Virus record (IMG/VR): IMGVR_UViG_3300006919_000183
Location: 1-35,099 of that record
From: a virus
Reading direction: 5' to 3' (one strand)
DNA length: 35,099 bases
A program made the translations under genes and the position numbers. The stretch's first letter is position 1, and each line of letters begins with the position of its first letter. Shown one piece after another: positions 1 through 35,099 of this stretch. Below the pieces are notes generated by a model. That model ran no database searches. It was given only the letters and a program-made list of their open reading frames with translations, and had not been told where the DNA came from.

Positions 1-1026
1 AAAAAGAATTCTAAACTGGATTCTGAAGTTATTACTCAATCAAAATATTATGGTAAAAAAGATCAAGCGGCAACTGATGTGCCAATGCTGAATGCTGCAT
101 TGTCTGGTTCTGTAGACGGTGGTCTTTCTCCTGGCGTTACCATTCTCGCTGGTCCATCTAAACACTTTAAAACTAACTTTGCTCTTAAACTTGCATCTGC
201 ATATATGAAAAAGCATCCAGAAGCAGCTATGCTTTTTTATGACAGTGAGTTTGGCTCACCTCAGTCATATTTTGAAATGATGGATATTGATATGGAGCGA
301 GTGCTTCATACTCCTATCACTGATCTTGAAGAATTGAAGTTTGATATGATGTCCCAGCTTCAGAGTCTTGAGAAAGGCGATAAGGTAATCATTGTTGTAG
401 ATTCTATTGGTCAGTTAGCATCAAAGAAAGAAGTTGATGATGCACTAGCAGAAAAGTCTACACAAGATATGACCCGAGCAAAAGTACTTAAATCAGTATT
501 TCGTATGGTTAACCCTCATCTAAATATGAAAGATATTCCGTTTATCGGTATCGCTCATACTTACGATACGCAAGAAATCTATTCTAAAAAAGTTGTATCG
601 GGTGGCACAGGTCTGTACTATGCGGCAGATGATATTTGGGTTCTGGGTCGTCGGCAAACTAAAGAAGGTACCGCTATCGTTGGATATGATTTTGTAATCA
701 ATGTGGAGAAATCTAGATATGTCCGTGAAAAATCCATCGTTCCTATCTCGGTTACTTGGGAAGGCGGCGTCGATAAGTATTCTGGCTTACTTGACGTTGC
801 TCTTGCGGGAAAGTTTATTGTTAAGCCGTCTCAAGGCTGGTATTCGCTGGTTGATCCCGAAACAGGAGAAATCTCAGAATCAAAAATGAGAGCAAAAGAT
901 TTGAACGCAGATATTTGGGATAAAATTATTTCCAACGACAAGTTCAAAGAATTTGTAGAATCTATTTTTAAGACTGGTGGTAGTTCTAACATTGAAGTGG
1001 TGAGTGCAGATGAAATCGAAGATTGA
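1..1026 (+). CDS. uvsX: UvsX-like RecA-family recombinase (5' end outside window)
   Basis: This is the phage RecA/RAD51-type strand-exchange protein, which coats ssDNA and drives recombination-dependent replication and repair. The frame is open from base 1 without a start, so the gene enters from the left; 341 residues are visible, and T4 UvsX is 391 residues, so a limited N-terminal part is missing. A Walker A of the T4-phage type (GPSKHFKTNF, nt about 151-180) replaces the usual GxxxxGKT, and the Walker B strand IIVVDSIGQLASKKE follows (nt about 388-432). The GGTGLYYAADDIW segment is the conserved region after the DNA-binding L2 area. The next gene starts inside its last codons, and the gp41-type helicase is one gene downstream, the order typical of T4-like phages. 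The family call is very secure; only the 5' limit is unknown. Confidence 0.95.
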   Translation, partial: KKNSKLDSEVITQSKYYGKKDQAATDVPMLNAALSGSVDGGLSPGVTILAGPSKHFKTNFALKLASAYMKKHPEAAMLFYDSEFGSPQSYFEMMDIDMERVLHTPITDLEELKFDMMSQLQSLEKGDKVIIVVDSIGQLASKKEVDDALAEKSTQDMTRAKVLKSVFRMVNPHLNMKDIPFIGIAHTYDTQEIYSKKVVSGGTGLYYAADDIWVLGRRQTKEGTAIVGYDFVINVEKSRYVREKSIVPISVTWEGGVDKYSGLLDVALAGKFIVKPSQGWYSLVDPETGEISESKMRAKDLNADIWDKIISNDKFKEFVESIFKTGGSSNIEVVSADEIED

Positions 1027-1384
1027 TGATTTACAAAAAGAAATTGTACAAGATGTAGATTATGATTTTGTAGGAATTCATGAAGAGCCTGGCTGGGCAA
1101 TTCAACTATTGACGGGTAAGTACAAAGGTATTGTTAGCAGATATGATAACATCAAGCTTGCTCCAGATACAAAATCTATTGAACCTGATGATTTGACATT
1201 AGAATTTGGATTTACTATACTAGAGGCAACAAACGTCCCAGAAGATATTGATGAAAATGATTTGGGTCAATATCTCGGTGATGTGTTAATGGTTGCAATT
1301 CAGAATGGACTTCAAGATGGGACTGCGCAAATAAATGAGCGAGAATCTAAACAAGACTATCCTACGATCACTCTTGACGAATGA
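1010..1384 (+). CDS. Small acidic conserved phage protein between uvsX and helicase
   Basis: 124-residue acidic protein of unknown function. It begins inside the 3' end of uvsX and its own 3' end overlaps the helicase start by 50 nt, so it is translationally coupled on both sides. I start it at the ATG at 1010 rather than the GTG at 1004. The middle (EEPGWAIQLLTGKYKG, then DDLTLEFGFTILEATN) looks like a compact beta-rich fold and the C-terminus is polar. No catalytic motif is visible. Its place between a recombinase and a replicative helicase suggests a replication accessory role, similar in position only to T4 gene 40; that is inference from context, with no sequence argument. Confidence 0.85.
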   Translation: MKSKIDDLQKEIVQDVDYDFVGIHEEPGWAIQLLTGKYKGIVSRYDNIKLAPDTKSIEPDDLTLEFGFTILEATNVPEDIDENDLGQYLGDVLMVAIQNGLQDGTAQINERESKQDYPTITLDE

Positions 1385-2705
1385 AGATTATCTTCGACAA
1401 GTTGTACCTTTTCTAAAGCCAAACTACTTTGAAGGTTCACTAAAAGTTATCTTCAGGCAAGTTGCTGGCTATGTTGAAAAACATAATACACTACCTACTC
1501 TGGAAGCATTTCGTATTGACCTTGAACAGAATGAGAAAATCTCAGATGATATGTTCACAGAAGTCTCTGCATTGCTTCCAGAGATTTTTGCACCTGTAGA
1601 TATTGACAAAGACTTTCTTATTGAGAAAACTGAGAAGTGGTGTCAAGAACGTGCCCTTCATATTGCTATCATGGAATCTATTAATATTCTTGATGGTAAA
1701 CATGAGAAGATGACAAAGAATGCAATTCCAGATATTCTCTCTGAGGCTCTGGGTGTTGCATTTGATGTAAATATCGGACACGATTACATTGATAATGCCG
1801 AGCAGCGATTTGACTTTTATAATCGTGTAGAAGAAAAGCTGCCTTTTGATATTGAGAACTTCAATAAGATTACCAAAGGTGGTCTGCCTGACAAGACACT
1901 GAACATTGCACTTGCTGGTACAGGTGTAGGCAAGTCTCTGTTTATGTGTCATGTTGGTGCTAGTGCGCTACTACAAGGCAAGAATGTTCTGTACATCACT
2001 ATGGAGATGGCAGAAGAGCGTATTGCAGAGCGTATTGATGCTAATCTACTGGACATTCCCATTGACCAGCTAGATAAGCTACCGAAGACTATGTTCTCTG
2101 AGAAAATTAATAGTCTTGCAAAGAAGACTGTCGGTAAACTAATTGTTAAAGAGTATCCAACTGGCTCTGCTCATGTTGGCCACTTTAGAGCGTTGCTAAA
2201 AGAGTTACGTCTCAAGCGGTCTTTTACTCCAGACATTATCTTTATTGACTATCTGAACATTTGTGCATCATCTCGCATGAAGTCTATGGGTGGCGCTATC
2301 AACTCCTACACTTACATCAAAGCAATTGCAGAGGAACTGCGTGGTCTTGCTGTTGAGTTTGATGTTCCTGTTATGAGTGCCACACAAACTACTCGCTCTG
2401 GCTATGGCAACTCTGATCCTGGTCTTGAAGATACGTCTGAGTCATTTGGTCTACCTGCTACTGCTGACCTAATGTTTGCTCTTGTATCTAATGAAGAACT
2501 TGATCAGTCTGGTCAGATTATGGTCAAGCAGCTAAAGAACCGCTACAATGATCCTAGTAAGTACAAGCGATTTGTAGTGGGTATAGATAGATCAAAGATG
2601 AGACTATATGACGTTGAAGCAACCGATCAGACTCTCATTGATGATGGTATTCCTGTATTCGATAAAACCCCTTCTGGCGATAAATTTAAGGACTTTAAGA
2701 TATGA
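1335..2705 (+). CDS. 41: gp41-type replicative DNA helicase (DnaB family)
   Basis: 456-residue hexameric replicative helicase, close in length to T4 gp41 (475). An all-helical N-terminal DnaB-like domain occupies about residues 1-150. The RecA-like ATPase core follows, with Walker A GTGVGKS at residues 195-201, the DnaB-type segment LYITMEMAEERIAERIDAN after it, Walker B FIDYLNI, and an MSATQTTRSGYG segment corresponding to the sensor/DNA-loop region. It unwinds the lagging-strand template 5' to 3' and normally works with a gp61 primase, which is not in this window. The start ATG lies inside the preceding gene. Its stop overlaps the thyX start as ATGA, so the replication and nucleotide genes form one operon. 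Confidence 0.96.
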   Translation: MSENLNKTILRSLLTNEDYLRQVVPFLKPNYFEGSLKVIFRQVAGYVEKHNTLPTLEAFRIDLEQNEKISDDMFTEVSALLPEIFAPVDIDKDFLIEKTEKWCQERALHIAIMESINILDGKHEKMTKNAIPDILSEALGVAFDVNIGHDYIDNAEQRFDFYNRVEEKLPFDIENFNKITKGGLPDKTLNIALAGTGVGKSLFMCHVGASALLQGKNVLYITMEMAEERIAERIDANLLDIPIDQLDKLPKTMFSEKINSLAKKTVGKLIVKEYPTGSAHVGHFRALLKELRLKRSFTPDIIFIDYLNICASSRMKSMGGAINSYTYIKAIAEELRGLAVEFDVPVMSATQTTRSGYGNSDPGLEDTSESFGLPATADLMFALVSNEELDQSGQIMVKQLKNRYNDPSKYKRFVVGIDRSKMRLYDVEATDQTLIDDGIPVFDKTPSGDKFKDFKI

Positions 2706-3394
2706 ATCAAACCGTAATTCCTGTAGCAATTACTTCCTCACTGGTTAATGCCTATCAGGATGGCAGTGGCAAGAAAATGTCTGCTCAAGACATTATCGGG
2801 TATTGTGCTAGAATTTCTAATCCAAGCAATCAGCATAACTTTGATACAATTGACAAACTTTTGAAATACTTGATTGATAACAAGCACTGGTCTCCGTTTG
2901 AAATGGTTGACATGATTCTTGAAATTAATACAACACGGGATATTGCACGGCAAATTCTGCGGCACCGTTCGTTTTCATTCCAAGAGTTTAGCCAACGGTA
3001 TGCTGACCCAACTAAAGACCTTGCTGTGTATATGCGTGAAGCACGACTACAGGACACTAAGAATCGCCAAAACTCTATTGAAACAGATGATGATGAACTG
3101 AAGTGGGCATGGGAAGCAAAGCAAAAGCAGATTGTGCATGAAGCAAATCTTGCCTACAAGTGGGCTATTGAGAATGGTATTGCCAAGGAACAGGCACGTG
3201 CCGTACTGCCAGAGGGCAACATGCAGTCTCGTATGTATATGAAGGGCAATATTCGTTCATGGATGCATTATTGTGAGTTGCGGTGTGGTAACGGTACGCA
3301 GAAAGAACACAGAGAAGTTGCTTTTATGTGTGCAGATATTCTTAAAAATCATCTACCTTTCTTGAAGAAATGGCATGAGCAACTTTCGAGTTAG
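2702..3394 (+). CDS. thyX: Flavin-dependent thymidylate synthase ThyX
   Basis: Makes dTMP from dUMP using methylenetetrahydrofolate, FAD and NADPH. The diagnostic ThyX motif is present as RHRSFSFQEFSQRY at residues 87-100, matching RHRxxSxxExSxRY, and is preceded by the HWSPFEM element (residues 62-68), the usual 'H.S.fEh' segment. The C-terminal part (EQARAVLPEG then SWMHYCELR) carries the conserved arginine of the substrate site. At 230 residues it is a normal length for the family. It starts with an ATGA overlap on the helicase stop. T4 itself uses the unrelated ThyA-type enzyme; ThyX is common in marine phages. Together with nrdJ it would supply deoxynucleotides for replication. Confidence 0.96.
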   Translation: MNQTVIPVAITSSLVNAYQDGSGKKMSAQDIIGYCARISNPSNQHNFDTIDKLLKYLIDNKHWSPFEMVDMILEINTTRDIARQILRHRSFSFQEFSQRYADPTKDLAVYMREARLQDTKNRQNSIETDDDELKWAWEAKQKQIVHEANLAYKWAIENGIAKEQARAVLPEGNMQSRMYMKGNIRSWMHYCELRCGNGTQKEHREVAFMCADILKNHLPFLKKWHEQLSS

Positions 3395-4004
3395 AATGAT
3401 TCGAATTAAGGGAGACAGACTTTCAGAGGCGTATGCTGCTTACTGTCTCCCTTCTTGGTCCGACTTTGATGTGGAGTTAGTTGATGCTATAACTCCACAA
3501 ACTCTTTATGATGATGAGACATATAATTCATACTCTTGGTCAGATGACACTTTTATAAGATCACCAGAAGAATATGCCAGCTTTACAACAAAAATAAAAT
3601 GTTGGGAAGATTGTGCAAATGATACTGTTCCTCATTTAATCATAGAGCATGATGCATATCTAGATTATCCCGACATGGTGTATCTTGAAGATCACATAAA
3701 TATGAAAATGCTTGCTTGTCATGGAACAGTTGCGATATTCTATACTCCTGATTTTTGCAAAAGATTTATCTCATATCTAAAATCCAATAAGATAGAATAT
3801 GGACCAATGACCACACTCTATAACAAATTTTTAGGATATGACGAAACATTTGGAGAATGGTTCTTTGAAAGAGACGGGTTTAAAACCACTGATCGTATAC
3901 CAGTGGTTGTGCCTGTATTAGATATGAAAGAGAAAACTACGATACCTGCACACTTTGATGTTTATCGTGGAAAAAATCACCGAATCATTAATCTTTTTGG
4001 TTGA
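3375..4004 (+). CDS. Putative glycosyltransferase, GT25 (LPS-type) like
   Basis: 209-residue protein that resembles the GT25 / LPS glycosyltransferase fold. The N-terminus VRMIRIKGDRLSEAYAAY followed by SWSDFDVELVDAITPQ matches the family pattern of a strand, a 'R...a' helix and a 'v...dAv.p' strand. The segment KIKCWEDCANDTVPHLII then EHDAYL corresponds to the conserved '.H...w..c......lIlEDDa' block, with EHDA in place of the acidic metal site. It overlaps thyX by 20 nt and is followed directly by a promoter for the next block, so it ends the replication operon. It is shorter than bacterial GT25 enzymes and the acidic motif is altered, so catalytic activity is uncertain. Confidence 0.6.
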   Translation: MSNFRVRMIRIKGDRLSEAYAAYCLPSWSDFDVELVDAITPQTLYDDETYNSYSWSDDTFIRSPEEYASFTTKIKCWEDCANDTVPHLIIEHDAYLDYPDMVYLEDHINMKMLACHGTVAIFYTPDFCKRFISYLKSNKIEYGPMTTLYNKFLGYDETFGEWFFERDGFKTTDRIPVVVPVLDMKEKTTIPAHFDVYRGKNHRIINLFG

Positions 4005-4028
4005 CACTATCCTAAGAGTGTTTATATT
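4001..4028 (+). promoter_or_regulatory. Sigma70-like promoter P1 (shared-motif family)
   Basis: TTGACA (4001-4006), 16-nt spacer, TATATT (4023-4028). The -10 region continues as AATCATGTAAGTTGA, which is nearly identical to the sequence at two other promoters here (4944 and 22592). The spacer holds a short inverted repeat, ACACT (4004-4008) and AGTGT (4017-4021). It lies 44 nt before the ATG at 4072, which has an AAAGGA ribosome site. The -35 starts in the stop region of the upstream gene. Confidence 0.75.
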
Positions 4029-4071
4029 AATCATGTAAGTTGATTGAACCCCTTGAGAAAGGAATTGCCAG

Positions 4072-4521
4072 ATGGCTACCCGTGCTAATATTATGATTAC
4101 CTCTGACTGGAAGACTTTTGCTTCCGCATACTGCCACTGGGATGGTGGTCTCTGGGGTGTAGGTCAGACTTTGAACGCTGTGTACAATGACACTGACACT
4201 ATTCTTGACCTTGTAGCTCTGGGCGACATGTCCAGTCTGAAAGAGACTGTAGAAGAGACTGCTACTGATGAGAAGAATGTTTACAAAGAGCAGGATGGTG
4301 AAGTTGAGATGAAGGATGCAACAGAAGTCTTCATCCCTAACTGCGGTGAAGAATATCTCTATGTCTGGTGTACTGTTAAAGAGAAGTGGTATGTAGGCAC
4401 CTACTACACCAGCACTCCTAACTTCAAGCCTCTAGATGATGCTATGAAGCAGTATCATGCTGGAGTTCCTGCTGAGACTATCTTCGGCGAAGACTACCCC
4501 AGTTATGATATGGCTGCGTAA
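4072..4521 (+). CDS. Conserved phage protein of the 'MATR...YCHWDG' family
   Basis: 149-residue protein. The opening MATRANIMI followed by AYCHWDGGLWGVGQTL is the signature of a widespread phage and bacterial family (typically MATRS.I.......YCHWDG....VG..L) whose function has not been established. The rest is acidic, with a C-terminal YLYVWCTVKEKWYVGTYY beta segment. It is the first gene of the small-gene block, 44 nt after promoter P1, with AAAGGA upstream of the ATG. Early host-takeover genes often sit in such blocks; that role is inference from position only. Family membership is convincing, function unknown. Confidence 0.85.
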   Translation: MATRANIMITSDWKTFASAYCHWDGGLWGVGQTLNAVYNDTDTILDLVALGDMSSLKETVEETATDEKNVYKEQDGEVEMKDATEVFIPNCGEEYLYVWCTVKEKWYVGTYYTSTPNFKPLDDAMKQYHAGVPAETIFGEDYPSYDMAA

Positions 4522-4532
4522 GGAGATTTACT

Positions 4533-4727
4533 ATGATTGAACGTGTTGACATGCAGGATCAAAATCTGATCTTTATTAAGTTTGAGGATTCTTCGGACTT
4601 TATTCAAGTAAATACAATGGACTCTGCTTGGCGAGAAATTGCCGAGCATGGACCAGACTCTCTTGAGTTTATTGAGGTCTGGGATTCTAGAGAATCATCT
4701 GAAGTCGATGATTTAAAATTGGCGTAG
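4533..4727 (+). CDS. Small acidic phage protein, unknown
   Basis: 64 residues, acidic, with two apparent beta strands (NLIFIKFEDSSDFIQV and LEFIEVWDS) around a helix. It has a strong AAGGAG ribosome site about 6 nt before the start, overlapping the stop of the upstream gene, and the next gene begins one base after its stop. No recognisable motif. It belongs to the P1-driven small-gene operon. Confidence 0.75.
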   Translation: MIERVDMQDQNLIFIKFEDSSDFIQVNTMDSAWREIAEHGPDSLEFIEVWDSRESSEVDDLKLA

Positions 4728-4728
4728 C

Positions 4729-4914
4729 ATGGATAGAAAGGAAGCTGCACGTCTATTCTGGTCAGTCAAAGGGTACTTGTTGCCTGATGACTGGTCAGAT
4801 GAAAATGTTGAGAATATGGTACGCAGCTATACTAAAAGAGTCTGGTACAATCATGAGGCCAATGATATTGGTTTTGAAGAGGCGTGGTCAAAAAAATATA
4901 AAAAAGATGAATAG
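4729..4914 (+). CDS. Small phage protein, unknown
   Basis: 61 residues, charged, mostly helical by eye, with tryptophans at intervals (LFWSVKGYLLPDDW, RVWYNHE, EAWSKKYKKDE). The start ATG follows the preceding stop by one base, so translation is probably coupled. An intrinsic terminator begins at its stop codon, so it ends the P1 transcript. No family recognised. Confidence 0.7.
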   Translation: MDRKEAARLFWSVKGYLLPDDWSDENVENMVRSYTKRVWYNHEANDIGFEEAWSKKYKKDE

Positions 4915-4937
4915 AGGGTGTTGACGCACCCTTTTTT
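4915..4937 (+). terminator. Intrinsic terminator whose loop is the next promoter's -35 box
   Basis: AGGGTG (4915-4920) pairs with CACCCT (4927-4932), and the six-base loop is TTGACG (4921-4926). A run of six T (4932-4937) follows. The loop is exactly the -35 hexamer of promoter P2, so the same bases end one transcript and start another. Confidence 0.75.
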
Positions 4938-4949
4938 AGTCTCTATATT
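4921..4949 (+). promoter_or_regulatory. Sigma70-like promoter P2 (shared-motif family)
   Basis: TTGACG (4921-4926), 17-nt spacer containing the T-tract of the upstream terminator, TATATT (4944-4949). The downstream bases AATTATGTAAGTTGATG repeat those of P1 and P3 almost exactly. It drives the gene at 4981, which has a GAGAAAG ribosome site in the shared leader. Confidence 0.78.
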
Positions 4950-4980
4950 AATTATGTAAGTTGATGAAAGAGAGAAAGAC

Positions 4981-5304
4981 ATGACTGCTTTTGACAAGAC
5001 CCAGTTTGAATACTTCGGTGGCTACCTTCACTACCACGGTCCCTACGAGACTGCCGAGTACTACGAAGATGCACCAAACGTTCACCCGAGCCGTGTTGGC
5101 ACCCAGAAGCCACTCTTCATTGCTCGGTTCAAGCATGGTGGTCCTTTCACCAAAGCCAAAGTGATGAAGAAGATCATGCAGTTGTTCAGTGTAGAACAGT
5201 ATGCCCAACTGATGAAAGAGGGTGGTACTCCTCTCGGCATTCTCAAAGACGCTGACCCAGAGTGGCACGATAAGGTGCTGTACAGTGTATTGAAAAATGC
5301 GTAA
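4981..5304 (+). CDS. Small phage protein, unknown
   Basis: 107 residues, no known motif recognised. The sequence is rich in aromatic and charged residues (FEYFGGYLHYHGPYETAEYY at the start, FARFKHGGPFTKAK-like basic middle, helical C-terminus). It is the first gene after promoter P2, with a GAGAAAG ribosome site. A very basic 35-codon gene starts inside its last codons. Its codon choice is slightly more GC-rich than the neighbours, as in other early genes here. Confidence 0.8.
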   Translation: MTAFDKTQFEYFGGYLHYHGPYETAEYYEDAPNVHPSRVGTQKPLFIARFKHGGPFTKAKVMKKIMQLFSVEQYAQLMKEGGTPLGILKDADPEWHDKVLYSVLKNA

Positions 5305-5404
5305 TCCCATCGCAGCACAACTCCGCAAAGGCTACTACCAGAAAAAGGTGGTAGCCAACAAAAAGCGTAAAGCTTCCAAACAAGCATGTAGGAAATGGAA
5401 ATGA
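5297..5404 (+). CDS. 35-aa basic protein of the phage 'NPIAxxLR' family
   Basis: A short gene, start ATG 5297, stop TGA 5402-5404, encoding 35 residues. It begins MRNPIAAQLRKGYYQKKVV and continues with a lysine/arginine-rich tail. This matches from memory a widespread family of tiny basic phage proteins with the pattern NPIA..LR...(Y/F)..(K/R)VV..K. The start overlaps the previous stop, and the stop overlaps the next ATG as ATGA, so it fits the coupled operon perfectly. The function of the family is not established; the charge suggests nucleic-acid or ribosome contact (inference). Confidence 0.8.
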   Translation: MRNPIAAQLRKGYYQKKVVANKKRKASKQACRKWK

Positions 5405-5619
5405 TTCACTATATTATCGAGTTCTACCTTACTAGCACTGACAAGTGGCTTGAGTTGAAAACTCTTTCCACTTTGTCCGAAGCAGAAGAGTATCTAATTG
5501 AACAGTTTGATAATATTGCAGAAATGTTGGATGAATCCAGTGATGGTGATATATCTGCTGAAACTCTGATGAAGAGTTGGAAAAAGAGCTATCGTATTAC
5601 AGAAATGGAGATTGCGTAA
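5401..5619 (+). CDS. Small acidic phage protein, unknown
   Basis: 72 residues from the ATG at 5401, chosen because it forms an ATGA overlap with the upstream stop and places an AGG ribosome site about 8 nt away; an in-frame ATG at 5395 would add two residues. The N-terminus MIHYIIEFYLTSTDKWLEL is a beta hairpin-like segment, followed by an acidic helical region. No motif recognised. Confidence 0.75.
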   Translation: MIHYIIEFYLTSTDKWLELKTLSTLSEAEEYLIEQFDNIAEMLDESSDGDISAETLMKSWKKSYRITEMEIA

Positions 5620-5723
5620 TGCAGGAAGAAAAGAAAGATAAGTATCCTTGGGTGCCAAAGACAATGTTTTTGTTTTGTATGGCAGTAGCACTTGGTTTCA
5701 TTATTGTAGGAGCATCACTATGA
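5619..5723 (+). CDS. 34-aa single-span membrane protein
   Basis: A short gene with ATG at 5619 overlapping the previous TAA by one base and a stop overlapping the next ATG as ATGA. It encodes MQEEKKDKYPWVPKT followed by a hydrophobic stretch of about 18 residues (FLFCMAVALGFIIVGASL) that runs to the C-terminus. This is a charged cytoplasmic N-terminus plus one membrane span. Such tiny membrane proteins are common in early phage blocks and often act on host membrane functions; that role is inference. Confidence 0.72.
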   Translation: MQEEKKDKYPWVPKTMFLFCMAVALGFIIVGASL

Positions 5724-6037
5724 GTGATTATCAAGAACCTGATTGGGATGACCCTGAGACTTGGTACAGCGAAGGTTTTAAACAAATGCTAGAAGCAGAT
5801 GGTGTTAAACCAGAAGATGTTCAAGCCGCATATGGTCCCGACTACATCACTGCTATGGAAAATAGAATTCTATGGCGAGCATCACAGGTGATATCACAGC
5901 GACATGGTTGCAGGTGGGGTGAAATGATGAACACCAAACAAGGTCGGGAAATGGCATGTAATCTCTTTTGGGATTATTACTTTAATTCTGACATTGACTT
6001 AGATGTTGATGCTGGACGCACAGGTGAGTTACTGTAG
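5720..6037 (+). CDS. Small acidic phage protein, unknown
   Basis: 105 residues from the ATG at 5720, which is set by the ATGA overlap with the 34-aa membrane protein and an AGGAG site upstream; the frame is open further 5' but without a good start. The sequence is acidic at both ends (SDYQEPDWDDPETWY, DSDIDLDVDAG) with a helical tryptophan-containing middle. No motif recognised. Confidence 0.8.
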   Translation: MSDYQEPDWDDPETWYSEGFKQMLEADGVKPEDVQAAYGPDYITAMENRILWRASQVISQRHGCRWGEMMNTKQGREMACNLFWDYYFNSDIDLDVDAGRTGELL

Positions 6038-6041
6038 AGCT

Positions 6042-6197
6042 ATGACATTTGTTGCTGGTGATGAAACTGCAACTTTTGCAATCAGACTTTTAGATCAAGT
6101 GCAATATTATTTGAAGTCTAAAGGCAAAGATTTACTTGAGGTGCAGATTAAAAATAAAAACGGACATAAAGAAGTGTGGATTAAAAGGGGACGATAA
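6042..6197 (+). CDS. Small phage protein, unknown
   Basis: 51 residues from ATG 6042, four bases after the previous stop; an upstream in-frame start at 6003 would add 13 residues and overlap the previous gene by 35 nt. The protein is a helix followed by a basic beta-like C-terminus (LEVQIKNKNGHKEVWIKRGR). The last codons form the 5' arm of the terminator that closes the small-gene block. Confidence 0.65.
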   Translation: MTFVAGDETATFAIRLLDQVQYYLKSKGKDLLEVQIKNKNGHKEVWIKRGR

Positions 6198-6209
6198 TGT
6201 TCCCTTTTT
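6183..6209 (+). terminator. Intrinsic terminator ending the small-gene block
   Basis: AAAAGGGGAC (6183-6192), loop GATAAT, GTTCCCTTTT (6199-6208) with one G-T pair, then T to 6209. The stop codon of the upstream gene lies in the loop. A late promoter begins seven bases later, so it separates early-type and late-type transcription. Confidence 0.82.
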
Positions 6210-6215
6210 ACATTG

Positions 6216-6223
6216 TATAAATA
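6216..6223 (+). promoter_or_regulatory. T4-type late promoter (TATAAATA)
   Basis: Perfect match to the T4 late -10 octamer TATAAATA, which in T4 is read by RNA polymerase carrying the phage sigma factor gp55. It follows the terminator and lies 28 nt before the ATG at 6252. No -35 box is needed in this class. Confidence 0.75.
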
Positions 6224-6251
6224 GTTTTAGAATTAATTCAATGAGGCTAAA

Positions 6252-7130
6252 ATGAAATCTTTTAAGCACTTCACCGAACAAGCACTGCATGAAGAAGCAG
6301 AAGTTTTATTAGAAAAACTCATTACTTTTGGTGGTAAAGCATATCCTAAATTTGGTAATGTTGTAATCATGGCTGGCGGTGCTGGTTCTGGTAAAGGCTT
6401 TGTGCTTTCTAATCTTGTTGGGATAGAAGGTAAAGTATTTGATGTTGATGAGTTAAAGCAGTTAGCTGCTAAGTCCAGTGTAATCAATAAACGTGTTAAA
6501 GATGAATTTGGTGTTGATCTAAAAGATTTGGCAAGCAAATTAAAAGACCCCGATAATGTATCTAAACTACATGAAATTATTGGTGATGCTTTAGGTTTGC
6601 CTGACCGTCGAAGAGCAGCTTTCTTTGCATCTGTACTTTCTGCTGATCCTGACAGAAAGCCTAATATTGTTTTTGATGTAACTCTAAAAGACTTGCGTAA
6701 GCTTGAAAAGCTAACTCGCCAAGTAGATGCTTTGGGTTATCCTAAAAAGAATGTGCATATCGTCTGGGTTGTTAATGACATTGAAGTGGCATTAGATCAA
6801 AACCGTAAACGTGATCGCACAGTTCCTACAGAAATTTTGATTAACACTCATAGGGGTGTTTCTCAGACCATGAATGATATTGTTCGTATGGGCGCTGGCT
6901 TGAAGCGTTACATGGACGGTGAGATTGTATTTGCTTTCAATAAAGTGAAAGTTGATTCTGAGCTTGTTAAATCTGGCAGAGGTGGTCAGTATGTAAAAGA
7001 TGCTGATTACGTCTATGTCAAACGTGCCGGCAAAGCACCTACAGGTGTTGATAAGCTAGATAAGCAAATGTTAGCTAAAATTAAGTCATATGTACCTAAA
7101 AATGTTGATTGGGAAAACATCACCACATGA
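6252..7130 (+). CDS. Zeta-toxin-like P-loop kinase, candidate virion-internal protein
   Basis: 292 residues with a P-loop GGAGSGKG at residues 42-49 preceded by a hydrophobic strand (NVVIMA), then a strand ending KVFDVDELK, the pattern of zeta-toxin / UDP-sugar kinases. A second strand NIVFDVTLKD and KKNVHIVWVVND continue a Rossmann-like core, and the RxxR-type arginines RKRDRTVP may act as a lid. The N-terminus MKSFKHFTEQALHEEAEV resembles the short F-rich capsid-targeting tags of T4 internal proteins, and similar tags open several neighbours. It has its own late promoter. Likely role: a nucleotide-dependent phosphotransferase made late and perhaps packaged; substrate unknown. Similar proteins are usual in marine T4-like phages. 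Confidence 0.8.
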   Translation: MKSFKHFTEQALHEEAEVLLEKLITFGGKAYPKFGNVVIMAGGAGSGKGFVLSNLVGIEGKVFDVDELKQLAAKSSVINKRVKDEFGVDLKDLASKLKDPDNVSKLHEIIGDALGLPDRRRAAFFASVLSADPDRKPNIVFDVTLKDLRKLEKLTRQVDALGYPKKNVHIVWVVNDIEVALDQNRKRDRTVPTEILINTHRGVSQTMNDIVRMGAGLKRYMDGEIVFAFNKVKVDSELVKSGRGGQYVKDADYVYVKRAGKAPTGVDKLDKQMLAKIKSYVPKNVDWENITT

Positions 7131-7255
7131 CATATTTTCTAAAAAATCTAATATTCAATCCTAAAAGAGCCTTGGATTGGATTAAAGCGCATAAGTTGAC
7201 TTTTGACTTATGGCTAATTACTCACAAGAGTAACAGGCGAAATACTTATAAATAA
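7127..7255 (+). CDS. Possible 42-aa protein overlapping the late promoter
   Basis: ATG 7127 overlaps the kinase stop as ATGA. The 42-residue product (MTYFLKNLIFNPKRALDWIK, then a basic tail ending NRRNTYK) has a plausible amphipathic N-terminus with the NPKRALDWIK segment. The stop codon TAA (7253-7255) falls inside and just after the TATAAATA late promoter of the next gene. The coupled start supports it; short length and no separate ribosome site argue for caution. Confidence 0.45.
   Translation: MTYFLKNLIFNPKRALDWIKAHKLTFDLWLITHKSNRRNTYK
7247..7254 (+). promoter_or_regulatory. T4-type late promoter for the outer-membrane protein
   Basis: Perfect TATAAATA octamer. A start site some 6-8 nt downstream would put the transcript's 5' end right at the hairpin at 7261-7280, giving a leader of about 90 nt before the ATG at 7350. 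Confidence 0.75.
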
Positions 7256-7260
7256 CTATC

Positions 7261-7280
7261 GAATTAGAATTTTCTAATTC
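7261..7280 (+). promoter_or_regulatory. 5'-leader hairpin of the outer-membrane protein mRNA
   Basis: GAATTAGAA (7261-7269) and TTCTAATTC (7272-7280) form a perfect inverted repeat with 9-nt arms. It sits at the predicted transcript start. A second weak stem, CCAAC (7301-7305) with GTTGG (7320-7324) around an A-rich loop, lies just before the AGAGGA ribosome site. A 5'-terminal stem-loop is known to stabilise E. coli ompA mRNA; the same role here is inference. Confidence 0.55.
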
Positions 7281-7349
7281 TATCAACTAACAGCTTTGAC
7301 CCAACAAAAACAAAAACGGGTTGGAGTAAATAACAGAGGAACTTTATAG

Positions 7350-7982
7350 ATGAAATATCTTATTTCCGCAATTGTGGCTATGTCTGTAGCAGTACCAGCA
7401 GTTGCTCAAGATGCCGGTGAATCCCCGCTTATGTCCAACGCAACAGTAGGTGTTTCCACAGACCTGGAAGGTAACGCAGACTGGACAGTTGGTGCAGAGT
7501 TGGGTATTGCTGGTTTCGGTGTAGACGCAGGCTTTACGCTGAATGATCGTGGCGATAACGCTGCTGATGATTATTCCGTAGGTCTGGGTACAGGCCTCGA
7601 TCTTGGCTTTGCGTCTTTGGACACAAGTGTAAACTATGCTTGGGGTGCTACTAATGGTGCTGACCTGATCGGTCGTGGCGATGGCAACACTTGGGGCGAC
7701 CTTACTGTTGATCCAGAATTGACAGTATCTCCTGGCATTATTGGCGGTGAGTTTGCATGGGTTGGCGCTTCTATGGGCGTTGCTTCTGCTGGCGAAATCG
7801 ACCTTGGCTGGGGTGGTGCATCTTACGGCGTAGGCTATGAACATGACTTGAACAGTCATGCATCGGTATCTATCAGCTATGGCTGGTCTGTAGATGTGGT
7901 TGATGATGGTGACGATGCCACCATTAACGACTGGACTACTACTGCTGATGGCCTGAAAGTTGGCGTAGGCTTTAAGTTCTAA
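7350..7982 (+). CDS. Phage-encoded outer-membrane beta-barrel (porin-like) with signal peptide
   Basis: 210 residues. A clear Sec signal peptide (MKYLISAIVAMSVAVPAVAQ, cleavage near residue 19-20) is followed by about 190 residues of alternating hydrophobic/polar strands rich in Gly, Asp, Trp and Tyr, with acidic turns (NDRGDNAADD, GDGNTWGD, DDGDDA). The chain ends VGVGFKF: a C-terminal Phe in an alternating strand is the recognition signal for BAM-mediated outer-membrane insertion. The size suits an 8-10 strand barrel. It has an AGAGGA ribosome site, its own late promoter and a structured leader. Role unknown; receptor masking (superinfection exclusion), nutrient entry, or lysis are possibilities. 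Phage-borne porins exist in lambdoid phages, but the type here is small. Confidence 0.85.
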   Translation: MKYLISAIVAMSVAVPAVAQDAGESPLMSNATVGVSTDLEGNADWTVGAELGIAGFGVDAGFTLNDRGDNAADDYSVGLGTGLDLGFASLDTSVNYAWGATNGADLIGRGDGNTWGDLTVDPELTVSPGIIGGEFAWVGASMGVASAGEIDLGWGGASYGVGYEHDLNSHASVSISYGWSVDVVDDGDDATINDWTTTADGLKVGVGFKF

Positions 7983-7983
7983 T

Positions 7984-8376
7984 ATGATTGGGTTTAAAGA
8001 CTTCCTCTTCGCTTTAGCCGAGGCTTCCTCTTCTAGTGAGGGGAAGTCTTTACCCGTTTCTGAGGTTTTGTCTTTTCAGGCAAGACGTAAGAAATCTATT
8101 GATATGCGCAGACGTAAGCAAAAGCTTCAACGTCAAAGAAAAATTGCAATGAAACGCACTGCGTCTTTAGATAGACTGAAGCGCAGAGGTAGAAAGTCTG
8201 CTAGAGATGTTTTGACCAAAAGGTATTATGGTGGCAAAACAAAATCTGGCATGAGTGTTGCTCAAAAAGCTAGAGTTGAAAAAAGACTAGATACTAAAAA
8301 GAGAGCAGTTGGTGTAATTTCAAAGAGACTACTGCCAAGTAAAAGAAGACTCGATGTATCAAGAAGAAGTAAATAA
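7984..8376 (+). CDS. Very basic conserved phage protein with F-rich N-terminal tag
   Basis: 130 residues, strongly basic. The N-terminus MIGFKDFLFALAEA is a short amphipathic tag followed by a Ser/Glu-rich linker; after about residue 33 (SFQARRKKSIDMRRRKQKLQ) nearly a third of residues are Lys or Arg in long helices, with a KRYYGGKTKSGMS loop and a second helical region. From memory, similar basic proteins occur in the late regions of marine T4-like phages, function unknown. The charge and tag suggest a DNA-contacting internal head protein (inference). It starts one base after the barrel gene stop with no clear ribosome site, so it is probably translationally coupled, and its first 24 codons form a long hairpin. 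Confidence 0.8.
   Translation: MIGFKDFLFALAEASSSSEGKSLPVSEVLSFQARRKKSIDMRRRKQKLQRQRKIAMKRTASLDRLKRRGRKSARDVLTKRYYGGKTKSGMSVAQKARVEKRLDTKKRAVGVISKRLLPSKRRLDVSRRSK
7990..8055 (+). promoter_or_regulatory. Long hairpin across codons 3-24 after the barrel gene
   Basis: The 5' arm 7990-8009 (GGGTTTAAAGACTTCCTCTT) pairs with 8038-8055 (ends GTCTTTACCC): an uninterrupted 14-bp stem with two G-T pairs, a two-base bulge, then four more pairs. The 10-mer CTTCCTCTTC at 8001-8010 recurs at 8024-8033 in the loop and can pair with the same 3' arm (8040-8046), so two exclusive folds are possible. There is no T-tract, so it is not a simple terminator. Confidence 0.55.
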
Positions 8377-10146
8377 ATGATTAATACTTTTAAAACATAT
8401 GTAAACGATCAAAACTCTATTGGCTATCTTGTATTTGATGAGTTCAATCCACCTTCGATTGCACATCAAACACTTATGGATGAAGCAGCAAAGTTTGGCA
8501 AAGACTATAAAATTTTTGCATCTCAGATTGTAGAGTCTAAGAACAATCCACTGAACTATCATTCTAAAATCAAATTTATGCGTAAAGTCTTTCCTAGACA
8601 TGCTCGCAATATTATTTTAGATACATCAGTGACTAATTTCTTAGAGTCTGCTGCATACATGTACAATCAGGGATATAAAAATCTTGTAGTTTTCTGTGAT
8701 GATGCACAGATGAGGTTACTTGAGCAGAATAATGGTGTAGAAGGTAATCATGGCTATTATAAATTCTATAGAATTAATCAAGAGCATCAAAACTCTATCA
8801 ATGAATCTACACAATTAGAAAGCGCTAGAAGTAATGACTTTGGTGCGTTCGCACAAAATCTTCCTGAGACAGTATCTAATTCATTAGCAAAAGAATTATT
8901 TAACGCTGTCCGTAAAGGATTAAACTTAGATGAGAGTTTAAAATTTACTAGACATGTTGAATTAGAGCCTGTTTCTGATAGACGTGAAGAGTATGTCAGT
9001 GGTGAATTATTCTATGCCGGTCAGCAAGTTATTATAAAAGAATCTGATGAAGTTGGTACAATTACTCATTGTGGCTCTAACTATGTTATTGTTGAGATGG
9101 ATGGCAGAAAAAAGCGCAAGTGGTTGACTGATGTAGAACCACTAGAAGAAAAAGTATCACAGTCTCAAATCAATGACTTAGAAAGATTTGCTGATAAGTT
9201 ACTTGCAAAGTACAGTATTGATATTGAGTTTACCAGACACTTTGTTGACAGAGTAAACGACGCTAGAAATAATCCTGAAATTAAAGTTGCTGAATTACAA
9301 AAGTTCTTTAAGAAGATTCATAAAGCAAAAGGCAACAAGATCAAATCAGTAGGTGATATGCAGGCTGTTCTCAAGGATGTTGAGAGAGACTTGAACATTC
9401 CTGCTGTACTGAAAGACAAGGGAGATGATTTCGAAGTGAGATTTAAAACAATCATGAGAAAAAAGAATTTCAAAACTCCTAACAAAGTAATTCAGTATGA
9501 ACAGAAAGTTGCACAAGACCCTGATGTAAAAGATAAGCCAGGAACACAGCCAAAGAAGTATTTTTCTGGTTTAGCAAAGTCTACTAAAGCAGCAAGAGAT
9601 ACGCACTTTAAAAAAGGTGCAAAGATGGATGATGATAATCCTGCTGCATATACTCCTGCTCCAGGTGATAAAGAAGGTAAAACTAAACCTTCAAAGCACA
9701 CAAAGAAATTTAAGCAGATGTATGGTGAAGCTGTATCTCCTGCACAGCAAGCAGCTATTGCAATTTCTAAAAAAGAACGTGGTGAAAAGCCAAAGAATGA
9801 AGGCAATGGTCTTTGGGCTAACATCAATAAGAAGCGCAAAGAAGGTCGACCAATGCGCAAGCCTGGATCAAAAGGTGCACCGACTGCACAAGACTTTAAG
9901 AATGCACGAGGCGAAAGCATTGAAGAGTCCAAGATCGAAGGTCTTGTAAAGAAAGCAGAGAAGTCTGGTATTTCTTATAGCATTCTAAAGCAAGTTTATA
10001 ATCGTGGCATGGCCGCATGGAGAACTGGGCATAGACCAGGCACAACTCCTCAGCAGTGGGCATTTGCTAGAGTGAATTCATTTATTACTGGTGGCAAAAC
10101 AAGAAGAACTGCTGACAAAGATTTATGGGCGAAAACGAAGAAGTAA
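8377..10146 (+). CDS. Multidomain protein: nucleotidyltransferase-like head plus phage-specific C-terminal modules
   Basis: 589 residues starting at the base after the previous stop. Residues about 14-135 form a cytidylyltransferase-like Rossmann domain: strand IGYLVFDEFNPPSIAH holds a variant HxGH motif (SIAH) and is followed by YKIFASQIVE and NLVVFCDD strands. Around 205-255 lies a beta module (AGQQVIIKESDEVGTITHCG) that resembles a KOW/SH3-like barrel. A helical segment (DIEFTRHFVDRVNDARN) follows. The C-terminus has two blocks familiar from marine T4-like phages: GLWANINKKRKEGRPMRKPG and the final GISYSILKQVYNRGMAAWRT with HRPGTTPQQWAFARVNSF. Whether the nucleotidyltransferase is active is unclear. 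Its late-region position suggests a virion-linked protein. Confidence 0.8.
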   Translation: MINTFKTYVNDQNSIGYLVFDEFNPPSIAHQTLMDEAAKFGKDYKIFASQIVESKNNPLNYHSKIKFMRKVFPRHARNIILDTSVTNFLESAAYMYNQGYKNLVVFCDDAQMRLLEQNNGVEGNHGYYKFYRINQEHQNSINESTQLESARSNDFGAFAQNLPETVSNSLAKELFNAVRKGLNLDESLKFTRHVELEPVSDRREEYVSGELFYAGQQVIIKESDEVGTITHCGSNYVIVEMDGRKKRKWLTDVEPLEEKVSQSQINDLERFADKLLAKYSIDIEFTRHFVDRVNDARNNPEIKVAELQKFFKKIHKAKGNKIKSVGDMQAVLKDVERDLNIPAVLKDKGDDFEVRFKTIMRKKNFKTPNKVIQYEQKVAQDPDVKDKPGTQPKKYFSGLAKSTKAARDTHFKKGAKMDDDNPAAYTPAPGDKEGKTKPSKHTKKFKQMYGEAVSPAQQAAIAISKKERGEKPKNEGNGLWANINKKRKEGRPMRKPGSKGAPTAQDFKNARGESIEESKIEGLVKKAEKSGISYSILKQVYNRGMAAWRTGHRPGTTPQQWAFARVNSFITGGKTRRTADKDLWAKTKK

Positions 10147-10970
10147 TTAATATTCCTCTAACCAGGCATAATTGTGGGCTTGGTAATCTGCTTTACAGAG
10201 GAATAAACTTACTCCATGATTATGCTAATCTATTATCAATTGATGATTTAAAATGTAATCTGTATTGGAATCATTACAAAACAGACAGTGTTGTTCCTGA
10301 ACATTTTGAGGATGAAGAAACTTCTATTGATGTATTCAATTACTTACATGAAAGAGTTGTTACAGAAACAAAAATTAATTTTAAACATATAATTAATGAT
10401 AGCAAAGAGTTTGTTGTAATAGATGATTTGAAGTATCTGTATGAAAATAAAAAATCCTTTGTTAAGCTATACAATCCACACAAAACAAAAAAGAATAAAA
10501 TTTGTTTTTGGGGCTTGGATAAAAACTTCACAAGTACAGATGCCAGCGGCGGTGAGTTAATTCATAATAACTGGCGACATCAGACATATGATGACTGGAT
10601 TAGAATTAGAGAATTTCTAAATCAATACTATGAAGTTATTGAATTAAGCTATCGTCTTCCTATCAGAGAAGTTTATTATCATATTTGTACTTCTGAATTT
10701 ACTGTAGGATATGCAGGAGCATTTCATGCGCTAAGTGTGTTGCTGAGAAAGCCCAATATCTCTATAGTTGGATTAAACAATAAGTTATATCCAGATACAA
10801 TGTCAGATGTAAAGAAAAATAATAAGAAGATAAAAAAAGGGCATACTGAAATATATTCTTATGAAGCGTTATGGTACAATGACACTGTAGACGATATTTG
10901 TAATTTAGATAATTTAAACCACTATAAAAAAATAGCCTTTGATAATATTGAAATGCTTAAATCTTTATAA
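10125..10970 (+). CDS. Glycosyltransferase-like protein, paralog A of three
   Basis: 281 residues. The strand KKNKICFWGLDKN and the block VIELSYRLPIREVYYHICTS then EFTVGYAGAFHALSV are shared with the genes at 28240 and 29943. The block resembles the C-terminal nucleotide-sugar site of GT-B enzymes of the GT9/fucosyltransferase type ('..sEf.iGy.Gg..H.a'), so a glycosyltransferase is the best guess; a donor cannot be named. It begins within the last seven codons of the multidomain gene. Its position amid late structural genes, 17 kb from the glycan cluster, is odd and suggests duplication and movement. Codon use is more AT-rich than the flanking structural genes. Confidence 0.6.
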   Translation: MGENEEVINIPLTRHNCGLGNLLYRGINLLHDYANLLSIDDLKCNLYWNHYKTDSVVPEHFEDEETSIDVFNYLHERVVTETKINFKHIINDSKEFVVIDDLKYLYENKKSFVKLYNPHKTKKNKICFWGLDKNFTSTDASGGELIHNNWRHQTYDDWIRIREFLNQYYEVIELSYRLPIREVYYHICTSEFTVGYAGAFHALSVLLRKPNISIVGLNNKLYPDTMSDVKKNNKKIKKGHTEIYSYEALWYNDTVDDICNLDNLNHYKKIAFDNIEMLKSL

Positions 10971-10971
10971 T

Positions 10972-10979
10972 AATAAATA
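10972..10979 (+). promoter_or_regulatory. Probable T4-type late promoter (one mismatch)
   Basis: AATAAATA differs from TATAAATA only in its first base. It lies just after the GT paralog's stop and 42 nt before the ATG at 11022. A GGAG ribosome site (11004-11007) is rather far from that ATG. Confidence 0.45.
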
Positions 10980-11021
10980 AACATAGTGTTTTCTTAATCA
11001 AATGGAGCCATCGAATCTACC

Positions 11022-12161
11022 ATGATTACCTTTAGACAGCTACAAGAAAAAGCTGTGTCCAAGCAGCAGCAGAAACTAATGGGATTAGCCCTTGCATATA
11101 AAAAGGGCGACGTTCCTGAGGATAAAGTTTCTGATACAGTCAAAGACTTAGCAAAGTCTATGTCTACAAATGAACTTGAAAAGTTCGCTGGCACTAAGCA
11201 CAAAGGTCTACCACAAAAGGTAGATGAAGCTAAGTCTGCAACTGGCTATGACCTTTACCATAAAGACTTTTCTTCTGCTATGCAACACGCATACAAGCAC
11301 GCCAAGGCAAAGCTTGGTGTAGATGTTGACCCCGAAGAGATTGACAAGAAGGTTGCGATGGGGCCACGAAAGCCATCCAAGGGTAAGACAAACTCTTATC
11401 GTCTTCTTGACAAAGGTGGCAAGAAAGCAATTCAAGTTCAAGTCTATGGTATGGACAATGGCAAGTATGAACTGAATATGTACAAAGAGTCTGTTGACTA
11501 TGGTAGTCGGATGACTGATGCTCAAAAGAAAAAGTTTCATGCTCTGAAAAAGAAAATGACGGGTGGTCCAGAGTATCAAAAGATCATGCGGAAGAACCAA
11601 AGTCCTGTAAAGTCAGATGATGAGTTTCACAATCTTGTTTTGAAAAAAGTAATGTCTGAAGAGTCTGTAGATGAAGCTGTGTCTATTGATGCTCGCTCAA
11701 AGACATTTAGAGAAACAATGAAAAGACTTAAAACTAGAAAGCAAAAGCTGGCAGAAAAAGAAGCAAAAAAGCTGGGCTATCTAGAAATGGGCACGACTGA
11801 ACTTGCTAAAAGATATGCACAAATGACTCCCGGTCAGACTAATGAAGCATGGACTTCTTCATACGATACAGCAGCAAGTGTTGCAGCAGTAGGCGCTGCT
11901 AAAAAAGGCGTGGATGTTGTAAAAAAGGGCGTAGGTAAACTAGCGAAAAAGATTACAAGCGCAAAGCCTAAGCCAGTATCTCCTAAGCCTACTCCAGTGA
12001 AGCCTAAGCCATCTTCTGCTCCTGTTCAAAGCAAGCCATCTACACCTCAGAATAAAGCACCTATTCCAAAAAAGACTTTGGCGCAAAGTGGACTGAGAAA
12101 AAAGCAGCAAACTAGAGCGCAGGCACAAATGGGCTCTAAGAAAACTCCAGTGAGGAAATAA
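11022..12161 (+). CDS. DUF3008-type multidomain late protein with F-rich N-terminus
   Basis: 379 residues. The first about 65 residues match, from memory, the DUF3008 pattern: SKQQQKLMGLALAYKKGDVP early, then MSTNELEKFAGTKHKGLP. The N-terminus MITFRQLQEKA resembles the head-targeting tags seen in nearby genes. A second module (about 75-155, YDLYHKDFSSAMQHAYKHAK with a beta segment AIQVQVYGMDNGKYEL) and a third basic helical module (KRLKTRKQKLAEKEAKKLGY) follow. The last 75 residues are a Lys/Pro/Ser-rich disordered tail (repeated KPKP and SKP). The modular build, basic charge and late promoter fit a virion structural or internal protein; no enzymatic motif is visible. Confidence 0.78.
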   Translation: MITFRQLQEKAVSKQQQKLMGLALAYKKGDVPEDKVSDTVKDLAKSMSTNELEKFAGTKHKGLPQKVDEAKSATGYDLYHKDFSSAMQHAYKHAKAKLGVDVDPEEIDKKVAMGPRKPSKGKTNSYRLLDKGGKKAIQVQVYGMDNGKYELNMYKESVDYGSRMTDAQKKKFHALKKKMTGGPEYQKIMRKNQSPVKSDDEFHNLVLKKVMSEESVDEAVSIDARSKTFRETMKRLKTRKQKLAEKEAKKLGYLEMGTTELAKRYAQMTPGQTNEAWTSSYDTAASVAAVGAAKKGVDVVKKGVGKLAKKITSAKPKPVSPKPTPVKPKPSSAPVQSKPSTPQNKAPIPKKTLAQSGLRKKQQTRAQAQMGSKKTPVRK

Positions 12162-12162
12162 A

Positions 12163-12477
12163 ATGAAATCATTTGGCTGTTACATAGATGAACCACCCAT
12201 GTTGGAAGAGTCTGAATATCAGGGCAAAAAGGTGACACTGAATGATCCATTCAGAACACCTGATGGACCTAAGAAGTTCTCTGTATATGTTAAGAACGAA
12301 AAGGGCAATGTTGTCAAAGTAAACTTTGGTGATCCCAATATGGAAATCAAACGTGATGATCCTGCTAGACGAAAGAGTTTTAGAGCAAGACATAACTGCG
12401 ATAATCCAGGTCCCAAATGGAAAGCTAGATACTGGTCTTGTTATCAGTGGCGCTCTGGTTCGAAGGTAGATAACTAA
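12163..12477 (+). CDS. Conserved late phage protein with 'FRTPxGPKKFxVYVKN' domain
   Basis: 104 residues. The segment NDPFRTPDGPKKFSVYVKN, then VVKVNFGDPNMEIKRDDPAR, RARHNCDNPGPKWKARYWSC forms a domain I recall from many tailed phages, usually as a separate gene or as a module of larger late proteins; its function is not established. Conserved Cys (HNCDNPGP, YWSCYQW) and Asp residues are visible. The short N-terminus MKSFGCYIDEPPMLEESEY again opens with MKSF. Stop and next start overlap by one base (TAATG). Confidence 0.8.
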   Translation: MKSFGCYIDEPPMLEESEYQGKKVTLNDPFRTPDGPKKFSVYVKNEKGNVVKVNFGDPNMEIKRDDPARRKSFRARHNCDNPGPKWKARYWSCYQWRSGSKVDN

Positions 12478-12764
12478 TGGCTACTAACGCAGAGCGCATG
12501 GATCGCATTGAACAAAAGATTGACAAGCTCAGTGAAGTTCTCGTACAAATGGCGAGAGTGGAAGAAAGACTGGTAAATCAAGAAGAAGATCATAAAGTTC
12601 TAAGAAAAGATATTTACAATCTTTATGAAAAGGTTGGTGAAATGGAGAAAGTGGTTCAAAAGAACCAGATAACCGTAAATATTATAAATAGAATCAGTTG
12701 GATAATCATTACAGGCGTGGTGGGTGGTTTCGGCACCTTAATCACCTACCTGTTCAATAAGTAA
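12477..12764 (+). CDS. Coiled-coil protein with C-terminal membrane span (XhlA-like)
   Basis: 95 residues. Residues 1-65 are a heptad-patterned coiled coil (RMDRIEQKIDKLSEVLVQMA, VEERL, YNLYEKVGEMEKVV). Residues about 72-92 (ISWIIITGVVGGFGTLITYL) form one membrane span near the C-terminus. This architecture is that of XhlA-type haemolysin/holin-accessory proteins. A lysis role is supported by the 3-TM holin-like gene 3 kb downstream but is not proven. Its codons carry a perfect internal late-promoter octamer. Confidence 0.7.
   Translation: MATNAERMDRIEQKIDKLSEVLVQMARVEERLVNQEEDHKVLRKDIYNLYEKVGEMEKVVQKNQITVNIINRISWIIITGVVGGFGTLITYLFNK
12683..12690 (+). promoter_or_regulatory. Internal T4-type late promoter (TATAAATA)
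   Basis: Perfect octamer inside the coiled-coil gene, read there as parts of codons ATT-ATA-AAT-AGA. It is 86 nt before the ATG at 12776, placing the following late genes under a second start. It could be a chance match in AT-rich coding DNA. Confidence 0.5.
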
Positions 12765-12775
12765 GGAATAAAAAA

Positions 12776-13828
12776 ATGTCTGTTAAATCTATGCATAAAG
12801 CCTTGATGGAAATGGCAACCCCCAAAACAGAACGTGCTGCATGGGTGCCAGAGTCTATTGCTGATGAGCAAGTAGAAGCATTCATGGAAGCAACTGTTGC
12901 TGCTATTTCAGAAGGTGTTGATACTTTTGTATTTGAAGGTAAGTCCTACAAAGCAAAAAAGAAATCTGAAGCAAAACTTGACCCTGTAGGTAAGGCTGAT
13001 GCTGATATCGACAATGACGGTGATGTAGATAGTTCTGATGAATATCTGCACAAGCGTCGTAAGGCTATCAAGAAGTCTATGGCTGAAGAAATGGACCCTA
13101 CTGATCACGTCAAAAAGAAAGATGATAAGTATTGTGTCTATGATAAAGATGGTGAAGTTGCTGCTGAATTTGACAACGAAGAAGAAGCAAACGCATACGC
13201 TCGTAAGAACCATGATGCTCTGATGGGCAAAGAAGAGATGGATGAATCTGTATCTGTAAAGAAGCAAGATTATAAGTGGGGTCGTATGATGACAGTACAT
13301 CACGGCAAATCTCACTCTTTCCCACTGCATCCTGAACATCAGTCCGCAATTAAGAAGCTTGGTGACAATCAGAAGACAAGCTTTAAAGATGAGACAGGCG
13401 CTAAGGTAACTGCTCACCGTCAGGGTGATACAGTACATCTCTCTAAGCCTGGCACAAATAAGAAGACTCCAGTAGCACATTCACATTTTACTGAGTCTGT
13501 CAATGAAGCTTCTGCTCCTGGTGCTACTGCACAGCATGGCCCAGACAAAGCTACCACTGATACATATCAAAAGCAAATGAATACTGGTGCACCTGATATT
13601 CCAATGGGTGACAAAGAAGCTTTTGTAAATCAGCATAACATGGAAGTTGGACTTGATGCCGAACAAGAATATCTGAAGAACAAAGCTGAAGTTGAAAATT
13701 CACTGAAGCGTACACCAGGTAGACTTGGTGATCAGAAAGCGGGTGACACATCTTTTGTCAATCCAATTAAAGGTGATATTATTGATGGTATCACTAAAGC
13801 ATTGCAACAAATGAAAACGAATAACTAA
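12776..13828 (+). CDS. Late modular protein with EF-hand/dockerin-like Ca-binding motif
   Basis: 350 residues. Residues about 72-102 read KADADIDNDGDVDSSDEYLH followed by KRRKAI: the D-x-D-x-D-G-x-V-x-x-x-D loop is a dockerin/EF-hand-like calcium site, and this exact context recurs in late proteins of marine T4-like phages as far as I recall. Other segments (DKYCVYDKDGEVAAEFDNEE, a small beta module; then acidic helices and a long polar C-terminus DTYQKQMNTGAPDIPMGDKE) look like linked small modules. Repeated MDES/ESVNEAS stretches are separators similar to prohead-protease processed linkers. Virion structural role inferred. Confidence 0.75.
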   Translation: MSVKSMHKALMEMATPKTERAAWVPESIADEQVEAFMEATVAAISEGVDTFVFEGKSYKAKKKSEAKLDPVGKADADIDNDGDVDSSDEYLHKRRKAIKKSMAEEMDPTDHVKKKDDKYCVYDKDGEVAAEFDNEEEANAYARKNHDALMGKEEMDESVSVKKQDYKWGRMMTVHHGKSHSFPLHPEHQSAIKKLGDNQKTSFKDETGAKVTAHRQGDTVHLSKPGTNKKTPVAHSHFTESVNEASAPGATAQHGPDKATTDTYQKQMNTGAPDIPMGDKEAFVNQHNMEVGLDAEQEYLKNKAEVENSLKRTPGRLGDQKAGDTSFVNPIKGDIIDGITKALQQMKTNN

Positions 13829-13840
13829 AGGATTAATAAT

Positions 13841-14218
13841 ATGTTAAAACCACCAGCATGGGCAAAAGATGCCAAGCCTACGACTAGAGGTTGGGTTCAT
13901 CCTAGAACAGGTGAACTGCTGATTTCTAGAAAGCATAGTGATCGGGAAGTAACTGAATATATGATGGCCAAGCTGGATGCTCCTGTTATCACTGCATCTG
14001 AAGTGTCTGAGCCAGAAGTTGTTATTGAAGCTGATCCTGTAATTGAAGAAGCTGCACCTGAAGCAGAGTCTTTGATCGAAGCTGATCCTGTGCAGCAGCA
14101 TCCTGACCACTGGTCTATGACCAAGGCACAGTTAGTTGAACATGCTGCTGAGGTACATGGTATTGAGTTAGACCCTACACTCACTAAAGCAAAAATGATT
14201 GAAGCAATCGAAGGTTAA
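13841..14218 (+). CDS. Late protein with C-terminal HeH/SAP-like domain
   Basis: 125 residues. The N-terminus LKPPAWAKDAKPTTRGWVHP then RTGELLIS is a conserved phage segment. The middle is an acidic, low-complexity stretch with an imperfect repeat (VIEADPVIEEAAPEAE / LIEADPVQQ). The C-terminus MTKAQLVEHAAEVHGIELDP followed by TLTKAKMIEAIE matches the helix-extended-loop-helix (HeH/SAP-like) pattern, often a nucleic-acid or protein-binding element in phage proteins. AGGA-type ribosome site upstream. Probable virion or assembly factor (inference). Confidence 0.72.
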   Translation: MLKPPAWAKDAKPTTRGWVHPRTGELLISRKHSDREVTEYMMAKLDAPVITASEVSEPEVVIEADPVIEEAAPEAESLIEADPVQQHPDHWSMTKAQLVEHAAEVHGIELDPTLTKAKMIEAIEG

Positions 14219-14231
14219 AAGTTGCCATTGA

Positions 14232-14609
14232 ATGGAAATTTTAAGTGAAAAAGTAGAAGTAACGGAAGAAAATTATCTAATCGTTGCCGCTAAACATTAT
14301 AATAACCCTCAGTGTTCAAGCACTGAAGAATTTTATGATGACTTGAATCGAATTAAGTATATTAAAAGATTGATTAATAGATATCTCGAAACAAAAGAAC
14401 TTTCTGAGAGACTATTAATCAATCATATTATCGTATTTTATAATGTATTTGGTATTGAAATTGCAACAAAACTTTTAGCAGTTAAGCTAGAACTTAAATA
14501 TTGGCCAGTCATTAAGCCATTTCTAGTCAAGCTTAAATATCTTGAAGCTACAGATTTAGTTGGAATAGAAATGGATGCAACTGTAATTACCGCACTTAGG
14601 AAAATTTGA
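14232..14609 (+). CDS. Conserved T4-like late protein, unknown
   Basis: 125 residues, helical, with VTEENYLIVAAKHYNNPQCS at the start, then EEFYDDLNRIKYIKRLINRY and LLINHIIVFYNVFGIEIATK. This pattern is familiar from marine T4-like phage late regions, always next to the gene that follows here; no function is known to me. The stop codon TGA overlaps the next ATG by one base. Confidence 0.8.
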   Translation: MEILSEKVEVTEENYLIVAAKHYNNPQCSSTEEFYDDLNRIKYIKRLINRYLETKELSERLLINHIIVFYNVFGIEIATKLLAVKLELKYWPVIKPFLVKLKYLEATDLVGIEMDATVITALRKI

Positions 14610-15103
14610 TGAGCGTTTCTATCGTAACAGATACGGTTTATACATACAGATTTTTAAAGCTTTTGGTCACACCTTTCAATAAGACCGAAGCGTATAAACT
14701 TGGGCTGATTGATGAGAACGGTGAGCGCACAGATAAGCAAGTTGAAAATTCAAATGAGAGACAAGCATTCACTCTTTTTCATAGAATTGTTTTTAATCTG
14801 AAAAGACTTCTTGAGAAATTTCCTGCTGGTAAAACACGCATTGCATCTTATGTAGCAGCATTAGCACTTCTGAGAGAACATTATAACATTGACCCCTCTT
14901 TTGCGTTGAATGAGTTGAATCTAAATACCGATACAAAAGAAGAAATTGGTATGTTGATTGAGCAATACTCTGAAGCACACCATCCTAAAAAGAAGAAAAA
15001 GAAAAAAGTTAAAGAAGAAGAAGCTGGTACAACTACAGCAGATGTTGCTATAATTCCAACACCAATGAAATTCAAGGCATTTTTAAAACGCAAAAAGGAC
15101 TAA
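14609..15103 (+). CDS. Conserved T4-like late protein, unknown
   Basis: 164 residues from ATG 14609 (a TTG one codon upstream is possible but the ATG overlaps the previous stop). The core YRFLKLLVTPFNKTEAYKLG followed by FHRIVFNLKRLLEKFPAGK and SYVAALALLREHY is conserved in related phages as I remember them. A poly-lysine run (PKKKKKKKVKEEE) and a basic tail (MKFKAFLKRKKD) end the protein. The F/K-rich tail ending is reminiscent of the tags in neighbouring genes but at the C-terminus. Function unknown; late structural context. Confidence 0.8.
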   Translation: MSVSIVTDTVYTYRFLKLLVTPFNKTEAYKLGLIDENGERTDKQVENSNERQAFTLFHRIVFNLKRLLEKFPAGKTRIASYVAALALLREHYNIDPSFALNELNLNTDTKEEIGMLIEQYSEAHHPKKKKKKKVKEEEAGTTTADVAIIPTPMKFKAFLKRKKD

Positions 15104-15104
15104 T

Positions 15105-15701
15105 ATGTTTTCTCTACATAATGGAATCCAATTAACTGGATTTATTGAAAAATGGATATTTGTTCTGCCTTTAAAAGATCATTCAAAATGGAAAGCATAT
15201 TTCTTCAATCAAGGTATTGATGATCCAGAATATCTCAAAAGGATTAATCGAAATGCTCAAGATGAAAATGTAGCGACTTCATATCATCAAAGAGGCTACA
15301 TGTGGGACCCTAAAGTTGGTACGTCTTTTCACACAAACAGTAGCCAAATTAATTATGATGAATTTGCAAAAAATATTGTGCAACCAAAGTGTGATTATCT
15401 ACTATCTAAGATGAGATACACAAAATTTCCCAAAAAGTTTGAGTTTTGGCATCAAAATTATAATAGTAATGGATACCATGGACCTCATGATCACACAGGT
15501 GCATTAGTATCAGGAATTTACTTGCTAGAGCTTGAGAATGAAAACACTACTATTTTCTACTCTAAAAAAGATGATAGAGAACACGCCTTTGAGCTAAATA
15601 ATGTACAAGAAGGCGATTTAATTTTATTTGATCCTACAGTATGGCACTCAGTTGATCCTTGTGATGGTAAAAAGATAAGCGTATGCTTTAACATAACATA
15701 G
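15105..15701 (+). CDS. Putative 2OG-Fe(II) oxygenase-like protein
   Basis: 198 residues. The C-terminal half has the double-stranded beta-helix pattern of 2-oxoglutarate/Fe(II) oxygenases: a metal cluster around H128-D129-H130 (PHDHTGALVSGIYLL), then EGDLILFDPTVWHSVDP with the distal H181, and KKISVCFNIT where the 2OG-binding basic residue would be K190 rather than Arg. This matches the phage branch with HxH/HxD..SG.YYL..., GDL.lFp...H.v.p. Substrate unknown (protein or nucleotide hydroxylation are the usual options). It sits between structural genes and the holin-like gene, starting one base after the previous stop. Confidence 0.7.
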   Translation: MFSLHNGIQLTGFIEKWIFVLPLKDHSKWKAYFFNQGIDDPEYLKRINRNAQDENVATSYHQRGYMWDPKVGTSFHTNSSQINYDEFAKNIVQPKCDYLLSKMRYTKFPKKFEFWHQNYNSNGYHGPHDHTGALVSGIYLLELENENTTIFYSKKDDREHAFELNNVQEGDLILFDPTVWHSVDPCDGKKISVCFNIT

Positions 15702-15713
15702 AGGATAACTGTC

Positions 15714-16166
15714 ATGTTTGCTATTATTGGTTCTTTACTGGGTTTCGGAACTTCATTTGCTCCAAAGATTTTAGAAACAATCAATAAGAAGCAAGATCAA
15801 AAACATGAGCTAGATAAAATGCGAGCATCTGCTGAAATTAAAATGCAGATGCAAGATGCTGAATTTGATTTTCAGAAAGACATGGCTGCTCATGAAGAGC
15901 ATAAGCGCCTTATCGAACATGATATTGCAATCTCAAAAGAAACAGGATTCTTTGCAGGTCTCAAAAAAGGTGTGCGACCAATTATCACATACTGCTTTTT
16001 TGGTTTCTTTCTTTTCTATAAAACAGTATTAGTTATGGAAGCAATGAGAAGTGGTCAAGACATGGCCGCTATCTCTGATGTTATCTGGGATGAACAATCT
16101 CAGGCAATTTTTGCTGCAATTATTTCATTTTGGTTTGGCTCTAGAGCTATAGAAAAATCAAAATAA
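15714..16166 (+). CDS. Holin-like protein, GTA 3-TM holin type
   Basis: 150 residues with an N-terminal hydrophobic segment (FAIIGSLLGFGTSFAPKIL), a central charged helix, and two further spans: RPIITYCFFGFFLFYKTVLVM and AIFAAIISFWFGSRAIEKSK. The ending WFGSRA and the order of spans match the 'holin of 3 TMs, for gene-transfer release' family, common in alphaproteobacterial phages and gene transfer agents. It would form membrane lesions that release the endolysin; no endolysin is in this window. A GAGGA ribosome site precedes the ATG. It is the last gene of the late block. Confidence 0.75.
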   Translation: MFAIIGSLLGFGTSFAPKILETINKKQDQKHELDKMRASAEIKMQMQDAEFDFQKDMAAHEEHKRLIEHDIAISKETGFFAGLKKGVRPIITYCFFGFFLFYKTVLVMEAMRSGQDMAAISDVIWDEQSQAIFAAIISFWFGSRAIEKSK

Positions 16167-16169
16167 TTA

Positions 16170-16198
16170 TTGCACTATCTCAAAAAATGAGTTAGTAT
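16170..16198 (+). promoter_or_regulatory. Putative promoter with palindromic spacer before nrdJ
   Basis: TTGCAC (16170-16175), 17-nt spacer, TAGTAT (16193-16198). The region 16176-16196 holds a near-perfect palindrome, CTATCTCA and TGAGTTAG around five A, so it may be an operator. TATAAGTA (16196-16203) overlaps it and is one base from the late octamer. The leader then runs to the AAGAGG ribosome site of the reductase. Confidence 0.5.
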
Positions 16199-16247
16199 AA
16201 GTAATACACTTATCCTAAAAATCCATACAAATTAAGAGGTGCGTTCT

Positions 16248-18464
16248 ATGACCAATAGTCTAGACATGAGAGATTTTTTGTCTCAAACTAAATTTTACGA
16301 AGCTTATTCCCGATATATTGATGATGAAAATCGCTATGAAAGTTGGGACGAATCTGTTGATCGTGTCATGGCTATGCATAAAGATTATTATAAAGATAAA
16401 ATGTCCACTGAGCTTGTTAATGAAATGGCAACAGCGACTACTGCATATAAAGAAAAGCGTGTACTTGGCGCACAGCGGGCTTTGCAGTTTGGTGGTGATC
16501 AACTTCTGAAGCATCAAATGAAAATGTATAACTGTACATCTTCTTATGTAGATCGTGCTGAGTTTTTTGGTGAATACTTCTATATCCTGCTGTGTGGAGC
16601 AGGTGCAGGGTTTTCTGTTCAGCATCATCATGTAAATAAATTACCAGCTGTCCAAGAGCGGAAAAAACAGGCCAAGGGCTATGTCGTAGAAGACTCTATT
16701 GAAGGCTGGGCTTCTGCTCTTGATGTACTCATGTCATCTTACTTTGTAGGTGGTGGCAAATACCCTGAGTTTGAAGGTCGTCGTGTATTTTTTGACATGA
16801 CAAACATTCGTCCAAAGGGTGCAAAGATTTCTGGTGGCTTTAAAGCACCTGGCCCTGATGGTCTGCGTCAAGCGCTTGATCGGATCGAGTATCTTATTCA
16901 AGGTCATATCCTTGGTAACCCTGATCCGGTACAACTGCGCCCTATTCAGGTCTATGACATTGCTATGCACTGTGCTGATGCTGTTCTTTCTGGCGGTGTG
17001 AGACGTTCTGCTACTATCTGTCTGTTTTCGCCAGATGATACAGAAATGATGAACGCAAAGACTGGTAACTGGTTTAATGATAATCCACAACGGGCTCGTT
17101 CTAATAACTCTGCTGTGATTGTTCGTAAAGAAACAACCAAAGAACAGTTTATGAATATCATGGATAGCATCAAACAGTTTGGTGAGCCAGGTTTTGTATT
17201 TGTAGAGTCCACAGAGCATACTACTAATCCTTGTGTTGAGATTGGTATGTTCCCACAGATTGATGACCAGTCTGGTTGGCAGGGCTGTAATCTGACAGAG
17301 ATTAACGGTGGCAAGTGTGTAGATGAAGAGTCATTCTACAAAGCATGTGAAGCAGCATCTATTCTTGGCACACTGCAAGCAGGATACACAGACTTCAAAT
17401 TCCTTCCTGATACTACAAAGGCAATTTTTGATCGTGAAGCACTTCTTGGTGTATCTATCACTGGATGGATGAACAACCCGGAGATTTTGTTTGATGAAAA
17501 GATTTTGGAAAAAGGTGCCAAGATTGTTAAAGAGACTAATGCTCGACTTGCTGCTCTTATCGGTATCAATCCTGCTGCTCGGACTACTTGTGTTAAGCCT
17601 AGTGGCAATGCTTCTGTCCTCTTGGGCACAGCAAGTGGAATCCACGCTGAACATTCTGAAAGATATATTCGCAATGTTCAACTGAACAAAGAGTCCGAAG
17701 TAGCACAAGTTATTGCAAAAACTAATCCTGAGATGGTAGAAGACTCTGTGTGGTCCGCTAATGGCACTGATTGGGTAGTATCATTCCCTATTACGCCTAA
17801 GCAAGGCTCTATTCTGAAAGATAAGCTTATTGGTACTGACCACCTTGATCTAGTTGCAAAAGCACAGAAGCACTGGGTAAATACAGGTAAGAACAAAGAC
17901 TTGTGTGCTGATCCAACTGTATCTCATAACGTATCAAACACAATTCTGGTAGAGGACTGGGACGATGTTGCTGAATATGTTTATAGCAATAGGGATAACT
18001 TTGCTGGTATTTCTTTCTTGTCTACTTCTGGTGATAAAGATTTTAATCAGGCGCCGAATACTGAAGTTATCGACGCTGAAAAGATGGTTGAAAAATATGG
18101 AGTGGCTGCTGTACTAGCATCTGGTCTTGTTGTTGATGGTCTTGCTGCCTTTGATGATCTTTGGTCAGCTTGTTCTACAGCACAAGGCTTTGGTGAAGAT
18201 ATCTCTGCTGAAAGTTCTAAGAACACATTGAAAAAAGACTGGGTGCGGCGCTTTGAATCCTTCTCTAATAAATATCTTGAAGGTGATAAAAAGAAAACCG
18301 AACATTGTCTGAAAGATGCTCACTTGATTCATAAATGGCAGAAGATCGAACGCTCTTATCAGCAGATTGATTGGATTTCTGAATTATCTGAAAAGAAATA
18401 CACTGATGTTGATACTCTTGGCGCAGCCGCTTGCGCTGGAGGAGCATGTGAAATTGACTTCTAA
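16248..18464 (+). CDS. nrdJ: Class II (adenosylcobalamin-dependent) ribonucleotide reductase, monomeric NrdJ type
   Basis: 738 residues from ATG 16248, which has AAGAGG eight bases upstream; the GTG at 16239 lies in that site and is rejected. It reduces ribonucleotides to deoxyribonucleotides using coenzyme B12. Cysteines fit the Lactobacillus RTPR layout: C96 (MYNCTSSYV) and C347 (WQGCNLTEIN) as the redox pair, C329 (TNPCVEIGMF) as the thiyl-radical residue, and the C-terminal swinging pair C729 and C734 (CAGGAC). Other RNR blocks are SGGVRRSA, CVKPSGNASVLLGTASGIHA and the VSHNVSNTI segment. B12 must come from the host or its medium. Class II enzymes are common in marine phages of heterotrophs, while T4 and most cyanophages use class I. 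It has its own promoter region. Confidence 0.95.
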   Translation: MTNSLDMRDFLSQTKFYEAYSRYIDDENRYESWDESVDRVMAMHKDYYKDKMSTELVNEMATATTAYKEKRVLGAQRALQFGGDQLLKHQMKMYNCTSSYVDRAEFFGEYFYILLCGAGAGFSVQHHHVNKLPAVQERKKQAKGYVVEDSIEGWASALDVLMSSYFVGGGKYPEFEGRRVFFDMTNIRPKGAKISGGFKAPGPDGLRQALDRIEYLIQGHILGNPDPVQLRPIQVYDIAMHCADAVLSGGVRRSATICLFSPDDTEMMNAKTGNWFNDNPQRARSNNSAVIVRKETTKEQFMNIMDSIKQFGEPGFVFVESTEHTTNPCVEIGMFPQIDDQSGWQGCNLTEINGGKCVDEESFYKACEAASILGTLQAGYTDFKFLPDTTKAIFDREALLGVSITGWMNNPEILFDEKILEKGAKIVKETNARLAALIGINPAARTTCVKPSGNASVLLGTASGIHAEHSERYIRNVQLNKESEVAQVIAKTNPEMVEDSVWSANGTDWVVSFPITPKQGSILKDKLIGTDHLDLVAKAQKHWVNTGKNKDLCADPTVSHNVSNTILVEDWDDVAEYVYSNRDNFAGISFLSTSGDKDFNQAPNTEVIDAEKMVEKYGVAAVLASGLVVDGLAAFDDLWSACSTAQGFGEDISAESSKNTLKKDWVRRFESFSNKYLEGDKKKTEHCLKDAHLIHKWQKIERSYQQIDWISELSEKKYTDVDTLGAAACAGGACEIDF

Positions 18465-18473
18465 GGAGAATTT

Positions 18474-18623
18474 ATGAATTATAAAGTTGAATGTCCTCAT
18501 TGTGAGGCAGAAACAGTAGTCCATATGCCACATGATGAGCCACCTAGTTATTGTCCTGTTTGTGGTGATCCTATTGATGATGATCATAGATCAGAGCATG
18601 ATGCTGGTTGCCTCTGTATATAA
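18474..18623 (+). CDS. 49-aa zinc-ribbon protein
   Basis: ATG 18474 with AAGGAGA upstream, stop TAA 18621-18623. The product has two CxxC knuckles, CPHC (residues 7-10) and CPVC (27-30), spaced as a treble-clef or zinc ribbon, followed by an acidic HD-rich tail ending CLCI. It is 9 nt downstream of nrdJ and shares its transcript, which ends at the terminator just after. A redox or metal-binding helper of the reductase is possible, but nothing in the sequence proves a link. Confidence 0.78.
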   Translation: MNYKVECPHCEAETVVHMPHDEPPSYCPVCGDPIDDDHRSEHDAGCLCI

Positions 18624-18628
18624 TTAAT

Positions 18629-18664
18629 AAATAGCCTCAGATTCATTTCTGGGGCTATTTTTTT
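18629..18664 (+). terminator. Intrinsic terminator after the nrdJ operon
   Basis: A 13-bp stem, AAATAGCCTCAGA (18629-18641) with TCTGGGGCTATTT (18648-18660), one G-T pair, a 6-nt loop, and T through 18664. The ATG of the next gene is the very next base, so that gene's only ribosome-site candidate (GGGG, 18651-18654) lies in the stem. Confidence 0.82.
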
Positions 18665-19369
18665 ATGATTGGAATTTATTCTTTTCCAAGTTCAGGAAGA
18701 ACTTGGTTAAAAATTATGTTAGACGATCTTGAGGTTGATAGTCTCATAGATCATGGCCGAAGAGCAGAAGGAATCTACACTCCAAGTCAGCAGATGTTGT
18801 GTGCAACTCCATTTGTCTACTTGATAAGGAATCCATACGATACATTCATTTCTCAGTATCAAAAAAGTTCTAGTAAATGGAAATATAAAACCCATCCACT
18901 AGTTGAATTAGCCAGAGTGAGATTAGATGAATTTGTCTACGGTAATACCAGAAAACATAAGCAATATTTAAGCAATGGTAAAACTCTGGATTTATATGTA
19001 AATCTTTTTGAAGATATTTTGATACATCATATATCGGCATTAAAATATGTAGTGGCTAGTGATTTTATTTTATTACGTTATGAAGATTTGATTGGTAAAA
19101 ATGGAATAAATGAGTTTCATAAAATTGTGCCTCATGTCAATAGAAGTAAAATAGAAAAAGTGTGGCACGATAATACTTTAGAAAAGCTAGTGCAAAAGAG
19201 CGAGAATAAAGAATTTTTTGATAAATATAAGCTAGAAAAAAAGTTTCATGGAGGTGCCTCAAGATATAGAGATTTTCTAACAGAAGAGCATCTATCACAT
19301 TTTAGCAAACTTATAGATAAACATGACTATGAAAACAAAATGAAAGAGCTATACGATGTGGTATCATGA
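18665..19369 (+). CDS. Sulfotransferase-like protein (PAPS-binding)
   Basis: 234 residues. The N-terminus IYSFPSSGRTWLKIML is the 5'-phosphosulfate loop of sulfotransferases (usual form YPKSGTTWL). The 3'-phosphate site RNPYDTFISQY follows, then LLRYEDLI and a C-terminal GGASRYRDFLTEEHLSHFSK, the last matching the 'G..g.Wr..ls.e....f' end of the family. It would move sulfate from PAPS to a sugar or other hydroxyl. The start is fixed by the loop position, although it begins on the base after a terminator T-tract. The next gene overlaps its end. Together with the glycosyltransferases it suggests glycan decoration. The catalytic basic residue after SS is replaced (SSG-R-T), so activity is not certain. 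Confidence 0.78.
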   Translation: MIGIYSFPSSGRTWLKIMLDDLEVDSLIDHGRRAEGIYTPSQQMLCATPFVYLIRNPYDTFISQYQKSSSKWKYKTHPLVELARVRLDEFVYGNTRKHKQYLSNGKTLDLYVNLFEDILIHHISALKYVVASDFILLRYEDLIGKNGINEFHKIVPHVNRSKIEKVWHDNTLEKLVQKSENKEFFDKYKLEKKFHGGASRYRDFLTEEHLSHFSKLIDKHDYENKMKELYDVVS

Positions 19370-19796
19370 ATTTAAAGTGTATGATCCTGAAACAGCGCCT
19401 GAAGAATATGTTGGGTTTGTATATCGAATTCAAGACCTTGACACAAACAAAAAATATATTGGTAAAAAGTTATTCTGGAGTCGCAGAAAAACAAAAGTGA
19501 AAACTAAATCGGGCGGCACTAAAACAAAGTATGTCACTAAAGAATCAGACTGGCGAAAATATTATGGCTCAAACAAGCAGCTTCAAGAAGAAGTGAAAGA
19601 GCATGGTCAAGATCATGGTGCAACTAAATATTACAGAGAGATTTTGAGACTTTGTAAAACTAAAGGTGAATGCTCTTACTATGAGGCAAAATATCAATTT
19701 GAATATGATGTATTGTTAAGAGATGATTACTACAATGAGTTTATTCAGTGTCGAATAAATGCGAAACATTTGAAGAGAGATGAAAATGGCAGTTAA
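19356..19796 (+). CDS. GIY-YIG-like endonuclease (SegE-like)
   Basis: 146 residues. YVGFVYRIQDLDTNKKYIGKK carries a G-F-V-Y ... K-Y-I-G version of the GIY-YIG core, followed by the catalytic-type basic region and SDWRKYYGSNKQLQEEVKEHG. KTKGECSYYEAKYQFEYDVLL supplies the conserved glutamate (EAK). This family is widespread in T4-like marine phages and usually annotated as a putative endonuclease related to T4 Seg proteins. Whether it is mobile (homing) is unknown: no intron is visible next to it. It starts 14 nt inside the sulfotransferase gene. Confidence 0.8.
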   Translation: MWYHEFKVYDPETAPEEYVGFVYRIQDLDTNKKYIGKKLFWSRRKTKVKTKSGGTKTKYVTKESDWRKYYGSNKQLQEEVKEHGQDHGATKYYREILRLCKTKGECSYYEAKYQFEYDVLLRDDYYNEFIQCRINAKHLKRDENGS

Positions 19797-20217
19797 TAAA
19801 ATTACTTGGAATGTATATGAAGTTCTAGAGAAGGTTGCAGCCACTAGAAAAAAAGCAGAAAAGATTGCTATTCTACAACAGAACGACTCCGTAGCACTGA
19901 GGACTATTCTCCAGGGTTGTTATAGCCCGAGGATTAAGTTGCCACTACCCGAAGGTGACCCTCCATATGAGGCCTGTGACGATCACAATGCTCCATCCAA
20001 TCTTCATAAAAAATGGAAAGATTTTCAATACTTCAGTCCTGCCTCTGTAAAAAAGCTGGGCAAGATTAAAGTAGAGAGAATGTTTATTCAGCTTCTTGAG
20101 TCGATTCATCCTCAAGATGCTAAAATCGTATTGCAGATGAAAGACAAAACGCCTTTCAAAGGCATTTCTGCTGCAATTGTTCAGGAGGCTTTTCCCAATT
20201 TGATTTCTTCTGAATAA
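19786..20217 (+). CDS. Conserved T4-like phage protein (DUF6433-like)
   Basis: 143 residues from ATG 19786; an ATG two codons upstream (19780) is also possible, but 19786 leaves better room for the AGAGAG site. Conserved-looking blocks are WNVYEVLEKVAATRKKAEKI, LPLPEGDPPYEA, LHKKWKDFQYF, ERMFIQLLESIHPQDAK and FKGISAAIVQEAFPNL. I recall this pattern as DUF6433, common in marine T4-like phages with no known function. Its start overlaps the nuclease gene. Confidence 0.8.
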   Translation: MAVNKITWNVYEVLEKVAATRKKAEKIAILQQNDSVALRTILQGCYSPRIKLPLPEGDPPYEACDDHNAPSNLHKKWKDFQYFSPASVKKLGKIKVERMFIQLLESIHPQDAKIVLQMKDKTPFKGISAAIVQEAFPNLISSE

Positions 20218-20248
20218 TTTATCATGGTAACAAAAAAGGACTTCTTAT

Positions 20249-20413
20249 ATGGTTTCTCAACTCGAAAGACTTAGAAAAGATTACCGTGAACTCAAGCACT
20301 ATGAATACAAAATGAATAAACAGGGTCGAACAGAGGTAGTCAAAAAACTACAGTTAAAACGAGATTTCTTGGGAAAGTCAATAAATGCATTAGAGGAGCA
20401 ATTAGCAGCTTGA
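20249..20413 (+). CDS. 54-aa coiled-coil protein
   Basis: ATG 20249 with AAGGA (20236-20240) at good spacing, stop TGA 20411-20413. The product is charged and helical with heptad-like leucines (QLERLRKDYRELKHYEY, then VVKKLQLKRDFLGKSINALE). It overlaps the -35 box of the next promoter through its stop codon. No family recognised; the ribosome site and composition support a real gene. Confidence 0.7.
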   Translation: MVSQLERLRKDYRELKHYEYKMNKQGRTEVVKKLQLKRDFLGKSINALEEQLAA

Positions 20414-20438
20414 CAAAATAAAAATCATAATATATAAT
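20410..20438 (+). promoter_or_regulatory. Perfect consensus sigma70 promoter P4
   Basis: TTGACA (20410-20415), 17-nt spacer, TATAAT (20433-20438): a full match at both boxes with ideal spacing. Expected start near 20445, only a few bases before a strong terminator hairpin. Confidence 0.75.
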
Positions 20439-20444
20439 TCAGTT

Positions 20445-20488
20445 GCTACTGTGGCGGGGGAGAATATATCTTTCTCGCCACTTTTTTT
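20445..20488 (+). ncRNA. Candidate micro-RNA transcript (promoter immediately followed by terminator)
   Basis: From the expected start of P4 to the end of the T-tract is about 44 nt, with no room for a gene. Nearly all of the product would be the 13-bp hairpin at 20451-20481. It could be a small stable phage RNA, or the promoter and the terminator may be unrelated in function. The limits are inferred from spacing. Confidence 0.4.
20451..20488 (+). terminator. Strong intrinsic terminator
   Basis: GTGGCGGGGGAGA (20451-20463) pairs over 13 bp, including three G-T pairs, with TCTTTCTCGCCAC (20469-20481) around a 5-nt loop, and seven T follow (20482-20488). It would stop both read-through from the upstream operon and transcripts from P4. 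Confidence 0.85.
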
Positions 20489-20494
20489 CAAAAA

Positions 20495-20528
20495 ATCACT
20501 TTACACTACGAATCAGAAGTGATACTAT
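20495..20528 (+). promoter_or_regulatory. Promoter P5 with operator-like inverted repeat
   Basis: TTTACA (20500-20505), 17-nt spacer, TACTAT (20523-20528). The perfect inverted repeat ATCACTT (20495-20501) and AAGTGAT (20517-20523) has half-sites 22 bp apart that touch both promoter boxes. It drives the HAD gene at 20560. Confidence 0.6.
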
Positions 20529-20559
20529 ATAGACATAAATGAAACATGGATAATGAGAA

Positions 20560-21150
20560 ATGAAAAGTAATCTTGCCGACAAGGTAATCTTGGCTGATTG
20601 TGACGGCGTTCTTGTAGACTGGCTCTTTGGTTTTAAAGAGTTTATGGCAGAACGTGGTTATACTGAACAAGATGATACTGGATATGCCATTTGGAAACGG
20701 TATGGTTTTATCAATAAAGAAGCAGCAGAAGGTCTAGTTCGTGAGTTTAACAACTCTGCTGCAATTGCTTACTTGACACCTCACCTTGATGCAGTTAAGT
20801 ATGTTAAGAAGTTGCACGAAGAATGTGGATATGTTCTGCGTGTTATTACTTCTCTATCTCTAAACAAATATGCATACAAAGCACGTCTACAGAACCTACA
20901 AGCACTGTTTGGCGAGACTGTTATTGATGAGCTTGTTTGTCTTGATACAGGCGCGGACAAAGATGATGCACTTGAGCAGTACCGAAATACTGGTTGTGTT
21001 TGGGTAGAAGATAAGTACAAGAATGCTGTACTGGGCAAAGAGCTTGGTCTTGATTCGTTCTTGATTGATTTGCCGCATAATCGGCATGAAGACTTTGAAC
21101 AGCGTGTTCAAGGTTGGGAAGATATTTATTATACTCTTGTAGGAGCTTAA
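20560..21150 (+). CDS. HAD-family phosphatase / 5'-nucleotidase-like
   Basis: 196 residues. Motif I LADCDGVLVDW (D13, D15) is the DxDGxLxD nucleophile loop of HAD hydrolases. Motif II is the Thr/Ser of VITSLS, followed by a lysine-containing helix, and motif IV-like residues appear in WVEDKYKNAVLGKELG. The size and the VLVDW variant resemble the 5'(3')-deoxyribonucleotidase branch found in T4-like phages, so nucleotide dephosphorylation is the best guess. It is first in an operon with two envelope proteins, from promoter P5. Confidence 0.8.
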   Translation: MKSNLADKVILADCDGVLVDWLFGFKEFMAERGYTEQDDTGYAIWKRYGFINKEAAEGLVREFNNSAAIAYLTPHLDAVKYVKKLHEECGYVLRVITSLSLNKYAYKARLQNLQALFGETVIDELVCLDTGADKDDALEQYRNTGCVWVEDKYKNAVLGKELGLDSFLIDLPHNRHEDFEQRVQGWEDIYYTLVGA

Positions 21151-21153
21151 AAA

Positions 21154-21468
21154 ATGAAAGCAGTTATTATTGGTGGTGTGTCAATGTTGGCACTTTCTGG
21201 TTGTGCAGTTAATACTTATCCAAATTTGAATCAGTGTACTGATGTGGTGTACTATTCTCCACAAGTCCCTGGCTATGCTACACTTGGTGCAATTGCGGGT
21301 AGTATTGGTCTTGCAATTTTGTCTGATGGTGATGTTGCTATGTCGATGATAGGTGCTGGAGCAGGCGCAGCAGTAGGTGCAAATGCAGCAGGTGGTCTTC
21401 ATACACATGAAGTATGTCCTGTTGAATCTTTGACCGAAGCAAACGAAATCTACACAAAGGCAGACTAA
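21154..21468 (+). CDS. Phage-encoded outer-membrane lipoprotein with glycine-rich region
   Basis: 104 residues. A lipoprotein signal peptide (MKAVIIGGVSMLALSGC) carries the lipobox LSGC with the lipidated Cys at position 17. The mature part has a Gly/Ala-rich segment (YATLGAIAGSIGLAILSDGD then GAGAGAAVGANAAGG) like the glycine-zipper spans of small envelope lipoproteins. It starts three bases after the phosphatase stop and its stop overlaps the next start. Role unknown; blocking of further infection or envelope stress are options. It lacks the proline-rich body usual for o-spanins. Confidence 0.82.
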   Translation: MKAVIIGGVSMLALSGCAVNTYPNLNQCTDVVYYSPQVPGYATLGAIAGSIGLAILSDGDVAMSMIGAGAGAAVGANAAGGLHTHEVCPVESLTEANEIYTKAD

Positions 21469-22022
21469 TGAAATATTTTATCGCCGCATTGGTCGGAGCA
21501 ACTCTTGCTCTGGCCACTCCCATCAGGGCAGCAGCAGACACAGTAACTCTTGATGGATATTTTAAAGACCCTGTGTATGCTACTGTTACAAATGTTAACC
21601 CTAACTATAGGGAGATTACTACATCCCGCCCTCGCCAAGTATGCCGGGAAGAGAATGTGCCGGTGTATGGCAAGGTTCAAGGTCAGGGCGCATCTGGTTT
21701 AGATGTTCTGGCAGGTGCTGTTATCGGTGGTTTGTTTGGTAAAGCAGTCACTGATAAAGATGAAGGTGCTGCTGCTGGCGCTGTTATCGGTGGTGTAGTT
21801 GCAGCAGAAGCTGGTCGTGCTGATCGCACAGAGATTGTTGGATATGAAAAACAGACAAAATGTTCTACTCAGTATATTGACAGAGTAGAAAATGTAGTAG
21901 ATAATTACACAATCTATTATCAGTGGAAAGGCCAATATGGTAGTACTGTAGTAGACAAAAAATACAACATTGGTGATAAAGTGGCAGTTATGATTGTTGT
22001 TACTATGTTATCTGGTCAATAG
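21468..22022 (+). CDS. Secreted glycine-zipper 2TM-domain envelope protein
   Basis: 184 residues. Signal peptide MKYFIAALVGATLALATPIRAAA is followed by a periplasmic stretch (TVTNVNPNYREITTSRPRQV), a glycine-zipper hairpin (LDVLAGAVIGGLFGKAVTD, then GAAAGAVIGGVVAAEAG) and a C-terminal beta part (YTIYYQWKGQYG, YNIGDKVAVMIVV). Layout resembles the 17-kDa surface antigen / SlyB type of outer-membrane protein. Two cysteines (CREENVP, KCSTQY) could form a disulfide. TAATG overlap with the lipoprotein gene implies co-expression and perhaps partnership. Confidence 0.82.
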   Translation: MKYFIAALVGATLALATPIRAAADTVTLDGYFKDPVYATVTNVNPNYREITTSRPRQVCREENVPVYGKVQGQGASGLDVLAGAVIGGLFGKAVTDKDEGAAAGAVIGGVVAAEAGRADRTEIVGYEKQTKCSTQYIDRVENVVDNYTIYYQWKGQYGSTVVDKKYNIGDKVAVMIVVTMLSGQ

Positions 22023-22031
22023 ATATAGTAT

Positions 22032-22108
22032 CCGCCCTTAGCTCAACTGGATAGAGCAACGGTCTTCTAAACCGTAGGTTTCAGGTTCGAGTCCTGAAGG
22101 GCGGGCCA
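22032..22108 (+). tRNA. tRNA-Arg(UCU), CCA encoded
   Basis: Acceptor CCGCCCT pairs with AGGGCGG, D-stem GCTC/GAGC, anticodon stem ACGGT/ACCGT with loop CTTCTAA giving anticodon TCT, T-stem TCAGG/CCTGA with loop TTCGAGT, discriminator G and encoded CCA (22106-22108). All stems pair fully. It reads AGA/AGG; AGA is the arginine codon used heavily in the AT-rich genes here. Confidence 0.96.
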
Positions 22109-22125
22109 ATTTTTAGGAGAATATA

Positions 22126-22563
22126 ATGTTATTTCTTGGATTAGGTGCAGTTGGATTTACTGCAACACTTTTTATTGGTGGCTGGGTTTTGTATAATCAA
22201 TTCTGGGCAAATGATAAAGAAGATGATACAGAGAGTGAAGTTCCTGTAATGACATACTATGCAGATGCCGAGTGGCTTCAAGAACCTCAAGCTGGTATTA
22301 AGTATCTTGTAGAAGATGATGAGGGTATTGATGCACAACTGACTCTTAATGCTGTCATGGACTGGGTAGAAGATGATGAGCCCAATATCTGGACAGGTGA
22401 TTGGACAGTCAAAGTTTCTACATGGAATGATGCTGCTGTAGTAGAGATTGATGGTGATGCATCTACACTTATTAAAGATAGGTATGATGATGTTGAACTG
22501 CCATTTTTTGATGGTGAAGGCATGGTAGATTATGTCACTGTTGATTTAGAATTTTTTGCATAA
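22126..22563 (+). CDS. Membrane-anchored acidic protein, unknown
   Basis: 145 residues. Residues about 3-25 (FLGLGAVGFTATLFIGGWVL) form a single N-terminal membrane span, and the rest is strongly acidic (NDKEDDTESE, VEDDEGID, VEDDEPN) with a beta-rich C-terminus (WTVKVSTWNDAAVVEIDGDA, YVTVDLEFF). AGGAGA lies 8 nt before the ATG, directly after the tRNA. No family recognised. Confidence 0.75.
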   Translation: MLFLGLGAVGFTATLFIGGWVLYNQFWANDKEDDTESEVPVMTYYADAEWLQEPQAGIKYLVEDDEGIDAQLTLNAVMDWVEDDEPNIWTGDWTVKVSTWNDAAVVEIDGDASTLIKDRYDDVELPFFDGEGMVDYVTVDLEFFA

Positions 22564-22569
22564 AATCAC

Positions 22570-22597
22570 TTGACCTTCCCCTCAGAATGCTTATATT
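22570..22597 (+). promoter_or_regulatory. Sigma70-like promoter P3 (shared-motif family)
   Basis: TTGACC (22570-22575), 16-nt spacer, TATATT (22592-22597), followed by AATTATGTAAGTTAA, the same extended downstream sequence as P1 and P2. It drives the gene at 22629, which has GAGAAAGG eight bases before its ATG. Confidence 0.75.
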
Positions 22598-22628
22598 AAT
22601 TATGTAAGTTAAAGAGAAAGGTTCTTCG

Positions 22629-22976
22629 ATGCAAAAGTTCAAAATTATGCAAATCGTTCTGACCGATGATGAAATTGATGCTATCAACGCTGATCTTGAT
22701 GTGCCTCGGTACAATGTCTGGAAAGAAGCAATGACCTACGGTGGTAACGCACTGAAGGCGGTCTATGATGGTCTTGTAGAAGGTTACTATGAGCATGTGG
22801 CAACGATTACTGCTGAAAATGTTGATGATGCTTACATGATCAGCAACCTTGGTCACAAAGAAGATCAGGTTGAGCGGCATGCAGAAATGCACTCTCTAAG
22901 CGTTGGTGACATTCTGGTCACTGAAGAAGGTGAGCAGATTCTAGTTGATACGTTCGGCTTCTGCACTGTGATGTAA
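22629..22976 (+). CDS. Small conserved phage protein, unknown ('MHSLSVGD' type)
   Basis: 115 residues, start fixed by GAGAAAGG; a second ATG at 22647 is possible. The C-terminal part RHAEMHSLSVGDILVTEEGE then DTFGF resembles a short domain seen in several marine phage proteins (pattern 'MHS.SVGD.....g..y.v...GF'), of unknown role. The helical middle ends ENVDDAYMISNLGHKED. It follows promoter P3, so it is probably expressed with the small-gene block near 4-6 kb. Confidence 0.78.
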   Translation: MQKFKIMQIVLTDDEIDAINADLDVPRYNVWKEAMTYGGNALKAVYDGLVEGYYEHVATITAENVDDAYMISNLGHKEDQVERHAEMHSLSVGDILVTEEGEQILVDTFGFCTVM

Positions 22977-23000
22977 GGAAAAGATAAGTAATACTAGACT

Positions 23001-23076
<76 letters not shown>

Positions 23077-23094
23077 TTTTTTGTTTGAGGTATT

Positions 23095-23622
23095 ATGAAA
23101 GACTTAATTGTTATTGATGACTTTTTGCCCGAAGAGGAGCATCATGCTATCTATGAACGTCTGATGACAAGAGAGTGGCATCCCACAAATGATCATCCTG
23201 ACGATCCTCTTTCTGATATTTCTGGATATAACTCCGCTGAAGAGTTTACAGGTCCATCAACTCAGACAATTATGGATTATTGTCTAGAGTATGACTTTCT
23301 CAGAGACATTGTACAAAATAGTCACAGAGTTTCACTTTACAATAAGTATGATCCAAAGACCCCTACTTATTTTCATACTGATGGAATGAGTGGGCATACA
23401 CTAATTTATTTTCCAGACATTGCTGAGTATAATTTTATGATGTCTGGAGAAACACAGATTCTAATTGATGATCAGATTGTAGGTGTTCTGCCTATACCAA
23501 ACAGGCTAGTTGTATTTAATGGGCAGCTTTGGCATAAAGGCACTTCATTTACACATGATCAACCCAGATACTCTTTCGCAATTCAATTTAGAGATACAAA
23601 AGATGCCAGTATACACGATTAA
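23095..23622 (+). CDS. 2OG-Fe(II) oxygenase (prolyl-4-hydroxylase-like)
   Basis: 175 residues. The iron ligands are visible as H94-x-D96 (TYFHTDGMSGHTLIYF) and H147 (GQLWHKGTSF), and the 2OG-binding arginine as R158 (QPRYSFAIQFR), all in the spacing of the small P4H-type phage dioxygenases. The N-terminus IVIDDFLPEEEHHAIYERLM is the usual opening of this family. It hydroxylates an unknown substrate. It starts 18 nt after tRNA-Thr, and the next gene starts inside its end. Confidence 0.85.
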   Translation: MKDLIVIDDFLPEEEHHAIYERLMTREWHPTNDHPDDPLSDISGYNSAEEFTGPSTQTIMDYCLEYDFLRDIVQNSHRVSLYNKYDPKTPTYFHTDGMSGHTLIYFPDIAEYNFMMSGETQILIDDQIVGVLPIPNRLVVFNGQLWHKGTSFTHDQPRYSFAIQFRDTKDASIHD

Positions 23623-23836
23623 AGACGATTCAAAAGATGAATACTTTGAAGTCATGATGCCATATGAAGAGTTTAAAAAATTCATGCAGGCAAATCCAGA
23701 GTATAGTCAGATATTTAAAATGCCAGCAACTGTGTCAGGTAGATATTCTGCTCATAGAATGGCAGGTGGTGAATGGCAAGATGTACTCAAAAAAGTGAAA
23801 CGAGCTTCTGGGAAAGATAATTCAATTAATGTCTAG
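23603..23836 (+). CDS. Small FmdB-like protein lacking zinc cysteines
   Basis: 77 residues from ATG 23603, chosen because MPVYTIKDDSKDEYFEVMMP matches the opening of phage FmdB-like proteins (MPtYef.....e.fe..m), with the ending GEWQDVLKKVKRASGKDN matching 'gF.evL.ki...np.s'. The zinc-ribbon cysteines of bacterial FmdB are absent, as I recall for phage versions. It overlaps the oxygenase gene by 20 nt and phoH by 8 nt. Function unknown. Confidence 0.75.
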   Translation: MPVYTIKDDSKDEYFEVMMPYEEFKKFMQANPEYSQIFKMPATVSGRYSAHRMAGGEWQDVLKKVKRASGKDNSINV

Positions 23837-24533
23837 CAAAAAGCAAGTGCGAAAAATGAATGCAATGAAACTGAGACTGGACGATCTTCCAGAAATTGAG
23901 CCAATTACAAAAAATCAAGAAAAGGCCTTTAATCTTTTTGAAGAAGGTAATAATCTTGTTTTGTCTGGCTCAGCCGGCACAGGTAAAACGTTTATGGCTC
24001 TTTATCTTGCTCTTGAAGAGGTGCTAGAAAAGGAGACTGAGTATGATAATATTGTACTCATTCGCTCTGCTGTAGCGACAAGAGAGCAAGGCTTTCAGCC
24101 AGGCACAAAAGAAGAAAAAGAAAATGTATTTACTTTACCATACCGATCTATCTGTAGCGAGCTTTTTGGTGTAGCAGACGCATGGAATAAACTCAAGCAG
24201 ACAGGTACTATTCAGTTCGAAACTACCTCATATATCCGAGGGACTACATTCAATAACTCAGTTGTTATTATTGATGAGATGCAGAATTTAAACTTTCATG
24301 AGCTAGATTCTGTTGTCACCCGTATTGGTAGAAACTGTAGGCTGATTGCTTGTGGTGATTACTATCAGTCCGACTTTGACAAAGACAAAGAAAAGAATGG
24401 TGTTCTACAGTTTATGAATATTGTAGATCATATGAAAGACTTTGAGATTGTTGAATTTGGATGGGCAGATATTGTCCGCTCTGGATTTGTCCGTGATTAT
24501 ATCATGACAAAAGAAATGTTGAACATTAGATAA
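23829..24533 (+). CDS. phoH: PhoH-like P-loop ATPase
   Basis: 234 residues. Walker A GSAGTGKT follows NNLVLS, Walker B VVIIDEMQN follows, and LIACGDYYQSD is the sensor segment; IVLIRSAVATREQGFQPGTK is the PhoH-specific block. phoH is among the most widespread auxiliary genes of marine phages, in phosphate-starvation regulons in E. coli but with an unsettled role (RNA-related activity is suggested by homologs with RNA-binding domains). The length is typical of the phage form. It overlaps the previous gene and is followed by a new promoter. Confidence 0.95.
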   Translation: MSSKKQVRKMNAMKLRLDDLPEIEPITKNQEKAFNLFEEGNNLVLSGSAGTGKTFMALYLALEEVLEKETEYDNIVLIRSAVATREQGFQPGTKEEKENVFTLPYRSICSELFGVADAWNKLKQTGTIQFETTSYIRGTTFNNSVVIIDEMQNLNFHELDSVVTRIGRNCRLIACGDYYQSDFDKDKEKNGVLQFMNIVDHMKDFEIVEFGWADIVRSGFVRDYIMTKEMLNIR

Positions 24534-24536
24534 TGA

Positions 24537-24565
24537 TTGACATATATATTAATCCAATCTATAAT
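24537..24565 (+). promoter_or_regulatory. Perfect consensus sigma70 promoter P6
   Basis: TTGACA (24537-24542), 17-nt spacer, TATAAT (24560-24565). The start at 24603 is 37 nt downstream. No other clear promoter is seen up to the right end, so it may drive the whole ParB-like/glycan run. Confidence 0.78.
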
Positions 24566-24602
24566 ATTAAAACTACTCACAAAACAGGAAAGTACTAAAA
24601 TA

Positions 24603-24776
24603 ATGGCTAAGTTTTCTCGGTTTGATCCTCGGAACAAAAAGAATGGTCGTCACAAAAAGATGTCCAAAGAGGCAGTCGATACTAAAGGTAAAATGACAGG
24701 TAAAAGTTATTTTGATGAAGAAAACGAAAAGTACATGAAAAAGTATCGAAAATACATCGAAGATGAACTCTATTGA
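24603..24776 (+). CDS. 57-aa very basic protein, unknown
   Basis: 57 residues from ATG 24603; an upstream TTG in frame lies in the promoter and is rejected. The sequence (MAKFSRFDPRNKKNGRHKKM, then acidic/basic helix EENEKYMKKYRKYIEDEL) is charged. It is the first gene after P6 and overlaps the next start by 14 nt. No family recognised. Confidence 0.72.
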   Translation: MAKFSRFDPRNKKNGRHKKMSKEAVDTKGKMTGKSYFDEENEKYMKKYRKYIEDELY

Positions 24777-25590
24777 ACACGCTAAAGGGCATAAAGACAA
24801 GCCCCTTGATAAAATTAATGGAGTCGGTTTTTATAAGCTGATAGAACAATCTTTACGACAGGACTATTCTGATCTTATAGAAGATGGTTTCAAACGTGCA
24901 ACGGCACATAATTTTACGCCACAGCTGGCAAATAGAAACTATGGTGCTGGCTCTATTAGTGAACTACCTAAAGATATAAAATTTTCATATGATAGCCCTA
25001 GTAATGATCCTATAAAATATAGAGATACTTACTTAACTCATATGCGATACTTTTCTACAACTTATGTTGTGTGTGAGAATTATCTCAGAGACGGCAAATT
25101 TGAAAATCCTATCACTCTGTTTTTTGATGGCTTTGATACATATGAAATTATAGCAGGAACACATAGATGTTTGTTGTTCAGATGCTTAGAAGATGTAAAG
25201 ATACAAGCAAATATTTTTTATCTTCATGGCTTTGAGCCTAAAGACCTTGATCTTTCTGAGCCTTATCCTTTTGAAGTATACTTTGAGAATAATATAAAAA
25301 ACTTTTATAGATTTAATCCAGTACCGACAGTCTATGAAGATTTTAACTATCAGTATTTGCATGATCTTTTAGAATTTATTGAGTCATTAAAAGATATGCC
25401 ACAACTTCATTTTTATTGTGGTGATAGTTTTATGTTTCAATCTCCCAGCAGAAGCAAAGACATATATAGAGTGAATCTGTATCCTGGCGAAACATATAAA
25501 CTTGGCTTAATGCAATTTGTACTAGACTACTTTTTTGGTATTACTGATTTTAGGAATAAAAAATTTTATGATTATGGGAAAGCATCATGA
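24763..25590 (+). CDS. ParB/sulfiredoxin-fold-like protein, tandem paralog 1
   Basis: 275 residues. Residues 113-135 hold the ParB-like core: FENPITLFFDGF, then a strand and IIAGTHRCLLFRCL, where GTHR (132-135) corresponds to the G-x-R/HR nucleotide-loop of ParB/Srx folds, followed by VKIQANIF. The C-terminus (LHFYCGDSFMFQSPS, then LMQFVLDYFFGITDF) is shared with the next two genes. A ParB-like CTPase or nuclease activity is possible but not shown. It is the member with the most intact motif. It starts within the 57-aa gene and its end overlaps the next start. Confidence 0.65.
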   Translation: MNSIEHAKGHKDKPLDKINGVGFYKLIEQSLRQDYSDLIEDGFKRATAHNFTPQLANRNYGAGSISELPKDIKFSYDSPSNDPIKYRDTYLTHMRYFSTTYVVCENYLRDGKFENPITLFFDGFDTYEIIAGTHRCLLFRCLEDVKIQANIFYLHGFEPKDLDLSEPYPFEVYFENNIKNFYRFNPVPTVYEDFNYQYLHDLLEFIESLKDMPQLHFYCGDSFMFQSPSRSKDIYRVNLYPGETYKLGLMQFVLDYFFGITDFRNKKFYDYGKAS

Positions 25591-26473
25591 GTATGTTGAT
25601 GACGTGGATTATAGAGACATGATTCGTGTCAATTGGGATTCATTTGTATTAACTCCCTCTGCAACAGAAACGCATAAAAAGCTACTGCATGAAAATAGTG
25701 ATCTTCCTTATCGACCACTTACTGAAAAATCAAGTGACGCAACTTCTGATATTTACAATCATGTTATAGGATATAAAGAAAACTTTCCTATTGATCGTGT
25801 TAATATGGATACCGAGTCTGCATTACAACATGTGTTTAATTTTAAGTTGGAATATAGCAGAGTGCTTTCTGCAATTATTCGTAAAATAGCTACTTTATAT
25901 TCTTTGCATGATGCTATCTTAAAATATGGTAAATTCAATGATCCTACAATAATACTTTATGATGAGCCTAAAAATAACTTTCATGTCTGTTTAGGACAAC
26001 AAAGATATTACTATACGAAAATTATGGGTGGAAAAATTGATGCTATTGTATATTCACTTGGCGCAGCCGCAGCTAAAAAAATAGAAGACCAAATTGGTGA
26101 AGTGAATTGGAACTGGACAACATTTGAGGATCAATTCATTTTTAGATTAGTCAATAGAAGTCATGCAGAATTTTTTAAATCTCATTTAATGTTATCCTCT
26201 GCATATGATCCAAGTAGAGACGAAATTATGAAAGAGCATTCTGAAAATGTCTTAGATTTTATTGGTCTCTTTATGGAATTTGGTGAAGAGTGGTATTTTT
26301 ATACAGATGATGATACTTACTTGTGTTTAATACCTAATGAATACGCAAAGAAAAAAGTTAAGATCAAAATAAAAGATGAATTTGGATTTATTCAGTTTGC
26401 TCTATGGAAAATTTGTGATATTCCTGTGTCAGATTTCATAATGGATAAGAGATTCGAAGTTGGGCACTTTTGA
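25568..26473 (+). CDS. ParB-like protein, tandem paralog 2
   Basis: 301 residues from ATG 25568; a TTG at 25535 and an ATG at 25574 are alternatives. The core aligns with paralog 1: FNDPTIILYDEP (from 123), then VCLGQQRYYYTKIM, with GQQR (143-146) where paralog 1 has GTHR, then KIDAIVYS. The C-terminus WYFYTDDDTYLCLIP and FIQFALWKICDIPVSDF again matches. The N-terminal 100 residues are specific to this copy. The loss of the His in the loop suggests altered chemistry or a binding-only role. Confidence 0.6.
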   Translation: MIMGKHHEYVDDVDYRDMIRVNWDSFVLTPSATETHKKLLHENSDLPYRPLTEKSSDATSDIYNHVIGYKENFPIDRVNMDTESALQHVFNFKLEYSRVLSAIIRKIATLYSLHDAILKYGKFNDPTIILYDEPKNNFHVCLGQQRYYYTKIMGGKIDAIVYSLGAAAAKKIEDQIGEVNWNWTTFEDQFIFRLVNRSHAEFFKSHLMLSSAYDPSRDEIMKEHSENVLDFIGLFMEFGEEWYFYTDDDTYLCLIPNEYAKKKVKIKIKDEFGFIQFALWKICDIPVSDFIMDKRFEVGHF

Positions 26474-26483
26474 CAAATATGAA

Positions 26484-27233
26484 ATGTCTACTTTACATAG
26501 TTCTTCTATTGCAGATAAAATAGGAGAAAATAAGAGACTATTTCTACATGACTCACCGGAATTTAAAGATAGACAATTTACAGTTAAAGTTTGGAAAACA
26601 ACTGTAGATAAAAATTGGACATGCGATAATCTAAAATTAGAAGTGGTGAACACAGACCATATATGGAGAAGAGCATCAGCACTATATTCGTTGTTTATGC
26701 AACTCTCAGAACACACTCAGAAGTTTGCTGAGCCTATAACAATATTTCGACGTAATGAAAAATATTATGTTGAAACTGGCTTACAAAGGTATACTCTCAA
26801 CAAAATATTATCATCTATTGAATTAGAAGCATACATTGTTGATACTGATGCTGTTTGTACGAATACCAGTGATATTACTCAACACTTTCATAAAGCTGAA
26901 ATTGTAAATAATCTAGACATACGACTTGAGCAGTCAAATGACTGGCAAAACGGTGAGGCTTGTTACCAATATGTTTTAACACCAAAGTTTATGAATGATG
27001 AATTGGCTAATGAGCATAGTACACTCAGACTAGAGTTTGCGTCTCTGATAAACAACTTTGGAAATTCATTGACATTTTGGTATAAAGACTGTATAGTAGG
27101 TAAAATGAGTAATGGTAAATCTATGCTAAACATTCAGATAGATAGTCTTGAGGGTTTAGCGCAGTTTATTTTAGAATATTTCTGTGACTATAATGATTTT
27201 TGTATTGAAAGACAGTATAGGATAATAAAATGA
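26484..27233 (+). CDS. ParB-like protein, tandem paralog 3
   Basis: 249 residues from ATG 26484; a TTG at 26460 with a better-placed AAGAG site would add 8 residues. The core FAEPITIFRRNE (from 81), YYVETGLQRYTLNKIL with GLQR (99-102), and IELEAYIV aligns with the two preceding genes at almost the same spacing. The C-terminus LTFWYKDCIVGKMSNG and LAQFILEYFCDYNDF completes the match. The stop overlaps the cupin start as ATGA. Function unknown. Confidence 0.6.
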   Translation: MSTLHSSSIADKIGENKRLFLHDSPEFKDRQFTVKVWKTTVDKNWTCDNLKLEVVNTDHIWRRASALYSLFMQLSEHTQKFAEPITIFRRNEKYYVETGLQRYTLNKILSSIELEAYIVDTDAVCTNTSDITQHFHKAEIVNNLDIRLEQSNDWQNGEACYQYVLTPKFMNDELANEHSTLRLEFASLINNFGNSLTFWYKDCIVGKMSNGKSMLNIQIDSLEGLAQFILEYFCDYNDFCIERQYRIIK

Positions 27234-27574
27234 TTGCAGGTAAAGTATGGGGCTCAACCGAACTGATTGAGGCCAATGGTGCTTTAGAGTTTCATCGCAT
27301 CACAACTAAGAAAGGTGGTGTATGCTCCAAGCATAAACATGAGTTTAAGTGGAACGGCTTTTATGTAGAGTCTGGTTATCTGCTTATCCGTGTTTGGCAA
27401 AACGACTATGATCTAGTAGATGAAACTATTGTCGGTCCCGGTGAATGGACTAAGGTAAAGCCTGGTGTCTATCACCAGTTTGAATGTCTTGAAGACTGCG
27501 TGGCTTTTGAGGTATATTGGGCAGAGTTTAACCATAATGATATTGTTAGAGAGACTGTAGGTTATGCAACGTAA
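27230..27574 (+). CDS. Cupin-domain protein
   Basis: 114 residues folding as one cupin: motif 1 KHKHEFKWNGFYVESGYLLI (G..H.H....e..yv..G), motif 2 VGPGEWTKVKPGVYHQFECL (PG....i.pg..H.f). The metal-binding histidines and a glutamate are present. Small cupins of this type often act as sugar isomerases/epimerases or as binding proteins in sugar-nucleotide clusters. It overlaps the nuclease gene after it and the third ParB-like gene before it. Confidence 0.8.
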   Translation: MIAGKVWGSTELIEANGALEFHRITTKKGGVCSKHKHEFKWNGFYVESGYLLIRVWQNDYDLVDETIVGPGEWTKVKPGVYHQFECLEDCVAFEVYWAEFNHNDIVRETVGYAT

Positions 27575-28238
27575 AATTTTTGAACATGTTGACTTTGATA
27601 TTGGATACAATGATCTAGAATCTGAAACAAAAGAGACTGGTCGAAAGTATCTTACACCTGACGGTAAAGCGTATCCGTCTATTACAACTGTACTTTCTAT
27701 TCTCACTCGTAAAGCGATTATGGAATGGCGAAAGCGTGTGGGTGAAGAAGAAGCTAATAAAATTTCAAGACAGGCTGCTGGTCGTGGTACCGACGTACAT
27801 GCGATTATTGAAAAGTATTTAAACAATGATCCAAACTATGCAAAAGGCTATATGCCTCATATTGTAAATTCTTTTAAAGATGTTCAGCCTATTCTTGATA
27901 GCCGTATTGGAAAAATCTATGCGCAAGAAGTACCTCTTTATAGTCATAGCCTTGGTGTCGCTGGTCGAGTTGATTGCATTGCTGAATTTGATGGACAGCT
28001 TTCTGTAATTGATTTCAAAACATCAAAGCGTCATAAGACTAAAGACAAGATTACAAACTATTTTATGCAGGAATCTGCATATGCAATTATGTGGGAAGAA
28101 CGCACAGGCATTCCTATTACTCAGCTTGTCACTATTATGTCTGTGGATCATTATGAGCCGCAAGTGTTTGTTGAGCATAGAGACAATTGGAAAGATCAAT
28201 TGGAAGACGTAATCTGGCAATACAATGCACTAAAGTAA
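27564..28238 (+). CDS. PD-(D/E)XK exonuclease (Cas4/MGME1-like phage type)
   Basis: 224 residues. The core motif is VAGRVDCIAEFDGQLSVIDF followed by KTSK, i.e. D...DFKT, with the upstream histidine helix GRGTDVHAIIEKYL and the downstream glutamine motif YFMQESAYAIMWEE. This is the RecB/Cas4-like nuclease layout of marine T4-like phages, where it is usually called an exonuclease. It would process DNA ends in recombination or degrade host DNA. Four bases overlap... it begins 11 nt inside the cupin gene. Strong call on fold, specific role unknown. Confidence 0.85.
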   Translation: MQRKIFEHVDFDIGYNDLESETKETGRKYLTPDGKAYPSITTVLSILTRKAIMEWRKRVGEEEANKISRQAAGRGTDVHAIIEKYLNNDPNYAKGYMPHIVNSFKDVQPILDSRIGKIYAQEVPLYSHSLGVAGRVDCIAEFDGQLSVIDFKTSKRHKTKDKITNYFMQESAYAIMWEERTGIPITQLVTIMSVDHYEPQVFVEHRDNWKDQLEDVIWQYNALK

Positions 28239-28239
28239 T

Positions 28240-29019
28240 ATGAATGTTATTAACTTGCCCTCTAGAATGATTATGGGCACTTTGATAAGACAAATTTGTA
28301 ACACAGTATTTTACAAATATTCCCAAGACTTTTCAGATTCAATGATTATTAATATTTTTTTATTGGATTCGTCCGTGAAGAAATATAATCATTTTGAAGA
28401 TGTTGAGTCTTGGGAAGAAAAAACAAGATACTTATTAAATATGCTTGATATGAACTGTAAATTGCAGATTAATCATTCTATATCATACTATAAATCTTCA
28501 GAAGTAAAAAAAGCCAAAGAAAATGTAATTCACAATACAAATATTCCTTTACAGTTTAAAACTTTTACTGCAAAAAAGAAGAATAAAATATGTTTTTGGC
28601 GATACGATAAAAACAATCTTTCGTACATAAGAAAAGATGTGATGGCTCATGAAGTCTACGGTAAACATCATATATACACACAAGAAGAGTGGTGCAAACT
28701 TTACGAATACTTAAATTTGAGATTTGATGTAGTTGAATTGGAATATAGAACTCCTATCAGAGAAGTTTACTATCATCTTTCTACTTCCGAGTTTTGTATT
28801 GGATATGGAGGAATGTATCACAATCTCTGCACAAGTTTAAATGTGCCGTTTATATCACTATTAAATACAAAATATTACACTGAAGAACATTTAAAACTAT
28901 CAAATCCAAAAGAATATCATTGCAATCCAACCATACAAGAAATTACAAATGATTTGTATTTTGATTGTTTAATTGATAATGCTAGAATTGCATTAGGAGA
29001 TCATAATAATGCTAGTTGA
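28240..29019 (+). CDS. Glycosyltransferase-like protein, paralog B of three
   Basis: 259 residues. KKKNKICFWRYDKNN, then VVELEYRTPIREVYYHLSTS and EFCIGYGGMYHNLCTSLN match the genes at 10125 and 29943, and FISLLN closes the block. The pattern fits a GT-B C-terminal domain of the GT9/fucosyltransferase type. It opens the glycan cluster proper, one base after the nuclease gene, with its end overlapping the radical SAM gene. Its His in GMYHNL is kept, as in paralog A. Confidence 0.62.
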   Translation: MNVINLPSRMIMGTLIRQICNTVFYKYSQDFSDSMIINIFLLDSSVKKYNHFEDVESWEEKTRYLLNMLDMNCKLQINHSISYYKSSEVKKAKENVIHNTNIPLQFKTFTAKKKNKICFWRYDKNNLSYIRKDVMAHEVYGKHHIYTQEEWCKLYEYLNLRFDVVELEYRTPIREVYYHLSTSEFCIGYGGMYHNLCTSLNVPFISLLNTKYYTEEHLKLSNPKEYHCNPTIQEITNDLYFDCLIDNARIALGDHNNAS

Positions 29020-29965
29020 TCGTGCTGTCATTGAAATTAATGGTGGCTGTAATTATTCATGTCAGATGTGTCCACAGTCTCAACCAGGCGGCAGAGGTAA
29101 AAACTGGCTGAAGAAGATGTCTTTGGGTAGGTTTGAAAGTATTATTGATCAGTTGGTTAATAATGGACTGCGAGTTGTTAACCTTGAGGGCAGTGGTGAA
29201 CCCACCCTCAATAGTAACCTTGATGAATATGTAAGAATTGTGAAGAGACATGGAGCAAAGGCTTTTATGTTCTCTAACGGTAATCGCATGCATGGCGACT
29301 TCATGAAACGAGTTGTAGACGCTGGGTCAGACTTCTTTCGCTTCTCAATTATTGGCTACAGCCCTGAGACTTATTGGGCATGGATGAATTCAAAAGAGTT
29401 TACAAAAGTTATTAATAATCTTGAAGCTATGCAGAGATATGTTGAAGACTCAGGTTCAGACTGTACCGTTGCGACATATCATCTTGTTATGGATAATGAC
29501 AATGTTGATTATGAAGTCGAGCAATATCGCAAGATCGTTGATAATGCTGGAGTGAAGACTGAAATCTGGAAGATGCATAACTGGTCAGGCGTATATGAGC
29601 CAGAGTATGGTCGAGAGGGTAAAGTAAAAACTTGTGGTAGACCATTCTCCCCAGACTTAGTTATCCGAGCAGGCGGCGCTGTTGGTAAATGGGGCGCTGT
29701 ACATCCTTGTTGTCAGGTTCTCGGTAGAGATGATGACGCCATCCTTGGACATATGTCGGATAATACAGCAGAAGAAATCTGGAATGGTCACGCATACGAG
29801 CAGCTAAGGAAGCAACATACTACAGGAAATTATCCTGACTTTTGTAAAGGTTGCGATTTTTTGATTGATGATCCAGAAGTACTTGTTTACACAAATCATG
29901 AAAGAGACTTGTATAAGATGCATGGCACGGACTTTGATTTAAATGATTATCGTAAATTCAAATAA
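29009..29965 (+). CDS. Radical SAM/SPASM protein
   Basis: 318 residues. The N-terminus GGCNYSCQMCPQ carries the radical SAM CxxxCxxC cluster (C14, C18, C21). LEGSGEPTLN is the conserved 'GGEP' motif, and AFMFSNGNR the following strand. The C-terminal region resembles a SPASM domain with extra Fe-S cysteines: VHPCCQVLGRDD, ILGHMSDNTAEEIWNGHAY and FCKGCDF. It would use S-adenosylmethionine for a radical reaction on a sugar, peptide or other target. An AGGAGA site precedes the ATG. In phage glycan clusters this is unusual. It could act in sugar dehydration or C-C chemistry, which is inference from neighbours only. Confidence 0.88.
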   Translation: MLVDRAVIEINGGCNYSCQMCPQSQPGGRGKNWLKKMSLGRFESIIDQLVNNGLRVVNLEGSGEPTLNSNLDEYVRIVKRHGAKAFMFSNGNRMHGDFMKRVVDAGSDFFRFSIIGYSPETYWAWMNSKEFTKVINNLEAMQRYVEDSGSDCTVATYHLVMDNDNVDYEVEQYRKIVDNAGVKTEIWKMHNWSGVYEPEYGREGKVKTCGRPFSPDLVIRAGGAVGKWGAVHPCCQVLGRDDDAILGHMSDNTAEEIWNGHAYEQLRKQHTTGNYPDFCKGCDFLIDDPEVLVYTNHERDLYKMHGTDFDLNDYRKFK

Positions 29966-30800
29966 AATTGAAGTGTCTCTCTGTGAGGCAAGCTACTTTG
30001 AAGCGATTGGGGTTCTTTCCTATAGTTATTATCTCGCAAGATATAATGAAATGGACTTATTTGTTGATGTCTTTTGGTCAAGCCATTATGTAGATAATAA
30101 CTTTTATTTTAATAATTGGGATGAGACTGAATCTTTCTTGGATAAATTTAACTATTTACATTCAATGATAGAACTAAAATCAAAAGTAAGTGTTAAATTT
30201 AATCATATAATAATTGATGATTTTGATGAATACTTAAAAAGAAAAAAGCAGTTTAATGATGATTGTATTAGCATCAATGAGATTGTAAAAGTAAAGGGTG
30301 TGGATAAACGCTCTCTTCTTTGGCCACTAAAAAATCATTTAGATAGAGACCCTAAAAAAATTGTATTTTGGAAAACAACATTTGTGCATTCAATGATGGG
30401 AACATCAAATGATGTTATATGGGTTACTGATGGTAGAGAGACCGACGAATTATATAGCTACACCGAATGGAATAAAATCAAAGAAAATCTGAAAATGTTA
30501 GATTATAATGTTATTGAAGTTGAATATAGAACACCAATAAGAGAGCTTTATTATCATTTGGCCACTAGTGAATTTGCGTTTGGATATAATGGATTATGTC
30601 AATCAGTTGGTATTTCTTTAGGCACACCGACTATATTAACTAATTGGAAAAAAAGTTCTAACTTAAACTACGATCATCTTTTACCAAAAGTTTCTGTTGA
30701 CATGTTTAAAGATAAAAGATATATAGATCAGAATGTACAAATTGCAAAAGAAAAGATTTCTAAATTCAGAGATTTTTATGTGAATTTTTTTGGAGAATAA
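29943..30800 (+). CDS. Glycosyltransferase-like protein, paralog C of three
   Basis: 285 residues. KKIVFWKTTFVHS, VIEVEYRTPIRELYYHLATS and EFAFGYNGLCQSVGISLGTP align with paralogs A and B, but the His after the glycine motif is replaced (GLCQSV). The N-terminal half is divergent. It overlaps the radical SAM gene by 23 nt, so both are made together. Likely a GT-B-type transferase with a different donor or acceptor; an inactive copy is also possible because of the His change. Confidence 0.6.
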   Translation: MIIVNSNKIEVSLCEASYFEAIGVLSYSYYLARYNEMDLFVDVFWSSHYVDNNFYFNNWDETESFLDKFNYLHSMIELKSKVSVKFNHIIIDDFDEYLKRKKQFNDDCISINEIVKVKGVDKRSLLWPLKNHLDRDPKKIVFWKTTFVHSMMGTSNDVIWVTDGRETDELYSYTEWNKIKENLKMLDYNVIEVEYRTPIRELYYHLATSEFAFGYNGLCQSVGISLGTPTILTNWKKSSNLNYDHLLPKVSVDMFKDKRYIDQNVQIAKEKISKFRDFYVNFFGE

Positions 30801-30801
30801 T

Positions 30802-31587
30802 ATGAAAGTTTGTGTAGTTGGATATGGCTTTGTTGGTAAAGCAATGGTTGCTGCATTTGATCAATCCGACAAGATTGATTATGATATCGTAGACCCTGCA
30901 TATGAAGAGTACAATAACTCTTTGGTTGATGTTATGGAGTCTTGTGATGCTGCTGTAGTCTGTGTACCAACACCTGAAGATGAAAAGGGAGACTGTGATA
31001 CCACTATTGTACTTGAGACAGTAGAAGCTATTGGTAAAGACAAGCCAATTCTAATCAAGTCCACTACAGGTATTGATACACTTCAGTTCTTCAAAGAAAA
31101 CTACCCTAATGTTTGTTTCTCGCCCGAGTTTCTGCGTGGACGTAGTTCTGTAGAAGACTTTCTTGGTGAAACTAAAATGATCATTGGTGGTGAGATTAGT
31201 CAGGCTGAAGGTTGGGCAAATGTCTTTGCAGAGTGTATTGACATTAAAGAAGAAGCATTTCTTGATATTGTAGAAGCTGGCTATGTCAAGTATGCAGAAA
31301 ATTCTTTTCTTGCTATGCGTGTAACTTTCTTCAATGATCTTTATAATCTGATGCAGAAAGCGCATCCAGAACTTGACTATGATTCTACCGTCTATGCTCT
31401 AGGTCTAGATGAACGTATCGGACATTCTCACAATCAAGTGCCAGGATATGATGGTAGATTTGGTTGGGGTGGTCATTGTTTGCCCAAAGATACTTCAGAG
31501 TTTGTGAATTTTGCAGAGTGTGAGGGAGAGCGGTTGCGATTGATCGAAGCTGTCAGAGACATTAACATTGGGCACCGTTTAAGATGA
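30802..31587 (+). CDS. Short nucleotide-sugar dehydrogenase (UDP-glucose/GDP-mannose type)
   Basis: 261 residues from ATG 30802 (TTG at 30790 is the ribosome-site region). NAD-binding Rossmann GYGFVGKAM, the segment FSPEFLRGRSSVEDF, the middle-domain helix VKYAENSFLAMRVTFFNDLY and the catalytic-Cys loop FGWGGHCLPKDTSEF (C226) are all present. It oxidises the C6 alcohol of a UDP/GDP-sugar to the acid in two steps. It is much shorter than bacterial enzymes (about 400-450): it ends soon after the catalytic Cys helix and lacks the C-terminal nucleotide-binding domain. It may need a partner, or the sugar handle may be different. Confidence 0.85.
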   Translation: MKVCVVGYGFVGKAMVAAFDQSDKIDYDIVDPAYEEYNNSLVDVMESCDAAVVCVPTPEDEKGDCDTTIVLETVEAIGKDKPILIKSTTGIDTLQFFKENYPNVCFSPEFLRGRSSVEDFLGETKMIIGGEISQAEGWANVFAECIDIKEEAFLDIVEAGYVKYAENSFLAMRVTFFNDLYNLMQKAHPELDYDSTVYALGLDERIGHSHNQVPGYDGRFGWGGHCLPKDTSEFVNFAECEGERLRLIEAVRDINIGHRLR

Positions 31588-32360
31588 AAAGATTAATCTA
31601 TCAGGTTTCAGTAGGTAAACCATCTAAACTCTACAAGCACTGTATTAATTCAGTTTCAGAATATTGTGACAAGCATGATATTGAACATTATGTTTTGACT
31701 AAACCTAAACTGAGAATTAATCCAAATCCATTTACATCTAATCGTTCTGATGGTGCTTCTCGACTGGGCTACTTGCCTATTTACGAAAAAGAAAATGCAT
31801 TTGATCTTTTACCAAAGTATGATCAGATTGCTGTGATTGATTCTGATATTTACATTAGACCAGACAGTGCAAATATCTTTGATGATTTTGGTACAGACCA
31901 TCCATTCGGTGCAGTCTGTGAACGTGAAATGCCCATCAATAAGAAATATGCTGCAAAGATTCGTAACTACTCAAATATGCAGTATCACAATTTGCATGGT
32001 AAACGTGGACTAGATTTTAAACCAAATAATTTGGGCTATGAGTTTTATAACATGGGACTTATGCTGCTGAATCAATCCTTTTACGAGTATGTCAACATGC
32101 CTGCAAAAGATTGGATGGCTAAGGTAGAGTTTGAGCCATTTGTGGACGGTGTTGGTGCATGGAAATGGTCTACTGATCAGACATTACTAAACTACTTTAT
32201 GAAGTCCCGTAGTGTGAACGTTAAGCATATGGACTGGAAATGGAATGGACTGTTTACAGCTAACACTAAAATTTCAGAGTGCCATTTTGTACACTTCTTT
32301 TTGAAAGATAAGTTACCTGATCGTGGTGAGAATGTCGAAGAACTTATGAGGCAAATTTAA
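31584..32360 (+). CDS. GT8-like glycosyltransferase 1
   Basis: 258 residues. LIYQVSVGKPSKLYKHC opens a GT-A fold, with the metal-binding DxD in IAVIDSDIYIRPDS (D86, D88) and the GT8-type block YEFYNMGLMLLNQS in the middle, plus WSTDQTLLNYF near the acceptor side and CHFVHFFLK at the end with the usual late histidine. It is a probable sugar transferase with an unknown donor. It overlaps the dehydrogenase by 4 nt and the fusion gene after it by one base. It starts MKRLIYQV, like the genes at 34251 and 35074. Confidence 0.75.
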   Translation: MKRLIYQVSVGKPSKLYKHCINSVSEYCDKHDIEHYVLTKPKLRINPNPFTSNRSDGASRLGYLPIYEKENAFDLLPKYDQIAVIDSDIYIRPDSANIFDDFGTDHPFGAVCEREMPINKKYAAKIRNYSNMQYHNLHGKRGLDFKPNNLGYEFYNMGLMLLNQSFYEYVNMPAKDWMAKVEFEPFVDGVGAWKWSTDQTLLNYFMKSRSVNVKHMDWKWNGLFTANTKISECHFVHFFLKDKLPDRGENVEELMRQI

Positions 32361-33133
32361 TGAGTGATATTATTGTAGTATTTACGGGTGGATTTGATCC
32401 TATTCATTCTGGTCATATTGATGTTATCAAAGAAGCTTCAGACATTGGCCGAGTTGTGATCGGACTTAATTCTGATGAATGGCTGTCTAGAAAAAAGGGC
32501 AGACCATTTATGTCTTTTAATGAGCGAGCAGAAGTACTCCGTCAGTTCAGAAAAGTTGCTATGGTTATGGACTTTGATGACTCTGATGATACTGCTATTA
32601 ATGCTATTGAAAAGGCAAAAGATTTCTTTGGCTCTGCTGACAAAATTGTTTTTGTAAATGGTGGAGATAGAACTTCAGAGAATACACCTGAAATGGAAGC
32701 GTTCAAAGATGATCCTAAAGTAGAATTTTTATATGGTGTAGGTGGTACGAACAAAAAAAATTCTTCAAGTTGGATTCTTGATAGTTGGAAAACTCAGAAG
32801 ACAGAACGTGATTGGGGCTACTGGCGTGTTCTTGATGACAAGGGTACAGTAAAAGTAAAAGAGCTTGTGATTAATCCCGGTGAGTCTCTGAGTGATCAAA
32901 GACACTTCTATAGATCAGAACATTGGTATGTTGTAAAAGGAAGAGTTGAAATCGAAACAGAGGTACTTGATCCACATACAAAAACTACTTTTGTGCTAAA
33001 TTCTCATACGACTAAAGTAATTACAGCAAGAACTTGGCATAAAGCAACTAATACTGGCAGTGTGCCTGCTCATATTATTGAAATTCAATATGGACAAAAA
33101 TGTGTCGAAGATGACATTGAAAGGCGTGATTGA
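32360..33133 (+). CDS. Nucleotidyltransferase-cupin fusion (sugar nucleotide activation)
   Basis: 257 residues. Residues 1-140: a cytidylyl/adenylyltransferase domain with GGFDPIHSGH (10-19), VIGLNSDEWLSRKKGRPFMS and the SSSWIL segment (135-140), the T/SSTxI-type signature, as in RfaE/HldE C-terminal and TagD enzymes. Residues 150-250: a cupin with WGYWRVLDD, RHFYRSEHWYVVKGRVEIE and TWHKATN, like the C-terminal half of type II mannose-6-phosphate isomerases. The fusion suggests it activates a sugar phosphate while the cupin isomerises or binds the sugar. Similar two-part proteins occur in phage sugar clusters as far as I recall, but this pairing is not standard. Confidence 0.8.
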   Translation: MSDIIVVFTGGFDPIHSGHIDVIKEASDIGRVVIGLNSDEWLSRKKGRPFMSFNERAEVLRQFRKVAMVMDFDDSDDTAINAIEKAKDFFGSADKIVFVNGGDRTSENTPEMEAFKDDPKVEFLYGVGGTNKKNSSSWILDSWKTQKTERDWGYWRVLDDKGTVKVKELVINPGESLSDQRHFYRSEHWYVVKGRVEIETEVLDPHTKTTFVLNSHTTKVITARTWHKATNTGSVPAHIIEIQYGQKCVEDDIERRD

Positions 33134-33471
33134 TGGAAAAGGTTTGGGTAAGTTATGGCGAGTATCTTGACCGATATACAATTCTAAAAGTAAAAGAAGC
33201 TAAAGGTCTAGATGTTGCAGCAGAATTAGAAGAGTATATCTTTGAAAATTATGATATGCTTGAGTATTGGGAAAGACTTCTTACTGAACTACATTTTATG
33301 CTTTGGGCTATCGAAGATAAAAAGCGTAGAGATAGTGAGCGGTACACTGCTGAATACAGTGATCTTAGCACTTTGACATGTCAATTAAATGATATTCGTC
33401 ATAAAATTAAAAAAGAAATTGATGTATTTTATGGCAGCGAACGCACAGAACAGAAGAGTCATGAGATATGA
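33133..33471 (+). CDS. DUF6165-like protein of glycan clusters
   Basis: 112 residues from ATG 33133, overlapping the previous TGA. The pattern VSYGEYLDRYTILKVKEAKG at the start, LLTELHFMLWAIEDKKRRD in the middle and LNDIRHKIKKEI at the end is the one I associate with DUF6165, a helical family found next to glycosyltransferases. No catalytic motif. It could be a scaffold or length-control partner of the neighbouring transferases (inference). Confidence 0.7.
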   Translation: MEKVWVSYGEYLDRYTILKVKEAKGLDVAAELEEYIFENYDMLEYWERLLTELHFMLWAIEDKKRRDSERYTAEYSDLSTLTCQLNDIRHKIKKEIDVFYGSERTEQKSHEI

Positions 33472-34250
33472 AACACATTGCACTAAGATCAAAAAGTATT
33501 CGAAAAGGTGATAGGCCTTATACTGCACCAGGACTTGGTGATAGACTACACGGTGCGTATGTAGCTTATCAGTATAGTCGTAAGCACAATACTCCAGTTA
33601 CTATCCACCTTACTGATGATAAATGGAGCGTTGCTGGTGGTGTAAAAAGCGACAAAAAGAAAAAGTCTTGGGCAGAGATTATTAGTCTATTTCCAAAAGG
33701 TGCTTTGCAGGTTCAACCACATCCTGTAGAGAACTTGACAGAAGATCAGTGGTTAGGATATCTTAAATCAAAAGGCTATGATGCAGAAATCTTTTATTAC
33801 AAAGATACAATCAAAATGCATCCTAATGAAACAGTAGTACCTTTAGAAATCTCTGATTACCTCAAAACACCTTTGATGCTTGATGCTGAAAAGGTCGATT
33901 TAGATTTACCAAAGAAGTTTATTACAACTCAGTGGGACTCTACAGATGCTGGTAGAACGCTGTCGCCTATCGTCAAAAGTCAGATTCTATCTGAATATCA
34001 ATCAAAGGGATATAAAGTTCTAGTTGTAGGCGGCGAGAGTGAGAATTCTTTACTCAGAAATTCGTTGAAGCATGTTGCATATGCAATGTCTAAAGCTGAA
34101 AAGCATGTTGGCTGTGATTCTGGATTTTTTCATATGGCACTAATGTATTTTGACTTTAAAGATATTGTTCTTTATGGTAAAGTAAATGGATATAAATCAC
34201 ATCACTTATACAGAGGAATAAGTAATGGATGTATTTACAAGGAAGTCTAA
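33468..34250 (+). CDS. GT-B-like glycosyltransferase (GT9-type C-terminal motif)
   Basis: 260 residues. An N-terminal glycine-rich loop (PGLGDRLHGAYVAYQYSRKH) is typical of GT-B and GT9 transferases, followed by a strand KKFITTQWDSTD with Q at the donor site and a C-terminal SKAEKHVGCDSGFFHMALM, the 'vG.DSG..H.a' motif of the ADP-heptose:LPS transferase family. It is shorter than bacterial GT9 (about 340). It overlaps the preceding gene by 4 nt and is followed after no gap by the next GT8-like gene. It is more classical than paralogs A-C. Confidence 0.75.
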   Translation: MKHIALRSKSIRKGDRPYTAPGLGDRLHGAYVAYQYSRKHNTPVTIHLTDDKWSVAGGVKSDKKKKSWAEIISLFPKGALQVQPHPVENLTEDQWLGYLKSKGYDAEIFYYKDTIKMHPNETVVPLEISDYLKTPLMLDAEKVDLDLPKKFITTQWDSTDAGRTLSPIVKSQILSEYQSKGYKVLVVGGESENSLLRNSLKHVAYAMSKAEKHVGCDSGFFHMALMYFDFKDIVLYGKVNGYKSHHLYRGISNGCIYKEV

Positions 34251-35072
34251 ATGAAAAATCTCATTTATCAAGTCTGGGAAGGAAATATTCTTCCTGGAAC
34301 AGTATTGGGTCGAGACAATATGAAAGGATACGCTGAACGTATCGGCGCTGAATATTGGTTCGATCATGATCCAAAATTAGCTGTCCGGCATGGCGGTATG
34401 CCAATCTACTATGAGTGGCTGAACTTTCTATTTGACGATAGATTTCTTGAGTATGACAAAGTTGCTATTTTAGATTTGGATGTTTACTGTAAAGATGATT
34501 TTTCTGAGAATATCTTTGATACTGAATTTGAGCATTTTGCTGTAAGTGAAGAGCCGACAACTCCAAAGAAACGAGCAAAGAATGCCAAAGGGAGAATTGG
34601 TAAGAACAATGATGAACGCTGGGCAAAAGATTTAAAAGAGATTTGGAATATTTCTCTACCAAGAACTAAAGATAATCTGCTAAAGGTTTATAATGCTGGA
34701 GTTGTTTTAGTTACAAGAGAAGGTATCTTGGCAGCAAGAAAGAACTTTATTTCAATCAAAGAGTATATTAAAAAACTTTCTCAAAGAGGACATGGTAGAT
34801 TTTATTGTCTTGATCAGAACTATATGCATGCAAACCTATTTGCTGATGGCATAAAGTTTACAGAACTTTCTACTGATTGGAATAATCAGATTTATTTTCA
34901 TGGAGATAAAATTCCAATCGCTCCAGCTCCCGGTCATGGACGGATGATTAACGACCCAAGAAATGAAAACACAAAGTTTATTCATGTTCAACTCTCTGCT
35001 GCTGATCATTGGTTGACTAAACGTAAGTTAGACCTTATGCTAAATAGTCCGAATAATATGTGGGAATATTGA
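34251..35072 (+). CDS. GT8-like glycosyltransferase 2
   Basis: 273 residues. LIYQVWEGNI opens the fold, DxD at D75 and D77 (VAILDLDVYCKDD), then the middle block VYNAGVVLVTREG and the acceptor-side FYCLDQNYMHANL. The C-terminal HGRMINDPRNENTKFIHVQL includes the late histidine. It is related to the GT8-like gene at 31584 (shared MK.LIYQV start, DxDxY and YN.G), but only distantly. The next gene starts with an ATG two bases after its stop region. Confidence 0.75.
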   Translation: MKNLIYQVWEGNILPGTVLGRDNMKGYAERIGAEYWFDHDPKLAVRHGGMPIYYEWLNFLFDDRFLEYDKVAILDLDVYCKDDFSENIFDTEFEHFAVSEEPTTPKKRAKNAKGRIGKNNDERWAKDLKEIWNISLPRTKDNLLKVYNAGVVLVTREGILAARKNFISIKEYIKKLSQRGHGRFYCLDQNYMHANLFADGIKFTELSTDWNNQIYFHGDKIPIAPAPGHGRMINDPRNENTKFIHVQLSAADHWLTKRKLDLMLNSPNNMWEY

Positions 35073-35073
35073 A

Positions 35074-35099
35074 ATGAAGAATATTATTTTACAGCACTA
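35074..35099 (+). CDS. Start of a further gene (cut at window end)
   Basis: ATG 35074 lies one base after the previous stop and begins MKNIILQH; only eight codons are visible. The start resembles the MK.LIYQV openings of the two GT8-like genes, so a third such transferase is possible. Nothing more can be said. Confidence 0.5.

Follow-up and report, generated by a model that had tools for sequence, protein, structure and literature searches.

Three consecutive genes near phoH in a marine phage raise the questions of whether they form one family, whether that family belongs with ParB, a nucleotide-binding protein with a role in chromosome segregation, and what the phage uses them for. We analyzed the whole virus record, a stretch of 35,099 bases (the window) from a marine T4-superfamily phage that encodes UvsX, a DnaB-like helicase, thymidylate synthase, ribonucleotide reductase, and PhoH. 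The closest helicase matches were in Phage C48C1 (65.7%) and cyanophages. All records compared were fragments of uncultured phages.

Gene organization and common ancestry of p1, p2, and p3

ORF calls agreed with the three consecutive plus-strand genes that the original prediction had placed at 24763-27233, and the GTHR, GQQR, and GLQR loops and C-terminal motifs that it had assigned to them were found (p1, p2, and p3; Table 1). These genes lie in the region flanked by phoH and a PD-(D/E)XK exonuclease gene, but not directly after phoH as had been claimed, because a conserved small ORF intervenes. The reading frames overlap by 17 bp (p1/p2) and 14 bp (p2/p3), and the ortholog of p3 likewise lacks an early ATG. 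Since p1, p2, and p3 are tightly packed on one strand, their co-transcription is plausible, as inferred from strand and spacing. At the candidate promoter upstream of the small ORF, the closest relative retained TTGACA and matched the consensus at 10/12 positions. A second perfect (12/12) sigma70 consensus, TTGACA-17-TATAAT, was observed near 20410 of the window.

Table 1. Coordinates of p1, p2, p3, and neighboring features in the window
Feature	Coordinates	Strand	Description
2OG-Fe(II) oxygenase-like	23095..23622	+	175 aa; HxD...H...R in four phages; co-occurs with the p1-p3 family
phoH	23829-24533		Upstream of p1-p3
sigma70 consensus TTGACA-17-TATAAT	24537..24565	+	12/12 match, between phoH and small ORF; candidate promoter
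Small ORF	24603..24776	+	MAKFSRFDPRNKKNGR...; between phoH and p1; kept in relatives with and without the p1-p3 family
p1	24763..25590	+	275 aa; GTHR loop at residues 132-135; C-terminal QFVLDYFFGITDF; probable ParB/Srx-fold family member
p2	25574..26473	+	About 299 aa; start ATG at 25574 or 25568; GQQR loop; C-terminal QFALWKICDIPVSDF; family member
p3	26460..27233	+	257 aa; TTG start; GLQR loop at residues 107-110; C-terminal QFILEYFCDYNDF; family member
Cupin (WbuC-like)	27230..27574	+	Family genes on one or both flanks in other phages
Radical SAM/SPASM	29009..29965	+	Orthologs (77-91%) in family-bearing phages; 64-73% homologs also without the family

The three products are only 16-25% identical to one another. 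We detected similarity between p2 and p3 by blastp (E 1.4e-7), a weak pairwise similarity between p1 and p3, and a nonsignificant one between p1 and p2 (z 2.4). A homolog from another phage, L006a, bridged the gap, with z scores of 12.9 to p1 and 9.2 to p3. Furthermore, a profile-profile comparison of p1-like with p2/p3-like sequences aligned 158 columns, which include the GxxR region as well as the C-terminal motif, at 96.3% probability (E 1.9e-9) and a score of 69, against a maximum of 18 for shuffled columns. Judged by these comparisons, p1, p2, and p3 share a common ancestry and constitute one family, which upholds the claim that they are paralogs. Values of dN/dS relative to orthologs were 0.11 for p1, 0.21 for p2, and 0.12 for p3, showing that all three are real genes under purifying selection.

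In a phylogenetic tree, p3 clustered with the second gene of a two-copy phage (84/90), although branches were long and other groupings unsure; thus, this paralog split predates the phages that we compared. Identity of p3 to its ortholog was 57%. Relative to the sister phage, dS was saturated in p3 and the cupin gene and not in p1, p2, or the exonuclease gene, which points to replacement of p3 and cupin as one block by recombination. The dS values over this stretch (window 26460-27574 versus L002:8881-10170) were 2.4 for p3 and 1.7 for cupin, with 0.35-0.6 in flanking genes. We also considered p3 as a fast-evolving gene, but its 57% identity accompanies the saturated dS that it has in common with cupin, and a swapped DNA block fits better.

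Predicted ParB/Srx fold and the GxxR loop

Searches of p1, p2, and p3 against Pfam, PHROGs, NCBIfam, and PADLOC gave no confident family, all nine family members gave no credible Pfam family, and PF02195, the N-terminal CTPase domain of ParB and Noc, had 0 matches in 17 records. Weak POC1, DBP10CT, and DUF2358 matches of p1-p3 lacked support. Matches of the domain profile to RTT106 were judged to be due to chance, because the alignment falls outside the GxxR part.

Structure prediction, which the original prediction had proposed as a check, gave AlphaFold2 models of moderate confidence, built on nine sequences, for p3 (pLDDT 72.6, pTM 0.71) and p1 (pLDDT 65.4, pTM 0.71) that both match ParB/Srx proteins. 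Residues 43-128 of the p3 model form a beta-alpha-beta-beta-alpha-beta unit in the same order as ParB/Srx. The ten best Foldseek matches of p3 in the PDB were all ParB, PadC, Srx, or Noc, and its top viral match in BFVD was annotated as "ParB/Sulfiredoxin" (E 4.8e-3, probability 0.94). The separate p1 model had SbnI, PadC, SerK, Srx, Noc, and other ParB-like proteins as its first 12 PDB matches. E values across these matches were 0.08-0.4 for the PDB and 0.005 for BFVD, with TM-scores of about 0.2-0.35. When the family profile was searched against PDB sequences, Noc was the only chain listed, with GxxR aligned to GERR (E 0.36), and the domain profile matched SbnI (E 0.84). HHalign comparison of the family profile with ten annotated phage ParBs gave a score of 29.1 (probability 14%) in the correct register; 100 column shuffles scored no higher than 14.0 (0/100 reached 29.1), and seven other families of the neighborhood reached at most 17.5.

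Each of these links is weak, but both models point the same way in the PDB and in BFVD, as does the sequence search, and agreement of this kind is unlikely to arise by chance. We therefore consider it very probable, from modeling and weak homology, that the p1-p3 family has the ParB/Srx fold that had been proposed for it; for p2, the predicted fold follows from homology to p1 and p3. The strand said to be common to the three proteins is present, but its N-P-I/T-I form did not hold: the pattern is x-P-[IT]-[TI] (ENPITLF, NDPTIIL, and AEPITIF), with N-P in p1 alone.

Likeness to ParB and Noc extends over the strand-GxxR-helix-strand core, which is in register (PITLF...GTHR...IQANIF in the family versus PIVIR...GERR...IPAIVR), and includes the invariant Arg and the top PDB and BFVD fold matches. 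In contrast to ParB and Noc, the family lacks a PF02195 match, an HTH, the C-terminal dimer domain, an annotated ParA neighbor, and recognizable Box I and Box III motifs, the other nucleotide motifs of ParB, and has a C-terminal domain of its own. In the p3 model, residues 180-256 form an alpha-beta-beta-beta-alpha-beta unit (pLDDT about 90 and above) with the motif G..QF.L...FCD..DF. A search of this domain against the PDB by sequence returned no relatives, and it occupies the place of the HTH of ParB. We found no ParA gene among the annotated neighbors on this 35-kb fragment. Because no ParA gene was seen nearby, the HTH is absent, and PF02195 is negative, p1-p3 are most likely not partition proteins. 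Sulfiredoxin is another Foldseek fold match (about 100 aligned columns), and p1 has its GxHR-type loop. However, sulfiredoxin is a protein of about 110 aa, as opposed to about 270 aa in two domains, and the catalytic Cys of its GCHR loop was found in none of the family loops (GTHR, GQQR, GLQR, GLHR, GTQR, SFTR in L006a, and GFSR in L009a).

The Arg of GxxR is the sole invariant residue of the domain among nine members (9/9), and Gly is present in 8/9, with S in L006a. A decay from an intact to a His-less loop had been suggested, but the canonical ParB loop is itself GERR, and H and Q are exchanged between orthologs. Since r3, the ortholog of p3, has GLHR where p3 has GLQR, the His does not mark a lineage. 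In ParB-like proteins that have been tested, replacement of the Arg at the GxxR position by Ala abolishes NTP binding (PMC12704722). The conservation of this residue, together with that effect, supports a nucleotide site in the family. NTP specificity within the ParB-CTPase fold could not be read from sequence in a 2025 survey, and 17/28 purified ParB-like proteins had no detected NTP binding (PMC12704722). With S in the loop of L006a and Box I and Box III unrecognizable, some members of the family may have lost nucleotide binding.

Distribution of the family and its candidate partner genes

We surveyed the best 80 loci per scan of at least 599 candidate stretches. A backbone of phoH, the small ORF, cupin, and the exonuclease gene was common to the eleven distinct phages found; family genes fill the slot beside cupin in 4/11, and 7/11 have none. 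The window and IMGVR_UViG_3300011258_000860 carry three copies each. In 3300030406_004894, and likewise in its near-copy 3300030116_003627, cupin is flanked by a family gene on either side, giving two copies; 3300006793_000238 has a single copy. Phages G003, without the family, and G009, with two copies, have identical PhoH proteins, indicating recent gain or loss, so that these genes come and go. The family thus consists of accessory genes with a copy number of 0-3 in one slot, in line with the proposal of a phage module.

No homolog was detected by tblastn of p1, p2, L006a, L006b, and p3 in 50,697 phage records, and searches of genome contigs with p1 and p2 gave no match. Searches with subfamily alignments yielded no contigs beyond those already found, and 22 related records held no further copies elsewhere. 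Weak HMM matches preceding the radical SAM gene in L072, L028, and L023 appeared by eye to be glycosyltransferase-like or methyltransferase-like and were not counted as members. An ORF in a glycan gene cluster (L004:12334-12675) has a ParB-like stretch, VPVNPDGHVANGGHRLAAALYHQRPINV, and is Pfam negative. Tandem pairs of annotated ParB-like genes occur in Staphylococcus phage EW and Klebsiella phage pJN2-26, so that, contrary to the claim of an undescribed arrangement, tandem copies as such have precedents, although our searches found no other triplet.

The strictest partner that we found is the 2OG-Fe(II) oxygenase gene, which co-occurs with the family: it was present in 4/4 family-bearing phages and in 0/81 other phoH loci, some of which are the same contig counted twice. 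Since the gene lies <2 kb from the family, the co-occurrence may partly reflect physical linkage. Its PHROG name, DNA endonuclease V, looks wrong because HxD...H...R is intact. Orthologs of the radical SAM/SPASM gene (77-91% outside the window) were likewise present in 4/4 family-bearing phages and in 0/7 family-less backbone phages, some of them short fragments; as an exclusive partner it was rejected, because 64-73% homologs are present in other family-less phages. This gene matched no curated NCBIfam family at the cutoff; it weakly resembled tungsten-cofactor maturases as well as prokaryotic viperins (PADLOC pVip, E 8e-10). Three glycosyltransferase-like paralogs with the motif YRTPI.E..YH..T.E...Y.G lie at 10125-10970, 28240-29019, and 29943-30800; one adjoins the radical SAM gene, with a similar pairing in L020, L038, L055, L072, and L076.

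Sugar genes near p1-p3 encode a cupin, a UDP-glucose dehydrogenase, a GT8 protein, and a nucleotidyltransferase/isomerase fusion, and these genes adjoin with or without the family and therefore tell little about its role. The link to glycan enzymes made in the original prediction, including a transcript common to both, is thus one of position, and the strictest partner is no sugar enzyme. The fusion gene (32360-33133) combines a cytidylyltransferase-like (rfaE-type) domain with a C-terminal cupin domain of mannose-6-phosphate isomerase. Other observations in the window include a sulfotransferase-like gene at 18665-19369 (PF00685, E 2e-5), in a phage that also carries several sugar genes, and a zeta-toxin/kinase-like match at 6252-7130 (PF06414, E 1.4e-6; phrog_5268, function not known). 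Upstream of phoH, the phage G002 carries heme oxygenase and ferredoxin-dependent bilin reductase genes (L210:5289-5870 and 5833-6510, by Pfam); the pair was seen by eye also in G003, G007, G008, and G010 and partly in G006 and G009. In the window, this position is instead occupied by tRNA genes and short ORFs.

Possible functions of the family

The reading that we prefer, with about an even chance of being right, is that p1-p3 are nucleotide-binding accessory proteins, and not partition proteins, in which the C-terminal domain would choose a target and the GxxR site would gate or power action on it. Each protein would begin with a flexible N terminus, followed by a ParB/sulfiredoxin-fold domain that has diverged, and where ParB has its HTH and dimer domains it would have a C-terminal domain specific to the family. 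NTP would be bound via the GxxR loop, and its binding would gate or power action on a partner or substrate recognized by the variable C-terminal domain, so that the paralogs would differ in target and share chemistry. They may serve as accessory proteins early in infection, in host takeover or modification. The rapid divergence of these genes, their patchy copy number, and a promoter-like site of their own would fit a role in host takeover or conflict, and the conservation of little but the Arg would argue against a metabolic enzyme.

A DNA-directed role, in which p1-p3 would be NTP-regulated nickases, DNA-binding proteins, or anti-restriction factors, comparable to P1 DdrB, Osa, and other ParB-fold DNases, is unlikely. 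Many phage ParB/Srx domains are tied to DNase or antidefense roles (PMC5512222), p1-p3 lie between phoH and an exonuclease gene, and a conflict role would suit their divergence and patchy copy number. However, phoH and the exonuclease gene are equally present without the family, no methylase partner was seen alongside, PADLOC gave no match, and neither an HTH nor another recognizable DNA-binding domain is present. The orphan ParB/Srx proteins of other phages (DdrB-like, ParB-DUF3850, and CPMG_00194 of cyanophage MED4-213) resemble the family in their ParB-type fold and lack of ParA but differ in C-terminal domains and neighbors and are usually single copy, and we found no sequence relative among them. 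CPMG_00194, a BFVD fold match assigned by protein length, is also PF02195 negative but was rejected as an ortholog because it lies in another genomic place, with a replication module and methylase as neighbors.

Small-molecule kinases of the SerK/SbnI type, phosphorylating a metabolite (an amino acid or sugar) for the cupin, UDP-glucose dehydrogenase, and glycosyltransferase encoded nearby, are also unlikely. The free-serine kinases SerK and SbnI combine the ParB/Srx fold with a C-terminal extension, and SbnI and the SerK homolog 1vk1 are the best PDB fold matches of p1; SbnI is among the domain profile matches, the neighborhood contains the sugar genes, and TK0378, annotated as ParB, is a true ADP-dependent serine kinase (PMC5120207). 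These are, however, a siderophore-cluster protein (SbnI) and an archaeal one (SerK) as opposed to a phage family that has no conserved catalytic residues beyond the Arg, which is unusual in a catalytic family. Moreover, p3 matches ParB, PadC, and Noc foremost, the seven backbone phages that lack the family include several with sugar genes, and three nearly unrelated kinases in one pathway are hard to explain.

It is improbable that p1-p3 are degenerate ParB-fold scaffolds or decoys that bind no nucleotide and act as an interaction platform, for example for the oxygenase: the SFTR and GFSR loops, the loss of Box I and Box III, the low paralog identity, the strict co-occurrence, and the many ParB-like proteins that bind no NTP in vitro (PMC12704722) would fit, but the phosphate-binding Arg persists in 9/9 members though the rest of the domain has mostly changed, and dN/dS is low.

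An extension of our preferred reading, and a long shot, is that several diverged ParB/Srx-fold proteins with new C-terminal domains would join the 2OG-Fe(II) oxygenase as nucleotide-gated subunits and, with it, modify a target of the host or of the phage. If true, this would be a nucleotide-controlled modification module, distinct from the roles of the fold in partition, in kinases, or in nucleases.

The ParB/Srx fold was recently shown to be an NTP-binding module of general use, and phages encode many orphan versions of it whose use is not known (PMC12704722). Orphan phage ParB/Srx proteins and tandem pairs were thus known already, and what is new is a subfamily that had escaped detection, carrying a C-terminal domain of its own and as many as three copies in tandem. 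The family adds a predicted ParB/Srx version that domain libraries have missed, with 0-3 copies and a candidate partner gene. Copy-number variation, the candidate partner, and a single conserved Arg make its role testable, with the family-less phages as natural controls.
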